A stretch of DNA of 64,000 nucleotides. Origin: Nitrospiraceae bacterium (GTDB lineage Bacteria > Nitrospirota > Nitrospiria > Nitrospirales > Nitrospiraceae). The notes below the pieces were generated by a model. It worked only from the letters and a program-made list of their open reading frames with translations. It was not told the DNA's origin and searched no databases. Where the stretch lies: positions 62,001 through 126,000 of the forward strand of contig JABFSG010000032.1 of NCBI GenBank assembly GCA_013140715.1, written 5' to 3'. The translations under genes were made by a program, and so were the position numbers. Below, piece after piece: positions 1-64,000 of the stretch (the stretch's first letter is position 1; every line of letters starts with the position of its first letter).

Positions 1-15
1 GGTATACTCTGAAGT

Positions 16-327
16 GTGAAAGTCATGACCTTCAGAGAATGGACCGGCTTGGGCCTTATCGTGGTGGGTCTACTTTTGCTTCCAGCGGCGTGGGCGTTCA
101 GTCGTGCCTTGTGGCTTCTGAGCTTTAGTATGTTCGCTGTGGGAGTTTGGATTTTCTACACAGGTCGAGTTCTCCGACGCGAAGCCCGACTCGACAAACT
201 CAAGGGTAGCCAGCGTGCGGGAGCAGACATCCCGAGCGACATTCACAACTATACTGGGTGGCAACAGGCTGGAAGGTCAAAGACCATGGATACTTCAGCT
301 GAGGCTGTTGACGCTGACGGTGATTGA
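16..327 (+). CDS. small membrane protein, hypothetical
   Basis: A 103-residue protein of unknown function. The N-terminal half has two hydrophobic stretches (about residues 9-28 and 31-50), predicting two membrane helices. A charged, hydrophilic C-terminal tail follows. An in-frame TGA at 10-12 shows that the reading frame begins inside the window. The likely start is GTG at 16, or ATG at 25. It is the first of three short membrane or secreted proteins on the same strand, in a segment visibly richer in A+T than the core genes further right. I recognise no family. Confidence 0.55.
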   Translation: MKVMTFREWTGLGLIVVGLLLLPAAWAFSRALWLLSFSMFAVGVWIFYTGRVLRREARLDKLKGSQRAGADIPSDIHNYTGWQQAGRSKTMDTSAEAVDADGD

Positions 328-420
328 AGGACCATAAGGGACATGCGACCGTTCTATGACGCCTTACAGCCACCGCTGCAAGCATTGCTTCACCGCGTGG
401 AAAAGTATGGGTAGAAACTC

Positions 421-756
421 TTGAACTCTTCATGGCTCCATAACACGAAGCAGACGTGGAAAGTTGTGTTATTTTTGCTGTCGATGGTGTTTACCCTTTG
501 CCTATTCGCTCTGTTTGTGTGGCGAGTGAATAACCCTAACGCAGTTCTCTCTGTCGTTCCCGACGAAATTAGTTTAAGTCTCTCTTTCGTGGGGCTGGGT
601 CTGATTTCATTGGGCTGGCTGTGGCTAAGCGTAAAGTGTCCAGAATGTAAAAGGAGTGTATCAGGACACATACTCAAGACAGCTCCTGCTGGCACATGGT
701 TCACAACTTTAACAACCCTGCAGAAGTGTCCGCTATGTGGAGTCAACCGGACGTAA
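421..756 (+). CDS. membrane protein with C-terminal zinc ribbon, hypothetical
   Basis: A 111-residue protein with two hydrophobic segments (about residues 13-33 and 50-69). They are followed by a soluble tail with paired cysteines, CPEC near residue 73 and CPLC near residue 102, a probable zinc ribbon. The only start available after the in-frame stop TAG at 412 is TTG at 421, so the true start is uncertain. It lies between two other small hypothetical genes on the same strand. The ribbon next to two helices suggests a membrane-anchored zinc-binding protein, but no function can be assigned. Confidence 0.5.
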   Translation: MNSSWLHNTKQTWKVVLFLLSMVFTLCLFALFVWRVNNPNAVLSVVPDEISLSLSFVGLGLISLGWLWLSVKCPECKRSVSGHILKTAPAGTWFTTLTTLQKCPLCGVNRT

Positions 757-777
757 CTTCAGTCAGGTCAAAAACAG

Positions 778-1146
778 ATGAAAGACTGGAAGTCAGTAGT
801 TTCTCTCGGAATGGGTTGTTTTCTTCTGACGTGCCTATATTTCACATCGCTAGCCCTAAGCTATGGCTATGATGGCGAAGTGCGTGTCATAAACTTGGCC
901 ACCGAACCGGTAAAAAATGGTGAACTCGAAGTTTGCGATCAACAATTCCAGCTTGGAGGAATTGACAAGGGAAAAAGCAAGTTGTTCCGATATAAAGTGA
1001 GGTCGGACTCACATTTCAGACTTATAGTGGAATTCAATTCTGGAAGAAAGCTAACACGAGAACTAGGTTATGTCACAAGTGGTCGGGACTTTAAGCATAC
1101 TCTGACATTGAAAGATGGTGAGGTCTTGTTAACTCTGCTGCCGTGA
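778..1146 (+). CDS. secreted or membrane-anchored hypothetical protein
   Basis: A 122-residue protein beginning with a hydrophobic signal or anchor (about residues 8-28, ending near SYG). The rest is predicted beta-rich and extracytoplasmic, with no recognised domain. The ATG at 778 is preceded by the words GTCAAAAACA, which are part of a repeat seen again at 1160 and 1587, so this spacer is shared among neighbours. Base composition is A+T-rich compared with the core genes. Function unknown. Confidence 0.5.
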   Translation: MKDWKSVVSLGMGCFLLTCLYFTSLALSYGYDGEVRVINLATEPVKNGELEVCDQQFQLGGIDKGKSKLFRYKVRSDSHFRLIVEFNSGRKLTRELGYVTSGRDFKHTLTLKDGEVLLTLLP

Positions 1147-1159
1147 GTTCCTCAATGGG

Positions 1160-1190
1160 TCATTTTTGAGCCGATGAGGTCAAAAACAAA
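1160..1190 (+). repeat. 31-bp direct repeat, copy 1
   Basis: A 31-bp word starting TCATTTTTGAGCCGATGAGG lies just after the stop of the 778-1146 gene. A second copy at 1587-1618 differs only by one inserted C. Part of it (GGTCAAAAACA) also precedes the gene at 778. Both full copies follow a gene end in the same orientation. Confidence 0.8.
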
Positions 1191-1264
1191 TGAATGTGAC
1201 CCTTAAGCCCCTTCATCGATAGTTTTGTGGTTCAAAGCAAGCTAATCCTTAAGTGAGTTTTGGC

Positions 1265-1537
1265 ATGGAACGATACTATTGCAGATGGAATGAAGATGAC
1301 ATAAGAGGTCTTCATTCTATTTCTCAGATCTCAAGTTTGTACACAGAATCCAATGCACAGGGGGTGGTGCTGAGAGAGATTGGTCTCGACAAACTTGGAA
1401 AGATTACTCACTGATATCCATCAAGTTCACACCCTTTCGGGTCTCGCGGGATCTTTGACACCCAAACTGTTGAACTTTCTAGCGGAGCCACAAAGCTCAC
1501 TAAGGATGAGTTCGAGGATCTTTGGCACATGACGTAA
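1265..1537 (+). pseudogene. DUF6881-like gene interrupted by one TGA codon
   Basis: From ATG 1265 the frame reads 49 codons, meets TGA at 1412-1414, and continues open for another 40 codons to TAA at 1535-1537. The conceptual product is about 90 residues. It starts MERYYCRWNEDD, has a YTESNAQGVVLREI strand pair and ends with KDEFEDLWHMT. That pattern (N-terminal Y.(V/C).W, a central LYSE-like segment, C-terminal EFE.LW) resembles DUF6881 proteins; this is recognised from memory and not checked. A single CGA-to-TGA change would account for the stop. The intact frame on both sides suggests recent inactivation or a sequencing error. Confidence 0.55.
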
Positions 1538-1586
1538 TGAGAAAGCGAGGCAGTTGAGTTCGAAAGCCAGAAGGGACCAAATTCAG

Positions 1587-1618
1587 TCATTTTTGAGCCG
1601 ATGAGGTCCAAAAACAAA
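1587..1618 (+). repeat. 31-bp direct repeat, copy 2
   Basis: Second copy of the repeat at 1160-1190, identical except for one extra C (GGTCC in place of GGTC). It lies 50 bp past the end of the broken DUF6881-like gene, in the same orientation. Confidence 0.8.
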
Positions 1619-1675
1619 CGATTTTGGAGAGCGATAGGACACACAACAAAAGAGTTATCCGAAACTAGCCCTAGC

Positions 1676-2221
1676 CCGCCCCGCGAAATGGTTTCTGACT
1701 TCGTTCCGTAATTAGAAAGTTCTTATATGGTCGTCAATGGTCTTGAATCCTTTCTCCCTCAAGGCATGAACAATCTTACTCAGATTACCTTTAGTATTGG
1801 CGTAGAACGTGGTGAATTCGTCGTGATCGGCATAAATAGCGAAACGCTTGGGAGAGGGAATAAACAAGAAGTCGATCCAGTCTGCTAGGGTGGCACTTAA
1901 AAGGGCTTCGACCTCTTGTTGGCCCTCTGCTTCCAAGACAACGTCGTGGGTGACTTGCTCCGAAACTGATCGTTCGGTAAGAAATGCATTCAACGTTTTT
2001 GGTTCAAATACGTAGCCATCAATCGTCACGCAGCCACTCTCGATTGGTTGATGCACCGCGAAAAAAGTAGAAACAAAGCGCTCAAGATCTTTGAGCGGCG
2101 TCTCAAAAGTTGTCTGGAATGGCCAAGGATTGCGTTGAAACTGTTTCAAGGTTTTGGAGTTAATTGAAGCTCTCATGCGACAAGTCTAGCACGGAGAGTC
2201 GTGACCGCCCCGCCCCGCGAA
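1676..2221. repeat. 12-bp direct repeats bracketing an inverted gene
   Basis: The word CCGCCCCGCGAA occurs at 1676-1687 and again at 2210-2221, one on each side of the only minus-strand gene in this accessory segment (1712-2176). It is G+C-rich within an A+T-rich segment. Direct repeats around a single gene of opposite orientation suggest a discrete inserted module, but no transposase is present. Confidence 0.5.
1712..2176 (-). CDS. hypothetical protein, 154 aa
   Basis: A soluble 154-residue protein with no signal peptide or membrane segment. Its C-terminal half carries IPSPKRFAIYADHDEFTTFY, a patterned aromatic stretch, followed by an amphipathic helix. The start ATG is at 2176. It is the only minus-strand gene among plus-strand neighbours and is bracketed by 12-bp direct repeats. 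It could be an immunity-type or accessory protein, but I see no motif that identifies it. Confidence 0.6.
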   Translation of the reverse strand: MRASINSKTLKQFQRNPWPFQTTFETPLKDLERFVSTFFAVHQPIESGCVTIDGYVFEPKTLNAFLTERSVSEQVTHDVVLEAEGQQEVEALLSATLADWIDFLFIPSPKRFAIYADHDEFTTFYANTKGNLSKIVHALREKGFKTIDDHIRTF

Positions 2222-2592
2222 TAGAGATTCAAAACATTGGCTCAACTGTTCAAAATCAGTTCTTTTTGACCCCTTCGACTTCCAGCCTTGATCCTCAAGG
2301 AAATCACAGAATCACAGCTAGGGATTTCGCAAGCCTTTTGGACCCCTGGTTGCCCTCAAGCAATCTATTGTCACCCACATCGATGAGAGAAACCGCTTTC
2401 GAGTCTCGTCTGGAGATTCTACATCCTCGTTTCTTTTGACGAACCTTCTACAGCCAGATACTCTTCTATCTAGAAATTAATTGAGTAGTACATGCTTAGA
2501 AATCTTTCGCCGTTGGAGTAATCTTGCCCGCAAAGGATTGCTGAGACTGCACGGGTAAACTGCTGCAGACTTAGTAGTTGGGTGGAAAAACA
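2222..2592. other. intergenic stretch without a recognised gene
   Basis: About 370 bp between the inverted gene and the frameshifted cassette gene. A 91-codon plus-strand frame starting at 2164 overlaps the start of the inverted gene and has no family pattern, so I do not call it. No attC site, hairpin or promoter could be supported. Confidence 0.4.
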
Positions 2593-3201
2593 ATGATCCT
2601 TGCCTATTGCATCAGCGCACAAGACGACGATAGCTACATGCTCGGCGAGGACACTTATAAACCAAAAGAATCAGCGGGATTTTATGACTGGCGTTTTGGA
2701 AAAACGGCATCCCGCACCCGGCTACATGCGCAATCTGCGGAAGGAAGACTGATCCGGACTATGTGAATCCAATGTATCGTGTGAAAAAAAAGAAAAAGAG
2801 ATATCACGGCGACCTATGATGGGTATCTCATCGCTTCAAAAAGATTTCGAGGCATCTGCCTGGAATACCAGTATCAAGGAGTCGAGTTTATCTCCCTACC
2901 ATCTGACGCGGACTTTTATTGGCTCCGATCCAACCGAATCATTCGTTTTGACGCTGAGCGGAGATCGACTCGATTTGAGAAGTATTGTGCCGATTGCAAA
3001 GCGCACTTCGACGTGGTGGGCGCAACGCCGGTGTACCTGAAGGGCATCAATGAACCGCTTTCAGAAGGCTTTTATCGATCCGACCTTGAGTTTGCATCCG
3101 GTCACGAACAGGCTCCGCTGACTATTGTTGGAGTAGAAACCGCCAATCAACTCCGACAAATGAAGCTGCGAGGGTTTGAATTATCTGCCGTAAAGAAATG
3201 A
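2593..3201 (+). pseudogene. frameshifted cassette gene with CxxC pairs
   Basis: The sequence reads as one protein of about 200 residues if two single-base shifts are corrected. ATG 2593 leads through ...GFYDWRFGK. The frame must shift in the A5 run at 2700-2704 to give ...HPATCAICGRKTDPDY. It must shift again in the A8 run at 2784-2791 to give ...DITATYDGYLIASKRF. That frame continues through a second pair (CADC) to the stop at 3199-3201. Adding one A to the first run and removing one A from the second restores a single frame. Two CxxC pairs suggest zinc binding. The C-terminal part (SDLEFASGHEQAPL..., ending RGFELSAV) recalls immunity-type proteins; this is inference. An attC site follows the stop by 7 bp. 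Confidence 0.65.
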
Positions 3202-3208
3202 GTATAGC

Positions 3209-3271
3209 GCCCAACAAGGCGCGCCACCTGACGCCGCAAACAGTGCAGCGCGGGTAAGCTAGGCGTTAGCC
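3209..3271 (+). other. attC site 1 (integron cassette recombination site)
   Basis: Starts with the R'' box GCCCAAC (3209-3215) seven bases past the stop of the preceding gene and ends with the R' box GTTAGCC (3265-3271). Between them are G+C-rich words (AAGGCGCGCC ... GGTAAGCTAGGC) typical of cassette attC sites. The next gene starts 16 bp after R', the usual cassette spacing. The internal pairing is imperfect. Confidence 0.6.
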
Positions 3272-3286
3272 CTCTCTGGAGAATGC

Positions 3287-3712
3287 ATGACTGGAAAGCA
3301 GCCAAAACGCAAGCCACGTCCAGGTATCGATGAATATGGCCGCACCCCCCTCCATTACGCGGCAGCAGACGGCTTAGCCGATGGGGTAACGCGGTTGCTA
3401 TCCGCAGGTGCAAACGCAAATGTTCAGGACGACAACGGGTGGACACCTCTCCACTTTGCGGCACAAGCGAATTCACCGAGTGTTGCCAACGCTCTTCTAT
3501 TGGCTGGGGCTCAAACCGAACTGACAGATTCCTATGGTAACACTCCTCTTTGGAAGGCGGTTTTCGCATCGAAGGGTGATGGTGCTGTGATTCGACTACT
3601 CCTTAACGCTGGGGCGAATCCGAATGCCGCTAATTTTAGCGGGGTCTCACCTTTGACTCTTGCCAAAAGCATTGGCAACTACGATGTTGCCCAGTTTTTC
3701 GATGGCATATAA
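3287..3712 (+). CDS. ankyrin-repeat protein (cassette gene)
   Basis: A 141-residue soluble protein made almost entirely of ankyrin repeats. The visible units begin DEYGRTPLHYAAADG (about residue 16), DDNGWTPLHFAAQ (about 48), DSYGNTPLWKAVF (about 81) and NFSGVSPLTLAKS (about 117). Each has the TPLHxAA helix-turn-helix signature and a preceding GANxN loop. Such proteins bind other proteins; the partner is unknown. The ATG at 3287 lies just after the R' box of attC site 1, and an attC-like half site follows the stop by 12 bp, so the gene sits in cassette format. Confidence 0.85.
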   Translation: MTGKQPKRKPRPGIDEYGRTPLHYAAADGLADGVTRLLSAGANANVQDDNGWTPLHFAAQANSPSVANALLLAGAQTELTDSYGNTPLWKAVFASKGDGAVIRLLLNAGANPNAANFSGVSPLTLAKSIGNYDVAQFFDGI

Positions 3713-3724
3713 ACGGTGAGCGAG

Positions 3725-3902
3725 GGCTAACATGGCGGTCAAGCGGGGCGCATACGAGTCCAGTCGACGGTTTGTTACGCCATCCAACAGGGGGAGTCGT
3801 ATCCGGAACCGTATAAGACTCTGAATAGAGAAATGCAGCGAAGAACTTCAAGAAATTTCTTGGGCTTAGTGCCTAGTCCTGGCAAAATGCTGCAAGGGTC
3901 TT
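3725..3902 (+). other. attC half-site plus remnant of a deleted cassette
   Basis: GGGCTAACATGGCGGTCAAG (from 3725) matches the left half (R''-L'') of an attC site, but no matching right half with GTTAG follows. Instead there is an open frame without its own start, including CYAIQQGESYPEPYKTLN (about 3766-3819). It looks like a fragment of a real protein and runs out of frame into the next gene. I infer a deletion that removed the right half of the attC and most of a cassette gene. Confidence 0.4.
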
Positions 3903-4292
3903 ATGGTGATTTCACGCATCAAAGAAAAGCTTCGGAAGTATCCGCATGTCACTTACACTACGACCGAGGGTCATTTGGAGATTCCGGCACAGAGTCCGAC
4001 GGGTTTTCGCGTCTGGATTCACGAGCGAGCAGACGGCTGTACTGTCGGTTTCGACGGCTGGCATGAGGAGTTCACCGATGCCGACGAGGCGCTCAACTGT
4101 TGTGCGTTTGGCCTTTCCACTGCCTGCCGCCTCCGAGTTTTCAGCCGAGGTAGCGCGGACTACAAGTGGCAGGTTCTCCATAAGGTGGACGGCCAGTGGG
4201 TTACAGACAGCGAGACCGGTCTGTTTGTTTTCCCGTTCTGGCAAGGGAGCGTTCAGAGGGATTTACAGAATGAAATCATCAGTGGGGCCTAA
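3903..4292 (+). CDS. hypothetical cassette protein, 129 aa
   Basis: A soluble 129-residue protein, rich in aromatic residues (GFRVWIHERADG, VGFDGWHEEF, LFVFPFWQG). A helix carrying paired cysteines sits in the middle (LNCCAFGLSTACRLRV). No signal peptide or membrane segment. Its stop codon TAA (4290-4292) lies inside the R'' box of attC site 2, the standard overlap of a cassette gene with its attC. The family is not identified. Confidence 0.7.
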   Translation: MVISRIKEKLRKYPHVTYTTTEGHLEIPAQSPTGFRVWIHERADGCTVGFDGWHEEFTDADEALNCCAFGLSTACRLRVFSRGSADYKWQVLHKVDGQWVTDSETGLFVFPFWQGSVQRDLQNEIISGA

Positions 4293-4379
4293 CCAGGCGC
4301 TGCAGCGAACCCGATCGGTGCACTCTGGTTGCAAGCGTGGTCCCTCCTTGGCCGGGTCGCTGAGCTTGGGTCGTTAGCT
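4287..4379 (+). other. attC site 2
   Basis: R'' box GCCTAAC (4287-4293), then CAGGCGCTGCAGCGAACCCG. The right half contains CCGGGTCGCTGAGCTTGGG and ends with GTTAGCT (4373-4379). The two halves are complementary apart from small bulges (GCGCTGCAGCGAACCCG against CGGGTCGCTGAGC), as an attC hairpin requires. The next start codon is 5 bp beyond the site. Confidence 0.8.
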
Positions 4380-4384
4380 GCCTG

Positions 4385-5086
4385 ATGCGAGCCTATCATC
4401 CCACCCCAGAGTCAACGGACGACTACTCGTCGGTTCGTGTCAACGGCATGTGGTATCAGCCCTGGCAGTCGGGCTACGACGATATTCTGAAACACGGCGT
4501 TCCCCGGCCGACAGATAAACGGACAATCTTGGCCGAGCTTCACTCGCCGCATGTCCCGGATTTCCTCCACGGTGGAGGAAGCGGCGAAGTGCCGTTCTTG
4601 GTTACGGAACGTGCTCGAAGCGTACTTGAGAAACATCGCCTCACCGGATTCGACTTTGCACCCGTGCTTGTTGCCAAGATCGCGACGAAGGGAAAGCGCA
4701 CCAGGGGAACCAGAGGGGGCGAGCCAGAGGATTCAATTCTTAAGGCTCGGGGAATCTCGCTTGTAGAAGCACCCATCCTCTTCGCCGTCTACGTTGTCGG
4801 CCGCGTTGATGTACTCCCAGACCAAGAATCTGGCCGGCATCCATCCGGCTGTGTTGCTCCTTTCCAAATTGTCGGCGAGAGAGCCGAGGGGGCTGATCTT
4901 TGGAGGCCGCAGTATCGAGGGGTTGCCTTCTCGGCATGGGCGTTTTGTTCTGATCAGTTCAGAAGCGTTTGTGTTCAAGAGGGACTATCGAACATTCAAT
5001 TCGAGTCATTCGAGTCCTTCATGGAGGCGCATCACATGGCAGCTAACAAGCGCTTGCAGGGGATGCCACAGAGCGGGCGTCCCTGA
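4385..5086 (+). CDS. hypothetical cassette protein, 233 aa
   Basis: A soluble 233-residue protein. It contains FLVTERARSVLEKHRLTGFDFAPV near residues 70-95. This helix followed by LxGFxxxPV resembles the C-terminal segment of the frameshifted cassette gene to the left (VGVETANQLRQMKLRGFELSAV) and recalls some immunity-type families. The relation is inference. The start ATG at 4385 is 5 bp past attC site 2. The last 15 codons (AANKRLQGMPQSGRP) are encoded by the left half of attC site 3, so the reading frame runs into the recombination site, as is common for cassette genes. Confidence 0.7.
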   Translation: MRAYHPTPESTDDYSSVRVNGMWYQPWQSGYDDILKHGVPRPTDKRTILAELHSPHVPDFLHGGGSGEVPFLVTERARSVLEKHRLTGFDFAPVLVAKIATKGKRTRGTRGGEPEDSILKARGISLVEAPILFAVYVVGRVDVLPDQESGRHPSGCVAPFQIVGERAEGADLWRPQYRGVAFSAWAFCSDQFRSVCVQEGLSNIQFESFESFMEAHHMAANKRLQGMPQSGRP

Positions 5087-5101
5087 AACGCTGCGTTGGT
5101 C
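5041..5101 (+). other. attC site 3
   Basis: A 61-bp imperfect palindrome: AGCTAACAAGCGCTTGCAG, then GGGATGCC, an 8-nt loop, GGCGTCCC, and TGAAACGCTGCGTTGGTC. The inner arms pair with one G-T wobble, and the outer arms pair as CTAAC-AAGCGCTTGCAG with CTGAAACGCTGCGTTGG. The boxes deviate from consensus (R' reads GTTGGTC) but the fold is that of an attC. It overlaps the 3' end of the preceding coding frame. Confidence 0.65.
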
Positions 5102-5300
5102 TGTATCCAGACCAGGAAATCTCTAGCCATCCCGAAGCTACCGATCCAAGCGAAGAGCATCACAATTGTGCTCGTTTTGTGCTCAAGCCCACCTCATTCC
5201 AGCCCACTCAGGCCTATTCCAGCCAAAGTTCGAGTTTTGAGGAACCCTTGGCTGGAGTTGGCCCCAGTGAGTTCCCGTAGGCCTGAGTAGGGTCGCGATT

Positions 5301-5317
5301 GCGGTTTCCTAAACCGC
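5301..5317 (+). other. tRNA-Arg(CCT)-like anticodon arm relic
   Basis: GCGGT-TTCCTAA-ACCGC forms a perfect 5-bp stem with a 7-nt loop, U33-type T before anticodon CCT and purine A after it. The flanks only weakly resemble a D-arm (CCCGTAGGCCTGAGTAGGGT) and do not give a full cloverleaf. I treat it as a possible degenerate tRNA-Arg; a chance hairpin is possible. Confidence 0.3.
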
Positions 5318-5438
5318 TTGTCGGCGCCTCGAAGCCTCCCATTTCAATAGATTGCTTGTTTTAGTCGCGCGCTCTTTCATATTAAGTAAGTCTTCAAATC
5401 CGGCGTAAAATAAGGCGAAGTCGAGATCGGGTTAAAAC

Positions 5439-5466
5439 ACGGGTTCAAATCCCGTTGGGACCACCA
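5439..5466 (+). other. tRNA 3'-end fragment with CCA (attachment-site-like)
   Basis: ACGGG-TTCAAAT-CCCGT is a perfect T-arm with the TTCAAAT loop. It is followed by a 7-nt acceptor strand TGGGACC, discriminator A and CCA. The complementary 5' acceptor strand GGTCCCA is not found in the preceding 350 bp, so only the 3' end of a tRNA is present. Such fragments are left at the distal end of islands that integrated at a tRNA gene. It separates the cassette region from the core genes. Confidence 0.7.
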
Positions 5467-5803
5467 TATTGCACCAGTTCTTGCCGCTCGAGCCTCGCCC
5501 GCGATTGCGCGAAAAGAAAACATCTACGCAGGATATTTTCCCATTCATAACATCGCTAGTCATAGGAGCCATCATTGAGTTGGAGCGCGGGATAAGCGCC
5601 CTCCGACAATTCTGACGACCGTCTCCAGTAAGGCCAGTGACGCTTTCGAGCGCCTCTGCCATGGAGCCCGTTGAATCCACATCTTGATCGTTGAGGACCC
5701 TGTCGATTCCCTCCGCTGTTTTCTTCTCTCGAATTTTATGGTGGCACGATGAGTAAGCGATCTGTGCTCACACAGCAGGAGAAGTTATATGACTCCAACT
5801 TCG

Positions 5804-5833
5804 TTGACGCCTCTATTGTTGGTTGTGTATAAA
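5804..5833 (+). promoter_or_regulatory. sigma70-type promoter of the DHS-like operon
   Basis: TTGACG (5804-5809), an 18-bp spacer and TATAAA (5828-5833) lie 45 bp upstream of the ATG at 5878. Close to consensus in both boxes. Confidence 0.55.
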
Positions 5834-5877
5834 GAATGCTCCGTTTTCCTTTCACTTGATGGTAGGTAGACTCTTCT

Positions 5878-6984
5878 ATGGGCACACGTGAATTTCATGA
5901 TGGAGCGCAAGATGGCCTCGAAGCGCTTGAGCCTCTCGACCCGGAACAGATCGGATCCTTCGATGGACTGTTGACCGCTATGCGCAAGACAGCCTTTGGG
6001 GGCCGCAGAGTGGGTGAGGCTTACGAAGTGCTGTGGAAGATGATCGAAGACCAGGACTGTTTCGTCGTGCTGACATTGTCAGGGGCGATGACCATCGCCA
6101 AGATGGGCAAGATAATCAGCGCGATGATCGATCACGGGATGGTGCAGTGCGTTGTTTCCACCGGAGCATTGATCGCGCATGGATTGAGTGAGTCGGTAGG
6201 CAAGACACACTATCGACACCATCCATCGATGTCCGATCAAGAGTTGTTCGCGAAGGGCTATAATCGGGTCTACGATACCCTGGAGATGGAATCCAACCTC
6301 AATTATGTGGAGCAGGTCGTTGCCCGAACGATGAAACGGATGGATCGGGACCAGATTCTTTCCTCTGAAATCCTCACCCGTGAACTGGGCAGGACACTCA
6401 CGGAGGAATATGACGGAACGGGTATTCTTAAGAGTGCTTATTTGAAACACGTCCCGGTCTTTATCCCTGCCTTTACCGATTCCGAGATGGGGCTGGATCT
6501 TGGAACCTGGGCCATGAGTCGAGATCTCGATCAGGCCCGTGCAGAGGCACAGGGAGGCGGCGATCTTGATGTGCTACGTGCGACTCATCGTTCCTATCCT
6601 TCGTTCAATCCCTATCTCGATCTCAACAGCTACGCAAGCCATGTTATCTCTGCCAAACGGCGTGGGATCTTTACGATCGGCGGAGGAGTGCCTCGAAATT
6701 GGTCGCAACAGGTCGGCCCCTACATTGAGATCAGCAATACGCGGTTGGGTCTCAATGTGGAGCCGCCTCGATTCCAATACGGGGTGCGCATCTGTCCGGA
6801 ACCAGACCATTTGGGCGGGTTGAGCGGCTGTACCTATCAAGAAGGTCTTTCATGGGGGAAGTTCGTTCCACCGGAAGCAGGCGGACGCTTTGCCGAGATA
6901 ATGAGCGATGCCACGGTCGTCTGGCCTCTTCTGATGGTCGGATTGCTGGAGCGCATGAAAGCAAAGCGGACCTCGCGTACATGA
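5878..6984 (+). CDS. deoxyhypusine synthase-like protein (probable homospermidine-type synthase)
   Basis: A 368-residue protein of the deoxyhypusine synthase (DHS) fold. The NAD-dependent family signature is visible: LTLSGAMTIAKMG (about residue 62), GGGVPRNW and, near the C-terminus, GLSWGKF with the lysine at about 328. That lysine matches the catalytic lysine of human DHS (Lys329), which carries the aminobutyl group from spermidine. Bacteria have no eIF5A, so the acceptor is unlikely to be a protein. Bacterial DHS homologues are known to make homospermidine from small polyamines. Arginine decarboxylase and agmatinase genes nearby support a polyamine role. The stop overlaps the next ATG (ATGA). 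Confidence 0.85.
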   Translation: MGTREFHDGAQDGLEALEPLDPEQIGSFDGLLTAMRKTAFGGRRVGEAYEVLWKMIEDQDCFVVLTLSGAMTIAKMGKIISAMIDHGMVQCVVSTGALIAHGLSESVGKTHYRHHPSMSDQELFAKGYNRVYDTLEMESNLNYVEQVVARTMKRMDRDQILSSEILTRELGRTLTEEYDGTGILKSAYLKHVPVFIPAFTDSEMGLDLGTWAMSRDLDQARAEAQGGGDLDVLRATHRSYPSFNPYLDLNSYASHVISAKRRGIFTIGGGVPRNWSQQVGPYIEISNTRLGLNVEPPRFQYGVRICPEPDHLGGLSGCTYQEGLSWGKFVPPEAGGRFAEIMSDATVVWPLLMVGLLERMKAKRTSRT

Positions 6985-7688
6985 TGAGTCCACGTTGGTT
7001 CTACACGGTTACCGGTGCATTGCTGCTGGCCCTCGCTCAACTGGCCCAGGCCGGCGGAGGAGTGGGGACAGAGGACGGACGAACCAGAGGACGAGCCGAC
7101 GCTCCTATTACCCTGCTCGAGTATTCTGACTTTACCTGCGGGTACTGTGCGAAGTTCTTTCTGGAGACCTGGCCTCGCTTGCAGGCAAAATATATCGATA
7201 CAGGCAAAGTGCGGTTTGTCTATCGGGACTATCCTCGAGCGGACCAGGGGGTCGGGGTTGATGCGGCAGTCGCGGCCCGCTGCGCTGGAGCCCAGGGTCG
7301 ATATTGGCCGATGCACGACCGGCTCTTCAGTGAACGGGGCCGCTTGAATTCGGGACTGTTCAAAGGTTACGCAAAGACGATAGGTCTGGATGAGGCGGCG
7401 TTTGCCAAATGTTTCGACGAACGAGAGTATCTCGAGTCCATTTTCCGAGATCGCCAGGAAGCGAACCGATGGGGATTTCATGGCACCCCCGGTTTTATTC
7501 TGACGCGAACGGCTGGTGGACCCACTGAGAAAGAGCCGGCGGTTGCGATCCCAGGCGCAGTCCCGTTCGAGGATTTTGCCGAGGAGATCGACCGCATGTT
7601 GGCCACCGCCCCGCGCTCCCAGGGAGAGCCTACCGGGCCTCATGGGTCGACTGCGGTGGCACAGAACAGTCAGTTCATCATTCACTAA
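6981..7688 (+). CDS. DsbA-family thiol oxidoreductase
   Basis: A 235-residue exported thioredoxin-fold protein. A signal peptide (about residues 8-24, ending AQAGG) is followed by the DsbA-like domain. This has the active-site pair CGYC at residues 53-56 in YSDFTCGYCAKFF and a cis-proline loop, FHGTPGFIL. It should oxidise or isomerise periplasmic thiols; the substrate is unknown. The chosen start ATG 6981 overlaps the stop of the DHS-like gene by 4 bp, implying translational coupling. A longer in-frame extension upstream lies inside that gene and is not credible. Confidence 0.85.
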   Translation: MMSPRWFYTVTGALLLALAQLAQAGGGVGTEDGRTRGRADAPITLLEYSDFTCGYCAKFFLETWPRLQAKYIDTGKVRFVYRDYPRADQGVGVDAAVAARCAGAQGRYWPMHDRLFSERGRLNSGLFKGYAKTIGLDEAAFAKCFDEREYLESIFRDRQEANRWGFHGTPGFILTRTAGGPTEKEPAVAIPGAVPFEDFAEEIDRMLATAPRSQGEPTGPHGSTAVAQNSQFIIH

Positions 7689-7697
7689 GGATTACCT

Positions 7698-7967
7698 ATG
7701 TCTGCCACACAATCGTTTTGGTCTGTTCCGCTCCGTGAGGGAGAACCCCCCTACTGGGTCTGCATGTCATGCTTATCAGAAGTCTTCTATTGCAAAGTGC
7801 CGATGCCGGATTGTCCGACGTGCCAGGGTGTCTCAACGTATGAGGCCTTCACGCTTGAGGCGATCCATGATTGGGGTACGGAAGATTTGATTGCGAAAGC
7901 CGCTGTCGCCCAGCAAGCAGCCAGCCACGAGCCGGCTCCTGCGGCATCGGTTAAGTCCACCGACTAA
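7698..7967 (+). CDS. small zinc-ribbon protein, hypothetical
   Basis: An 89-residue cytoplasmic protein with two cysteine pairs, CMSC at residues 22-25 and CPTC at 39-42, which would form a zinc ribbon. The C-terminal third is alanine-rich and probably disordered. It begins 9 bp after the DsbA-like gene and is followed 26 bp later by an aldehyde dehydrogenase, so it is probably co-transcribed. No enzymatic motif is visible; function unknown. Confidence 0.65.
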   Translation: MSATQSFWSVPLREGEPPYWVCMSCLSEVFYCKVPMPDCPTCQGVSTYEAFTLEAIHDWGTEDLIAKAAVAQQAASHEPAPAASVKSTD

Positions 7968-7993
7968 ATCTTCACCACAAGCGGAGCCACTTC

Positions 7994-9433
7994 GTGCAGG
8001 AACCACATCCATTTTTAATTGGAGGTTTGTGGCGGCACGGAGAGACCGTTGTGCCTGTGAACAATCCATTCACAGGACGTCTACTTGCCGAGGTATCGAA
8101 CTCTGGTTCCGTCGATGCCGAGGATGCAGTCCAATCGACGGTCGATGCCGCTGTCGCAATGGGAGCGTTGCCGTCACATGCTCGCTATCATGCGTTGCAA
8201 AAGATCGCGGGCGGGCTCTATGACCGCCGCGAGGAATTTGCCCGCCTGATGACGGCTGAGGCAGGCAAACCGATTACCGACGCGAAACGTGAAGTGAATC
8301 GCGCCGTCCAGACATTTACCGTTGCGGCTGAAGAGGCAAGGCGGATACCTGGCGAAGTAATCCCCCTTGACTGGACACCGGGAACGGACTCCCATCTCGG
8401 CATCCTCCGCCGGGTTCCGATCGGCCCGGTGCTGGGGATTACCCCCTTTAACTTTCCCCTCAATCTTGTGGCTCACAAGGTTGCGCCGGCCCTGGCTGCC
8501 GGCAATTCCATCTTGATCAAGCCGGCGCCACAAACGCCTTTGACGGCATTACTTTTGGGAGAGGTGATTCTGGGGGCCGGACTTCCACCCGGCGCAGTGA
8601 ATATCCTGCCCTGCGACAACGGTATAGCAGAACGGCTCGTTGCCGATTCCCGCTTCAAACTTCTGAGCTTTACCGGCAGCGCTGCCGTGGGATGGATGTT
8701 GAAGGCCAAGTGCGGGAAAAAAAAGGTGGTGTTGGAGCTTGGTGGGAACGCGGGCGTCATCGTGGAGCCCGATGCCGATATCGAGCTTGCCGCACAGCGT
8801 TGCGCAGCCGGCGGGTTTGGGTATGCCGGTCAGACCTGCATATCCGTTCAACGAATCTTCGTCCACCATTCCATCGTAGACCTCTTCACCACGAAGTTTC
8901 TGTTTCAAGTCGCACGGCTGAAGGCCGGAGACCCAAGCGACGATACAACGGTGGTTGGGCCGTTGATCGACCCAGCCGCCTCCCATCGTCTTGAAACATG
9001 GGTTGGGGAAGCAGTGTCGCAAGGCGCCCGAGTGCTTCTGGGCGGCAAGAGAATGGGATCGGTGATGGAGGCGACCGTGCTCTCGCACGTCACGCCGACC
9101 ATGAAAGTTTCCTGTCAGGAAGTGTTCGGGCCGGTGGTGACCGTGACACCCTATCGCCACTTCGGTGAAGCAATCACAGCGCTCAACCAGTCTGACTTTG
9201 GGCTTCAAGCCGGAGTGTTCACCCAGGATGTGAACAAAGTCTTTCATGCCTTTCGACATCTTGAGGTCGGGGCTGTGCTGGCAAACGAGATTCCGACGTT
9301 TCGCGCTGACCACATGCCCTATGGTGGTGTGAAGGACTCAGGAATCGGTCGCGAAGGAGTGCGGGCTGCGATCGAGGACATGACAGAGCCTCGCATGCTG
9401 GTGTTGAACCTCAAACCACCTGCGGGGATCTAG
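7994..9433 (+). CDS. NAD(P)-dependent aldehyde dehydrogenase
   Basis: A 479-residue ALDH superfamily enzyme oxidising an aldehyde to a carboxylate. Landmarks in order are the cofactor-site stretch ITPFNFPLNLVAHKVAPALAAGN, the Rossmann turn FTGSAAVG, the general base glutamate in LELGGN, the catalytic cysteine in GYAGQTCIS, and the C-terminal EVFGPVV and MPYGGVKDSGIGREG motifs. The substrate cannot be read from sequence. In this polyamine neighbourhood an aminoaldehyde is possible, but lactaldehyde or glyceraldehyde-3-phosphate types share these motifs. Start is GTG 7994. Confidence 0.88.
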   Translation: MQEPHPFLIGGLWRHGETVVPVNNPFTGRLLAEVSNSGSVDAEDAVQSTVDAAVAMGALPSHARYHALQKIAGGLYDRREEFARLMTAEAGKPITDAKREVNRAVQTFTVAAEEARRIPGEVIPLDWTPGTDSHLGILRRVPIGPVLGITPFNFPLNLVAHKVAPALAAGNSILIKPAPQTPLTALLLGEVILGAGLPPGAVNILPCDNGIAERLVADSRFKLLSFTGSAAVGWMLKAKCGKKKVVLELGGNAGVIVEPDADIELAAQRCAAGGFGYAGQTCISVQRIFVHHSIVDLFTTKFLFQVARLKAGDPSDDTTVVGPLIDPAASHRLETWVGEAVSQGARVLLGGKRMGSVMEATVLSHVTPTMKVSCQEVFGPVVTVTPYRHFGEAITALNQSDFGLQAGVFTQDVNKVFHAFRHLEVGAVLANEIPTFRADHMPYGGVKDSGIGREGVRAAIEDMTEPRMLVLNLKPPAGI

Positions 9434-9491
9434 CAGGTGGCGGGAATGTCCTCAGGGTCTGCATGTGTGGCACAACTGAGAAAACACTTCC

Positions 9492-9622
9492 GCAGGATGC
9501 TCAAAATGGCTGTCCAGCAAGGCCGCAGCGAGTGAAGATCCGAAGCGTACCTTCGGGGTACGTTGAGGGTCTAAACGATGCGAGAACGAAGCTAAGCTGG
9601 CGGACTTTTTCAGCATCCTGTC
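9492..9622. repeat. 131-bp element with inverted terminal repeats
   Basis: The left end GCAGGATGCTCAAAATGGC... and the right end ...GACTTTTTCAGCATCCTGTC are imperfect inverted repeats of about 27 bp. In the centre CGTACC-TTCGG-GGTACG (9546-9562) forms a small hairpin. The element sits between the aldehyde dehydrogenase and arginine decarboxylase genes and encodes nothing. It has the form of a non-autonomous palindromic repeat; from memory, similar sequences recur in Nitrospira genomes. A further GCAGGATGCTC occurs at about 15064. Confidence 0.65.
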
Positions 9623-9694
9623 AGAAAAAATGCCGCAGGATATTGCGAAGCGTTGCCAATCTTGGTACAACAGCGACCCTGTGCTTTTAGGAAG

Positions 9695-9723
9695 TTGACT
9701 CAAAGCGTGCATTTCAATTAACA
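9695..9723 (+). promoter_or_regulatory. sigma70-type promoter of the arginine decarboxylase gene
   Basis: TTGACT (9695-9700), a 17-bp spacer and TTAACA (9718-9723), 46 bp upstream of the ATG at 9770. A strong ribosome-binding site, AAGGAG, precedes the start. Confidence 0.5.
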
Positions 9724-9769
9724 AAGCGTCCGTCACCCGGTCGGTCGAACGAAGTAAGGAGAAGAAACG

Positions 9770-10336
9770 ATGGTACCAACGCAGATGTTTTTGACGCGAG
9801 GCGTCGGAGTCCACAAGGAAAAGCTGGCCTCATTCGAGCAAGCCTTGCGCAGTGCCGGCGTCGCCTATTGTAACCTCGTCACGGTGTCGTCGATTCTTCC
9901 ACCCAATTGCAAAATTATCCCCCGTGCGCGCGGCGAGAAGTTATTGAATCCCGGTGAAATTACATTCTGTGTGATGGCTCGGTCTGAAACGAATGAACGG
10001 AATCGCTTGGCCTCCGCGTCGATTGGATTGGCGGTCCCGACCGATCGTCGCACCTATGGATATCTGTCCGAGCACCATGCGCATGGTGAAACCGATGAAG
10101 AGACGGGTGAGTACACCGAAGACTTGGCGGCGCAGATGTTGGCCACAACCCTCGGTGTCGAGTTCGATCCGAACATCGCATGGAAAGAACGTGAGCAAGT
10201 GTTTAAGATGGCCGGCAAGATCGTTCGGACCCAAAACATCACTCAATCCGCCGTTGGGAAACCCAATCGATGGACGACGGTGATTGCATTGGCCGTGTTT
10301 ATTCCTGAAGAAAATCTGACAAAGCGGCGACGGTAG
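9770..10336 (+). CDS. pyruvoyl-dependent arginine decarboxylase
   Basis: A 188-residue PvlArgDC proenzyme that converts arginine to agmatine. Self-cleavage is expected at the Ser40-Ser41 pair in [11 protein letters not shown], giving a beta chain and an alpha chain capped by the pyruvoyl group. The family motifs [22 protein letters not shown] and the glutamate-rich [22 protein letters not shown] segment are all present. Length is normal. It has its own promoter and is followed 18 bp later by agmatinase, so the two make putrescine in two steps. The plain Shine-Dalgarno AAGGAG supports ATG 9770. Confidence 0.92.
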
Positions 10337-10354
10337 ATCTGCCCACGTGAGCGC

Positions 10355-11293
10355 ATGCCCATGACACTTCCCGCCGGATGGGAAGGCATCGACCAGAACT
10401 TCCTTGGGCTTGAGGAGGCTTGGTGCCATCCTGATCGGGCGGGGGTCTATGTCCTGCCCGTGCCCTACGAACATACCTCCAGCTATGTGCGGGGTTCCGA
10501 TCGAGGTCCCTCCGCCATCATTGAGGCCTCTCAACAGGTTGAGTTATACGATGAAACACTTCGGTGTGAGCCCTATCGAGAGTGGGGTGGGGTTGCCACT
10601 GCTTGCCCGCTCGTTCTTGGCGGCAAAGTCGATCAGCAAGCGGTGGATGCGATTGAGGCGTTTGTCGCTCCCTCAGTCGGGACCGGGCGCTTTGTTGTCA
10701 CCTTGACGGGGGAACATACCGGCGCGCTCGGGGCTATCCGAGCCCATGCCAGACGTTATCCGGACCTTTGCGTGGTTCAAATCGATGCGCATGGAGACTT
10801 GCGGAAAGCCTATGGGGGGAACCCCTACAGCCACGCCAGTGTGATGGCCCGAGTTGTCGATGATGGGTTACCTCTGGTTCAAGTTGGCATTCGTTCCATT
10901 TCTCCGGAGGAGATCGATCGCATTCAGAGCTCCGATCGAATTGATACCTTCTTTGCCGCCGAGATTCTTGACCCATCAGGCCCCTACGAAGGCAAGGGCT
11001 CACGCTGGATTTCCGATGTGGTGAAGGCCTGTCGTGGGCCGGTCTACCTGACTTTCGACTGTGATGGACTTGATGCTTCGTTGGTTCCTGCGCTCGGCAC
11101 TCCCGAGCCAGGTGGGTTGGGGTGGTATGATACGGTGAACCTCGTGACAGCCTTGGCCAATGGGCCAGGTATCCTCGGGATGGATATCAGCGAAATTGCT
11201 CCGATCGAAGGGTTCGTCGCTCCTCAATTTTGTATCGCCCGATTGATCTACCGCATGCTGGGACGGATCAATGCGGGTCGCCGCGTCCACTGA
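10355..11293 (+). CDS. speB: agmatinase (ureohydrolase family)
   Basis: A 312-residue ureohydrolase, likely hydrolysing agmatine to putrescine and urea. Binuclear manganese ligands are visible in TGEHTGALG, QIDAHGDLR (the DAHxD motif), YSHASVM and TFDCDGLDASLVPALGTPEPGG (the DxDxxDPxxxP-type motif, here with Ala for Pro in ASLVPA). The product of the upstream gene, agmatine, is its substrate. ATG 10355 is chosen; ATG 10361 is an alternative. The next gene follows after 17 bp. Confidence 0.9.
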   Translation: MPMTLPAGWEGIDQNFLGLEEAWCHPDRAGVYVLPVPYEHTSSYVRGSDRGPSAIIEASQQVELYDETLRCEPYREWGGVATACPLVLGGKVDQQAVDAIEAFVAPSVGTGRFVVTLTGEHTGALGAIRAHARRYPDLCVVQIDAHGDLRKAYGGNPYSHASVMARVVDDGLPLVQVGIRSISPEEIDRIQSSDRIDTFFAAEILDPSGPYEGKGSRWISDVVKACRGPVYLTFDCDGLDASLVPALGTPEPGGLGWYDTVNLVTALANGPGILGMDISEIAPIEGFVAPQFCIARLIYRMLGRINAGRRVH

Positions 11294-11310
11294 AACGGCA
11301 TACCTTGCCC

Positions 11311-12039
11311 GTGACCGACAAGCTTCGCATCAATAAATTTTTTACTCAGCACGGCATCTGTTCGCGACGAGAGGCTGACCGTCTGATCGAATCCGGTCGC
11401 GTGACTATCAATAAGCGGGTGGCCAATTTGGGAGACCAGGTCAGTCCCGACGACGTCATTGCGCGAGATGGACATGTGATTCCCTGGGGGACGGACTCGC
11501 TCTACATCAAATACTACAAGCCGGTGGGTGTGACGACGACTAGCGAGTCGCACGTGCCACGTAATATCATTGCAGAGATCGGTCACCCGGAACGGATCTT
11601 TCCGATCGGTCGGCTCGACAAGGACTCTTCCGGCCTCATTCTTCTCACGAATGACGGGGACATCGTGAACGAAATTTTACGGACTGAGCACGGGCATGAG
11701 CGGGAATACGAGGTGTCGGTCGATCGTCCCCTCAATCAAATATTTCTCGACCGTATGGCTCAAGGAGTGATCGTTCTCGATCGCTCAACCAAACCCTGTA
11801 GAGTTGAGCGACTCGGTCCCACAGGGTTCCGTATTATCCTGACGGAAGGACGCAATCGGCAGATTCGGCGGATGTGTCAAGTGTTAGGGTATCGAGTACT
11901 TGCCTTGCACCGTGTTCGGATCATGCATATTACGCTTGCTGGATTGATCCCCGGAAAGTGGAAACCGCTCACCGGAGAGGAACGTGTGCAACTCTTTCAG
12001 GCTGTCGGACGAGAGAATGGTCGGGCTGATGTGCGATAG
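11311..12039 (+). CDS. rRNA pseudouridine synthase (RluB/RluF/RsuA family)
   Basis: A 242-residue enzyme isomerising uridine in rRNA. The N-terminal S4 RNA-binding domain (LRINKFFTQHGICSRREADRL) is followed by the catalytic domain with GRLDKDSSGLILLTND, whose aspartate is the nucleophile. The RNRQIRRMCQVLG motif lies near residue 196. I cannot separate RluB, RluE, RluF and RsuA by eye. Start is GTG 11311 (TTG 11305 possible). An open frame continues upstream into the agmatinase gene but the S4 domain begins only here. Confidence 0.85.
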   Translation: MTDKLRINKFFTQHGICSRREADRLIESGRVTINKRVANLGDQVSPDDVIARDGHVIPWGTDSLYIKYYKPVGVTTTSESHVPRNIIAEIGHPERIFPIGRLDKDSSGLILLTNDGDIVNEILRTEHGHEREYEVSVDRPLNQIFLDRMAQGVIVLDRSTKPCRVERLGPTGFRIILTEGRNRQIRRMCQVLGYRVLALHRVRIMHITLAGLIPGKWKPLTGEERVQLFQAVGRENGRADVR

Positions 12040-12121
12040 GGGAGGGTTAGGAGCAGCCTGAAGCTCAGCCGACTTCATAACGGGGATTGTTCCTCTCTCG
12101 CCTCGCCGACGGTCCCATCCA

Positions 12122-12150
12122 TTGACAACCGCAACCTCGGAATTCACACT
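12122..12150 (+). promoter_or_regulatory. possible promoter of the 12186 gene
   Basis: A perfect -35 box TTGACA (12122-12127) is followed after 17 bp by a weak -10, CACACT (12145-12150). It is 36 bp upstream of the next ATG, which has the ribosome-binding site AAGGAG. Confidence 0.35.
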
Positions 12151-12185
12151 AGTGCGCACTTCGTCTAAGGAGAAGGATTCCCTGT

Positions 12186-12629
12186 ATGGTCTTTACATGG
12201 TGGGGGCCCCAACTCAATGCCCTGCTTGGCGGACTTGTCGTGGCGACAGGCGCCTGGTTGGCGTGGGACTCATTTTCGATTTGGGGTGCTTTTCTCGTCG
12301 CAGGAGGCGTCGCGGGGTTTCTTATTTGGAGGGGGCGAACGATCGGACTGGTTTGGGCCTGGGCCACCCTCTTGCTCGGCGTGGAGAGCCTTGCCTGGCC
12401 CATCGTCACCATGGTTCAGGTCCGTTCGATCACGATGGAGCCGACCGAAGAACAAATGGGGACAATTCTCTCCGCTGCTCTGATGGGACTCGTTTCAGCA
12501 GTCTTTTGGATCACATTTTCTTATGGATTCTTCAAACGTGCCGGTCAGCCTATCGTCGCTCCGTCAATCGACGCAACCGACAGTTCTCCACCAATGGTTC
12601 AATCGGGACACTCACGCAGAAACAAGTAG
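12186..12629 (+). CDS. membrane protein, hypothetical
   Basis: A 147-residue integral membrane protein with four predicted helices (about residues 8-28, 30-48, 53-75 and 93-115) and a short hydrophilic C-terminus. Strong ribosome-binding site AAGGAG 10 bp upstream of ATG 12186. It converges with priA, whose stop is 4 bp past this stop. No family recognised. Confidence 0.65.
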   Translation: MVFTWWGPQLNALLGGLVVATGAWLAWDSFSIWGAFLVAGGVAGFLIWRGRTIGLVWAWATLLLGVESLAWPIVTMVQVRSITMEPTEEQMGTILSAALMGLVSAVFWITFSYGFFKRAGQPIVAPSIDATDSSPPMVQSGHSRRNK

Positions 12630-12632
12630 TAT

Positions 12633-14957
12633 CTACCACATCTCGACTGGGTCGACGTCGACGTCGAACTTGACGGCTCGGCGCTGATAGTTCCGTTCCA
12701 TGTCCTTGACCGTGGCCCGCACCGCTTCGAGCCCCGGATCCTTCTCCAGCGATTTCACGAGAATCTGTTGCCGATAGCGCCCCCGGAGTCTGGATACCAG
12801 AGAGGGAACCGGTCCCAAAACCGTGAGACGGTCTGGGCGAACAATCGATGGAGTTGTCGAAAGAGCCTGTCCCGAAACTGCTTGTTCAGCCACGGATGCT
12901 GAAGCATAGGCGGTGAGTCGAGCGACCCAGATAGTGGCAGCGTCGCGAACCATTTTCTCATCGGTCCCTGATACAAGGAGGGCAATCAGATGCATGGCAG
13001 GGGGGTAGCCCAAGCCAGTTCGATGGGACAGCTCTTCCGACAAAAATATGGATTCGTCGTTTTGAGCCACTGCTTGAATTGTATGATGAGATGACAAGTG
13101 GGTCTGTAGGATCACCTGACCGCCGGCTCTTGCCGAACCGGCGAGACCGACCGCATCGAGGAGTGTATGGTAGGTCCGTTCGGCGGACCGAAAATCCGGC
13201 AGGCTGAGTCCTGCGTCGGCCTGCACAATTCCAACGAGGCCAACCGTTGGGAATGGCTCATGCCGCAGCAACAGTTGTGTCCCGATGATGATATCCCACT
13301 CGCCTTGCTCAACCCTCCGCCAGAGGGCCTCGGCCTGCGTTGGCCGTCTCATGGTATCTCCATCAAGCCGAATCACTACCGCGCCTGGAAACAAGCGTTT
13401 CGCCTCTTCTTCTACTCGCTCTGTCCCCTCTCCAATCAATTGCATGCGAGGGCCGGAACAGGCAACGCAAATCTCCGGGATGGGTGCTCTCTCTCCGCAG
13501 TACGAACAGAACAGGCGATTTGCTTGCCGAGAGTATATCAGCGCCACGCGACAGGCAGAACAACGGGGAACCTGGCCGCAGTCACGACAGACGAGTGCCC
13601 CGGCATAGCCCTTGCGGTTGAGAAACAAGAGGCCTCGTGCTTGGCGACCGATCGTCTGTTCGATGGCTCGAACGAGAGGCTGGCTCAGCACTGTACCTCG
13701 GCTATGAGCGCGCAGGTCAACGACCTGTATGTTGGGCCGCTCTTCGGTCGGCATGGACTTACATACAACGACTCCCTGTTGTTCCACAGCCGCTCTGGTC
13801 TCAAGGGAAGGATGGGACGAACCCAGGACCAACACCGCCGGTTCATGCTGTGCCCTCAACCATGCGATCTCCCGTGCATGGTAGCGAGGTTCTTGTACCT
13901 CTTTCAGCGCAGTATCTTCTTCCCCCTCGACCCAAATCATTCCGATCGCAGTCAACGGGAGAAAGACAGTCGACCTGGTTCCTACGACTACTTGAACGAC
14001 CTGCTTATGGATCTGATTCCAGATATCGGCTTTCATCTGGTCCGAGAGACCGCTATGGAAACAGACAGGGGTGATGCCTATTTCAGCATCGCGAATCAAA
14101 CCTGCAATCCACTGGGCTCGCTCTGCTTCGCCAACGAGGAGGAGGACTGTCTGTTTACGGTTGAGCAGCAGGCGAATGGCCTGTTGCAATAGCTTCAACC
14201 GATCGGCCCAGGAAGCCTGTAACAGAACCCGTGATGGTCCACGGCCTCTCAGCGCTTCGAACAGGGGTTCCGCCCAAGATATTGCGGGATCAGAAACGAA
14301 CGGTGTGGTGACGCCGGAGTCGTTTCGGTTTGTCTGTCTGATTGGTCGAGCAAATGACTCAGTTTGGGCCGCGGGCAGATCCTGGACCTCTACAACCCAT
14401 CCACGACCCGTAAGTTCCTTCAGCAACTCGGCGGAACCGGGACTGCGAGACGATCGGCGAAAGCTTGAAGGCTTTTTCCCAAGACGTGTGAGCAGTGTCC
14501 GTATCTTCACCGAGGAGGGTTCGCGTGCGAGAAGCGCGGCCCGCCCCAACTCCGTCAGTTCGTAGCGGCTGACATTCGTTCGAGGTTTCGATGTCGGCGG
14601 CAGCACCAGTCTCAGGCATTGTCCCCATGGCGCGACATATTGCTCGGCTACCTGTTTCGAAAGCTGGAACAGACTCGGTGGTACATCCGTTGTTGCCCCC
14701 TCCGGGATCAAGGAGCAAATCTCCTTGAGACGTGTTTGATCTAAATTCTGAGGAAGAACGTAGGATAGAGAGACCACAGCTCCCTGAAGGATCGATCGCC
14801 CGAAAGGCACAAGCACACGATGCCCAATGCGTAGTGTGGATCGGAGTGACAAAGGCACTGTATAGGTGAAGGGGCCGACCAGATGCCGCGGAACGATGAC
14901 ATCTGCGAACAGGGGTTCTGGTTCTGTCTGTGGAATAGCTGTCTGAGGCGAAACCAT
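12633..14957 (-). CDS. priA: PriA-family primosomal protein with degenerate helicase motifs
   Basis: A 774-residue homologue of PriA (primosomal protein N'). PriA restarts collapsed replication forks and is normally an SF2 helicase. The 3'-DNA-binding domain (about 14-110) and the zinc-binding block (CRDCGQVPRCSACR ... CSYCGE ... CVACSG) are intact, as are PRYHAR (357-362) and the GTQ motif. The ATPase motifs are not. The Walker A position reads LLQASWADRLKLL (about 245-257) in place of GVTGSGKTE. Motif II reads VEGEED (343-348) in place of DEEH. The arginine-finger motif reads VGLAGSARAG in place of AGRAGR. It is probably a helicase-dead structural primosome protein, as reported for actinobacterial PriA. 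Confidence 0.9.
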   Translation of the reverse strand: MVSPQTAIPQTEPEPLFADVIVPRHLVGPFTYTVPLSLRSTLRIGHRVLVPFGRSILQGAVVSLSYVLPQNLDQTRLKEICSLIPEGATTDVPPSLFQLSKQVAEQYVAPWGQCLRLVLPPTSKPRTNVSRYELTELGRAALLAREPSSVKIRTLLTRLGKKPSSFRRSSRSPGSAELLKELTGRGWVVEVQDLPAAQTESFARPIRQTNRNDSGVTTPFVSDPAISWAEPLFEALRGRGPSRVLLQASWADRLKLLQQAIRLLLNRKQTVLLLVGEAERAQWIAGLIRDAEIGITPVCFHSGLSDQMKADIWNQIHKQVVQVVVGTRSTVFLPLTAIGMIWVEGEEDTALKEVQEPRYHAREIAWLRAQHEPAVLVLGSSHPSLETRAAVEQQGVVVCKSMPTEERPNIQVVDLRAHSRGTVLSQPLVRAIEQTIGRQARGLLFLNRKGYAGALVCRDCGQVPRCSACRVALIYSRQANRLFCSYCGERAPIPEICVACSGPRMQLIGEGTERVEEEAKRLFPGAVVIRLDGDTMRRPTQAEALWRRVEQGEWDIIIGTQLLLRHEPFPTVGLVGIVQADAGLSLPDFRSAERTYHTLLDAVGLAGSARAGGQVILQTHLSSHHTIQAVAQNDESIFLSEELSHRTGLGYPPAMHLIALLVSGTDEKMVRDAATIWVARLTAYASASVAEQAVSGQALSTTPSIVRPDRLTVLGPVPSLVSRLRGRYRQQILVKSLEKDPGLEAVRATVKDMERNYQRRAVKFDVDVDPVEMW

Positions 14958-15082
14958 GTGGCATTGTAGCAGTATGGGAAAAGAGGGGACAATGAAGGAG
15001 CAGGGACGGAAGAATTCCAGCGGGGCGGGGCCTAGGAGGACTGACGTCGAACCGTCAGCCCTCTGCAGGATGCTCGGAAAGT

Positions 15083-16612
15083 TTACTCCGGAGAGGTGAC
15101 TGGCGTATTGGATTTCTGGTTGGAACTGATCTGGCCAACCGATGGTGAAGTCGTCGCCGAAGCAGTATCCCCGGGAACTGCTGAGCGCTCTACCAGAGAT
15201 GGATCAGCTGGAACCACGGAGGTCGTCTTGTTCATTGCGGAAATCGGACTCTCGCTCCCTGTTGAATTGAGACTGGACAATGGAGATCTGTTATTGCCGG
15301 GCTCAACTGGCTTCGCTGCCGGCCCAGACTGTTCTGTAGTCGAGGCTGACGGATAGAGCACAATGTCCACACGACGATTCTGTAGTCGACCCGTTTCCGT
15401 TGCATTGCTGGCAATCGGCTTTGTATCGCCATAGCCGACCGATGACAGTTTAACCGAGTCGATACCACCCTTTTCGCTCAAGTAGCGGAGGACCCCCCTA
15501 GCCCGAGCTTTCGACAGGTCCCAGTTTGTCTGGTAGAGCGACTGGAGCGAGGGACCGATTTCCATGTTATCCGCATGGCCCTCGATTCGAATCCACCGAT
15601 CGCCGGCAGCAGTCTTAAGATAGGTAATCAGTTCATCGAGTACCTGATATCCCTCGGACTTGATCGTGGCTTCGCCCGATTCATACCGAATCTGCTTCAT
15701 CAAATCACTAAGCGTGATTCGAGTTTCGCCGGCCGCATTCTGAACTTGAAATTTGCTGGGAGATGAAGTCACAGGAGAGGGCACAGTGAGGGACTGCTGG
15801 GGTGATTGGGAGATCGGTAGGGCCTCAGGGGGTTGAACTGTCACTTGAAAACGATCACCCTTGAGGACACGCGAGATCGACTTTGTGATCAGTGCCGTGG
15901 CAGTCCGATCTTCTGTAGACAAGATTTTTAATTCTCCCACGACCCGTTGAGGAAGGCTCCCTCCGGATCGTATTACGTCCATTCGATCCCCAGGTCTGAT
16001 CCCGTCTTTCCGCCCCCGGTCCAGATATACGACATTTCTTTGTGCCACCAGGTTCATGATGCCCATGTTTGACTGGAAGTCCACGACCCGTCCCTCCACA
16101 TCGCCGGTGGAAGGCTGATCAACGGCTGCTTCCTCGTTAGTCGGAAGTACAAACTTCATCACCGGGTCGCCCGGCGATACAGGTCCATAGGCTCGCATGA
16201 TCTGAACAGTGGTCAGCTCCTTGTCAATTTGGCTTACCTGAACCACCGCGAGCCGATTGACCAAATGACCTAGGTACTCACCGGTAATCGGATGGAATAC
16301 CTTGTGCGCTCGCCTGTAGATCGTGAAAAGATCTCCAAGCGTAACATCGCCTGGATTCTTCAGCTTGAGGTATAGGACATCCCGGCTTCCCAAGATCATG
16401 TGATCTCCGGTCGTCTGGTTGTCTCCGGTGATCACATTCACAAACCCATCATGGGGAGTCGATCGTTGAATCGAGCCGGATGAATAGGTCAAGGCTTGAT
16501 CCCCGAATCTGATCGAATCGAGGTCGTCTGTTGCCCAGGCCAGAGGGAGGAGTGGCGTGGCCAAGGTCCAGACCATCAGAGAGAGAGCATATTTCATTGA
16601 ATAGTGAGCCAT
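15083..16612 (-). CDS. OmpA-family peptidoglycan-binding outer-membrane protein
   Basis: A 509-residue exported protein. A signal peptide (MKYALSLMVWTLATPLLPLAWA, seen when starting at the internal ATG 16597) precedes a beta-rich region of about 260 residues with no recognised domain. An OmpA-like domain (about 300-425) follows, with GHADN, NWDLSKARARGVLRYL and RLQNRRVDIVLYP; the Asp and Arg of these motifs contact diaminopimelate in peptidoglycan. The C-terminal 80 residues are Ser/Pro/Thr-rich and probably disordered. It may tether the outer membrane to the wall. The chosen start MAHYSMKY could equally be the internal MKY. Confidence 0.8.
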   Translation of the reverse strand: MAHYSMKYALSLMVWTLATPLLPLAWATDDLDSIRFGDQALTYSSGSIQRSTPHDGFVNVITGDNQTTGDHMILGSRDVLYLKLKNPGDVTLGDLFTIYRRAHKVFHPITGEYLGHLVNRLAVVQVSQIDKELTTVQIMRAYGPVSPGDPVMKFVLPTNEEAAVDQPSTGDVEGRVVDFQSNMGIMNLVAQRNVVYLDRGRKDGIRPGDRMDVIRSGGSLPQRVVGELKILSTEDRTATALITKSISRVLKGDRFQVTVQPPEALPISQSPQQSLTVPSPVTSSPSKFQVQNAAGETRITLSDLMKQIRYESGEATIKSEGYQVLDELITYLKTAAGDRWIRIEGHADNMEIGPSLQSLYQTNWDLSKARARGVLRYLSEKGGIDSVKLSSVGYGDTKPIASNATETGRLQNRRVDIVLYPSASTTEQSGPAAKPVEPGNNRSPLSSLNSTGSESPISAMNKTTSVVPADPSLVERSAVPGDTASATTSPSVGQISSNQKSNTPVTSPE

Positions 16613-16765
16613 GGTGGTTGTCCTTCATGTGAGGCAAGTAGTGCTGTCAGAACCATAGCAAAGAGTCCTGTATTGTCAAGGATATTAGGGCCTTTCCCTC
16701 CTTGACCTGCCAATTCACCCGATGCTAATCTCATCCACGGTCTGTTTTTACAATGAAGGATATGC

Positions 16766-16987
16766 ATGGTGCCTGACCAGACTCCCATCCACGAGCCTCA
16801 AGGCCGAGGTCATTCTCGAATCGAGACCCAGATTCACCGACGAAAGAAAGCCGAGGCCTTTTCGGCCCTGGAGCTTGAATGGGATCGAATAGACCACCTG
16901 CCACCCTCTCATCTACGCATGCCATCGGGCTTTATGGCGCCTACTCTACCGGACAAGCGAAAGTCCCTCATAGATGGGGCACTCTAG
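16766..16987 (+). CDS. small hypothetical protein, 73 aa
   Basis: A 73-codon frame with a ribosome-binding site (GAAGGA, 16755-16760) 5 bp before ATG 16766. The product is hydrophilic, with a helical middle (HRRKKAEAFSALELEWDRID) and no cysteine or membrane segment. It is the only supportable gene in the 620-bp gap between the OmpA-like gene and nuoA. Codon use resembles neighbouring genes, but no family is recognised. Confidence 0.4.
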   Translation: MVPDQTPIHEPQGRGHSRIETQIHRRKKAEAFSALELEWDRIDHLPPSHLRMPSGFMAPTLPDKRKSLIDGAL

Positions 16988-17164
16988 TCAAACTTTAGGA
17001 GTCTCTAGGGTAGGTCGAGATTGTCGTGGGTTGAATTTCGCTCATGCCGACCATCGCATGCTGCTGTGATATCTTCGGCTTTTTCGTCCTCATCGCATTG
17101 GGTAGATTGCTCAATTCATCTGAGCCTAGGACTTTTGGGTCGCTCCTGCAGGCCCTTTGCACGC

Positions 17165-17193
17165 TTGCTATCCCGTAATCCAGAAGATAATAT
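17165..17193 (+). promoter_or_regulatory. predicted promoter of the nuo operon
   Basis: TTGCTA (17165-17170), 17-bp spacer and TAATAT (17188-17193), giving a leader of about 35 nt to the nuoA ATG at 17235. The rest of the 250-bp gap holds nothing else that I can support. Confidence 0.45.
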
Positions 17194-17234
17194 CCATTTC
17201 TTCTTGTATCTCAAGGTATTGAAAGGTCAGAGCT

Positions 17235-17618
17235 ATGAGCGGGTTCGATTTACTCTCTGAGTACCTGACCCACTACTTTCCGATCTTGTTTTTTGTTGTC
17301 GTAGCGCTGTTTTTTGGCATCTGGTCGCTGGTTGTCAGTTATCTGGTCCAGCCGAAATATCCGGAACCGGAGAAGCTCACTACTTATGAATGTGGATCAG
17401 AGCCATTCTCAGATGCTCGAATGCCCTTCCCGGTTCGTTATTATATCTTCGCGATGCTGTTCGTTATTTTCGATATTGAAGTTATCTTCTTGTATCCCTG
17501 GGCCGTGGTTTTCACCAAGATCGAGTTGATCGGGTTGATTGAAATGCTGGTCTTCATCGGATTGTTTTTGGTGGCCTATGTCTATGCTTGGCGCAAGGGA
17601 GCTCTGGAATGGGACTGA
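17235..17618 (+). CDS. nuoA: NADH-quinone oxidoreductase subunit A
   Basis: A 127-residue membrane subunit of complex I with three helices (about 12-36, 69-90 and 95-115). It has the conserved loop [20 protein letters not shown] between helices 1 and 2 and the acidic [11 protein letters not shown] motif in helix 2. First gene of the operon; preceded by a predicted promoter. The 3' end overlaps nuoB by 10 bp. Confidence 0.95.
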
Positions 17619-18136
17619 TTCAACTTGGTGCTCATAGTAAGGACAGCACACCGGACGTCGTAACCACGACCGTCGAAAAGGCGGTCAATTGGGCTCGCAA
17701 GGGGTCGCTGTGGCCCATGACGTTTGGTTTGGCCTGCTGTGCGATCGAAATGATCGCCGCAGTCTCGTCGCGGTACGACATGGACCGCTATGGTGCCGGA
17801 GTCTTCAGAGCCTCACCGCGTCAGTCCGATCTGATGCTTGTGGCCGGTACGGTTTGTCGGCGGATGGCCCCCGTCATCCGAAAACTCTACGATCAGATGC
17901 CGGAGCCAAAATATGTCATCGCAATGGGATCCTGCGCCACATCGGGAAATATCTACGACAGTTATAGCGTCGTCCAAGGTGTCGATCGCTTTGTACCGGT
18001 CGATATCTATGTGCCTGGTTGTCCTCCCACACCTGAGGCGCTCTTTGACGGTATCCTCAAGCTGCAAGAGCGCATCATGCTGAAGCGCGTGTTCGTGAAA
18101 CAACCGGATCAGGTCAAACCTAGCCATAAAGCATAG
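17609..18136 (+). CDS. nuoB: NADH-quinone oxidoreductase subunit B
   Basis: A 175-residue peripheral-arm subunit that carries iron-sulfur cluster N2, the electron donor to quinone. Cluster ligands are seen in [23 protein letters not shown] and VPGCPPTPE. The start ATG 17609 (MGLIQLG) overlaps the nuoA stop by 10 bp. An upstream in-frame start at 17588 would lie deeper in nuoA and is less likely. nuoC follows after 10 bp. Confidence 0.95.
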
Positions 18137-18146
18137 GTCTCGATCA

Positions 18147-18650
18147 ATGTCCTTGCAGCAACTGGCCAACCGACTTCAAGAAAGCTTTGCCTCCGGCTTC
18201 GTCAAGGCCGTCGAATGGCGTGGTGATCTTGCCGTGACTGTGACGCGAGATCGGCTCCACGAAGTTGCACAATTCCTTCATGACGATCCGGCCATGGACT
18301 TCGACTATATCGTGCATGTGAGTTCGGTCGATTGGCCTGACGACGAAGAGCGGTTTGAAGTCGTGTATGAATTTTATTCCATTAAGAAACACCATCGCAT
18401 CCGGCTCAAGACCAGAGTGCCGGAGTCTGATTGCATCGCGGATTCCCTGACGGATATCTGGAAGGGCGCGGATTTTATGGAGCGCGAAGTGTACGACATG
18501 ATGGGAATCCGCTTCCGGCACCATCCGGATCTCCGCCGGATCCTTTTGCCAGACGATTACACCGAAGGCTATCCGTTGCGGAAGGATTTTCCGCTCCGCG
18601 GCAGGGGTTGGCGCGACACGTTTGAGTTTCTTGACGAAACGGCTCGGTAG
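18147..18650 (+). CDS. nuoC: NADH-quinone oxidoreductase subunit C
   Basis: A 167-residue 30-kDa-type subunit of the peripheral arm, encoded separately from nuoD rather than fused as in E. coli. The family signature is [40 protein letters not shown] near the C-terminus. It sits at the quinone-module interface with NuoB and NuoD. Eight bases separate it from nuoD. Confidence 0.95.
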   Translation: [167 protein letters not shown]

Positions 18651-18658
18651 GGCAGGCG

Positions 18659-19903
18659 ATGGCGATGGAAGATCAGCGAACAACCGTCTACAAAATCGAT
18701 CCGGCTCATCCGGAAAGTGAGACCCTTCCGACGTTACGTTCCGAAGAGCTCCTGCTCAACATGGGTCCCCAGCACCCTGCCACCCATGGGGTATTGAAGG
18801 TCATTCTCGAATTGGAAGGAGAGCGCCTCGTCAAGTCTACTCCCGTGCTGGGGTATCTGCACCGCGGTGTGGAGAAATTGGCAGAAGACGGCACGTATCA
18901 CCAATTTATTCCTCATACCGACCGGCTCGACTATGTCTGCGCGATGTATAACAATTTTGCGTACTGCCGCGCAGTCGAAAAGCTGATGAATATCACCGTG
19001 CCTGACCGTGCCGAATATCTGCGCACGATCGTGGCGGAAATCCAGCGGATCATCGGGCATCAGTTTTGGCTCGGCACTCAGGCTCTCGACATCGGGGCCA
19101 TGGGCGTCTTTTTCTATTGTTTCCGGGATCGGGAAATTCTGATGGACTGGTTCGATGAACTCTGTGGCGCGCGCCTCACAACCAGTTGGTATCGCATCGG
19201 CGGCGTCGAGCGAGACTTCACACCCTCCCTGATCGAGAAGCTGAAGCAATTTTTGGACTACTTTCCACCCAAAATAGACGAGTACGTGGTGTTCCTCGAG
19301 AAGAACCGGATTTGGCTTGGGAGAACTAAGGGCGTGGCCATCATCTCGGCGGAAGACGCCGTGAGTTTCGGGTTGAGTGGACCGACGCTCCGTGGCTCAG
19401 GCGTCGACTATGATCTCCGTAAAGCCGAGCCCTATTCGGCCTATTCGAAATGCGAGTTCAGCGTGCCCCTCGGGAAGAACGGCGACACGTACGATCGGTA
19501 TTGGATTCGTGTTCAGGAACTTTATGAGAGCATAAAAATCGTCCGGCAATGTTTGGAGCAGATGCAGGAAGGCCCCATTATGGCCGACGTGCCCAGTGTG
19601 ACATTGCCGCCGAAGCAACGAGTCTTTACGAATTTGGAATCCATGATCCAGCAATTCAAGCTCTTCTCGCAGGGCTTTGATGCCCCTCCGGGAGAGATCT
19701 ATTGCGGGACTGAAGCGCACAAGGGTGAATTGGGATTTTACATCGTCAGCACCGGTGGCGGGAAACCCTACCGCTTGAAAATTCGCGCCCCCTCGTTTAT
19801 TCACATGGGCGCTTTTGACCATATGTCCAGGGGCTACATGATCTCGGATGCGGTTACGATCTTTGGGACCTATGACATTGTGATGGGGGAATGCGACCGA
19901 TAA
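18659..19903 (+). CDS. nuoD: NADH-quinone oxidoreductase subunit D
   Basis: A 414-residue 49-kDa-type subunit that helps form the quinone-binding pocket with NuoB. It has the conserved NMGPQHPATHGVLK loop (about residues 33-46) with the histidine that contacts quinone, the YLHRGVEKL motif and the C-terminal IFGTYDIVMGECDR. Length is normal. It is followed by an 80-bp spacer containing a heptamer-based hairpin before nuoG. Confidence 0.95.
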   Translation: MAMEDQRTTVYKIDPAHPESETLPTLRSEELLLNMGPQHPATHGVLKVILELEGERLVKSTPVLGYLHRGVEKLAEDGTYHQFIPHTDRLDYVCAMYNNFAYCRAVEKLMNITVPDRAEYLRTIVAEIQRIIGHQFWLGTQALDIGAMGVFFYCFRDREILMDWFDELCGARLTTSWYRIGGVERDFTPSLIEKLKQFLDYFPPKIDEYVVFLEKNRIWLGRTKGVAIISAEDAVSFGLSGPTLRGSGVDYDLRKAEPYSAYSKCEFSVPLGKNGDTYDRYWIRVQELYESIKIVRQCLEQMQEGPIMADVPSVTLPPKQRVFTNLESMIQQFKLFSQGFDAPPGEIYCGTEAHKGELGFYIVSTGGGKPYRLKIRAPSFIHMGAFDHMSRGYMISDAVTIFGTYDIVMGECDR

Positions 19904-19908
19904 GAAGG

Positions 19909-19960
19909 GAATGCTGAATGCGCAATGATGAATGGAGAGAGGCCTTTCAATTCACCATTG
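19909..19960. repeat. heptamer-phased hairpin between nuoD and nuoG
   Basis: Four degenerate 7-bp units in register (GAATGCT, GAATGCG, CAATGAT, GAATGGA; 19909-19936) are followed by a complementary arm. CAATGATGAATGGAGAG (19923-19939) pairs with CTTTCAATTCACCATTG (19944-19960) at 14 of 17 positions across a 4-nt loop. The RNA hairpin would lie between two coding regions of one operon. Confidence 0.7.
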
Positions 19961-19981
19961 ACAGTTTACCAGTGAGGCACT

Positions 19982-22678
19982 ATGGGACTAAAGCCGGCAA
20001 CAAATCCTGACGTAGAAGCAGCCGAGATCGAAGTCTCGATCGACGGAAAATCTGTGATGGCTAAGAGCGGGGTTTCGCTCTACGACGTCATCTCGAGCAC
20101 TGGCAAGATCATTCCGGCCATGTGCTACCACTATACCTTCGATCCCTTCGGTTCCTGTGGCATGTGTTTGGTCATGCAGGAAGGAAAGAAGGCGCCTGTC
20201 CGCTCCTGCTCTGCGAAGGCAACGGCTGGGATGATCATCAGGACCGAGGGCGACGATCTCTTCCAGGCCAGAAAAAAAGCCGTGGAAAAACATCTCTCGG
20301 TCCATCCACTCGACTGCCCTGTCTGTGATGCCGACGGTCATTGCGAGCTGCAAGACACGGCCTTTCAACATGGGGTCACAAACCTGGCGAATGCGAAACA
20401 GAAATTTATTCCGGAAGATACGCGCAGCCCCGCGCTCGACTTCAACATGAATCGTTGTATCGCCTGCGCGGAATGCATCAACGTATGCAAAGACGTGCTG
20501 ATGATCGACGCTCTTCAGTTCATGAAAAAGGGCGGATTCAATCAAGTCGTGCCGAAGGGAGATCTCGCGCTGGCATGTGAGTTTTGCGGAGACTGTCTCG
20601 CCGTCTGTCCGGTCGGCGCCATTACGAACAAGTTCTCAAAATATCTGTACAAGCCGTGGCAGATGAAGAAAACCACGACGACCTGTAATTACTGCGGGGA
20701 CGGCTGCCAGATGTATCTTGAGACCAAGGACGCTGAAGTAGTCCGTGTGACCTCGCCTCTGTCCTGGAAAAACAAGTGGGGCGACCGGGCCGACACGGCC
20801 AAGGGGCACGGTGGGCTCTGTGTCCGAGGGCGTTTCGGGTTCGAATACATCGATAGCCCGGCCCGGCTGAAGCAGCCGCTCCTTCGCAAAGGTAACCAGC
20901 TCGTTGAAGCCCCTTGGCTCGAAACCATGCACCAAGTGGTTGATCGGTTCTCTGACATCCAGCGCAAGCATGGACCTGACTCGATTGCCGGCTTAATCAC
21001 CGCACGTTGCACGAATGAAGAACTCTATCTTTTCCAGAAACTCATGCGCGCCGGGTTTCGGACCAACCATCTTGACAGCAGTGCGCGCTACGGCCATCTC
21101 AATTTTGTTCAGGCCTCTCGGCATGCGTTGGGGCTTGGACGGAACTCAAACGACTGGGAAGATCTCACCAAGGCCAAGGCTGTGCTCCTCATCGGCTCAA
21201 ACATTACGGAGACGAACCCGCTCACAGCCGTTCGCATCAAAGAAGCGATTCGTGTCTATAAAGCGCAAGTGGTGGTCATCGATTCTGCCATCTCGAACAT
21301 GGCCAAGCTCTCATCCCATCCGATACTGATCAGGCCTGGAACGGAAGGCCTGGTGATCGACGGACTCGTGAAGGCTACCCTGGAGCTGGACCTGATTGAC
21401 GAAGAAAAGGTCAAGAAATACCCGAAAGCTTTCGAATCCTTGAAGGCCGCCGTGGCCCACATATCGTTGGAGCAGGTTGCGACGCTTACCGGCATGTCGG
21501 TCGAGTCGCTGAAAGAAATCGCGGAAATATTCGCCGAAGCGCCTCGATCCATCATCCTCTGCGCCGAAGGCATTGTCCGGCGGCCTGACGGTTATCAGAA
21601 CGTCTTGAAGCTGATGGATCTCGCCTGGATCACGGGCAAGTTGGGTCAGCCAGGCTGTGGGGTGAATACGCTTACGGAAGAGCCGAATGAGCAGGGCGCC
21701 GTAGACATGGGGGTCGCGCCTGAATTTCTTCCCGGTCAGGCTTCGTTCGACGATCAAGCGTCGCGTGACCGTTTTGCCAAAGCCTGGGACGTCACCCTTC
21801 CGGAAGCTGGGTCCGGTGCGAATCTCGTCGAAATCCTCAAGCGCTGCAGAAGCGGACAGATCCGTGCCCTCTATGTGATCGGAGAAAATCCGCTGGCCAC
21901 GTTCCCCGCATCAATGGAGGTCCGTGCTGCATTGGATCGACTGGAGTTACTCGTTGTCCAGGATCCATTCCTGACCGAAACTGCTCGTATGGCCCATGCG
22001 GTGCTTCCGGCCTGTACATCTGCGGAAAAAGACGGTACCTTCACCAATCTGGAAGGCCGGGTCCTAAGGGTCCGCGAAGCCATCGATCCAATTGGAGAAA
22101 GTTTGCCGGACTGGCACATCATGACGGCCCTCGCCAACGCACTGGGTTGTCAGTGGGAGTATGAATCCTCGAACGATATTCAAGCCGAGATTATGAAATT
22201 GCTTCCCGGGTACTACAATCTTGGACAGCCGCGCAAGGTCGCGCCGACCCTGGACCGCTATCTCTCAGACGGCTATGAAACCGATGCAGTGGCGCGCTAT
22301 CGGGCCTCTGCCCCAATAGACTCCAAAAACCAGCGACCCTTCGCGTTACTGATGGGACAAACCTTGTACCATTCAGGTAAGATGTCCACCGAGGCTTCCG
22401 GGCTTATCACAATCGCTCCCAACACCGGGCGTCTTCGGATGAGCCCCCTAGATATGGAGGGGCTTGGATTGGGTCAAGGGACGATGGTGCGTCTCACATC
22501 GGACCGAGGCTCGCTGCAATTGGCGGTGCAGTCCGATCAATCCATCGGGCCGCAGACTTGCTTCTTTCCGGAGCATTTCAATGAGCCGCCGGTGAAAGAC
22601 TTGATGTCGGTCCATATCGATCCAGTGACGGGAGTTCCCTCGTTCAAGCAGACACGCGTGACGATCGAAAAAGCATAA
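19982..22678 (+). CDS. nuoG: NADH-quinone oxidoreductase subunit G
   Basis: An 898-residue iron-sulfur subunit. The N-terminal 2Fe-2S domain (CYHYTFDPFGSCGMC...CSAKA) is followed by the His/Cys cluster motif HPLDCPVCDADGHC. Then come paired 4Fe-4S motifs (CIACAECINVCKD and CEFCGDCLAVCPVGA) and the CNYCGDGC...LCVRGRFG set, which matches the optional N7 cluster. The remainder is a molybdopterin-oxidoreductase-like domain without its cofactor role. In canonical complex I, NuoG receives electrons from NuoEF, but nuoE and nuoF are not adjacent here. nuoI follows after 19 bp, where nuoH is usually found. Confidence 0.95.
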   Translation: MGLKPATNPDVEAAEIEVSIDGKSVMAKSGVSLYDVISSTGKIIPAMCYHYTFDPFGSCGMCLVMQEGKKAPVRSCSAKATAGMIIRTEGDDLFQARKKAVEKHLSVHPLDCPVCDADGHCELQDTAFQHGVTNLANAKQKFIPEDTRSPALDFNMNRCIACAECINVCKDVLMIDALQFMKKGGFNQVVPKGDLALACEFCGDCLAVCPVGAITNKFSKYLYKPWQMKKTTTTCNYCGDGCQMYLETKDAEVVRVTSPLSWKNKWGDRADTAKGHGGLCVRGRFGFEYIDSPARLKQPLLRKGNQLVEAPWLETMHQVVDRFSDIQRKHGPDSIAGLITARCTNEELYLFQKLMRAGFRTNHLDSSARYGHLNFVQASRHALGLGRNSNDWEDLTKAKAVLLIGSNITETNPLTAVRIKEAIRVYKAQVVVIDSAISNMAKLSSHPILIRPGTEGLVIDGLVKATLELDLIDEEKVKKYPKAFESLKAAVAHISLEQVATLTGMSVESLKEIAEIFAEAPRSIILCAEGIVRRPDGYQNVLKLMDLAWITGKLGQPGCGVNTLTEEPNEQGAVDMGVAPEFLPGQASFDDQASRDRFAKAWDVTLPEAGSGANLVEILKRCRSGQIRALYVIGENPLATFPASMEVRAALDRLELLVVQDPFLTETARMAHAVLPACTSAEKDGTFTNLEGRVLRVREAIDPIGESLPDWHIMTALANALGCQWEYESSNDIQAEIMKLLPGYYNLGQPRKVAPTLDRYLSDGYETDAVARYRASAPIDSKNQRPFALLMGQTLYHSGKMSTEASGLITIAPNTGRLRMSPLDMEGLGLGQGTMVRLTSDRGSLQLAVQSDQSIGPQTCFFPEHFNEPPVKDLMSVHIDPVTGVPSFKQTRVTIEKA

Positions 22679-22697
22679 ACGGAAGCAGAAAGAGCAC

Positions 22698-23285
22698 ATG
22701 CGTGTTGCCGCACTGACAAAACAGATCCTCCAAGCCGCGTTGTTCTATGAAATCTGGGACGCGATGAAGGTTACGTTCAAGCACATGTTTCACAAACCCA
22801 TCACCTTCCAGTATCCGCGGGAGCAACGGACTCTTCCCGATACCCACCGGGGGGCGCTCGCGCTCTTACGCTATGACGACCATCAGGAACGCTGTGTCGG
22901 TTGCGATCTCTGTGAAGCCGCCTGTCCATCGCGCTGCATCAAGGTCATCAGCTCGGAAGATGCGGAGCGTCCGCTGCAACGATTTGCCAGCGAGTTCTAT
23001 ATCGATATTACCAAATGTGTGTTTTGCGGCTACTGCGTCGAGGCCTGCCCCGTCAACGCACTGGCGATGACCAAGGTGTACGAGTTCTCAACCCATGACA
23101 AGCGTACCTTGCTGTTCGATAAAAAACGGCTGTACGAAATCGGCGAGCGCCATCTCGAAGATGCAAAAAAATACCTGTATGCGCATAATCAGGAACAGAA
23201 TGTTGAGGAAAGCAGGGAATATCGCTACTACTTCCCGCAATCGGTACTGAAACCGACTCAACCACCACCCAAGCATCTAGGCTGA
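22698..23285 (+). CDS. nuoI: NADH-quinone oxidoreductase subunit I
   Basis: A 195-residue ferredoxin-like subunit with two 4Fe-4S motifs, CVGCDLCEAACPSRC and CVFCGYCVEACPVNAL, holding clusters N6a and N6b that pass electrons to N2. An N-terminal amphipathic helix (about residues 5-30) sits against the membrane arm. It follows nuoG directly; nuoH, the usual neighbour between them, is missing. nuoJ starts 8 bp later. Confidence 0.95.
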   Translation: MRVAALTKQILQAALFYEIWDAMKVTFKHMFHKPITFQYPREQRTLPDTHRGALALLRYDDHQERCVGCDLCEAACPSRCIKVISSEDAERPLQRFASEFYIDITKCVFCGYCVEACPVNALAMTKVYEFSTHDKRTLLFDKKRLYEIGERHLEDAKKYLYAHNQEQNVEESREYRYYFPQSVLKPTQPPPKHLG

Positions 23286-23293
23286 CTCGAGCG

Positions 23294-23818
23294 ATGGTTG
23301 TCGTTTTCTTTACCTACTTCGCGCTGGCCAGTATTATTGCGGCAGGCTTGACCGTCGCACTCAAGCACCCGGTGCATTGCGGTCTGGCGCTCCTAGCCCT
23401 CTTGGTTCATGTCTCCGGACTCTTCATCCTCCTCAACGCCGAGTTTATTTGGGCCATGCAGGTCATCGCCTATGCCGGTGCGATCCTTGTTTTGTACCTC
23501 TTCGTCCTCATGCTCATGAACTTGAAGACCGACGACCGGTATTTCCACGCCTCATATCTGTACTTTTTGGCTCCAGCCGCCATCGGATCATTGTACGTAT
23601 TGTTCCTCCTAATCCGTTCACCATTCGGAGGCGCAAAGGGCGATGCGACGACTGTGGCGATCCTCGAGAATGGCGATACCTACGCGGTCGGGATCAAGAT
23701 GTTTAGTGACTATCTATTGCAGTTCGAAATCGTCGGGGTGTTCCTGTTGGGCGCCGTCATCGGAGCGATTGTGTTGGCAAAGACCCCGAAACCGATCGAC
23801 AAAGAATATAAGGCGTAA
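23294..23818 (+). CDS. nuoJ: NADH-quinone oxidoreductase subunit J
   Basis: A 174-residue membrane subunit with five predicted helices. Helix 3, with the sequence WAMQVIAYAGAILVLYLFVLMLMN, contains the pi-bulge region that couples quinone chemistry to the antiporter-like subunits. Followed by an 87-bp spacer of heptamer repeats before nuoK. Confidence 0.93.
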   Translation: MVVVFFTYFALASIIAAGLTVALKHPVHCGLALLALLVHVSGLFILLNAEFIWAMQVIAYAGAILVLYLFVLMLMNLKTDDRYFHASYLYFLAPAAIGSLYVLFLLIRSPFGGAKGDATTVAILENGDTYAVGIKMFSDYLLQFEIVGVFLLGAVIGAIVLAKTPKPIDKEYKA

Positions 23819-23821
23819 GGG

Positions 23822-23890
23822 GTCAGGCGTGAGAGGACGAGCGACAAGAGAACAGATAAGGGTTTGCACACCTCACACGTCACACTTCGT
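23822..23890. repeat. heptamer-phased spacer between nuoJ and nuoK
   Basis: Degenerate 7-bp units GTCAGGC, GTGAGAG, GACGAGC and GACAAGA (23822-23849) face an inverted set read on the other strand as TGACGTG, TGAGGTG (about 23870-23885). GTCAGGCGTGAGAGG and the reverse complement of the right arm agree at 10 of 15 positions. Similar in build to the nuoD-nuoG spacer. Confidence 0.5.
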
Positions 23891-23905
23891 ATCCCACGGG
23901 TAACT

Positions 23906-24208
23906 ATGGTTCCTCTCAGCGCATATGTTGCCGTCAGCGCCGTGCTTTTTATTATCGGCCTGTTGGGCGTCATGATTAGGCGGAACTTCATTATCGTGTT
24001 GATGTCTGTCGAGATCATGTTGAATGCGGCGAATATCAACCTCGTAGCCTTTTCCTATTATCTGGAATCTATGGCGGGCCAACTAGTGGCCCTCTTTATC
24101 ATTGCCATTGCAGCCGGGGAAGCGGCGATCGGGCTGGCGATCATCATCGTCGTATTCCGTGGAAAGATCTCCACGAACGTGGACGAGATGAATCTCTTGA
24201 AATGGTAA
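23906..24208 (+). CDS. nuoK: NADH-quinone oxidoreductase subunit K
   Basis: A 100-residue, three-helix subunit. Both membrane glutamates of the proton path are present, in MSVEIMLNAANINLV and AAGEAAIGLAIIIV. Start ATG 23906 (MVPLSAYV) is preferred. A frame open from 23864 lies in the repeat spacer and adds no family sequence. nuoL starts 1 bp after the stop. Confidence 0.95.
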   Translation: MVPLSAYVAVSAVLFIIGLLGVMIRRNFIIVLMSVEIMLNAANINLVAFSYYLESMAGQLVALFIIAIAAGEAAIGLAIIIVVFRGKISTNVDEMNLLKW

Positions 24209-24209
24209 C

Positions 24210-26174
24210 GTGACCGACTTACTCATCAAACTCATTCCGCTGTTCCCCCTGCTGGCCGTGATTCTGAATGGACTCGTGGGCAAGCGGTATTCCCACGATG
24301 TCGCCCATCGGCTGGCCTGGGGATCGGTGGGGTTGTCATTTCTCTGCACGATCAGTGTATTTGTCGATATTCTGCGGACCGGCACCCCCCATGAGGTCAT
24401 CGCCTATCAATGGATCTTCGGGGGCGACCTCACCATCAACCTGGCCTATCTTGTCGACCCCCTCACCTGCATCATGCTGCTCGTGGTCACGGGGGTCGGG
24501 TTCCTAATTCATGTCTACTCCGTCGGTTACATGCATGGGGAGGACGGATTCACGCGATTCTTCACCTACATGAACCTCTTCATGGTCTCTATGTTGCTCC
24601 TCGTCATGGGGAATAACTATGTCGTACTCTTCATCGGCTGGGAGGGAGTCGGGCTCTGTTCCTATCTCTTGATCGGCTACTACTATGATAAGGTCTCCGC
24701 TGCGAAGGCCGCTTCAAAAGCCTTTGTAGTGAACCGTATCGGCGATGCGGGTTTTCTTCTGGCGATCTTCCTCATCTTTATTAATTTTAAGACCCTCGAC
24801 TATACGAAGGTCTTTGCCCAGGTCAGCCAACTCTCACCGGAGATGGCGACAGCGATTGCGCTCTGTCTGCTCGTGGGGGCTGTCGGAAAATCGGCCCAAC
24901 TTCCTCTTTACACCTGGCTCCCGGACGCGATGGAGGGTCCGACACCGGTCAGCGCGCTCATCCATGCGGCGACGATGGTGACGGCCGGGGTCTATATGAT
25001 CGTCAGGAACCATGCGATTTTTGATTTATCGCCGACGGCCATGACCGTCGTCGGCATCATCGGCGGACTCACTGCCTTATTTGCCGCTACCATCGGTCTG
25101 GTGCAAACGGACATCAAACGAGTCTTGGCCTATTCGACGGTCAGCCAACTCGGGTACATGATTCTCGGGTGCGGGATCGGAGCCTATACAGCCGCGATAT
25201 TCCACCTCATGACCCATGCCTTCTTTAAGGCTCTCTTGTTCCTCTCGGCCGGGTCAGTGATCCACGCGCTCTCGGGCGAGCAGGACATTCGCAAGATGGG
25301 TGGCCTCAGTTCAAAAATCCCATGGACCTATCGAATGTTTTTGATCGGTACGGTCGCCATTGCGGGTATTCCTCCGTTGGCCGGCTTTTGGAGTAAAGAT
25401 GAAATCCTGGCCCATGCCTTCACGCATGACCACTACCTGCTTTATGGCATGGCTGCCATCGGTGCGTTCTTGACCTCTTTTTATATGTTCCGTTTGATCT
25501 ATCTGACATTTTATGGGGCATCTCGGATGGACCATCATGCGGAGGAGCATGCCCACGAATCCCCGATGGTGATGGTCGGGCCGTTAATGGCCTTAGGCGT
25601 TCTATCCATTCTCGGTGGGTTCTTGGGGTTTCCCCCTGAACATGGCTGGCTCCATCAGTTCCTCGCGCCGGTCGCGGGTTCTGGAGAGGAACATGACGCG
25701 AGCACAGGACTCGTGCTTACGCTCATGATGATTGCCACAGGGATTGCGTTGTTGGGTTGGGGACTTGCGCACTATTTTTATAGTGTGAACCGTTCGATGC
25801 CGGATCGCCTGGCCGTGCAGTTTCAGGCGGCCTACAAGACCCTGCTCGACAAGTACTACGTCGACGAGCTGTACGATCTCATATGGGTTGAGCCACTCAA
25901 GAAGCTAGGATATTTGCTGGATTGGTTCGACCGAAACGTCATCGATGGTCTCGTGCGTGGTGTTGCGCAGCTAGCCGATTTGGCTGCGGCCGGATCGACC
26001 TGGATGGAAAAATATGTGGTCTATAGTGGCTTGAACGTAATCGGATACGGTAACCACCTTGCCGCCAGGCAATGGCGCCAACTACAGAGCGGGATGGTGC
26101 ATCATTATGTCGCCATTATCGTGGCGGGACTGTTCCTGCTAGCAGTCATTATTCAACTCTTTATGCAACTCTAA
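24210..26174 (+). CDS. nuoL: NADH-quinone oxidoreductase subunit L
   Basis: A 654-residue antiporter-like distal pump subunit with about 15 core helices and the long C-terminal lateral helix region. Key ionisable residues are present: Glu145 in FIGWEGVGLC, Lys227 in AVGKSAQLP, and the histidine-rich ALIHAATMVTAGVY helix. Start is GTG 24210. In two-NuoM complexes the lateral helix must span one extra pump, but I cannot judge its length by eye. Confidence 0.95.
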   Translation: MTDLLIKLIPLFPLLAVILNGLVGKRYSHDVAHRLAWGSVGLSFLCTISVFVDILRTGTPHEVIAYQWIFGGDLTINLAYLVDPLTCIMLLVVTGVGFLIHVYSVGYMHGEDGFTRFFTYMNLFMVSMLLLVMGNNYVVLFIGWEGVGLCSYLLIGYYYDKVSAAKAASKAFVVNRIGDAGFLLAIFLIFINFKTLDYTKVFAQVSQLSPEMATAIALCLLVGAVGKSAQLPLYTWLPDAMEGPTPVSALIHAATMVTAGVYMIVRNHAIFDLSPTAMTVVGIIGGLTALFAATIGLVQTDIKRVLAYSTVSQLGYMILGCGIGAYTAAIFHLMTHAFFKALLFLSAGSVIHALSGEQDIRKMGGLSSKIPWTYRMFLIGTVAIAGIPPLAGFWSKDEILAHAFTHDHYLLYGMAAIGAFLTSFYMFRLIYLTFYGASRMDHHAEEHAHESPMVMVGPLMALGVLSILGGFLGFPPEHGWLHQFLAPVAGSGEEHDASTGLVLTLMMIATGIALLGWGLAHYFYSVNRSMPDRLAVQFQAAYKTLLDKYYVDELYDLIWVEPLKKLGYLLDWFDRNVIDGLVRGVAQLADLAAAGSTWMEKYVVYSGLNVIGYGNHLAARQWRQLQSGMVHHYVAIIVAGLFLLAVIIQLFMQL

Positions 26175-26183
26175 AGTCTAGGC

Positions 26184-27743
26184 ATGTTAGAAGAACTGGC
26201 GTCAGCTTTTCCAATCCTCACCTGTATTCTTTTTCTTCCCGTCATCGGGGCAGCGGTCCTGTGGCTGTTCGACGACGAGGACATGGTCAAGACATCCGCC
26301 TTGACGATCGCACTCTTGGAGTTGGCCCTTTCCATATTCGTACTCTTACGATTCATTCCAGATTCGGCTGCCATGCAGTTCTCCGAACATGTGCCGTGGA
26401 TTCCGGCCCTCGGAATCAGTTACCACCTCGCGGTCGATGGAATCAGTGTGCTCTTCGTCGGGCTCACCGCATTCCTGACGGTCCTGATCGTTATTTATTC
26501 CTGGGATACTGTTCGGCATCAAATGAAGCTCTACATGATGGCGCTCCTTGCCCTCGAAACCACCACGATGGGAGTCTTCCTGTCCATCGACTTGATCCTC
26601 TTCTTCGTCTTTTGGGAACTCATGCTGATTCCCAGTTACTTTCTGATCAAGCTCTGGGGCGGGGGAGCGGAGCGGCACTATGCAGCGCTGAAGTTCGTAC
26701 TCTATACCCTGCTCGGCAGCGTCTTTATGTTGGTGGGTATTGCTCTCCTGGACATTAACTTTCATCAGTGGGCGACTTTGCGCCATATGGAACGGACCTA
26801 TTCATTTGACCTGTTGGAACTGCTTTCCGTTCCGATCCCCCTCGGCCAACAGATCCTCATTTTTTGGCTCTTATTCCTCGGTTTTGCATTCAAGGCTCCG
26901 GTGTTTCCTTTCCACACGTGGCTCGCAGACGCTCTCTTGGAAGGTCCTATTGGTATGGCGGTGGTGCTGGGTGGACTGAAGCTCGGGACGTTCGGCTTCA
27001 TCCGCTTTAGCATTCCCTTGCTTCCGGACGCATCAAAAAGTCAAACCGTTGTCGCGGTTACTATGGCGCTGGGATTGGCGGCGATTCTCTATGGGGCCAT
27101 CATGGCGTTGATCCAGCAAGATTTTCGCCGACTCCTCGCATTCAGCAGCATCAGCCACCTCGGATTCGTGGTCGTCGGCCTATTCGCCCTGAACTATCAG
27201 GGGCTTCAGGGCAGCCTGCTCACCATGATCAACTTGGGTTTCAGCACGGCAGGATTATTTTTCATCGCGGGCTTTCTCCATTCCAGGCAACAGAGCACCC
27301 AATTGGGTGCCTTTGGCGGTATGGCCAAGCAGACCCCTTTGCTGGCAAGCTTTTTCTTATTCATTGGGCTGGCCTCGATTGGGTTGCCCGGCACCAATGG
27401 CTTCGTCGGTGAGTTCCTCATCCTCTTGGGAACCTTTAAGGCCAATTGGCTGTATGGGGGGATTGCAGTCACGGGAGTGATTTTCAGTGCGGCGTATTTT
27501 CTCTGGTATTACGAGCGATCGATGCTGGGACCGCTCGGCAAGGCTGTCAAGAATACGATCAGCGATTTACATTTCCGCGAAATTCTCATCGCGTCGGCCT
27601 TATCCGTGATGATCCTCTGGATCGGCCTCTATCCCTCTCCCTTCTTGAGGATGATAAACGGATCTGTGCAGGCATTGGTGGATCGACTGGAACGGGGGAC
27701 CGTTGCGTCGATCGACTCCAAGCCGTTGATAACGGTGGATTAA
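26184..27743 (+). CDS. nuoM: NADH-quinone oxidoreductase subunit M, first copy
   Basis: A 519-residue antiporter-like subunit with the standard pump residues: Glu145 in FFVFWELMLIP, Lys237 in GFAFKAPVFPFHTW and Lys266 in LGGLKLGTFG. Length is typical of NuoM. It precedes a second, more divergent nuoM, so the membrane arm should carry four antiporter-like subunits (L, M1, M2, N), the arrangement described for Nitrospira and some other lineages as 2M complex I. Confidence 0.95.
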   Translation: MLEELASAFPILTCILFLPVIGAAVLWLFDDEDMVKTSALTIALLELALSIFVLLRFIPDSAAMQFSEHVPWIPALGISYHLAVDGISVLFVGLTAFLTVLIVIYSWDTVRHQMKLYMMALLALETTTMGVFLSIDLILFFVFWELMLIPSYFLIKLWGGGAERHYAALKFVLYTLLGSVFMLVGIALLDINFHQWATLRHMERTYSFDLLELLSVPIPLGQQILIFWLLFLGFAFKAPVFPFHTWLADALLEGPIGMAVVLGGLKLGTFGFIRFSIPLLPDASKSQTVVAVTMALGLAAILYGAIMALIQQDFRRLLAFSSISHLGFVVVGLFALNYQGLQGSLLTMINLGFSTAGLFFIAGFLHSRQQSTQLGAFGGMAKQTPLLASFFLFIGLASIGLPGTNGFVGEFLILLGTFKANWLYGGIAVTGVIFSAAYFLWYYERSMLGPLGKAVKNTISDLHFREILIASALSVMILWIGLYPSPFLRMINGSVQALVDRLERGTVASIDSKPLITVD

Positions 27744-27748
27744 TTCGA

Positions 27749-29443
27749 ATGACTGACTACACACTTCTATATATCCTGTTTGCCCCCTTCGTGGGGGCTA
27801 TCGCGCTGATCTTCGTCTCCAACCGGCAAGCTATGCTTGTGCGGGGCATTGCCGCTGGATCTGCCTTTGTCTCACTCATCGCGTCGCTCTATCTGTTCTA
27901 CGCCTACGATCATGTGAAGGGGGGGTTCCAGTTTATCCAGAAATTCGAATGGTCTCGCCAGCTGGGCATTTCACTCCATCTCGGTGTGGATGGGATCGGG
28001 ACCCCGCTCGTATTAGCATCTGGCATCTTGTTGTTCGCAGGAATTTTCGTTTCCTGGCACATCAAGGATCGGACAAAAGAATTCTATATCTGGCTGCTCA
28101 TCCTTGCCGCCGCCACGATCGGCGTCTTCATGTCGTTGGACCTGTTCTTTCTCTTCTTCTTCTATGAAATGTCCGTGATCCCCATGTATCTCCTGTTGGG
28201 CATGTGGGGAAGTCACACGAAAAAGTATAACGAGATGACGGATCCGGAGGGCCTCAAACAACGAGACTCGGTCGGATTCATCTTCAACTTCGGAGCCAAC
28301 AGCAAAGAATACGCCGCGATGAAACTGGTGCTCTTTCTCTCGGCCTTTGCCGTTGCGGCGCTGATGGGGATCTTGCTGATCTACAAGTTCGCGGGACTCA
28401 ATACCTTCGACATTCTGGTCTTGCGCGAACAAGCCAAGTTGATGAACATTCCAGTTTTGGGCACTACGCTGGACAAGATCATTTGGATATTGATCTTTTT
28501 TGGCTTTGCCTCGATCGCGCCACTTTGGCCGCTGCACTCCTGGTCTCCAGTCGGCCATGCGGCTGCACCTGCTGCTACCAGTATGTTGCATGCCGGAGTG
28601 TTGATGAAGCTCGGCCATTTTTCGATCATCCGAGTGGCCTTTGAGATATTGCCGGAGACCACCAGGGAGCTCATGCCTATCGCGGCTGTCCTTTGTATGT
28701 TCAGTATCGTCTATGGAGGGTTCGTGGCGTTCTTCGCCAAAGATACGAAGTACGTTATCGGGTATTCCAGTTCGAGTCACATGGGTTATGTCTTTCTAGG
28801 CATGGCTGCTTTGGACTATATCAGCTTGACCGGCGCAGTCATGTACATGTTTGCCCATGCTATGGCTACGGGTATGCTCTTTGCCATGGCCGGCTGGGTC
28901 TACGATCAAACCCATACCCGTGACATTCCTTCGCTCGGCGGACTCTCGAATCGTATGCCGTTCATATCAGGCTGTTTTGTGATTGCTTGTATGGCCTCGA
29001 TCGGCGTACCTGGCACCGTAAACTTCATCGCGGAAGTCATGATCATCGTCGGTAGCTGGAATAAGTATCCGCTTCAAGTGATCGTGGCTGTGGTTGGTAT
29101 CGTCTTGACCTTGGCCTATCTGTTCAAGATGATGCGGGGACTTTTCTACGGACCCATGGATCAGAAGTACAGTCACGCGCACGATGCTGTCGCCGTAACG
29201 GATCGTCTTCCGCTCTTGATCATGATCACTGTCAGCGTCGGTTTCTTTTTCTTTCCCATGCATCTTTATAACGTGGTGCGGTCCGGTGTCGACCCCTTGA
29301 TCGCGAAGATCATCCGTGTCGTACCGATCTCCTCTCTGGAGCCTGATACATCAGATGTAAAGCGTGAAGCGACCAGCCAGTCGCCACGTCCTGAAACGTT
29401 GCTCTTGACGAATACCGCGTCCCCCACACGGGGGTTCGAATGA
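27749..29443 (+). CDS. nuoM: NADH-quinone oxidoreductase subunit M, second divergent copy
   Basis: A 564-residue NuoM paralogue starting at ATG 27749 (MTDYTLLY), 5 bp after M1. Glu140 (FFFYEMSVIP) and Lys287 (HAGVLMKLG) align with pump residues. The TM7 lysine, which is Lys237 in M1 (FAFKAP), is replaced by Ile256 (FASIAP). A hydrophilic insertion of about 28-30 residues (about 155-186, KKYNEMTDPEGLKQRDSVG) follows the MWG motif where M1 has GGGAERHYAA. Its stop overlaps the nuoN start by 4 bp. Both features could mean altered proton transfer. Confidence 0.93.
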   Translation: MTDYTLLYILFAPFVGAIALIFVSNRQAMLVRGIAAGSAFVSLIASLYLFYAYDHVKGGFQFIQKFEWSRQLGISLHLGVDGIGTPLVLASGILLFAGIFVSWHIKDRTKEFYIWLLILAAATIGVFMSLDLFFLFFFYEMSVIPMYLLLGMWGSHTKKYNEMTDPEGLKQRDSVGFIFNFGANSKEYAAMKLVLFLSAFAVAALMGILLIYKFAGLNTFDILVLREQAKLMNIPVLGTTLDKIIWILIFFGFASIAPLWPLHSWSPVGHAAAPAATSMLHAGVLMKLGHFSIIRVAFEILPETTRELMPIAAVLCMFSIVYGGFVAFFAKDTKYVIGYSSSSHMGYVFLGMAALDYISLTGAVMYMFAHAMATGMLFAMAGWVYDQTHTRDIPSLGGLSNRMPFISGCFVIACMASIGVPGTVNFIAEVMIIVGSWNKYPLQVIVAVVGIVLTLAYLFKMMRGLFYGPMDQKYSHAHDAVAVTDRLPLLIMITVSVGFFFFPMHLYNVVRSGVDPLIAKIIRVVPISSLEPDTSDVKREATSQSPRPETLLLTNTASPTRGFE

Positions 29444-30942
29444 CCTTTGCGCTGACAATATCTCCCTCCGATCTTCTCTTGCTGTTACCGGAAATCCTGC
29501 TCACGTTCTGGTTGTGTCTCATCCTGATCATTGATTTTTCGTTCCCTCGGCTACGGAACGAACAATTGGCCTATTTCAGTATCGCAGGACTTGTCGCCAC
29601 TCTGGGCTGCCTGGTTTGGTTCGATGTCGCCGACATTACCGGGGCCCTCTTTGGAAACATGTTCGTGCTCGACGGGATGGCCCTCTTTTTCAAAATATTT
29701 ATCGTCGGATCGACGATTCTCGTCGTCCTTGCCTCGATCGATTTTATTCACCGGTTTAAGTTCTTTCGAGGAGAATTTTACTTCCTGGTCGTGATGTCGG
29801 CTCTCGGGATGATGTTCATGGCTTCCGCGAACGATCTGTTGTCGGTCTTCGTCGCTCTTGAATTTTCCACTCTCGGCCTCTATGTCCTCGTGTCCTACCT
29901 GCGTGATGACATGGCATCGAACGAAGCGGGCGTGAAGTTTTTTATCCTGGGTATCTTCGCCGCCGCTCTCCTCGCTTATGGCATTAGTTTAGTCTACGGA
30001 GAAACGGGCAAGCTGGTGTTTTCCGATATGACGTCGGCACAGGCTACACCAGGATTGGCCATTGGTTTCCTCCTGATTTTTGCCGCCCTAGGATTCAAGA
30101 TCGGCGCGGTGCCCTTCCATTCGTGGATTCCCGACACCTACCATGGGTCGCCCACACCGGTGACGGCATTTCTCTCGATCGCACCGAAAGGAGCAGCGTT
30201 TGCCATCCTCTTGAGAATGTTCTTCGTCTCCTTGGCAACCTTTAAGCCGGTTTGGATCTTGCTGCTCGTGGCGACATCAGTCCTCTCCATGACCTACGGC
30301 AACATTGTGGCCATCGCCCAAAAGAATATGAAACGGCTCTTGGCCTATTCCGGTATCGCCCAGATTGGCAACGTATTGATCGGTCTCGCGACCGGGACCA
30401 AGATGGGCAGCGACGCTATGTTGTTCTATCTCTTGACGTATCTCTTCGCCAATCTCGGCGCCTTCGCGGTTGTGATTGCCGTCAGCGAAGCTATCGGCAG
30501 CGATGAAATCGACGACTATAGCGGCTTGGGACGCCGGTCGCCATTTCTCGCCTTTTCCATGCTGATCTTTCTCTTATCGCTGGCCGGGGTTCCCCCTCTC
30601 GCGGGCTTTATCGGAAAATTGTACATTTTTGTTGCGGCTGTAAAAGAAGGGCTCTACCTACTCATCACCGTGGGGCTCATCAATGTCGTCATCTCCATGT
30701 ACTACTACCTCATTGTCGTGAAGAAGATGTACGTCACCGAGCCTCATGACCGATCGCCTCTGAAGGTCTCGGGCTCGATGAAAGCAGTGGTCTACGTCTG
30801 TCTTGCCGGCACACTTGCGATCGGTATCTATCCGCAACCAGTCACCGACTGGGTTGTTTCTGCCGTCATGATGTTCTCACACTTGGCCGATCCGACCGCC
30901 TCTCTCCCAGTTCCCCCTGCCGTCGTCCCCTTCGGGGGCTAA
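29440..30942 (+). CDS. nuoN: NADH-quinone oxidoreductase subunit N
   Basis: A 500-residue antiporter-like subunit and last gene of the operon. The pump residues are present: glutamate in FVALEFSTLGLYV, lysine in GFKIGAVPFHSWIPDTYHGSPTP and lysine in SIAPKGAAF. The ATG overlaps the nuoM2 stop (ATGA). No convincing intrinsic terminator was found in the 110 bp after the stop. Confidence 0.95.
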   Translation: MTFALTISPSDLLLLLPEILLTFWLCLILIIDFSFPRLRNEQLAYFSIAGLVATLGCLVWFDVADITGALFGNMFVLDGMALFFKIFIVGSTILVVLASIDFIHRFKFFRGEFYFLVVMSALGMMFMASANDLLSVFVALEFSTLGLYVLVSYLRDDMASNEAGVKFFILGIFAAALLAYGISLVYGETGKLVFSDMTSAQATPGLAIGFLLIFAALGFKIGAVPFHSWIPDTYHGSPTPVTAFLSIAPKGAAFAILLRMFFVSLATFKPVWILLLVATSVLSMTYGNIVAIAQKNMKRLLAYSGIAQIGNVLIGLATGTKMGSDAMLFYLLTYLFANLGAFAVVIAVSEAIGSDEIDDYSGLGRRSPFLAFSMLIFLLSLAGVPPLAGFIGKLYIFVAAVKEGLYLLITVGLINVVISMYYYLIVVKKMYVTEPHDRSPLKVSGSMKAVVYVCLAGTLAIGIYPQPVTDWVVSAVMMFSHLADPTASLPVPPAVVPFGG

Positions 30943-30993
30943 TTTCAACTTGTACCGTTCCCCCTATACCAGGGAGCATTCGACAGGATTTCC

Positions 30994-31022
30994 TTGCAGG
31001 GTCCTTCGTGGGAGGGTACAGT
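30994..31022 (+). promoter_or_regulatory. possible promoter of the kinase operon
   Basis: TTGCAG (30994-30999), 17-bp spacer, TACAGT (31017-31022), 47 bp upstream of ATG 31069. The -10 box is weak. Confidence 0.3.
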
Positions 31023-31068
31023 TTCACGATAGTGAATTTAAGTTCCACGAGCATGCTTGCTTAAGCCT

Positions 31069-32553
31069 ATGGAATCCGTTACGCAGGAACATCCTGTCGC
31101 GCCTGCACTCGCTCAATCCGAGGCGGTTCACGACAGCAGTCCAGCATCGACTCCCAAGACCGGCAGGCTCATGGAATGGTTGACCCATTGGTCGATCGAA
31201 CGCCGCGTTCTTGCCGGGTTTGGGCTTGTTTTTTCTGGCATTGTGGTCATCAGTGCCATTTCCTATAGTAATACAGCCGTCTTGATCGAGAACAGCAGGC
31301 TCGATACCAAGAGTCATGAGTTGGTACAGTTGCTCGGTTCAGTCGGAGAGGCCCTGAGCGCCGCCGAAAGTGGGCACAGGCGTTATCTTGTCACAGGCGA
31401 CGAATCGTATCTCAGATCCTACCGGACTCTCGTTGAACAAATGCCTGAATACCTTCGGTATCTCAGGGGGTTGACGAATGAGGAAACAGATCAGCAGACC
31501 CGGGTGGAGACACTCGAACGGCTGATTGCCCGCCAGTTGAAAGCAGAGGCGGATGCCATTACCCAACGTGAGAAGCATGGTTACCAAGCCGTGCGTCATC
31601 TCGCGCTCTCGGGCGCGGCAAAAATCGAGCTTGAACAAATTCAGCGCCTGATGACGGAGCTCGACTCGGCTGAACAACGAGCGCTTGTGCTCCGAGTGGC
31701 GCAGTCCGCTGGAAGCACGAAAAATACGATCGTCCTGCTGGGGCTTGGTGCCCTGATGCAATTGCTCCTCTTGGCGTCCGTCTACTTTCTGATCCATCAC
31801 GACGTTACCGAGCGCCGCCGCGTCGCCACGGAATTACAGACACGTGGAGAGTTGCTCCAGGCTGCGAACAAGGAATTGGAAGCATTCAGCTACTCTGTGT
31901 CGCATGACCTGCGCGCGCCGCTCCGCCATATCGATGGCTATGCGGCATTGTTGTCCAAGTCGGCCGGTGAGGCGTTGGACGACAAAGCGCGCCGTTATTT
32001 GCAGACAATTTCTGACTCCGCAAAGCAGATGGGGCAACTGATCGACGATCTGCTGGTCTTTTCCCGTATGGGACGCCAGGACATGCTCCGAACCAGCGTA
32101 AACCTGGATCAACTCGTGAAAACCGTCCTTCATGATTTACGACTTGACTTGCAAGGGCGGACAATCTCCTGGACAATACAGCCATTACCTCTTGTGTTAG
32201 GCGATCCGGCGATGTTGCGACAAGTCTTCGTAAATTTGATTTCCAACGCCGTTAAATTTACAGCGACCAGGCCTGAGGCGGAGATCACAATCGGCTCCAC
32301 CAACGGAGGCTCCGGCGAAGTTCAGATCTTCATACGTGATAACGGTGTAGGATTCGACATGCAGTATGTCAACAAGTTGTTCGGCGTCTTTCAGCGCCTC
32401 CATCGGAATGATGAGTTTGAAGGAACCGGCATCGGTCTCGCAAACGTACGTCGCATCATCCATCGGCATGGGGGACGAACATGGGCTGAAGGGGCGCTGG
32501 ACCAAGGGGCTACATTCCATTTTTCTCTCCCACTTGCGAGGGCTCTCCGATGA
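31069..32553 (+). CDS. CHASE3-domain sensor histidine kinase
   Basis: A 494-residue membrane kinase. TM1 (about 36-60) and TM2 (about 220-240) enclose an extracytoplasmic CHASE3-type sensor, with the family-like SAAESGHRRYLVTGDESYL. The cytoplasmic part has a HisKA domain with the phosphorylated histidine in FSYSVSHDLRAPLRHIDGY and an ATPase domain (NLISNAVKFT, DNGVGFDM, GTGIGLANVRRIIHRHGG). The signal sensed is unknown. Start ATG 31069 is chosen over TTG 31057. The stop overlaps the ATG of the next response regulator, so phosphotransfer to it is likely. Confidence 0.9.
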   Translation: MESVTQEHPVAPALAQSEAVHDSSPASTPKTGRLMEWLTHWSIERRVLAGFGLVFSGIVVISAISYSNTAVLIENSRLDTKSHELVQLLGSVGEALSAAESGHRRYLVTGDESYLRSYRTLVEQMPEYLRYLRGLTNEETDQQTRVETLERLIARQLKAEADAITQREKHGYQAVRHLALSGAAKIELEQIQRLMTELDSAEQRALVLRVAQSAGSTKNTIVLLGLGALMQLLLLASVYFLIHHDVTERRRVATELQTRGELLQAANKELEAFSYSVSHDLRAPLRHIDGYAALLSKSAGEALDDKARRYLQTISDSAKQMGQLIDDLLVFSRMGRQDMLRTSVNLDQLVKTVLHDLRLDLQGRTISWTIQPLPLVLGDPAMLRQVFVNLISNAVKFTATRPEAEITIGSTNGGSGEVQIFIRDNGVGFDMQYVNKLFGVFQRLHRNDEFEGTGIGLANVRRIIHRHGGRTWAEGALDQGATFHFSLPLARALR

Positions 32554-32993
32554 CCACTGTCAAACCCATCCTGCTCGCAGAAGATAATCCGCGTGATGCC
32601 GAGCTCGCGCTTGCTGCCATGGAAGAACATCACATTGCCGACAAAGTGGTGGTATGCCGTGACGGAGCTGAAGTACTCGACTATCTCTACTGCCGTGGTA
32701 CCTTTTCCGCCAGGCAGGAGGGGAATCCCGTGGTCGTATTCCTCGATCTCAAGATGCCAAAAATCAACGGACTCGAGGTCTTACGAACGATTAAGAGCGA
32801 CGTGAACCTGAAGCCGATTCCCGTCGTCATGCTGACGTCCTCGCGTGAGGAAAGCGATTTGGCTCAAAGCTATGCATTGGGCGCCAATGCCTATGTGGTG
32901 AAGCCGGTTGAGTTTCACCAGTTCATTACGGCCGTCAAAGAACTCGGTGTGTTTTGGGGGGTGATCAACGAACCGCCGCCAGAAGGCTCCTAG
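32550..32993 (+). CDS. single-domain response regulator (Rcp1-like)
   Basis: A 147-residue receiver domain with no output domain. The acidic pocket is AEDNPRDAEL, the phosphoacceptor aspartate is in VVFLDLKMPKING, and the switch residues are in LTSSREESD and YVVKPVEF. The LDYLYCRG and FWGVINEPP segments are those of Rcp1-type regulators that pair with phytochrome-like kinases. It overlaps the upstream kinase by 4 bp. It probably relays phosphate between that kinase and the hybrid kinase downstream. Confidence 0.92.
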   Translation: MTTVKPILLAEDNPRDAELALAAMEEHHIADKVVVCRDGAEVLDYLYCRGTFSARQEGNPVVVFLDLKMPKINGLEVLRTIKSDVNLKPIPVVMLTSSREESDLAQSYALGANAYVVKPVEFHQFITAVKELGVFWGVINEPPPEGS

Positions 32994-33002
32994 CCGTCAA
33001 AG

Positions 33003-34646
33003 TTGTCTGCGAGCAAAGGACCTGTGAAACTCCCGCTCCGCTTACTTCACCTTGAGGACGATCCGCTCGACGGAGATCTCATTGCGACCACATTAATCGA
33101 GGGTGGAATCGATTGCCAGTCCCAACTCGTCGACACGCGGCAAGCGTTTGTTGCAGCTCTCAAGGAACGCCGGATGGATCTCATCCTGGCGGACTATTCG
33201 ATTCCTGGCTTTGACGGTATGACCGCCCTGACCTTGGCCCGTCAGCATTGTCCCGATGTGCCCTTTCTCTTCGTATCTGCCACTATTGGAGAGGAGTTGG
33301 CCATCGACGCCATGCATCAGGGTGCGACGGATTATGTTCTGAAGCAGAGGCTCGGACGGTTGGTTCCCTCGGTGCAGCGTGCTCTGCGAGAGCTCAATGA
33401 TCGCGCCGAGCGAAGGCGGGCGGAAGAGGCTCTCCGGCAGAGCGAAGAACAGTTTCGGCAGTCCCAGAAGATGGAAGCAGTCGGCCGATTGGCCGGAGGG
33501 ATTGCACACGATTTCAACAATCTCCTGACCGTGATCATGGGCTACAGTCAAGTCCTTTTGACCGAACTTGGTCCGAACCACCCTCTTTGCGGAAAGATCG
33601 AAGAAACACTGAAGGCCAGCGACCGGGCCGCGACGCTGATTCGCCAACTGCTCGCCTTCAGTAGAAAACAATCGCTGGCTCCGAAAATTTTATCCCTCAA
33701 TACGGCTGTCACAAGCCTGGAAAGTCTGCTGCGCCGCCTTATCGGCGAGGACATACACTTCATCAGCAAACTGGATCCAACGAACGGGCGGTTGCGAGCC
33801 GACCAATCTCAGCTTGAGCAGGTCTTGGCCAACTTGGTTGTCAATGCGCGGGATGCCATGCCGAAGGGTGGAACGCTGACGATCGAAACGGCCCAGGTAG
33901 AACTGACCCGCAGTCCCGTTTATCATCTCACCCCATTACTGCCGGGCCCCTATGTCCGGTTATCTGTCAGCGATACAGGCTGCGGCATGGACCGAAAGAC
34001 ACAAACTCATATATTTGAACCGTTTTTCACCACGAAGGGAGAGGGCAAGGGCACCGGCCTCGGTCTCTCGACCGTGTTTGGAATCGTCACTCAATGCGGT
34101 GGCGCGATGGACGTCACTAGCCGAGTGGGGCATGGTACGCGATTCGATCTGTATTTTCCGAGTATCGAAGCCGATACTCACGTAACCGCTCCAGCTCAGA
34201 CTTTGGTCCAGCCTCAGAGAGGTACGGAAACGATTCTGTTGGTCGAAGATGAACCAAGCGTTCGCACGCTGGTGCGAGACGAGCTTCGAAAGCTGGGTTA
34301 CCGGGTCGTAGAAGCCAAGAATGGAGTCGAAGCCTGCTTGCTGGCGACCCAACAAGCAGGATCGTTCCAGCTTCTCCTCACTGATGTCGTCATGCCTGGC
34401 ATGGGCGGACGGGAATTGGCACAACATCTCTCGGTCATCAAGCCGGATCTACGAACCCTATTCATATCGGGCTATATGGATGATATCGGCATAATGGCGG
34501 GACAAGAAGAGGGGATGAGCAGTTTCTTGCAAAAGCCCTTTACCCCGGAGGTGCTTGCCCACGCAGTCCGCAACTTGCTCGACACCAGTCTTCCAACAGA
34601 CGTGACCGGTGCCTCTCCGACGATAGCGACGACCATTCCGCTCTGA
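33003..34646 (+). CDS. hybrid histidine kinase, REC-HisKA-HATPase-REC
   Basis: A 547-residue soluble kinase. An N-terminal receiver (about 14-130, [11 protein letters not shown]) leads through a coiled linker ([22 protein letters not shown]) to HisKA ([21 protein letters not shown]). An ATPase domain ([36 protein letters not shown]) and a C-terminal receiver ([24 protein letters not shown]) follow. There is no transmembrane segment, so input probably comes through the first receiver. TTG 33003 is the longest start; GTG 33024, preceded by AAAGGA, is an alternative. Third member of a phosphorelay set. Confidence 0.9.
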
Positions 34647-34734
34647 CCTGCGAGGCTTTCATCGCAGCCGTTGCTTCTCTTCCTCGAATAATTTGACGCT
34701 CCGTACCGACGATCTCTATACTTGATTCTGAGAC

Positions 34735-35646
34735 ATGATGGCACATGACGACAGTTTCTACCGGTCTCTTCCTCTCTCCCCTGTCGCCCGGTTTGTCCTG
34801 GGTATCATTTTCGTCATATTCTGCGAAGCTTCGTCGACGATGGCACAGGCACTTCCGGAGGATCAACTCGGGCAGGGTCTATCCATTTCCGTTTGGGGTC
34901 CTCACGCCCAATGCCCAGGCGTCGCACCCTTGGTCGCTATCGAGATCGATCCCGATCGCTATCGCTTTAGCGTGCACTATTACGAGGAAGATGGTTTTTC
35001 AGATCCTCTGGATATTCGTCAATGGCAAGAGCGAACCGGCCATGATCTGGTTTTCAATGCGGGGCTCTTTCGTGAGAACTATGCCTATCTTGGGCTGCTC
35101 TATGGGAACGGCCGCTCGCTGGGGAGCAAGCGGCATCCCACTTGGCTGGGACTATTTGTGGCAGAACCGGGGGAAGATCGTTCACGCCGCGCACGGGTCT
35201 TGGACTTGACCTTTGACATCTTTGATGAAGCAGAGCCGTCCTATCGTGAGGTTGCACAATCTCTCATGCTGCTTGACCGGACAGGAAAAATCCGTGTGCG
35301 CCAAACCGGGAAGCGCGCACATCAGACTCTCGTCGCAGAAAAAAGCGATGGGCATCTGCTCGTCCTGAAGACCACGGAAGCGGTGTCGCTTTATGCCATT
35401 GGAGCATGTCTGCGGGATACGTTTCCCTCCCTACGTCAGGTCATGGCTATGGATGGGGGATCGTCTTCCGACGTCGCTGTGAGCTCCTCGCTCAGACATG
35501 CCACCTCCAAGATGGCCGGGGTGCACGCGTGGCTGCCGCTCTTGGACGGTAGCTCGATAACCCACATAGGACTTCCTGCTGTAATCGGAATCAGCCCTCG
35601 TCGGGAGCAGAACACTACTAAGGCCGGCAGCAAAGGAGTTCGTTAG
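34735..35646 (+). CDS. exported phosphodiester glycosidase-family (NAGPA/DUF2233) protein
   Basis: A 303-residue exported protein. A hydrophobic signal (about 16-38, ending MAQA) precedes a domain with the family motifs DLVFNAGLFRENYAYLGLL, SLMLLDRTGKIRV and MAMDGGSSSDV. These match the phosphodiester glycosidase fold shared by human NAGPA and bacterial YceG/DUF2233-type proteins, probably acting on cell-envelope glycans. The substrate is unknown. Converges with the rhodanese gene, 7 bp away. Confidence 0.75.
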   Translation: MMAHDDSFYRSLPLSPVARFVLGIIFVIFCEASSTMAQALPEDQLGQGLSISVWGPHAQCPGVAPLVAIEIDPDRYRFSVHYYEEDGFSDPLDIRQWQERTGHDLVFNAGLFRENYAYLGLLYGNGRSLGSKRHPTWLGLFVAEPGEDRSRRARVLDLTFDIFDEAEPSYREVAQSLMLLDRTGKIRVRQTGKRAHQTLVAEKSDGHLLVLKTTEAVSLYAIGACLRDTFPSLRQVMAMDGGSSSDVAVSSSLRHATSKMAGVHAWLPLLDGSSITHIGLPAVIGISPRREQNTTKAGSKGVR

Positions 35647-35653
35647 GTGTTGG

Positions 35654-36079
35654 CTAACGACGCCTCGATTCAACCGGGAAGCCTGCCGCAAGCCAGGCAT
35701 TCATGCTGCCGGTGACGTTGTAGACGTGACGGTAGCCCAGATCGGCCAGCGTTTCTGCCGCAATGTTGCTGCGATGCCCGGACTGGCAATAGACGACGAT
35801 GTGGTCATCAAACTGTGCGTTGATCTCACGATGGCGTGTGTTCATTTCACGGAAATCGATGTTGAAGTCGGTTCCGGGAATGAAACCTTGCATATGTTCT
35901 TCAGGGGATCGCACATCGATCAACAGAAATCTCTTCTGGGTAGGCGAGGAGACTTTGGTCAATCCAGTCCGCAGTTGTTCAACGGTCAATAGATACGAGT
36001 GATGGGCCGATACCGCGGTTGCTGTCGCGGTTAGAATAACAAACAGCCCGGCAACGAAGATCGCGAGTCGTGTATTCAT
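35654..36079 (-). CDS. periplasmic rhodanese-domain protein
   Basis: A 141-residue exported single-domain rhodanese. A signal peptide (about residues 1-25, ending VSAHHS) is followed by LIDVRSPEEHMQGFIPGTDFN and the active-site loop VYCQSGHRSN, whose cysteine carries persulfide. Sulfur transfer or sulfide and cyanide detoxification in the periplasm is likely; the partner is unknown. Divergent from the lipoprotein gene that starts 73 bp away. Confidence 0.85.
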   Translation of the reverse strand: MNTRLAIFVAGLFVILTATATAVSAHHSYLLTVEQLRTGLTKVSSPTQKRFLLIDVRSPEEHMQGFIPGTDFNIDFREMNTRHREINAQFDDHIVVYCQSGHRSNIAAETLADLGYRHVYNVTGSMNAWLAAGFPVESRRR

Positions 36080-36152
36080 AGAGGCCTCCCGGTCACAACC
36101 ATGGGACAGATGCTCGGTAGAGAATGATTTTAGTCATTATGATAGGGGCTCA

Positions 36153-36458
36153 ATGAAGACTTGGTCAAGCCTCGTCTGTGCACTGGCTCTCCTTTTGGCT
36201 GGTTGTGGGGAGGGCGCGAAGCTCGTGCAGGATACAGGTGACGGTGGAGTGATGACCTACCCCTTTAAGGGAGAGCAGGGCTGGATGCTCTCATCCTTTC
36301 GGCAAGAGGCTCTCGCATTCATGAAGGAGAAATGTGGTGGCTCCTACACGATCGTGCGCGAGGGGGAGGCAAAGGGTAGGGTGCGTCTCGCCGGCCTTGA
36401 AGGTGCCCAGGAAATCGTACAGGAGCGGCGGTGGGGCATTCAGTTTCAATGTAAATAA
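36153..36458 (+). CDS. small lipoprotein, hypothetical
   Basis: A 101-residue protein with a lipoprotein signal: LALLLAGC is a lipobox and places the lipidated cysteine at residue 18. The mature part is soluble, with a second Cys (EKCGGSYTIV) and a third at the C-terminus (FQCK) that could form a disulfide. Divergent from the rhodanese gene and convergent with pyrE. No family identified. Confidence 0.7.
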   Translation: MKTWSSLVCALALLLAGCGEGAKLVQDTGDGGVMTYPFKGEQGWMLSSFRQEALAFMKEKCGGSYTIVREGEAKGRVRLAGLEGAQEIVQERRWGIQFQCK

Positions 36459-36486
36459 GTGCTGAGGAGTGCGGTTCCTAAGGCTC

Positions 36487-37074
36487 TCAAACCTGTTGTC
36501 GTAGAAGATCGTCGATCGTCAGAAGACTGATAAGCGATACCCCTTCCTGCTCGATGCGTGCGCGCCCATCTTGTTCTTTTCGATCCACGATCACGAGCGC
36601 ATGATTCACGACAAGGCCGGCTTGTCGCGCTGCGGCAATCGCTTTCAGTAAGGACCCGCCGCTCGTCAACACATCGTCTACGATCAACGCACGATCTCCC
36701 GGGCGTATTGTTCCCTCAATTAATTTTCCCAATCCATGGTCTTTCGCTTGCTTCCGCACGACAAAAGTTCTCCAGTCTAGGCGCGGAGTCGCTCCGTAGC
36801 AATAGTCCGAGATGGTCGTGGCAATCGAAATTGCCCCGATTTCGAGTCCTCCAAGGCAATCGATCGTGATACCGGCCAATCCTTTATGTACGAGCTGGCC
36901 CACGAGCCGGCGCGATCCAGGATAGGCCATAAGCGATCGACAATCGACGTAGTAGGGACTTGTTTGACCTGACGCCAACGTGAATTTGTTGATCGGGTCC
37001 CATCTGAACGACTGTGTGTCATGAAATGCGCGCACGAGATCGTCTTGTATTGTCATGATAGCTTGCCAGTGCAA
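36487..37074 (-). CDS. pyrE: orotate phosphoribosyltransferase
   Basis: A 195-residue PRTase that joins orotate to PRPP to form OMP in pyrimidine synthesis. The PRPP-binding signature ALIVDDVLTSGGS is at about residues 129-141, preceded by FVVRKQAKDHGLG, the catalytic loop lysine region. The substrate-specific FTLASGQTSPYYVDCR is near the N-terminus. Start ATG 37074, or the internal ATG 37056 (MTIQDDLV), which fits the family better. It stands alone, with no other pyr gene in view. Confidence 0.9.
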   Translation of the reverse strand: MHWQAIMTIQDDLVRAFHDTQSFRWDPINKFTLASGQTSPYYVDCRSLMAYPGSRRLVGQLVHKGLAGITIDCLGGLEIGAISIATTISDYCYGATPRLDWRTFVVRKQAKDHGLGKLIEGTIRPGDRALIVDDVLTSGGSLLKAIAAARQAGLVVNHALVIVDRKEQDGRARIEQEGVSLISLLTIDDLLRQQV

Positions 37075-37248
37075 GCAGCTGAGTCATGCTCATTCTGCTC
37101 TGGGTGTACGACATATAAGAAGCGGTAGTTCATAGGCGCTGTTCTCTCTTTCACACCTGTTGAAATGACTCCATCACACGAGGCCACTAGGAGGGATAGT
37201 CTTTACGAGATGGCAGAAACAAAGGATCTCCGACTCCAAGAAAATTTG

Positions 37249-37680
37249 CTATTCCTTCCGGCCCTGTTTCGATCGGTCCCAGACCATCCCGGTCTGCTCC
37301 TTAGAGCTAAAACCTAGTTTTTCGTAAAAGCCAGGCATGCGGGTACAGAGCCAGAATAGTTCAACTTTCGTGAGGCAAGGGTGGGTCAAGATGCGGTGGA
37401 CGATATGGGTTCCGATTCCCCGGCCCTGGTAGGCCTTATCGACGATGACATCCCAGATAGTCGCCCGGTAGACATAGTCCGTTAAGACCCGTCCAAGTCC
37501 AATCAGGTTGTCACGATCCCAGGCCGTGATGGCTACGTCGGTATGGCGCAACATCTCACGTGCATCTTCAAGCGTCCTTCCTTTAGCCCAAGGCGCTTGC
37601 TGGTAGAGGCGGACGAGCTTGGCTGGGTCGAGGTCATTCTTTTCGGAAAAGGTAATGGCGGGCTTGAGGGTTGGGGGCAT
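37249..37680 (-). CDS. GNAT-family N-acetyltransferase
   Basis: A 143-residue acetyltransferase of the GNAT fold. The acetyl-CoA loop DKAYQGRGIGTHIVHRIL (Q/RxxGxG/A) is at about residues 81-98, and the C-terminal MPGFYEKLGF strand-helix is typical. The substrate cannot be predicted; small-molecule or protein N-acetylation are both possible. Flanked by unrelated genes on both sides, so probably monocistronic. Confidence 0.85.
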   Translation of the reverse strand: MPPTLKPAITFSEKNDLDPAKLVRLYQQAPWAKGRTLEDAREMLRHTDVAITAWDRDNLIGLGRVLTDYVYRATIWDVIVDKAYQGRGIGTHIVHRILTHPCLTKVELFWLCTRMPGFYEKLGFSSKEQTGMVWDRSKQGRKE

Positions 37681-37741
37681 CTTGTACTAGATTATCTCCT
37701 AGTTACAGCAACTACGATCGCGTAAGTGTACGAGGAACAAC

Positions 37742-37921
37742 ATGGCAACGCAAGTACGAACCTGCCCTATGTGCAAGCAACTGATGTGGCTGAAGGAAGA
37801 GCAGTACGAACAGTTGGACAGTGAAACCATCCGCGGAAGATGCCCTCGATGCGGATCGACAGTTCGTTTCAAGCTCGTATCTCAAGGCGAAAATGCGGCC
37901 GGCCCAAAGATGGGGCACTGA
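37742..37921 (+). CDS. 59-aa zinc-ribbon protein
   Basis: A very short gene, ATG 37742 to TGA 37919-37921. The product reads MATQVRTCPMCKQLMW... with a second pair in GRCPRCGSTVRF. The two CPxC pairs, 25 residues apart, form a zinc ribbon. It is soluble and basic at the end, and may bind nucleic acid or act as a chaperone cofactor. The frame is intact and composition matches the neighbours. Confidence 0.7.
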   Translation: MATQVRTCPMCKQLMWLKEEQYEQLDSETIRGRCPRCGSTVRFKLVSQGENAAGPKMGH

Positions 37922-37986
37922 GCCGGTAAGAGGTCAGCGCCTAAGTGGTGCGGGGTTTCACCTGACGTTGCGGCCTCACGAGTTTG

Positions 37987-38409
37987 CTACATTCCCCGTC
38001 CCGCCCCATCCAGCTCCGGCTTGTTGCCCGGAAGAATCCTATTCAGTACGGATCGATACTCAGCCGTGCGTTTTTCATCGATTCGACCGACGTCGATTTC
38101 TTTATCTCGCTGCATCCGTTCCAGATGGTCGAGCACCGAAAGGAGCGGATGGACGGAGCCGAGTAATCGGCCGACCTCGAAGGCTTCCAGGGATTCCACG
38201 AACAATTCATTCAGTGTTTTATAGGGACTGACAGCGCTCTGACTCCGAAAGCGTGAGACAATCTCCTCGTACTCCTCGACCGCCTCAAGAGTTGGTTTCA
38301 CACCGGTCGGCACCACCGACAGATGCACGATGGGCGGCAATTTGGCTGCATAGTTCTTCAGCTGCGCAACCAATCCACCTATCGCGTCCAGTACATCGGC
38401 CGTCTGCAT
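37987..38409 (-). CDS. hypothetical protein, 140 aa
   Basis: A soluble, mainly helical 140-residue protein with no cysteine or membrane segment. It is rich in charged helices (EAVEEYEEIVSRFRSQS, LLSVLDHLERMQRDKEI). Start ATG 38409 lies 48 bp from the stop of rluD, which is on the same strand and upstream in transcription, so the two may form an operon. No family recognised. Confidence 0.6.
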   Translation of the reverse strand: MQTADVLDAIGGLVAQLKNYAAKLPPIVHLSVVPTGVKPTLEAVEEYEEIVSRFRSQSAVSPYKTLNELFVESLEAFEVGRLLGSVHPLLSVLDHLERMQRDKEIDVGRIDEKRTAEYRSVLNRILPGNKPELDGAGRGM

Positions 38410-38457
38410 GAACTCATCCTTCGAGGCGGCATGGCCTCAGCCACGTTGAGAGATTTA

Positions 38458-39453
38458 TTAAGACGTACTGGCACTGCGAGGCGGGGTGAGCCCAGTAAGA
38501 GACTGAACGATCTGTTCCATATCGGACGGAAAAGGCTTCGTATATTCCCGAAACTCACCATTGGAAGGATGGTGAAAACCTAGAGTCCTCGCGTGCAACA
38601 TCACGCGTGGGATCTCGATACCCTCTACTGCGCACACTTTTTTCCCTCCATAGGTCTGATCTCCAAGAATCGGATGGCCGAGGGATGTCAGGTGGACGCG
38701 AAGCTGGTGAGTCCGGCCCGTCCGTGGGTACAACAGCACGTGGGCGGCTAGTTTGCCGAAGCGATGGTCGACCTTGTATTCGGTGACAGACTCCTTGGGT
38801 CGCGCCGTGTGGGCAGAGAACATCTTTCGTTCCTTCCTGTCGCGGCCAATCGCCAACTCGATCAACCCATGTCCCTTTCTGGGGACGCCCAAGATAAGCG
38901 CCTCGTAGACCCGCGTGATCGTATGATGTTTGAACTGAGACGACAGAGCGCGATGAGCCTCGTCTGTCTTGGCGATCACCATCACGCCGGATGTGTCCTT
39001 GTCCAACCGATGAACCAGCCCCGGACGTTCTTTCCCTCCAATGGTCGACATCGTACTGCCTGAGGCTTGAAAATGATGGAGGAGAGCATTCACCAATGTG
39101 CCGGCCCAATGGCCTGGTGCAGGATGGACTACGAGACCAGCCGGTTTGTTTAAGAGCAGTAATACATCGTCTTCGAAGAGTATCTCGAGTGGGATCGACT
39201 CGCCTTTGAGTTCCAGCGGTTCCGCTTTTGGAATGTCAAAAGCAATTGCATCGCCAGGCCTGATCTTGTAGCTCGGCTTGACAGCCTGACCATTGATCCG
39301 TACACGCCCCTGCTCAATCAACCGTTGCAAGGCCGACCGCGATAACTTGGGTTCGCGATTGACCAGGAAGACATCCAGTCGTTTCGGAAGCTCGCCGGCC
39401 GTTACAACAAACTCAGTCACCATGGATCGATTGCTTTCATGGGCAGGTTGCAT
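38458..39453 (-). CDS. rluD: RluD-family 23S rRNA pseudouridine synthase
   Basis: A 331-residue enzyme. The S4 domain (LPKRLDVFLVNREPKLSRSALQRLIEQG, about 22-50) is followed by the catalytic domain with LVHRLDKDTSGVMVIAKT, whose aspartate is the nucleophile, and the RTHQLRVHLTSLGHPILGD motif. Domain order and length match RluD, which modifies helix 69 of 23S rRNA. The true start may be MVTEFVV at codon 11 rather than ATG 39453. It lies downstream of atpC on the same strand, with a 190-bp gap. Confidence 0.88.
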   Translation of the reverse strand: MQPAHESNRSMVTEFVVTAGELPKRLDVFLVNREPKLSRSALQRLIEQGRVRINGQAVKPSYKIRPGDAIAFDIPKAEPLELKGESIPLEILFEDDVLLLLNKPAGLVVHPAPGHWAGTLVNALLHHFQASGSTMSTIGGKERPGLVHRLDKDTSGVMVIAKTDEAHRALSSQFKHHTITRVYEALILGVPRKGHGLIELAIGRDRKERKMFSAHTARPKESVTEYKVDHRFGKLAAHVLLYPRTGRTHQLRVHLTSLGHPILGDQTYGGKKVCAVEGIEIPRVMLHARTLGFHHPSNGEFREYTKPFPSDMEQIVQSLTGLTPPRSASTS

Positions 39454-39645
39454 CCACGCTACTGTAGTACGACGCTCAATTGCAATCGGGGGAAACCTAC
39501 TCGCTGTCCAAAGGATGGCTAGTTACGCTTTCCTCTCCTTCTCAAACTATTCGTAGGGGAAACACGGGTAGGTAGTCCGGCTGCCAAGATGGTTTCGCAA
39601 TCGTGGACCGGGTTTCTTGGTTTTATGAATGATCCGAGAGAGATA

Positions 39646-40065
39646 TCAGTGGCCGGTCTTGCGGGCGCGTTCGGCGATCTTCTTGCGGAGGCGTGCTTTT
39701 TCGAGGCTGATCTCGGCTTCTTTGACTTCTGACGGCAAGCCCCCGGCTTTCAGGCGCTGTTCGGCCCTCTCCACCGCAGCTTGTGCCCGCCCAACATCGA
39801 TATCTTCGGCTTTCTCGGCGACCTCAGCCATGACCGTGACTTTTGTCGGGGTGACTTCTGCGTATCCCCAGAGAATAGCCATATGGTTGGTCAGATCCCC
39901 AACGCGATAGCGAAGTTCACCGATGCGCAGCGTAGAAAGAAAGTGGCAGTGCCCAGGCAACACGCCGAACTCACCCTCTGAGCCAGGGGCGATCACTTCA
40001 TCCACCTGCTGGCTCAAGAGCAGCTTCTCCGGCGTCACAACCTCTAATAATATCTTTCCCGCCAT
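39646..40065 (-). CDS. atpC: F1F0 ATP synthase subunit epsilon
   Basis: A 139-residue epsilon subunit. The beta-sandwich N-terminal domain (LLEVVTPEKLLLSQQVDEVIAPGSEGEFGVLPGH) is followed by a two-helix C-terminal domain (EDIDVGRAQAAVERAEQRL...), which can extend to inhibit ATP hydrolysis. Last gene of the F1 operon atpHAGDC. Confidence 0.95.
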   Translation of the reverse strand: MAGKILLEVVTPEKLLLSQQVDEVIAPGSEGEFGVLPGHCHFLSTLRIGELRYRVGDLTNHMAILWGYAEVTPTKVTVMAEVAEKAEDIDVGRAQAAVERAEQRLKAGGLPSEVKEAEISLEKARLRKKIAERARKTGH

Positions 40066-40180
40066 GTTTCTCCTACGTGTCTATCAAAAGGTAGAGGGAG
40101 ACGGGATGCTCTGACGTGCGCGCATCGACCGGGCACTGTCTCATCGTGCGCGGTCTGCGAGCACAAGAGCGCCTGCCTCT

Positions 40181-41644
<1,464 letters not shown>

Positions 41645-41649
41645 CTAGA

Positions 41650-41690
41650 GTACTGAGTCTTCGATGTTGAGTCCTGAGTCGTGTGCTCAG
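41650..41690. repeat. heptamer-phased spacer between atpG and atpD
   Basis: TGAGTCT (41654-41660), TCGATGT, TGAGTCC (41668-41674), TGAGTCG (41675-41681) and TGTGCTC follow each other in exact 7-bp register. Five consecutive degenerate heptamers sit in a 71-bp spacer of the ATP synthase operon. Confidence 0.65.
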
Positions 41691-41700
41691 CGCCGTCTTC

Positions 41701-42579
41701 TCATTTCAGCGCTTCGGCGCCGCCGACAATATCCATCAGTTCTTTGGTGATGGCGGTTTGGCGGGTCTTGTTGTAATGCAAGGTCACTTTCTTGATCAGT
41801 TGTCCTGCGTTTCTCGTCGCGCCGTCCATCGCCGCCATCCGTGCGCCATGTTCCGCTGCAGCTGATTCCAAGAGGATGCGAAACGTCTGGGTCTGAAAAT
41901 GTTTCGGAATGAATATGTTCAAAAGGTCGGCTTCGTCCGGTTCATAGAGATAACTGCCGCCGGTCGTGCCTTCTGCTTTCGCTGTTCCAAATTCGGTTGC
42001 CGCATCGACTGGAAAGAGCTTTTCCACAATGACACGTTGTTGAATGGCAGACTTGAACTCGTTATAGACGATGTAGAGTTCATCGAAGGTGCCCTTGACG
42101 AAGTGATCGGTCAGGTCGCCTCCGATATCGATGGCATGCTCAAATGTGAGCTTATCGAAAATGCCAGTCCACTCTTGCCTAATCGGCCAGGTGCGCCGGC
42201 GAAAATAGTCGCGGCCTTTTCGTCCCACGATGCTTAAATTGACCTGTAAGCTGCGGGCCTCGCATTCCCGGACAAATTCTGCACTCTTCCGTACGATGTT
42301 GCCATTGAATCCACCGCACAGTCCGCGATCGCTCGTGACGACGAGCACCTCAACCTTCTTTCCTTCTCGCTTCTGCAGCAAGGGATGCGATGATCGATTC
42401 ACGCGCTGGCTCAGATTGCTGACAACGCCTCGCATCTTAAGGGCGTAGGGGCGCGCGGCCAGGATACGGTCTTGCGATCGTTTGAGCTTGGCTGCGGCCA
42501 CCATCTTCATGGCCTTGGTAATCTTTTGTGTATTTTTAAACGCCGAAATTTTACGGCGTAGACTCTGTAAGCTCGGCAT
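41701..42579 (-). CDS. atpG: F1F0 ATP synthase subunit gamma
   Basis: A 292-residue rotor shaft subunit. N-terminal helix LRRKISAFKNTQKITKAMKMVAAAKL and C-terminal helix ENAARMAAMDGATRNAGQLIKKVTL-type coiled coil (here HGARMAAMDGATRNAGQLIKKV) are diagnostic. The central VVTSDRGLCGGFN motif is present. Starts 58 bp after atpA. Confidence 0.95.
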   Translation of the reverse strand: MPSLQSLRRKISAFKNTQKITKAMKMVAAAKLKRSQDRILAARPYALKMRGVVSNLSQRVNRSSHPLLQKREGKKVEVLVVTSDRGLCGGFNGNIVRKSAEFVRECEARSLQVNLSIVGRKGRDYFRRRTWPIRQEWTGIFDKLTFEHAIDIGGDLTDHFVKGTFDELYIVYNEFKSAIQQRVIVEKLFPVDAATEFGTAKAEGTTGGSYLYEPDEADLLNIFIPKHFQTQTFRILLESAAAEHGARMAAMDGATRNAGQLIKKVTLHYNKTRQTAITKELMDIVGGAEALK

Positions 42580-42637
42580 CTTTTAGGTTTCTTGGCTATT
42601 AGTTATACGCCTTCAGCCATCAACTTTTCAGCAGCGG

Positions 42638-44155
42638 TTACTTCGCCCCGTACCCCATCTTTTGTTTAAAGGTCGCAATCATCTCTTTCAGCCTACCTGC
42701 AACCTTGTCATCGATTTTTCCGATGCTCGCAATTTCTTTTTTCAGGTCCGGGTGGTTCTGTTGCACATAGTGCAGGAGGTCGGCTTCAAACTGTTGCACC
42801 TTATCGACCGGAACATCGTCGAGATACCCGTTGACGCCGGCGTAAATGGACAGCACTTGATCGGCGACCGGCATCGGCTTGTATTGACCCTGCTTTAGTA
42901 ACTCGACCATTCGAACACCGCGCGCAAGCTGCATCTGTGTCGCTTTGTCGAGTTCGCTGCCGAATTGCGAAAATGCCGCCATCTCCCGATACTGTGCGAG
43001 ATCGAGCCGAAGGGTACCAGCAACTTGCTTCATGGTTTTGATCTGAGCTGAACCTCCGACGCGGGAGACCGATAGACCGACGTTAATGGCTGGACGAATA
43101 CCGGAGTAGAACAGATCGCTACCGAGATAGATCTGTCCGTCTGTAATTGAAATGACGTTGGTCGGAATATAGGCAGATACGTCGCCGGCCTGTGTTTCGA
43201 TGATGGGCAACGCGGTGAGGCTTCCTCCGCCCAGCTTGTCGCTCAGCTTGGCTGCACGTTCCAACAATCGGGAGTGCAGATAGAACACGTCTCCCGGATA
43301 GGCCTCGCGGCCCGGAGGACGCCGAAGTAGGAGGGACAACTGGCGGTAGGCCACGGCGTGCTTAGAGAGATCGTCATAGACGATCAAGGCATGTTTTCCG
43401 TTATCTCGGAAGTATTCGCCGATGGCTGCACCGGCAAACGGCGCAAGATACTGCATGGGCGCCGCATCACTCGCGCTGGCCGCGACCACGATACTGTAAT
43501 CCATCGCATGACTCTCCTCGAGAGTCTTGACGACACGTGCGACGGTTGACCGTTTCTGGCCGATGGCAACGTAGATACAGAAGACGCCGAGGCCCTTTTG
43601 ATTGATGATCGTATCGACAGCAATGGCTGTCTTACCAGTCTGTCGGTCACCGATGATCAGCTCTCGTTGCCCACGGCCGATGGGGATCATCGCATCAATA
43701 GCCTTGATGCCCGTTTGTAATGGCTCGCGCACTGACTGACGCGTATTGACTCCTGGCGCCACGACTTCGATACGGGATGAGAGTGACGATTTGATGGGGC
43801 CCTTTCCATCGATAGGCTGGCCAATCGCGTTTACCACACGACCGATCAAGGCTTCGCCGACCGGAATCTCTGCAATGCGTCCCGTGCGTTTGACCGGATC
43901 GCCTTCTTTGACTCCAACGTCATCGCCCATAAGGACTGCGCCGACGTTATCTTCCTCAAGATTCAGCGCGATCCCATAGAGTCCACCGGGGAACTCGAGC
44001 ATTTCGCCGGCCATGGCGCCGTCCAGGCCGTAAACCTTGGCAATCCCGTCTCCGACCTGAATAACCGAGCCGCTCTCCTTGACGTCGACCTGTTTGTCGA
44101 AGCCTTTGATTTTTTCCTTGATGATCGAACTAATTTCTTCTGCCTTGATCTGCAT
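42638..44155 (-). CDS. atpA: F1F0 ATP synthase subunit alpha
   Basis: A 505-residue nucleotide-binding, non-catalytic subunit. Walker A is [15 protein letters not shown] (about 169-183). [34 protein letters not shown] and [14 protein letters not shown] are the family signatures. Starts 2 bp after the atpH stop. Confidence 0.96.
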
Positions 44156-44157
44156 GT

Positions 44158-44697
44158 CTACTCCTTAGTCAACAGACTCTGCATCGCTTGTAATCGTCCA
44201 CGAACTGTACTATCGACTACCGTACTGCCGAGATGAATCTGTAGCCCGGCGAGGTGGAGGGCGTCCGTGTGAAAGGTAATGTCGACCTGGCACTTGAGCA
44301 TATCGCGCAGGCCACTGCTGATTCGATCTTTTTCCGTCTTGGGCAGTGGCGTGGCTGAGGACACGGTGATCTGCTGGATCCCTTTCGACGCATCGGCAAG
44401 TTTCGCAAAGGCCACGGCAATTTCTGGAAGAAATCCGACACGATTCTTTTTCACCAACTGCACGAGAAAGGCTTTTCCGAGCGGTGGACAGCCCAGGCGT
44501 GTGCCGAGCTCTGCAAGCACAGCAATTTTGATTTCTGCGCCAATCGCTGGCGAGGCTACGACATGGCGCAAGTCGTGAGAATCCTTGATGGACTGTCCGA
44601 GCCCTGTCAAGGCCACACGGGTCTGTTCGATGCTAGATACATCGAGTAACTCGAAGAGCGCCTGTGCATAACGTCGCGCTACGGCTGTCTTAATCAC
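44158..44697 (-). CDS. atpH: F1F0 ATP synthase subunit delta
   Basis: A 179-residue stator subunit linking F1 to the peripheral stalk. N-terminal [14 protein letters not shown] and C-terminal [22 protein letters not shown] are the OSCP/delta signatures. It is the first gene of the operon. The membrane F0 genes atpB, atpE and atpF, which usually precede it, are absent; mnmA lies upstream. Confidence 0.93.
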
Positions 44698-44823
44698 TAT
44701 TGAGTCCGTTCACTCTTGTTTTGGACAAAAGGAGAAGCCTTCGTGGCTCGCACGAAAAGCGGCGCGCAAAGTTAGCATTGGCAGAGGAGAACTGTCAATA
44801 CAACGGCAAGGATGAAGAAAGTA

Positions 44824-45906
44824 CTAGAAGGGCTGGATAATGCCGCCGCCGAGGACACGATCATTTCGATAGAAGACTGCGGACTGTCCGGGGCTCAAGG
44901 CACGTTGCGGCTCGTGGAAGAAAATGCGAAGGGCGCACTCTGAAAGAGGTTGGACGGTTGCAGGCATGGCAGGTGTGGCATAGCGGACCTTGACCATGAC
45001 CTCTGTTGAGGCGGTGAGCAGTGAGGAGTCGAAGAGATTCAGCTCTGAGAGGTCGCACTGACTGCGACGCAGAGATTCTTCTTCGCCCAGGACAACCCGA
45101 TTGGTGGCCGGTTGCACTTGCTGTACATAGAGCCTGCGGCCAGTCGCGATACCCAGACCTCGTCGTTGGCCTGGAGTATAAAAGGCAATTCCCTCATGGT
45201 CGCCTAAATATCGGCCTTCGGGGTCCACGAAGGCCCCCGGCTTTTTGGCAGCGGGCGCTTCCTTCTCCAGGAAGGTTCGATAATCCCCGTGACTCACGAA
45301 ACAGATTTCTTGGCTTTCCTTCAATTCGTCTGCTGGAAGCCCCAAGGCTTCTGCTTCTTTCCACACATCCGTCTTCTGCATGTCCCCTACAGGAAAGAGA
45401 AGGCGATCCAGCCATGATTGGCGAAGACGATAGAGGAAGTAGCTTTGATCCTTTTTGGAATCGGCCGCTCGATGAAGGGTCGGTAATCCTTGGGACTTCC
45501 CGAGGCGAACATAATGGCCTGTGGCGACGAAATCGATCCCACGAGCATCCGCAAGTTCGAGGAGGCCACGCAGTTTGACTCGTTCATTGCACCGGACGCA
45601 GGGATTGGGCGTTGTGCCTTCGAGATAGCCGGCAATGAAGTCGTCGATGACACCGGCGCGGAAGGTTTCTCTGGTGTCGACTACCTCATGCGGGATCTTT
45701 AAAGTCTGTGCGACATAACGTGCAATGCCGACTTTGCAGCATCCACGCTCCTCCCAACGCTTCGACGCCGCCACCATTTCGTCTTCGTGCTCCCATACCT
45801 GGAGGGTCACGCCATGAACGTCGTAGCCCTGGCGAACCAGAAGCGCCGCCGCGACAGAACTGTCCACTCCACCGCTCATACCGAGAAGAACCGTAGGTCG
45901 AGTCAT
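44824..45906 (-). CDS. mnmA: tRNA-specific 2-thiouridylase
   Basis: A 360-residue enzyme that puts sulfur at C2 of U34 in tRNA-Lys, -Glu and -Gln. The PP-loop LLGMSGGVDSSVAAALL binds ATP. The catalytic cysteine pair is in GTTPNPCVRCN and EICFVSHGDYRTFL. The C-terminal beta-barrel (RYATPAMPATV) ends in a normal position. A diverged copy of the 5' end, with the first codons and upstream sequence, lies at 45976-46064. Works with mnmE and mnmG further right on the same U34 position. Confidence 0.95.
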   Translation of the reverse strand: MTRPTVLLGMSGGVDSSVAAALLVRQGYDVHGVTLQVWEHEDEMVAASKRWEERGCCKVGIARYVAQTLKIPHEVVDTRETFRAGVIDDFIAGYLEGTTPNPCVRCNERVKLRGLLELADARGIDFVATGHYVRLGKSQGLPTLHRAADSKKDQSYFLYRLRQSWLDRLLFPVGDMQKTDVWKEAEALGLPADELKESQEICFVSHGDYRTFLEKEAPAAKKPGAFVDPEGRYLGDHEGIAFYTPGQRRGLGIATGRRLYVQQVQPATNRVVLGEEESLRRSQCDLSELNLFDSSLLTASTEVMVKVRYATPAMPATVQPLSECALRIFFHEPQRALSPGQSAVFYRNDRVLGGGIIQPF

Positions 45907-45975
45907 ACAATCGCTATTGTACTGAAGGAAAGAGAGAAAGGGCTAGAGGGTTGAATGGGTTGTAGTGATAAAGCC

Positions 45976-46064
45976 GTCGATTTGCCCACTTATGCCTAGT
46001 AGGACCGCAGGCGGAACCATACAGTTCAACTGTGCTAAGAAAATTGAAAGGGGCCAGGAGGTTG
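45976..46064 (-). pseudogene. diverged duplicate of the mnmA 5' end
   Basis: On the minus strand this reads ATG plus MVPPAVLLGISGQID, close to the mnmA start MTRPTVLLGMSGGVD (9 of 15 residues identical). Alignment with 45862-45953 continues about 40 bp upstream of the start codon. Both copies have an ACAATAG/ACAGTTG-type word before the ATG and share a GGGCTAGAGGGTTG/GGGCCAGGAGGTTG word. The fragment ends after about 25 codons. It is a relic of a tandem duplication. Confidence 0.6.
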
Positions 46065-46074
46065 TTGCGTAAGG

Positions 46075-46500
46075 CTAATGGGCCGACGCAGCGAGTCCGG
46101 GAGAAACATCAAGCGCGAGTGAACGTTCGTTGCTCCAGTGATGTGCACCCATGTCACACATGCCATGGAAATGAGAACCTTCTTCGATCGCAATGACCGG
46201 GGTCCGGATATCGCCTACAAGGACACCGGGCTTCAGTATGTGAATCTTTTCAAGGGCTGTGACGGTGCCATTGATTTTCCCGCTATTCATGACGATTCCT
46301 GCCGATACGATGCCCTCGATGACTGCATGCTCTCCGACGATTAATGTTCCGGTTGTATGGATCTCGCCCTCGACGCGTCCATCGACTCGAAGGGTGCCAT
46401 CAAAACTGACGATGCCCCTGAACTCCGCGCCTTTTCCCAGAAGGGTAAAATGCTCACCGTTCTGCTCGACTTGCTGGCCGCGATCTTTCGTCGCCCACAT
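46075..46500 (-). CDS. bactofilin, copy 2
   Basis: A 141-residue polymer-forming cytoskeletal protein. The central right-handed beta-helix is seen as repeats of about 17-18 residues: GIVSFDGTLRVDGRVEGEI, GTLIVGEHAVIEGIVS, GIVMNSGKINGTVTALEKI, ILKPGVLVGDI. The short flanking tails lack structure. It lies downstream of another bactofilin gene and of parAB. In Myxococcus, bactofilins scaffold the ParABS system, which suggests a similar job here. Confidence 0.9.
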   Translation of the reverse strand: MWATKDRGQQVEQNGEHFTLLGKGAEFRGIVSFDGTLRVDGRVEGEIHTTGTLIVGEHAVIEGIVSAGIVMNSGKINGTVTALEKIHILKPGVLVGDIRTPVIAIEEGSHFHGMCDMGAHHWSNERSLALDVSPGLAASAH

Positions 46501-46597
46501 GATTGCCTCCTAATATTCTTCCCCATATATGTCCAGCATGCATGGCCATACGACGGATAGAGAATGAGTGGAAACACACCTAGGTATTAATGCTCCA

Positions 46598-47095
46598 CTA
46601 GCCATTGACTCGCTTCATGCCAGGCGGCATGATCATTCCGACGGGATGGAGAGAGACCTCCCTCGGAAGCTCGCGCACGCCATGCGCCATTTCAAGCGCG
46701 CCATTGAATAGCACGCCATCTTCCATTGAAAGGACTGGCGTTTTCACGCTCCCGTTCAACACGGCAGGGGCTCGGAGCTTTACGCACTCCTTTGCAATGA
46801 CATCCCCGGTGATCTTTCCTTTGCAGACGACGGTTCCGGCAGTAATTTTTGCCTGAATGACAGCTTCTTCACCAATTAATAAGACGCCGTCAGTATGAAT
46901 TTCCCCATCGAGAAATCCGTCAATTCTCACCGTGCCACTGTAGGAAATCGTGCCTTTGAACTCGACTCCCTTTCCTACAAAGGCACTAATATCCCCAGCC
47001 CCTTCGGCAATGGTTGAGTTGGCGGTAACCATAATGACCTCTTCGCCTTTCTGCTCGCTAGAGCTGTTCTCTTCTTTTTTCTCTTGTCCCCACAT
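46598..47095 (-). CDS. bactofilin, copy 1
   Basis: A 165-residue bactofilin with the same beta-helix core (GTISYSGTVRIDGFLDGEI, GVLLIGEEAVIQAKIT, GTVVCKGKITGDVIAKE, LRAPAVLNGSVKTP). A longer charged N-terminal tail (QEKKEENSSSEQKGEE) could be cut or used for binding. It is 97 bp upstream of the second bactofilin and 158 bp downstream of parB. The core is clearly paralogous to its neighbour, so the pair probably arose by duplication. Confidence 0.9.
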   Translation of the reverse strand: MWGQEKKEENSSSEQKGEEVIMVTANSTIAEGAGDISAFVGKGVEFKGTISYSGTVRIDGFLDGEIHTDGVLLIGEEAVIQAKITAGTVVCKGKITGDVIAKECVKLRAPAVLNGSVKTPVLSMEDGVLFNGALEMAHGVRELPREVSLHPVGMIMPPGMKRVNG

Positions 47096-47253
47096 GAACG
47101 CGTCTCCTCGAGTTAGTGACTCCGCAAGGTCGGCACAGTTGTGGTGTTACTTAGGAGAAGTAGTCGATCAGAATGGGCATAGTCTCGAATACGTAGAAGC
47201 AACAATTATGCCTCTAGCTATTAGATTTCGTCGAGACTGAAATTGACTAGAGT

Positions 47254-48102
47254 TTAATTCAGAAGTGTCTCAAGAATTCCGTCGAGCTCAGGAGGAGAAA
47301 AGTAATGAATGACAATTTTTCCGCCACGCTTCCCTTTTTGAATGATCACTTTAGTGCCTAATCGTTTTTGCAATCGCTCCTCAACGTCCGACCAAGGTGT
47401 TTGTCGTAATTCCTTTGTCCCTCGTTTCTTTGCGACTGGAGAGGATTCTACGATTCTCTCCGTTTCTCTTACCGACAAAGATTTTGAAACCACAAGCTGG
47501 GCAACCCTCAATTGTTCGCTCTGCCCAGAAAGACCGAGAATAACCTTCGCGTGTCCCATGGAGAGCTGGTTCGTTTCAATCAGCTGCTGAACCTCTAAAG
47601 GAAAATTAATAAGACGCACGACATTGGCGATCGATGATCGTTCACAACCAACTCGCTGCGCAATTATGTCCTGAGTCAGTCCAAATTCGTTCATCATTCG
47701 ATGATAGGATCTAGCCATTTCCATGGGATTGAGATCTGCTCGCTGAAGATTTTCTACCAAAGCTAGGACGACAGATTCCTCATCTCCACAATTGCGGATG
47801 ACGGCTTGGATCGTTTCCAGCCCTGCTTGTTTTGCAGCCCGCCAACGTCGTTCACCAGAAATAAGTTCGTAGATGCCATCACCCTTGCGCCGCACCAAGA
47901 TTGGTTGTAATAATCCACTCTGCTTCAAAGAGGCGGTGAGCTCTGCCAGCTCTTGAGAGGAAAACGTCTGTCGAGGTTGATATCGACTCGGGACAATCGA
48001 GTCGACTAGTAGATGTTGAACTTCTGGCAATTCAGGCATAGATACAGGCCTGGCCGAAGGGAGTAAGGCATCGAGTCCTCTACCGAGCGCTTTTTTCTCC
48101 AT
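47254..48102 (-). CDS. parB: chromosome-partitioning protein ParB
   Basis: A 282-residue CTP-dependent DNA clamp that loads at parS. Motifs: the conserved PSRYQPRQTF segment, the CTP-binding GERRWRAAKQAG and ENLQRADLNPMEMA, the helix-turn-helix GLTQDIIAQRVGCERSSIANVVRLINFP, and a C-terminal dimerisation domain. The start overlaps parA by 23 bp. Two parS sites are present within 1.5 kb. Confidence 0.95.
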   Translation of the reverse strand: MEKKALGRGLDALLPSARPVSMPELPEVQHLLVDSIVPSRYQPRQTFSSQELAELTASLKQSGLLQPILVRRKGDGIYELISGERRWRAAKQAGLETIQAVIRNCGDEESVVLALVENLQRADLNPMEMARSYHRMMNEFGLTQDIIAQRVGCERSSIANVVRLINFPLEVQQLIETNQLSMGHAKVILGLSGQSEQLRVAQLVVSKSLSVRETERIVESSPVAKKRGTKELRQTPWSDVEERLQKRLGTKVIIQKGKRGGKIVIHYFSPPELDGILETLLN

Positions 48103-48856
48103 GACTCACAAACTCCTTCGCTAGCGATAAATAGGCTTGAGATCCTGCCGATGCGACATTGTATAACATAGCCGGACGTCCATAACTTGGAGCCTCGGCA
48201 AGTGTCACATTACGAGGGATCACGGTATCGTAGACAATGTCTTTGAAATATTCTCGAACCTGTGCAGACACTTGACGAGCTAACGTATTCCTCGCGTCAA
48301 ACATTGTCAAGACGATCCCTTCCAACTGAAGTTCCTGATTGAAGGACTGACGAACTCTCTCGATATTTCCAACCAAGCGGCTTAACCCTTCCATGGCGTA
48401 GTATTCACATTGAACTGGGACCAAAACACTACGAGATGCAACAAGTGCATTCACAGTGAGAATCCCTAAGGTAGGAGGGCAGTCGAGGAAAATGACATCG
48501 AATAGCTGATCTACATCTCGTAGAAAATTTCGAAGCAATTTTTCTCGCTCTTCCACATTCACCAGCTCTATTTCTGCTCCAGACAGGTCAGCATTTGCCG
48601 GCAAAAGTGACAAACCGTTCACCTCTGTTGTTCTCACAGATTCATGAAATTTAACATAATTAATCAAACAGTTATAGACAGTTGTCTGCAAAGATCGCGG
48701 ATCGATACCTAGCCCACTTGTGGCATTTCCTTGTGGATCCATATCCACAAGTAAGACCCGCTTCCCAAGGAGCGCAACGCCAGCGGCAAGATTTACGGCA
48801 GTTGTAGTTTTCCCTACACCACCCTTCTGATTTGCGATTGATACAATCTTTGCCAT
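48080..48856 (-). CDS. parA: chromosome-partitioning ATPase ParA (Soj)
   Basis: A 258-residue deviant-Walker ATPase that moves ParB-parS complexes over the nucleoid. The deviant Walker A NQKGGVGKTTTAVNLA (about residues 8-23) with its signature lysine, VDMDPQGNATSGLG, and FLDCPPTLGILTVNAL are intact. No N-terminal DNA-binding extension, so it is the chromosomal small type. Starts 27 bp before a parS site. Confidence 0.96.
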   Translation of the reverse strand: MAKIVSIANQKGGVGKTTTAVNLAAGVALLGKRVLLVDMDPQGNATSGLGIDPRSLQTTVYNCLINYVKFHESVRTTEVNGLSLLPANADLSGAEIELVNVEEREKLLRNFLRDVDQLFDVIFLDCPPTLGILTVNALVASRSVLVPVQCEYYAMEGLSRLVGNIERVRQSFNQELQLEGIVLTMFDARNTLARQVSAQVREYFKDIVYDTVIPRNVTLAEAPSYGRPAMLYNVASAGSQAYLSLAKEFVSHGEKSAR

Positions 48857-48882
48857 TGCTCTTCTTTATGATCCATTGAGAA

Positions 48883-48898
48883 TGTTCCACGTGGAACA
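48883..48898. promoter_or_regulatory. parS site 1
   Basis: TGTTCCACGTGGAACA, a perfect 16-bp palindrome. This is the parS form bound by chromosomal ParB (consensus TGTTTCACGTGAAACA, with C-C and G-G variants). It lies in the short parA-rsmG gap, just upstream of parA. Confidence 0.92.
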
Positions 48899-48922
48899 TT
48901 CATTTACATCACTGCTTAATGA

Positions 48923-49579
48923 CTATGTGTTTTTCTCAATGACTGTTACGACTCTTTTTCCTGATTCTTGTGGGAGCCTGTGAAATGTTTCGCTAACGAT
49001 ATGAAAATGGTCTCCGATCTCTTCTTTATTGATCAGTTCGGTTCTATACAAGACAGCTTGTCCTTTTGATTGCAAAAGTAGTTGAATATATTCATGTATT
49101 TGTTCATACTTCAATGCTCTTATTACAACCGTATCAATACTACATTGGTCCGACCGCTTGGCATACTGCTCGATAGTACCGTTAAATGTTGATATATCGC
49201 GAAGTTTCAATAACCCTATCACTGAGTTGAGGAATGAGCATTTTTTCTGAACAGGCTCTATCAGGATCATTTTCATGTCAGGTTTCATGATTTTCAATGG
49301 AATACCAGGAAATCCTCCACCTGAACCGACATCAAGCACCGTACAGTTTTTAGAAAAATTTGTTGTGGTAAGTGCGAGGAGGGAATCAACGAAGTGTTTG
49401 ATGATAATTTCATGTGGGTCGGTGATCGACGTGAGATTAACCGTCTTATTCCACTCAACGAGGTGGTTGAGATATCGTAGAAATTGCTCTGTCTGCTCCT
49501 CTGTTATTTCAAGTCCGAGCTCACGTATAGAGTGAAACGTGAGTTTTCGTAATTCTAAATTATGTTCCACGTGGAACAA
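48923..49579 (-). CDS. rsmG: 16S rRNA (guanine-527-N7)-methyltransferase
   Basis: A 218-residue SAM-dependent methyltransferase (GidB). SAM-binding motif I is VLDVGSGGGFPGIPLKI, preceded by HFVDSLLALT and followed by IEPVQKKCSFL. The only starts near the expected N-terminus lie inside parS site 2: TTG 49579 or GTG 49570, giving MFHVEHN or VEHN. Base composition is much richer in A+T than mnmE or yidC. Confidence 0.93.
   Translation of the reverse strand: MFHVEHNLELRKLTFHSIRELGLEITEEQTEQFLRYLNHLVEWNKTVNLTSITDPHEIIIKHFVDSLLALTTTNFSKNCTVLDVGSGGGFPGIPLKIMKPDMKMILIEPVQKKCSFLNSVIGLLKLRDISTFNGTIEQYAKRSDQCSIDTVVIRALKYEQIHEYIQLLLQSKGQAVLYRTELINKEEIGDHFHIVSETFHRLPQESGKRVVTVIEKNT
49563..49578. promoter_or_regulatory. 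parS site 2
   Basis: Second perfect copy of TGTTCCACGTGGAACA, 680 bp from the first. It overlaps the first codons of rsmG, so ParB binding would cover the translation start region of that gene. Confidence 0.92.
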
Positions 49580-49643
49580 TTACGTGAATCAGAATGTGAG
49601 GTCAAGACATTCCGAAATGAATATTGAAAATCCTTGCACTTAC

Positions 49644-51548
49644 CTATTCTCTTTTCAGGCCTTGCAGGAGGCTATCCCGACTGGATTCACCTCTCTTCTT
49701 TTCAAGTGCCACAAGGAGCAGAGAAATAGCTGCTGGTGTGATTCCTGAGATTCTTGATGCCTGACCGATAGACTCAGGGCGAACCATTTTCAACTTTTCA
49801 AGGACCTCTCGTGAAAAACCAGGAGTCTCATCATAATTGAATGTTACAGGGATTGATTTAGTCTCAAGTTTTTTGAATCGCTTAATTTGCTGGAGTTGGC
49901 GTTTGATATAGCCAGAATACTTAACTTGTAACTCTATCTCATCAGCAGTTTCAATATCTTGAACTGCACCCACTTCAAGGGCTTCCAGCAACGTGTTATA
50001 GCTCGTCCCTTGTCGTCGTAAAAGCTGAGCCACAGTGTATGAGCCAGAGATTTCTTCGATTTGAATATTTGCCAAACGTTGACGAACAGTGTCAGTTACT
50101 CTTGGTCGAAGCTCCTCGAGGCGCACCATTTCAGATTCAATAGTTTTCTGCTTTATTCGAAATCTTTCGTAGACGCAATCGGAGATCAAACCGACTTGCC
50201 GCCCAGTATCAGTTAAGCGAAGGTCAGCATTTCCATGGCGTAACAATAGGCGGTATTCTGCACGTGATGTAAACATGCGATAGGGTTCACGAGCGTCTTT
50301 TGTAATGAGATCATCGATTAACACTCCAATATAGGCTTGAGATCTGTCCAACACCAACGGGGATTCATCTCGAATTTTTAAAACCGCATTTATCCCGGCC
50401 ATCAGACCTTGAGCTGCTGCTTCCTCATATCCTGATGTCCCATTGATCTGTCCAGCATGGTATAGACCGGCCAGAAGTTTGGTCTCCAATGTTTGATGCA
50501 ATTGCCGTGGAGGGAAGTAGTCGTACTCGATTGCATACCCAGGTTTGAGCATAGTGGCTTGCTCTAGCCCTGGAATTGTTTTCAGGATTGCTGCCTGCAC
50601 ATCGACCGGTAGACTGGTGGAAATTCCATTCGGATAAAATTCTCGACTGTCCAAGCCCTCCGGCTCGATAAAGATCTGGTGGCGTTCTTTATCCGCGAAA
50701 CGCACGACTTTATCTTCTATAGACGGACAGTACCGCGGTCCCAGCGACTCGATGATGCCGCTGTAGAGCGGAGACCGATCCAAATTTTCACGGATTAACT
50801 CGTGTGTCGCGTGATTGGTGTGAGTTAAATGACAGGGGAGCTGCCGATTCTCAATCCGGTCGGTTCGATATGAAAAGGGCGGCGGTGGCTCGTCACCAGG
50901 TTGCGGGATCATAACGGAAAAATCGATGGTCGTTCCATCCAGACGAGGAGGTGTGCCGGTTTTGAGCCGGCCCAGTTCAAACCCCAGGTCGCGCATGCAA
51001 TCGGACAGGCGTTCGGCAGACGCCTCTCCGGCCCGTCCCGCAGGAAAATGATTCAAGCCGATATGGATAAGTCCCTTAAGGAATGTACCTGATGTCAGAA
51101 TAACCGCTTTCGCCTGAATGTGGTCGCCGCTACCAGTGACCACGCCTGTCACTGCGCCGCCCTGAGTCAGCATACGATCGACCGTCCCCTCGACGACCAT
51201 GAGGTCTGACTGCCTCCTCAGAGTGCGTTGCATGGCCTCTCGATACAGTTTCTTATCGCATTGGACGCGGAGGGCTCGAACCGCCGGGCCTTTACTCGTA
51301 TTGATAAAGCGGAACTGAATGCCGGATTGATCGGTATTCCGTGCCATTTCCCCGCCCAGCGCATCGATTTCTTTAACCAGATGGCCCTTCGCAATTCCCC
51401 CGACGGCAGGGTTGCAGGACATCTGCGCGATGCGATCACGGTTCATCGTGAGCAGTAAGGTGCGGGCCCCCATGCGTGCCGCGGCCAAGGCGGCTTCACA
51501 GCCTGCATGGCCTCCTCCCACCACAATGACGTCGACGACCTGCCCCAT
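49644..51548 (-). CDS. mnmG: tRNA uridine-5-carboxymethylaminomethyl modification enzyme MnmG
   Basis: A 634-residue FAD enzyme (GidA) that with MnmE modifies U34 of tRNA. The FAD dinucleotide motif [21 protein letters not shown] is at residue 7. [23 protein letters not shown] and [13 protein letters not shown] follow, and the C-terminal helical domain that binds MnmE ([12 protein letters not shown]...) is complete. The frame is open 81 codons further upstream, but that stretch is antisense to mnmE and lacks family sequence, so ATG 51548 is chosen. mnmE ends 13 bp upstream. Confidence 0.95.
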
Positions 51549-51561
51549 ATCCACCCTGTTC

Positions 51562-52989
51562 CTACTTACCGATACAGAATTCCGAAAAGATACGACCGAG
51601 GATCTCGTCCGTCGTAATGGCGCCCGTAATCTCTCCAAGTGCGTCGGCTGCGGCGCGCACATCGATCGAGACCAGTTCTCCGGCCATTCCACATTGGACA
51701 GACTCAAGAGCCTGGCCCAAGGATTCTCCGGCTCGGCGCAATGCATCACGATGCCGTACGTTGGTGACCATAACACTTGCCGCTGCATCAAAACAGCCGG
51801 AAACCAGCTGAGTCCGAAGAGCAGCTTTCACGGCTTCTATGCCCAACCCTGTCTTTGCCGAAACCGCATAGGTCGGATAGTCGGCAAGCACAAAATCTCT
51901 AGGCACAGTGTCGGCAAGGTCTGCTTTATTCAGAAGCACCATATGCTTGCGATCCCTGACAGCACTCAAAAGAGCCCGGTCATCGATCGTGAGGGGCATC
52001 GTTCCATCCAGCACCACCAACAAGAGATCCGCCTCTCCTTGTGCGACGCGTGCCCGTTTAATCCCCTCCTGCTCGACGACATCGTCCGTGTCTCTCATTC
52101 CTGCCGTGTCAATCAAACGAATCATCATCCCGTCGAGATCGATGGACTCTTCGATCACGTCCCTTGTCGTTCCGGCGATTGCGGTCACAATCGCCCGCTC
52201 CTCTTTTAGGAAACAGTTCAACAGGCTGGATTTGCCGACGTTCGGGCGGCCAAGAATAACGATGCGAGCCCCTTCCCGTAAGATTCGTCCTTCTTGTGCC
52301 GTAGCTTCGAGTTTCTGAACCACGCCACAGGCCTCTGTCACAATTCGAATCAGTTCATCGCGTTGCAGAAAGGAAATGTCTTCGCCGACAAAATCGATCC
52401 CCGCCTCCACATGAGCCAATACTGTCAGGAGTGAGGCTCTGGACTGCTCTATCTCCCGAGCAAGGTCGCCCCGTAGCTGGCGTTGAGCAACGAGTAATCC
52501 GGCAGATGATGTTGCTCTGATTGTATCCAAAACCGCTTCTGCCTGGGATAGATCTAGTCGTCCATTGAGGAAAGCACGTTTGGTAAACTCTCCCGGCTCC
52601 GCCATCCGTGCACCGGATTCGATACAAACCCTACAGACCATCCCAAGAACCAACGCTCCCCCGTGCGACTGAATCTCCACTACATCCTCAGCCGTAAAGG
52701 ACCGCGGAGCCTTCATGTAGACGACGAGCGCTTCATCGAGCAGATTCGGTTGAAATAAGCCTTGCTGAAAGGCTCCGCCATCTTTCCGCTTTCCCGAAGG
52801 AGGAATGACAAGATCCGCAAGATGCAGTGTATGTGAGTCTACCGAGGAAAGGGGATAACCGGACCGCAATCGAACGACGTAGGAAGCGACGGCAAGGGAG
52901 TGAGGGCCGCTCAGACGAACGATCCCAATGCCTCCTTCCCCTATGGGAGTAGCGATGGCGCAGATCGTGTCGTCGAGTCCTCCTTGCAT
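51562..52989 (-). CDS. mnmE: tRNA modification GTPase MnmE
   Basis: A 475-residue GTPase (TrmE). The N-terminal tetrahydrofolate-binding domain ([22 protein letters not shown]) leads to a helical domain holding the G domain. This has [12 protein letters not shown] (P-loop), TTRDV, DTAGMRD and NKADL. It ends with the invariant FCIGK, whose cysteine is needed for modification. Partner of MnmG encoded next. Confidence 0.96.
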
Positions 52990-53128
52990 GATGCTTTTTG
53001 CCTCTCGGGCTCAGAGCAAAAGCTCCAGACGAATTTTACCGGCAGGGATCGCTAGGGCTCTGCTTAGACAAGCAAGTCAGACAGGCTGGATCAGCGTGGT
53101 CCCTGGCGGACTATTGAACCAAGAGAGT

Positions 53129-54829
53129 CTATGCGTTTGTGCCGCTGCTCTGCTCGGCCCTTGCCGAGATGAGCGCCTTATCGTGCAGGAGAAATCGATC
53201 TGTGACTAATTGCTGGGTGATGGTCAGAATATTATTCGTCATCCAATACAAGACCAAGCCGGCAGGGAAATTGATGAACAAAAAAGTCATGCCTATCGGG
53301 AGAACCAACATGATCTTTGCCTGTGTCGGATCCATCGTGTTGGGGGTGATTTTCTGTTGGATGAACATCGTCACCCCCATGAGAATAGGAAACACATAGA
53401 AGGGATCCTGTATCGATAGATCGGTGACCCAGAACATAAAGGGGGCTTGCCGCAAATCGATAGACATGTAGAGGACATTGAACAGAGCCACGAAGACCGG
53501 CATCTGCAAGATCATCGGGAGAATGCCGCCGAGCGGATTCACTTTCTGCTCCCGATACAGTTTCATGAGTTCTTTGTTCAGGCGATCGCGATCGCCTTTG
53601 TACTTCTCCTGGACGGCGGCAATCTTGGGCTGGATCGCCTTCATCATTTTCATCGACTTGTAGCTCTTGTACTGTAACGGCACAAACAATAGCTTGATGG
53701 AACAGGTCAGCAGAATGATGGTGACTCCATAGTTATGGACATACTCATGGATGAAACGCAGCACATAGAAGATCGGCTTGGCAACCGACTTCACAACGGT
53801 CCAACTTCCAAAGATGAACCATCCGAAGTCGATCATGTCTTCCAAGCCCACATTCAACGAGCGAAGCGTGTCATATTCCTTCGGACCTGCAAACAGCTGA
53901 AGGGCAACTGAAGATGCGGCTGCCGACGCAGGAATCCGCACGCCAGCTGTCACAACCTTCGGGGTTTCTAATTTGATAAGCGCAGCCTCGCCCTGCTTTG
54001 GCATCAAGACAGAAAGAAAGTATTTATCCTGCAAGGCGACCCACTGAACCGCTCCCTTGAGTTCCAATTCCTTTTCCGGCGTGTCTTTGTCTATCTTGTC
54101 ATCGACCCTTGTGGCAGACCCGATCAGACCGATGAACCCATCGCCCCATTCCACGATGCCGAAGTTCGTCCCCAACCCTATCTCATAGGACTCAGTTACT
54201 CCCTCCAAGTCAATCGATATATCCACCACATAACTGTCGTGATGAAAGGTCAGCCGCTTCGACACGCCAAGATGGGTGACTGGATCCTGGAACTGCATCG
54301 TGAGATGCCCGACCGGATGAGAGGCATCGAGAACAGTGAAATCTTTCTCAATGCTATAGAGGCCCTCTCGAATGGTCTTATCGATGTCGGCGTTTGCGAC
54401 CTTAATAGACAGAGGCCCTCTGAACTTTCCTCCCTGATAGACAAGTTGCACTGGCTTCACGTCAGGAGGTGCTGTATGGTAACGCTTCATCTCCAGGCTT
54501 TGAATCACGCCACCACGATTCGACAGTCCAACCTTGACCAGATCGGTTTCAACCGTGACCGTCTGTTCTAATATGGCTGGTGAATTAGTCGGCGAAGGAA
54601 CGCTGGTCTTTAGGCCAGATTGGGTCGGAGTATTCGAAACGGCTGGACTACTACCCTGGCCTTCCACGCGGGCGGGAGATGATTCTTGCGCTGGAGCAGA
54701 AGAGTCTGTGGAGATGGTAGTCTCGGCAGGAGGCGGTTCAGGAAACCATCCCATCTGCTTGATGAGCAGGTCAAATCCAAGGATGACCCCTAACGACAGT
54801 ACAAGAAATACGATAACGCGTTTATCCAT
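53129..54829 (-). CDS. yidC: membrane protein insertase YidC
   Basis: A 566-residue Oxa1-family insertase. N-terminal membrane anchor (about 5-22), a Ser/Pro/Thr-rich linker (30-85), a large periplasmic beta domain (90-330) and the C-terminal five-helix core (LLTCSIKLLFVPLQYKSYKSMKMMKAIQPK..., PLGGILPMILQMPVFVALFNVLY, GLVLYWMTNN). The yidD and jag genes often found around it are absent. It follows rnpA by 58 bp. Confidence 0.95.
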   Translation of the reverse strand: MDKRVIVFLVLSLGVILGFDLLIKQMGWFPEPPPAETTISTDSSAPAQESSPARVEGQGSSPAVSNTPTQSGLKTSVPSPTNSPAILEQTVTVETDLVKVGLSNRGGVIQSLEMKRYHTAPPDVKPVQLVYQGGKFRGPLSIKVANADIDKTIREGLYSIEKDFTVLDASHPVGHLTMQFQDPVTHLGVSKRLTFHHDSYVVDISIDLEGVTESYEIGLGTNFGIVEWGDGFIGLIGSATRVDDKIDKDTPEKELELKGAVQWVALQDKYFLSVLMPKQGEAALIKLETPKVVTAGVRIPASAAASSVALQLFAGPKEYDTLRSLNVGLEDMIDFGWFIFGSWTVVKSVAKPIFYVLRFIHEYVHNYGVTIILLTCSIKLLFVPLQYKSYKSMKMMKAIQPKIAAVQEKYKGDRDRLNKELMKLYREQKVNPLGGILPMILQMPVFVALFNVLYMSIDLRQAPFMFWVTDLSIQDPFYVFPILMGVTMFIQQKITPNTMDPTQAKIMLVLPIGMTFLFINFPAGLVLYWMTNNILTITQQLVTDRFLLHDKALISARAEQSSGTNA

Positions 54830-54887
54830 AGTAAAGCCGCTAGCTCGGTATAACCGACGGGGACCCTTTTAATTGACTGAATTTCAT

Positions 54888-55259
54888 CTAGTCCTCACGG
54901 ACACGTAGTAGCTGCTGTCGCCGGAGCGACGACAGCCATAACTCTTTCAAGACGGCAAAGGGTTGTGCGATAGAATCCCGTTTCGGGAAAACCACAAGGG
55001 CATATCCCGCGGGCAATCGACCCCGCAACTGCCGAGTCAGTTCTCGAAACAACCGCTTCACTCGATTTCTGCTGACTGCCCCCCCGAATCGCTTTCCCAC
55101 CACAATGCCGACCCGGCTCTCACCCTCGTCAACCCGGCAAATCACCATGTTAAACAGGGCAGTTGAAATCCGACGACCGTGCTTCTTGGCATGTTCAATG
55201 TCGCGGCTGCGTTTCAGGAACAGATCCCTGTCACCTCCACCCTGCGACATCGCTATCAT
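54888..55259 (-). CDS. rnpA: ribonuclease P protein component
   Basis: A 123-residue basic protein that assists RNase P RNA in tRNA 5' maturation. The signature RNRVKRLFRELTRQ is at about residues 65-80, with RVGIVVGKRFGGAVSRN just before it. The start may be MSQGGG at codon 4. It lies 159 bp downstream of rpmH, the usual pairing. Confidence 0.92.
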   Translation of the reverse strand: MIAMSQGGGDRDLFLKRSRDIEHAKKHGRRISTALFNMVICRVDEGESRVGIVVGKRFGGAVSRNRVKRLFRELTRQLRGRLPAGYALVVFPKRDSIAQPFAVLKELWLSSLRRQQLLRVRED

Positions 55260-55418
55260 CCTGGGAATGGGCCAGCTCGTCAGGACTCCCCTTCGAGGCC
55301 CGATCTCCGGACTCAGTTATGACCACACACCGTTATCCTGTGTTGGGAACTACCGAGTCTGGGGGACGTAACGGAGGGGGAAGATTCCTTCGTGAAGCCC
55401 TAGCCAGGGTGGCTCGAC

Positions 55419-55556
55419 CTATACGGTCAAGCGAGCCCGCCCCTTCGCACGACGACGAGCCAAAACTTTCCGTCCATTCTTCGTGCTCATCCGCTTACGA
55501 AATCCATGCTCACGTTTTTTCTTGAGGTTCGATGGTTGCTGAGATGTAAACGACAT
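55419..55556 (-). CDS. rpmH: 50S ribosomal protein L34
   Basis: A 45-residue, very basic protein starting [18 protein letters not shown]. The L34 signature is [29 protein letters not shown], read in parts. The ATG is at 55556 and the TAG at 55419-55421. It is the first gene of the rpmH-rnpA-yidC-mnmE-mnmG-rsmG-parAB cluster. dnaA, which often lies next to rpmH, is not here; pgi is divergent instead. Confidence 0.93.
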
Positions 55557-55828
55557 AAGATCGCTCCTGGCCTAAAAAGACTTACGAATAACGGGCCATT
55601 ATAGGGACGGGCCGGCACCCTGTCAAACGACGTACCACCCATTTCACAGGAATAACGTCCTTCATCCTTCTCCCCGAGACCCATACTTTCTTTCGAACTT
55701 ATGACCACCCTGGGCCGGATATCCATAAAAACCAGGCGCTTTCTCCATCTACTGGACCCTGCCATATAGACGGAGCCTCATGTTTGTGTTTCTCTGAACC
55801 GATATTTACAATAGGAAAGGGGCTTACC

Positions 55829-57529
55829 ATGGAACTCGAAACTCATCGATCATTTCCCTCGGAACTTCAATCGTTGGTCGTTGCGGCGAATGCACGACTC
55901 GCCGCATCCCATGCGGTCGAACGGCTGTGGGCCAACGACCACCGACTCTGGAAAGACGATCCCACCGACATCACCAACCGCCTCGGTTGGCTGACCGTCA
56001 TCGAGTCCATGAAAAGTCGGGCCGAGGAATTGCGGACCTTCGCTTCGGCTGCCAAAAAGCGCGGCATCAGCGATGTGGTGTTGCTCGGAATGGGTGGCAG
56101 CAGCTTGGGGCCGGAAGTGCTGCGGGCATCATTTGGACCATCCCGTGGATATCCACGCTTGTGGGTTCTCGACTCTACCGTTCCAGGCTGGGTTCGACAG
56201 GTCACCAAGGCGATCGATCCGGCTCGAAGCCTATTCATACTCGCAAGCAAATCCGGCGGAACCATCGAAGTCATGTCCCTCTTCGCTCACTTTTGGGAAC
56301 TGGTTCACCAGACCCCTGGCAATCAGGGCGGTGCGCAGTTCCTCGCCATTACCGATCCCGGAACCGGATTGGAAAAACTGGCAGCGGAGCACCAGTTCTG
56401 GCGCATCTTTACGAACCCACCGGATATCGGTGGCCGGTACTCCGTTCTTTCCTATTTTGGATTAGTCCCTGCCGCCCTGATGGGGATCGATGTCGCGCGA
56501 TTGCTCGCCCGCGCCACAGACATGGCCAAGGCCTGTCGAATCATGCCGCCTCTTGGAGAAAACCCCGGTGCGGATCTTGGCGCAACGATGGCCTCGCTGG
56601 CCCGGGCAGGGCGTAACAAGATCACCCTCATCGCCTCACCGCAGATCGAGACATTTGGTCTGTGGGCGGAACAGCTTCTGGCAGAGAGTACGGGCAAGGA
56701 AGGGACAGGCCTCATCCCTGTCGCAAGTGAACCGCTCGTTTCACCGACCGCCTATGGCGCAGACCGGCTGTTTGTCTATCTGAGGTTAAAGGGGGATGAG
56801 AATAGACAGCTCGACCGACAGGTTGCAGGGCTTGCGCGACAGGGCCATCCAGTCCTGACCCTCGCGCTCCAAGACCGGTACGATCTCGCCGCGGAATTTT
56901 TCCGATGGGAGATTGCCACAGCATTGGCAGGCCATCTCCTGGGGATCCACCCGTTCGATCAACCGAACGTCCAGGAAAGCAAAGACAACACCGCCCGCGT
57001 ACTGGAAGCCATCCAATCCACCGGCAAGTTGCCGAAACAAACCACTGCGACCGCCACACAAGCAGCGGCACAGCTCAAGCGACAATGTCGCCTCGGTTCC
57101 TACGTTGCAATCTTAGCCTACACGACACCTTCCTCCAAGATGGAGCAGGCCATCAGCTCGCTTCGAAAAGAGCTGGTCTCCCATCACCATGTGACGACGA
57201 CAGCCGGCTATGGTCCCCGCTATCTCCATTCGACAGGCCAACTTCATAAGGGGGGTCCATCGATCGGAATATTTCTACAACTCGTCGATCCGATGAGCCC
57301 CGATCTGAGCATTCCCGGGAAACCCTTCACCTTTCGCACGCTCGCGCAGGCCCAAGCAGCCGGTGACATACAGGCGCTCAAATCTCATCGGCAACAGGCC
57401 ATCCTCTTGCCGTTGGGCAAGAACCCCGTCGCGACGATTCAGGCCCTGACCAAGTCTCTTGCCCCCCGTTCTGCGGTCCGTCATCCAAGAAAACAACCCA
57501 CCAAAGGCAGACGAACCAGCAAGAAATAA
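55829..57529 (+). CDS. pgi: glucose-6-phosphate isomerase
   Basis: A 566-residue isomerase interconverting glucose-6-phosphate and fructose-6-phosphate. The paired SIS folds show VLLGMGGSSLGPEVLR (about 86-101), LFILASKSGGTIEV, GGRYSVLSYFGL and HPFDQPNVQESKDN. This is the PGI form that in some bacteria is fused behind transaldolase; here it stands alone. ATG 55829, preceded by AGGAAAGG, is chosen over the open frame from 55784. Followed 1 bp later by pgl. Confidence 0.9.
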   Translation: MELETHRSFPSELQSLVVAANARLAASHAVERLWANDHRLWKDDPTDITNRLGWLTVIESMKSRAEELRTFASAAKKRGISDVVLLGMGGSSLGPEVLRASFGPSRGYPRLWVLDSTVPGWVRQVTKAIDPARSLFILASKSGGTIEVMSLFAHFWELVHQTPGNQGGAQFLAITDPGTGLEKLAAEHQFWRIFTNPPDIGGRYSVLSYFGLVPAALMGIDVARLLARATDMAKACRIMPPLGENPGADLGATMASLARAGRNKITLIASPQIETFGLWAEQLLAESTGKEGTGLIPVASEPLVSPTAYGADRLFVYLRLKGDENRQLDRQVAGLARQGHPVLTLALQDRYDLAAEFFRWEIATALAGHLLGIHPFDQPNVQESKDNTARVLEAIQSTGKLPKQTTATATQAAAQLKRQCRLGSYVAILAYTTPSSKMEQAISSLRKELVSHHHVTTTAGYGPRYLHSTGQLHKGGPSIGIFLQLVDPMSPDLSIPGKPFTFRTLAQAQAAGDIQALKSHRQQAILLPLGKNPVATIQALTKSLAPRSAVRHPRKQPTKGRRTSKK

Positions 57530-57530
57530 G

Positions 57531-58304
57531 ATGGCCCGCCCCCCCGAGATCCGTATCGCCCAAGACAGCCGAGCGTGGGCTGCTGCTGCAGCGGAACTTG
57601 TGCATTCACTGGGGCGGGAGGCAATTCGCGCAAACGGCCGATTCTTCATCGCCCTTTCCGGCGGCGCCACGCCGGAAGCCCTCTACCGAGCCTTGACCTC
57701 TCCAGTCTTCGCCGATCGTTTCGATTGGTCACGGACCACATTTTTCTTTAGCGACGAACGAGCAGTGCCTCCGGATGATGCCCGGAGCAACTATGCCTTG
57801 GCCAACAGGACCCTCTTCACTCCTCTGAACATTTCGCCGGCCCAGGTCTATCGTATGGCGGGAGAATCCCACGACCCACAGGCGGCAGCCAAGGAATATG
57901 AACAGCAGTTGCGCCGTGCAGCAACCACCTCACGGTCCACCAGTCCCATCATAGACCTTGTCCTTTTGGGTCTAGGCGAAGACGGACATACGGCCTCTCT
58001 CTTTCCTGGATCGCCAGCCCTTCGGGACCAGCAGAGCCTGATTGCCGTGACCCAATCTCCAAAAGATCCTCCCACCAGACTGACCATGACTTTTGGTGCG
58101 ATCAACCGGGCGACTGTGGTACTGTTTCTCGTCGCGGGATCCGGGAAAGCAGGAGTCGTACGAGGCATCCTCGATCCAAAGACGGATGCAGAGCGGCAAC
58201 TCCCGGCATCGTTGGTCGCACCGGAGAAAGGTCGTCTCATTTGGCTTCTCGACCGAGCAGCTGCGGCCGAACTTTCGAATCCATCGACAGGGACGAGCGC
58301 ATGA
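57531..58304 (+). CDS. pgl: 6-phosphogluconolactonase
   Basis: A 257-residue DevB-type lactonase, the second step of the oxidative pentose phosphate pathway. Motifs are ALSGGATPEALY (about 39-50), FFFSDERAVPPDDARSNYALA and LVLLGLGEDGHTASLFPG. Start ATG 57531 lies 1 bp after the pgi stop; an in-frame extension upstream overlaps pgi and is not used. The glucose-6-phosphate dehydrogenase gene that supplies its substrate is not in the window. Confidence 0.92.
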   Translation: MARPPEIRIAQDSRAWAAAAAELVHSLGREAIRANGRFFIALSGGATPEALYRALTSPVFADRFDWSRTTFFFSDERAVPPDDARSNYALANRTLFTPLNISPAQVYRMAGESHDPQAAAKEYEQQLRRAATTSRSTSPIIDLVLLGLGEDGHTASLFPGSPALRDQQSLIAVTQSPKDPPTRLTMTFGAINRATVVLFLVAGSGKAGVVRGILDPKTDAERQLPASLVAPEKGRLIWLLDRAAAAELSNPSTGTSA

Positions 58305-58311
58305 GGGCAGG

Positions 58312-59382
58312 ATGATTGTTGCCGGTGACATCGGGGGCACGAAAACTCACCTGGCCCTGTTCGACTGGCACAAGGATCGCGTCGATCCCATCAGGCTGGA
58401 GTCATTCCATAGCGCCGATTACACCTCGCTGGAGGATATGCTCACAGAGTTTCTTGTCCCGCCGAAACCCCCGACACCCATCGACGAATTTGCAACAGAG
58501 AAGGGCGATGTTGCCGAGCCTGAACCGGAGCGCCAGGCGGAAGCACCCCTGAAGATCGACGCAGCCTGTTTCGGCATCGCAGGTCCTGTCATCCAGAACC
58601 GTTGTCAGACCACCAACCTCCCCTGGGTGGTCGATGGCGCAACGCTCGCGAAGCGTTTCGACATGCCGAAAGTGAAGCTGCTGAATGATCTCGAAGCCAT
58701 GGCCCACGGAATTTTGCTGCTCCGGCCAGACGAGGTCCATATCCTCAACGTCGGGAATCCACCGCCCTACAACCAGGCGATTGCTCTGATCGCAGCGGGA
58801 ACCGGACTGGGCGAATCCATCCTCTTCTGGAACGGCGCTTGCTATCAGCCCATGCAGTCGGAAGGTGGCCATTCCGACTTTGCCCCGAACAACGACAACG
58901 AAATTGAATTGCTTCGCCATCTGCGCAGTCATTATCTGCACGTGAGTTATGAACGGGTCTTATCCGGTCCCGGCCTCCATGCCATCTACGACTATGTCCG
59001 TGACAGCAAGAAGAATGAACCGACGTGGCTCTCGGAGCAGATTAAGGCGGGCGACCCAGCGGCAGTCATTGCAGAAGCGGGGCTCAAGGGGCAGGCAGAT
59101 ATCGCCAAGCAGGCGCTGGATCTGTTCGCCTCCATCTATGGAGCAGAAGCGGGCAATCTTGCCCTGACGGCCATGACTCTCAACGGCGTCTATCTGGGCG
59201 GCGGTATCGCACCGAAGTTGCTGGCCAAACTGAAAGACGGAACCTTCATGAAGTCCTTCACCAATAAGGGCCGCTACGCACGTTTCATGAGTTCGATCCC
59301 GGTTAAAGTGGTGATGAATCAGCAGACCCCCCTACTCGGCGCCGCATCTGTGGCAGCGTCCATTTCCCGTACCGCCGCATGA
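58312..59382 (+). CDS. glk: glucokinase
   Basis: A 356-residue kinase of the Glk (PF02685) type, phosphorylating glucose with ATP. The N-terminal phosphate loop is VAGDIGGTKTHLALFD. FGIAGPVIQNR, LLNDLEAMAHG, LIAAGTGLGES and EGGHSDFAP (the ExGH motif) follow. An acidic, proline-rich insertion (about 50-80, KPPTPIDEFATEKGD...) interrupts the first domain. ATG 58312 follows pgl by 7 bp. Confidence 0.9.
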   Translation: MIVAGDIGGTKTHLALFDWHKDRVDPIRLESFHSADYTSLEDMLTEFLVPPKPPTPIDEFATEKGDVAEPEPERQAEAPLKIDAACFGIAGPVIQNRCQTTNLPWVVDGATLAKRFDMPKVKLLNDLEAMAHGILLLRPDEVHILNVGNPPPYNQAIALIAAGTGLGESILFWNGACYQPMQSEGGHSDFAPNNDNEIELLRHLRSHYLHVSYERVLSGPGLHAIYDYVRDSKKNEPTWLSEQIKAGDPAAVIAEAGLKGQADIAKQALDLFASIYGAEAGNLALTAMTLNGVYLGGGIAPKLLAKLKDGTFMKSFTNKGRYARFMSSIPVKVVMNQQTPLLGAASVAASISRTAA

Positions 59383-59429
59383 TGAGCAACCAAGATCTCG
59401 ACAGACTCAAGTTAGCCACCACCATAACC

Positions 59430-59458
59430 TTGCAGAGTGTGCATATTATGCATATACT
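59430..59458 (+). promoter_or_regulatory. brnTA promoter with operator palindrome in the spacer
   Basis: TTGCAG (59430-59435), exactly 17 bp, TATACT (59453-59458). The spacer holds the perfect palindrome TGCATA-T-TATGCA (59440-59452), well placed for autorepression by the BrnTA complex. The -10 box ends 5 bp before the brnT ATG at 59464, so the transcript would start at or next to the start codon. Confidence 0.6.
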
Positions 59459-59463
59459 GCGGC

Positions 59464-59736
59464 ATGCGCTTTCAGTTCGATCCACGGAAGGCCGCATCTA
59501 ATCTCAAAAAGCATGGGATTTCGTTTGCAGACGCAGAAGGCCTGTTCTTTGATCCACTGGCCATCCATCAAGCCGATCCCGGCACAGAGGGTGAAGAACG
59601 ATACATTGCAGTGGGAATGGGAAGCGCCTGACAAATTCTAGTGGTCGTCTACACCTTGCGCGGCGATGATATCCGGTTGATTTCGGCTCGCCGAGCCACT
59701 CGCCGAGAGGTAAAGAACTATGAAACGGGAATATGA
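59464..59736 (+). pseudogene. brnT: BrnT toxin gene with an in-frame stop
   Basis: BrnT ribonuclease toxin. The N-terminal half, MRFQFDPRKAASNLKKHGISF...EERYIAVGMGSA, is normal. TGA at 59629-59631 stops translation at 55 residues. The frame then continues with QILVVVYTLRGDDIRLISARRATRREVKNYE to TGA 59734-59736, which is the rest of BrnT. A GGA-to-TGA or CGA-to-TGA change explains it. The lost part holds the RISARRAT(R)xE region needed for the fold and activity, so the toxin is almost surely inactive unless the stop is read through. It overlaps brnA by 17 bp. Confidence 0.85.
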
Positions 59737-60022
59737 TTTTTCCACAGGCAAGCGCGGCGCTCTTCTTCCATCGAAGGGCAAGACCCGCATCACAATTTTT
59801 CTCGACGATGTCATACTGGCACAGTTCCGCACACGCGCTGAAACGACAGGGACGGGCTATCAAAGCATGATCAATGAAGCGCTCAAGGTGTTTCTCTCTG
59901 GTCGCCAAGAGGGGCCTGTCACGGAGTCGGTGCTTCGGCAGGTCATTCGCGAGGAAGTCCCCAAGCTCTCGCGGCGAACAACGCGCATAGGTGGACGCGG
60001 CACAAAGCACCGCGCCGCATAG
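59720..60022 (+). CDS. brnA: BrnA-family antitoxin
   Basis: A 100-residue antitoxin. The N-terminal MKREYDFSTGKRGALLPSKGKTRITIFLDDVIL and the ribbon-helix-helix part TGTGYQSMINEALKVFL match BrnA, which neutralises BrnT and represses the operon. The gene is intact although the toxin gene is broken. A basic C-terminal tail (SRRTTRIGGRGTKHRAA) extends past the domain. Probably still able to bind the operator palindrome upstream of brnT. Confidence 0.88.
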   Translation: MKREYDFSTGKRGALLPSKGKTRITIFLDDVILAQFRTRAETTGTGYQSMINEALKVFLSGRQEGPVTESVLRQVIREEVPKLSRRTTRIGGRGTKHRAA

Positions 60023-60474
60023 CTTGGCGTGAGACGACGATCGTGCCGACTACGGACCTCTATCGGAACTACGGACAGGTAATCGCCGCCGCCCTTGCCC
60101 ATAGCCCCACATCCTGATAGTAATCAGGACCTCGATAGCCTGAAACAGGCTGCCAGTCTGTCTTGTCCATTTGGTCTATTCGGTCTGTCTGGTCTATCTC
60201 GTTTGTTTGGTTTGCCTTGTTTGTTTAGTTGGTTTGGTTCGAAGAACGAGAGAAGCCCCACGAACCAGTAGGCCAGAGAAACCAGATAGACCGTCTTGGA
60301 TCGAACCTACAGTAGATGGAATAGGCTGACAAAGTGTTCAGTGGTTGCTCGGGTCCAGACCCCCTCACAGTTTCTTGCTACCTACCAGAAAGAAATCTAG
60401 AATATGGCCCGGCAAGAAAACTGTGAGTCGAGATAGGCTAAGCGACTTGCTTAATAGATATACGGATTTAGCTC
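60023..60474. other. 450-bp gene-free stretch with repeats and hairpins
   Basis: No gene. CCTGAT-AGTA-ATCAGG (60113-60128) and AGCCTG-AAA-CAGGCT (60137-60151) are two neighbouring hairpins without T-runs, perhaps terminating brnA transcripts. They are followed by the 9-bp phased repeat block, then about 180 bp without recognised signals. Confidence 0.5.
60166..60292. repeat. 9-bp phased degenerate repeats forming a long hairpin
   Basis: On the plus strand the left arm is almost pure G+T and pyrimidine: TTTGGTCTA, TTCGGTCTG, TCTGGTCTA, TCTCGTTTG, TTTGGTTTG, CCTTGTTTG, TTTAGTTGG in strict 9-bp register (from about 60169 to 60231). The right arm (CGAACCAGT, AGGCCAGAG, AAACCAGAT, AGACC; about 60261-60291) is its complement in the same register, so the block can fold back. 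No coding potential. Confidence 0.7.
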
Positions 60475-61320
60475 ATGCCTAGTGCCACCATCAAGATTTT
60501 CTTAGCTCATGGCGACCCGAAGCGGCTCCGCACCGCCGAGCTCTCCAACTGGACGGGAAAAGCCGTAGCAGGCCCAAGAAGCGAGTTCGATAGCGTCCTT
60601 GCGCGTGAGGAGTCGCAAAAGTCTGGCGTATACTTTCTTGCCGGAATTGATCCAGAGTCAGGACGTGGCGCAGTCTATATTGGTGAAGCCGAATGTATTC
60701 GCGATAGAGTCAAAGGCCATCTCGAGAAAGATTTTGGGAATCACATCACCTACTTTACAAGTAAGGACGAAAACCTCACAAAGGCCCACATCCGGTATCT
60801 TGAGGGCCGCCTCATCGAACAGGCGAAGCAGGCTGCCCGAGCCGAAGTAAAGAATAGCCAAGGCAGTGGGTCACGACTGCCAGAATCAGATCGGGAGGAC
60901 ATGGAAATCTTTTTGGAAAAGATTCACCAACTCTTGCCAGCGCTTGGGGTGGAGGTCTTGGTGCCAACAATTGCGCAAGCGGTGGCGGTGACCGAGCTCG
61001 CGACACTCACATGCGAAATCAAAGGTCTCAAAGCCAAAGGACATTTGACACCAAATGGCATGGTAGTGCTTGCCGGTTCGCAGGCCGTGCCCAATGAACG
61101 CCCATCCTCACAGAAGTACCCATGGCCAGTAAATATGCGTCAGAAGTTGAAAGACGAAGGTGCACTACTTGTAAAACCAGATTGCTTGCTCTTTGTGAAA
61201 GACATTGAGTTCTCAAGTCCGAGTGCTGCTGCCGCAGTCATACACGGCGGTCATGCCAATGGCCTTACTGCATGGAAGAATAAGACGGGTAAGACGCTTA
61301 AAGAACTGGAATCTCTATAA
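60475..61320 (+). CDS. GIY-YIG nuclease-family protein with DUF4357 domain
   Basis: A 281-residue protein. GVYFLAG (about 51-57) and AVYIGEAECIRDRVKGHL (about 66-83) are the GIY-YIG catalytic core with its tyrosines and arginine. The C-terminal DUF4357 domain reads SPSAAAAVIHGGHANGLTAWKNKTGKTLKELE. Such proteins are scattered, often near defence or toxin-antitoxin genes. The target is unknown. Composition is slightly A+T-richer than pgi and rpiA. It shares with brnTA a segment that splits glk from rpiA. The stop TAA starts an attC-like CTATAACAATGGGC. Confidence 0.85.
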   Translation: MPSATIKIFLAHGDPKRLRTAELSNWTGKAVAGPRSEFDSVLAREESQKSGVYFLAGIDPESGRGAVYIGEAECIRDRVKGHLEKDFGNHITYFTSKDENLTKAHIRYLEGRLIEQAKQAARAEVKNSQGSGSRLPESDREDMEIFLEKIHQLLPALGVEVLVPTIAQAVAVTELATLTCEIKGLKAKGHLTPNGMVVLAGSQAVPNERPSSQKYPWPVNMRQKLKDEGALLVKPDCLLFVKDIEFSSPSAAAAVIHGGHANGLTAWKNKTGKTLKELESL

Positions 61321-61426
61321 CAATGGGCTGTAGCGGTCTATTTTGGCTCTTCGGGTGGCGAGGTGAGTGTGCAGGAAAAAGTATGCGCGCTCGCCGTGTT
61401 TGCATGTCTGCATGCGGGCGTTAGGT
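61314..61426 (+). other. possible attC-like site after the GIY-YIG gene
   Basis: CTATAAC (61314-61320, holding the stop codon) resembles an R'' box, and GCGTTAGGT (ending 61426) contains GTTAGGT, a match to the R' consensus GTTRRRY. The arms pair only weakly, so this may be a decayed attC or chance. Confidence 0.25.
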
Positions 61427-61536
61427 GCTTGGTTCTTAATTTTGAACTTGCAGCAAGCCATTTTCCAAGCGTAGGTTCCTTGACAGTCGGCTGGCCTCCG
61501 TACGAAATGCGAACGGTCCGATAGGGAAACGATCAC

Positions 61537-62229
61537 GTGGAAAATCTTGAGGCGCTCAAAGAGCTGGCAGCGAGAGCAGCCGTTGAGTATGTGAAGGATG
61601 GTTACGTCGTAGGGCTAGGCACCGGCTCCACTGCCCGTTATGTGGTGTTGGCGCTTGGGCAATTGGTGAAGGCGGGATTGAGGATCAAGGGAGTGCCCAC
61701 CTCTCGCGAGACTGCTGAGCTGGCCAGGCAGCAGGGCATCCCGCTCATCGACCAGGACAACGCCTGGATTATCGATGTCGCGATCGACGGGGCCGATCAG
61801 GTCGATCCCAGCTTCAATCTCATCAAGGGTGGAGGAGGCGCGCTCCTGAAGGAAAAGATTGTCGCTGCCTCGGCCAAACAGTTCATCGTTATGGTCGACC
61901 ATACCAAGCGAGTCCCAGTACTGGGGGGAGCCTTCCCGCTTCCCATCGAAGTTATTCCCTTCGGCTGGGGAAGTACGGCGCGCGAAATCGAAGCACTCAC
62001 GAAAAGCCGGGTCGTATTCCGGGAGAGAAACGGCGCCTCATTCAAGACCGAAGCAGGTAACTTGATTGTGGATGTCCACATCGACCGCATCGACCAGCCG
62101 CGAGATCTGGAAATTTCGTTGAACCAAATTCCCGGGATTGTGGAAACCGGCCTCTTCGTCAATCGAACGGACATCTTAATCGTCGGGACTCCCCAGGGTG
62201 TCCAAACCGAACATGCACAGAGGATATGA
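61537..62229 (+). CDS. rpiA: ribose-5-phosphate isomerase A
   Basis: A 230-residue RpiA interconverting ribose-5-phosphate and ribulose-5-phosphate in the pentose phosphate pathway. Motifs: VVGLGTGSTARYVV (about 24-37), IDVAIDGADQVDP with the catalytic aspartates, and IKGGGGALLKEKIVA with the glutamate base. Length normal. It belongs functionally with pgi, pgl and glk to the left, from which it is split by the brnTA/GIY-YIG segment. The stop overlaps the next ATG. Confidence 0.94.
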   Translation: MENLEALKELAARAAVEYVKDGYVVGLGTGSTARYVVLALGQLVKAGLRIKGVPTSRETAELARQQGIPLIDQDNAWIIDVAIDGADQVDPSFNLIKGGGGALLKEKIVAASAKQFIVMVDHTKRVPVLGGAFPLPIEVIPFGWGSTAREIEALTKSRVVFRERNGASFKTEAGNLIVDVHIDRIDQPRDLEISLNQIPGIVETGLFVNRTDILIVGTPQGVQTEHAQRI

Positions 62230-64000
62230 GTGAGCCAGTCAGCAGGCGCCAGGCCTTCAGGCTCGCCGGCAAACAGGCCCGCTTCCTGCTGGTTATTCCA
62301 ATCGCACAGACTGTTCTCTCAGCGCTCGCGATAGCTGATGCCCCAAACACAACTGCACGACCAAAAGGTGAAGAAATGAATCTTGACGATACTCCAGGAA
62401 GCCTGAACCCCTATCGACTGCCCAGGCATATTATTCCTTATCGATACGATCTCCGACTCGAACCAGACCTCGCTGCCGCAACCTTTTCCGGCAGGGAGAC
62501 CATCGTTCTTACGGTCACAGAGGCAACGAGCGTCATCATTCTGAATGCTGTCGATCTGGCGATCTCCTCCGCCGTTCTAGAAGGAGCATCCAGTACGAGA
62601 CTGGAGGCCACGGTTAAGCTAGAAGACTCCACGCAGCGCTGTCACCTGACGTTTCCTCAGTCCATTCCACCAGGTGAATGGAGACTGCACCTGACCTTTC
62701 AGGGGAAATTGAACGACCAACTGCGCGGGTTCTACCGCAGCACATATAAGGACACGGCCGGCGTCACGCACACGATGGCCGCGACACAATTTGAAGCGAC
62801 CGATGCACGGCGAGCCTTTCCCTGTTGGGATGAACCGGATTTCAAAGCGGTGTTTTCGACAACCTTGATTATCGATCCAGGCCTGACCGCAGTCTCGAAC
62901 ACGTCGGTCGCATCGGAGTCCAAGGAGGCAGGCAAGAGAGTCTTGCGCTTCGCCGACAGCATAAAGATGTCGACCTATCTCGTGGCGTTCATCGTCGGGA
63001 AGATCGAAGCCACTGCACCGATATTCGTCGGGAAGACGCCTCTCCGGCTCTGGACCGTTCCGGGCAAGCAACCGCTCACCCCGTTTGGCCACGAGATCGC
63101 CGTGGCTTCACTGACGTTTTTCGAAGGCTACTACGGCATTCCCTATCCAGGCAACAAGCTGGACCTGCTCGCGATCCCTGATTTTGCCTCAGGAGCCATG
63201 GAAAACCTGGGCGCCATTACCTACCGTGAAACGGCCTTGCTGGTCGATCTGCAGACAGCCACGCACGGCGAACTGGAGCGAGTGGCCGACGTGGTGGCCC
63301 ATGAAAATGCGCATATGTGGTTTGGCGATCTGGTGACCATGTCCTGGTGGAACGGGCTCTGGCTGAACGAAGCCTTCGCCACCTTTATGGAAATGCTGGC
63401 CGTCGACGCCTGGAAACCGGAATGGAAACGTTGGGACGGTTTCGGCATCTCACGCGCTGCTGCCTTTGCTGTCGACGGGTTGCAGAGTACCAGACCGATC
63501 GAATATCCGGTGGAAGCCCCGAAAGATGCCGAGGCGATGTTCGACGTCCTGACCTATGAAAAGGGGGCGTCGGTGCTTCGAATGTTAGAGCAGCACATCG
63601 GTCCGACAGTCTTCCGTGACGGTGTCCGAGACTATCTCCAAGCACATGCCTATGGGAACGCGGACACGAACGATCTCTGGGTTTCGTTGGGAAAGATTGC
63701 CAAACAGCCGGTGCCTGAACTTATGGACGGCTGGATTTTCCAACCGGGGTTTCCCCTCATGACGGCCGAGATCAATCAGTCGGGCCGGCTTGTCCTGTCC
63801 CAACAGCGCTTTACCTATCTGGCTACCCCTCACCCCTCACCCGTCACATGGCAGATCCCGCTCCAGCTGAGAGTCACAGCCGGCGGCAGGACCAATACCT
63901 CTCGGATGTTGCTGACGGAGAAGGAAACGGCAGTCCCACTCCCTCATGATTGGGAGTCGGTGCTATTGAACGAGGGAGGCCATGGTTTCTATCGGGTACG
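62226..64000 (+). CDS. M1-family aminopeptidase, truncated by the window end
   Basis: Zinc metallopeptidase of family M1, at least 591 residues; the 3' end is outside the window. GAMENLG (about 321-327) is the exopeptidase motif. HENAHMWFG (the HExxH zinc site, His-Glu-Asn-Ala-His) with the downstream glutamate in WLNEAFATFME completes the metal site. The N-terminal 45 residues hold a hydrophobic stretch (FLLVIPIAQTVLSALAIA), a possible signal peptide. If absent, ATG 62376 (MNLDDTPG) is the start. Three tandem heptamers (ACCCCTC, ACCCCTC, ACCCGTC; 63825-63845) encode TPHPSPV in frame. Start ATG 62226 overlaps the rpiA stop. Confidence 0.9.
   Translation, partial: MSEPVSRRQAFRLAGKQARFLLVIPIAQTVLSALAIADAPNTTARPKGEEMNLDDTPGSLNPYRLPRHIIPYRYDLRLEPDLAAATFSGRETIVLTVTEATSVIILNAVDLAISSAVLEGASSTRLEATVKLEDSTQRCHLTFPQSIPPGEWRLHLTFQGKLNDQLRGFYRSTYKDTAGVTHTMAATQFEATDARRAFPCWDEPDFKAVFSTTLIIDPGLTAVSNTSVASESKEAGKRVLRFADSIKMSTYLVAFIVGKIEATAPIFVGKTPLRLWTVPGKQPLTPFGHEIAVASLTFFEGYYGIPYPGNKLDLLAIPDFASGAMENLGAITYRETALLVDLQTATHGELERVADVVAHENAHMWFGDLVTMSWWNGLWLNEAFATFMEMLAVDAWKPEWKRWDGFGISRAAAFAVDGLQSTRPIEYPVEAPKDAEAMFDVLTYEKGASVLRMLEQHIGPTVFRDGVRDYLQAHAYGNADTNDLWVSLGKIAKQPVPELMDGWIFQPGFPLMTAEINQSGRLVLSQQRFTYLATPHPSPVTWQIPLQLRVTAGGRTNTSRMLLTEKETAVPLPHDWESVLLNEGGHGFYRV

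Follow-up and report, generated by a model that had tools for sequence, protein, structure and literature searches.

The gene-cassette array near the left end of the window, as the whole 64,000-nucleotide stretch of DNA under analysis is called here, is probably a relic integron, composed of an attI site and four cassettes and deprived of its integrase gene intI, that is carried as cargo by a genomic island (Table 1). This reading follows from the putative attI at the left edge of the array, whose position ahead of the first gene gives the order attI-A-attC1-B-(broken attC2)-C-attC3-D-attC4.

Table 1. Features of the island and of its cassette array. Coordinates are those of the window unless a contig (C31) or locus (L009) is named.
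Feature	Coordinates	Strand	Description
Island, right two thirds	1..5466		8.8-kb island in tRNA-Glu(CTC); left part outside window
tRNA-Glu(CTC)	C31:58596-58673 = L009:16596-16673		island left edge
Phage-type tyrosine integrase	C31:58753-60249 = L009:16753-18249	-	PF00589 86.7 bits; adjoins tRNA-Glu(CTC)
HTH_17 protein	C31:60497-60808	-	island left part
MazE-like/PIN pair	C31:61084-61694	+	island left part
attI (putative)	2508..2583	+	core CTGCTGCAGACTTAGTAGTTGGG, crossover G2577^TT; 13-bp internal gap relative to relatives
Cassette A gene	2593..3201	+	unknown protein; frame broken at A-runs ~2700 and 2781-2800
attC1	3209..3271	+	R'' GCCCAAC, R' GTTAGCC; R1 23.4 bits, E 0.0018
Cassette B gene	3287..3712	+	141 aa, ankyrin repeats; Pfam Ank_2 E 3.9e-30
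attC2 remnant	3725..3781	+	R'' GGCTAAC and L''-like half only
Dispersed intergenic repeat, 60-114 bp	~3793..3904		between attC2 remnant and gene C; matches G142, G038, G140 at 72-90%
Cassette C gene	3903..4292	+	129 aa; stop codon in attC3 R''
attC3	4287..4379	+	R'' GCCTAAC, R' GTTAGCT; R1 36.9 bits, E 6e-7
Cassette D gene	4385..5086	+	233 aa, C-terminal Imm11; frame extends into attC4
attC4, last of array	5041..5101	+	R' GTTGGTC at 5095; R1 30.4 bits, E 3e-5
Island right end	5095..5434		common to G134 sister island (86%) from R' box onward
Right attachment site	5435..5466	+	32-bp exact copy of tRNA-Glu 3' end

Regarding the attC sites, their structure is better conserved than their sequence, and for this reason they were sought with a covariance model (R1); it was built from 18 sites, with those of the window left out, namely 4 attCs from class-1 integrons on plasmids and 14 attCs adjoining IntI genes in relatives. 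The base pairs of R1 covary, with 25 cells changed on both sides against 9.2 in shuffles, and the model recovers the integron arrays of the relatives on the expected strand, many of these being training sites. In the window and the 32 kb to its left (96 kb), R1 found exactly three attC sites, all on the plus strand and within 1.9 kb, and no further match reached E 10 in the rest of those 96 kb. The initial annotation had claimed these three sites, and the independent model returned the same ends and the same strand; a scan of the left-extended contig without any match, the outcome that would have counted against them, was not obtained. As for the null, R1 was run on genomic DNA from the neighbourhood in relatives and gave no match at E<=1, either in a first set of about 149 kb or in a further 39 kb. 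A first attC scanner, based on string matching, had no power over shuffled sequence and was replaced by the covariance model; an Rfam scan of window positions 1-9000 matched nothing.

The sites are of unequal quality, attC1 being weak and imperfect. The half-site reported at 3725 stood in part: its R'' box and L''-like half are present, but the full R1 model scores it at 9.6 bits on the wrong strand, and it gave no plus-strand attC there even with filters off. The dispersed repeat that lies between attC2 and gene C may have destroyed the right half of the site. This repeat has a palindromic start (GTCTTATACGG..CCGTATAAGAC) and was also seen at L164, L165 and L166. With respect to the genes, the stop codon of the 3903 gene is the TAA at 4290-4292, inside an R'' box as first read, and the spacing of 5-16 bp between R' and gene starts applies to the genes at 2593 (9 bp), 3287 (15 bp) and 4385 (5 bp), but not to the one at 3903.

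As for the attI, window positions 2552-2582 have 26/31 identities to the attI located 168-198 bp past the IntI stop in the relative G102, while the next best place for this match in the 64 kb has 19/31; a longer alignment to the attI-like locus L154 gives 69% over ~85 columns (E 8e-8) and opens a 13-bp gap on the window side. These two comparisons are the basis for calling the attI; a position matrix derived from nine attI sites is by itself weak, and places the window attI at rank 25 of 127,956, at rank 2 with the TA-type subset, and at rank 608 without G102. The putative site ends 9 bp ahead of the first cassette gene. In relatives intI runs toward the array and the first cassette starts 170-210 bp past the intI stop; their arrays are on the opposite of the canonical side of IntI, where they were first sought. 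Judged by sequence and position, the array appears to start with an attI as a complete integron does.

The other component of a complete integron, the intI gene, is missing. In the whole genome, the best match to the IntI family model TIGR02249 reaches 80 bits against a cut-off of 265, and the search returned other tyrosine recombinases only; the assembly comprises 105 contigs, with a completeness given as 99.7%. Upstream of attI, window positions 1700-2600 hold no trace of an IntI remnant, and therefore we infer the gene loss from attI alone. The initial annotation had proposed looking for an IntI gene, and nothing over the cut-off emerged genome-wide; its remark that no tyrosine recombinase was visible is correct within the stretch that it described, but a phage-type one ends ~1.8 kb to the left of the window, and this island recombinase scores 39 bits with TIGR02249 (cut-off 265), below the level of an IntI. 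Having at least two close attC sites on one strand and no integron integrase nearby, the array has the makeup of a CALIN, the class to which it had been assigned from the outset, and this assignment is supported by the three attC sites, the genome without detected IntI, and the polymorphic cassettes.

The phage-type recombinase belongs to the island, an element of 8,793 bp from repeat to repeat. In G135, the closest relative found, the two flanks (97% identity on the left, 90% on the right) meet at one copy of the repeat, which is the empty site. Across the genus, the gap from tRNA-Glu to the deoxyhypusine synthase gene is shorter than 450 bp in ~12 members and occupied in ~10 others, and the tRNA-Glu site is thus an integration hotspot. 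The element resembles tRNA-borne integrative islands in its integrase beside the tRNA, its HTH protein, the tRNA 3' end directly repeated at the opposite edge, and the empty sites in G135 and other relatives; unlike them, its cargo includes a cassette array with a different recombination chemistry of its own. Two repeated sequences were also observed in the island. The motif GTCATTTTTGAGCCGATGAGGTCAAAAACAAATGA is repeated among its small unknown genes (window 769, 1159 and 1586; L009 ~19836-19939) and occurs in the sister island described below (L103:15245-15348), and window positions 5163-5324 form an intergenic repeat of ~160 bp that contains inverted repeats; copies with 70-87% identity occur in dozens of family genomes, often two or more to a genome.

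The sister island occupies the same site in G134, another species of the genus, with 91% identity in the integrase module and 86% in the right end. In each island the right-end alignment begins within the last attC, at its R' box (GTTGGTC here, GTTAGGC in G134), and reaches the tRNA repeat; the two islands have unrelated attC and genes upstream of this point. To judge from the alignment, homology that starts at an R' box is the trace expected from site-specific exchange at G^TT. The first 40 bp past the R' box align less well than the remainder, and consequently the exact crossover base is inferred. The G134 island also has an attI of a second type, with 72% identity over 162 bp (E 3e-20).

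The preferred reading, that of a relic integron inside an island, would involve two recombination systems. The island would have entered the 3' end of tRNA-Glu(CTC) via its own phage-type tyrosine integrase, leaving the 32-bp repeats, whereas cassettes A-D would have been linked to attI and to one another by an integron integrase that cut the R boxes at G^TT; this enzyme was presumably of the kind still carried by some relatives, and would have been lost later. With IntI absent now, the array should be immobile as long as no IntI reaches it in trans; the island itself may remain mobile through its own integrase.

It is unlikely, for one main reason, that the platform never had intI at this place and that a trans-acting IntI put the cassettes directly into the island at a secondary site (attG): such an insertion would not bring the attI-like site, with 26/31 identities to a canonical attI, that borders the first cassette precisely on its left. 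In favour of this route, no IntI remnant occurs upstream of the array, the sequence shared with G134 sets in at the R' box, a start point that insertion at G^TT would produce, and attG-type insertions are known (Loot et al. 2024, as cited in PMC11389934). A less probable option still is that an intact integron exists elsewhere in the genome, or is missing from the assembly, and keeps the array active in trans. An IntI could sit in a gap between the 105 contigs, and two members of the same genus have an intact one; however, the genome-wide search peaked far below the cut-off and found other tyrosine recombinases only, and a still-active array fits poorly with the damage to attC2 and attI. Finally, one can hardly maintain that ordinary genes are separated here by hairpins that resemble attC by chance, as the imperfect attC1 might suggest: three same-strand matches fall within 2 kb and zero in the rest of the 96 kb, a gene stop is inside an R'' box, an attI is present, and the polymorphism begins at the crossover point. 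The relic integron is, of these readings, the one retained below.

The cassettes differ among relatives, as a comparison proposed in the initial annotation now confirms: a DNA search of the cassette genes in 175 family genomes matched only attC-sized and repeat-sized pieces, and G135 has an empty tRNA site. The same gene order kept in many distant relatives, which had been named as the finding that would speak against a cassette array, was not observed. Cassette A consists of two open reading frames (2593-2766 and 2785-3201) without a match in the family search, and its breaks are either a sequencing error or the mark of a pseudogene; between the two breaks, another frame encodes a CxxCG motif. 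For cassette B, PADLOC gave generic ankyrin matches only; its one other match, a marginal one to a methyltransferase, concerned a cassette at another place in this genome.

The protein of cassette C has relatives with 36-45% identity in one family genome and in MAGs titled Verrucomicrobiales, Terriglobia, Deltaproteobacteria and unclassified bacterium; attC sites were searched near the relatives from other phyla and none was found, and plasmids had no relatives of cassettes C and D. Its predicted structure (pLDDT 90) gave nothing below E 0.1 with Foldseek, and in a second look its best match, a middling one, was an Rhs immunity protein with Z 7.6 over 71 residues, a value that unrelated folds can also attain. 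The cassette D protein matches Pfam PF07791 (Imm11, immunity protein) with 26.5 bits against a cut-off of 22.1, and its predicted structure was unusable (pLDDT 35). That some cassettes shield against the toxins of competitors is a guess made from cassette D alone.

CALINs are a known class (Cury et al. 2016; IntegronFinder 2.0, PMC9024848), and the phylum Nitrospira already has two on record, both of them from Ca. N. inopinata (PMC9024848). The present array is comparable to them, with three attCs on one strand and no IntI, with some differences: it retains attI and rides a tRNA-Glu island. CALINs are usually called from attC alone, and hence the choice between decay and in-trans insertion stays open for them; here, the array is traceable to a complete integron because attI is retained, and this site, together with the sister-island homology that starts at the crossover box, makes the question answerable. 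In Treponema, intI is transcribed toward attI, and T. phagedenis has a remnant array left after intI loss (PMC3607928). The array studied here seems likewise to have outlasted its intI, but it sits in an island, whereas Treponema integrons are described without association to mobile elements (PMC3607928). In Xanthomonas, inactivated intI genes occur along with CALINs at loci away from the main integron (PMC12444791); the situation here is similar in the apparent repeated loss of IntI and in the CALINs apart from the main integron, and dissimilar in that attI-like sites are found at many loci, beyond the attC clusters.

In this bacterial family, integrase-less integron remnants are common, and the many integrase-less attI units are more noteworthy than the locus described above. 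Matches to attC at E<=0.01 occur in 126 of the 175 family genomes, and an IntI over the cut-off in 18 of the 175 (2 of the 32 genus members); with attC and attI-like sites outnumbering intact IntI, the family is a good system for studying how an integrase comes to be lost or shared by platforms. The core pattern of attI (20 fixed bases), with at most one mismatch, occurs in numbers far above the ~0.07 places calculated for random sequence; at three mismatches the counts came close to those of the reversed-pattern control, and no weight was given to them. Sixteen attI-core loci were examined, a count from which four further attI loci, picked for a known nearby attC, were left out, and 9 have a same-strand attC 0.4-1.5 kb downstream. 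An IntI 3' remnant lies upstream in 3/16, and one of the other 13 loci ends at a contig edge; a 5' truncation of the IntI fragments is not claimed, since the E-value limit may produce this appearance. The integrase-less attI units were also compared for a shared left end, a feature that would point to a mobile unit; their ends scatter from about -90 to -230.

This genome has a second integrase-less unit, C35 (L101:1772-3768), where an attI of the second type, 90% identical to the one of G147, is followed by a 546-aa gene and then by an attC scoring 29.9 bits. A third and less clear unit, C73 (L102:3606-4742), comprises an attI-like core, a 340-aa gene, and a weak attC of 19.7 bits. A partial literature search found no description of integrase-less attI units as a family-wide pattern. 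Their being a regular genome component, with many attI docking sites dispersed over chromosome and islands and an IntI, carried by some strains only, that serves them in trans, is a tentative idea that we regard as improbable; if true, attI would spread too, and not attC cassettes alone, and integrase and platform would be separable. In addition, this genome contains at C2 (L099:3834-5197) a pair of attCs, with no attI seen, around a 363-aa gene that matches a type I restriction N-terminal domain (HSDR_N). Finally, one attI-cassette-attC unit recurs in two genera (G019 and G132), at loci L147 and L153, its attI region being identical in both.
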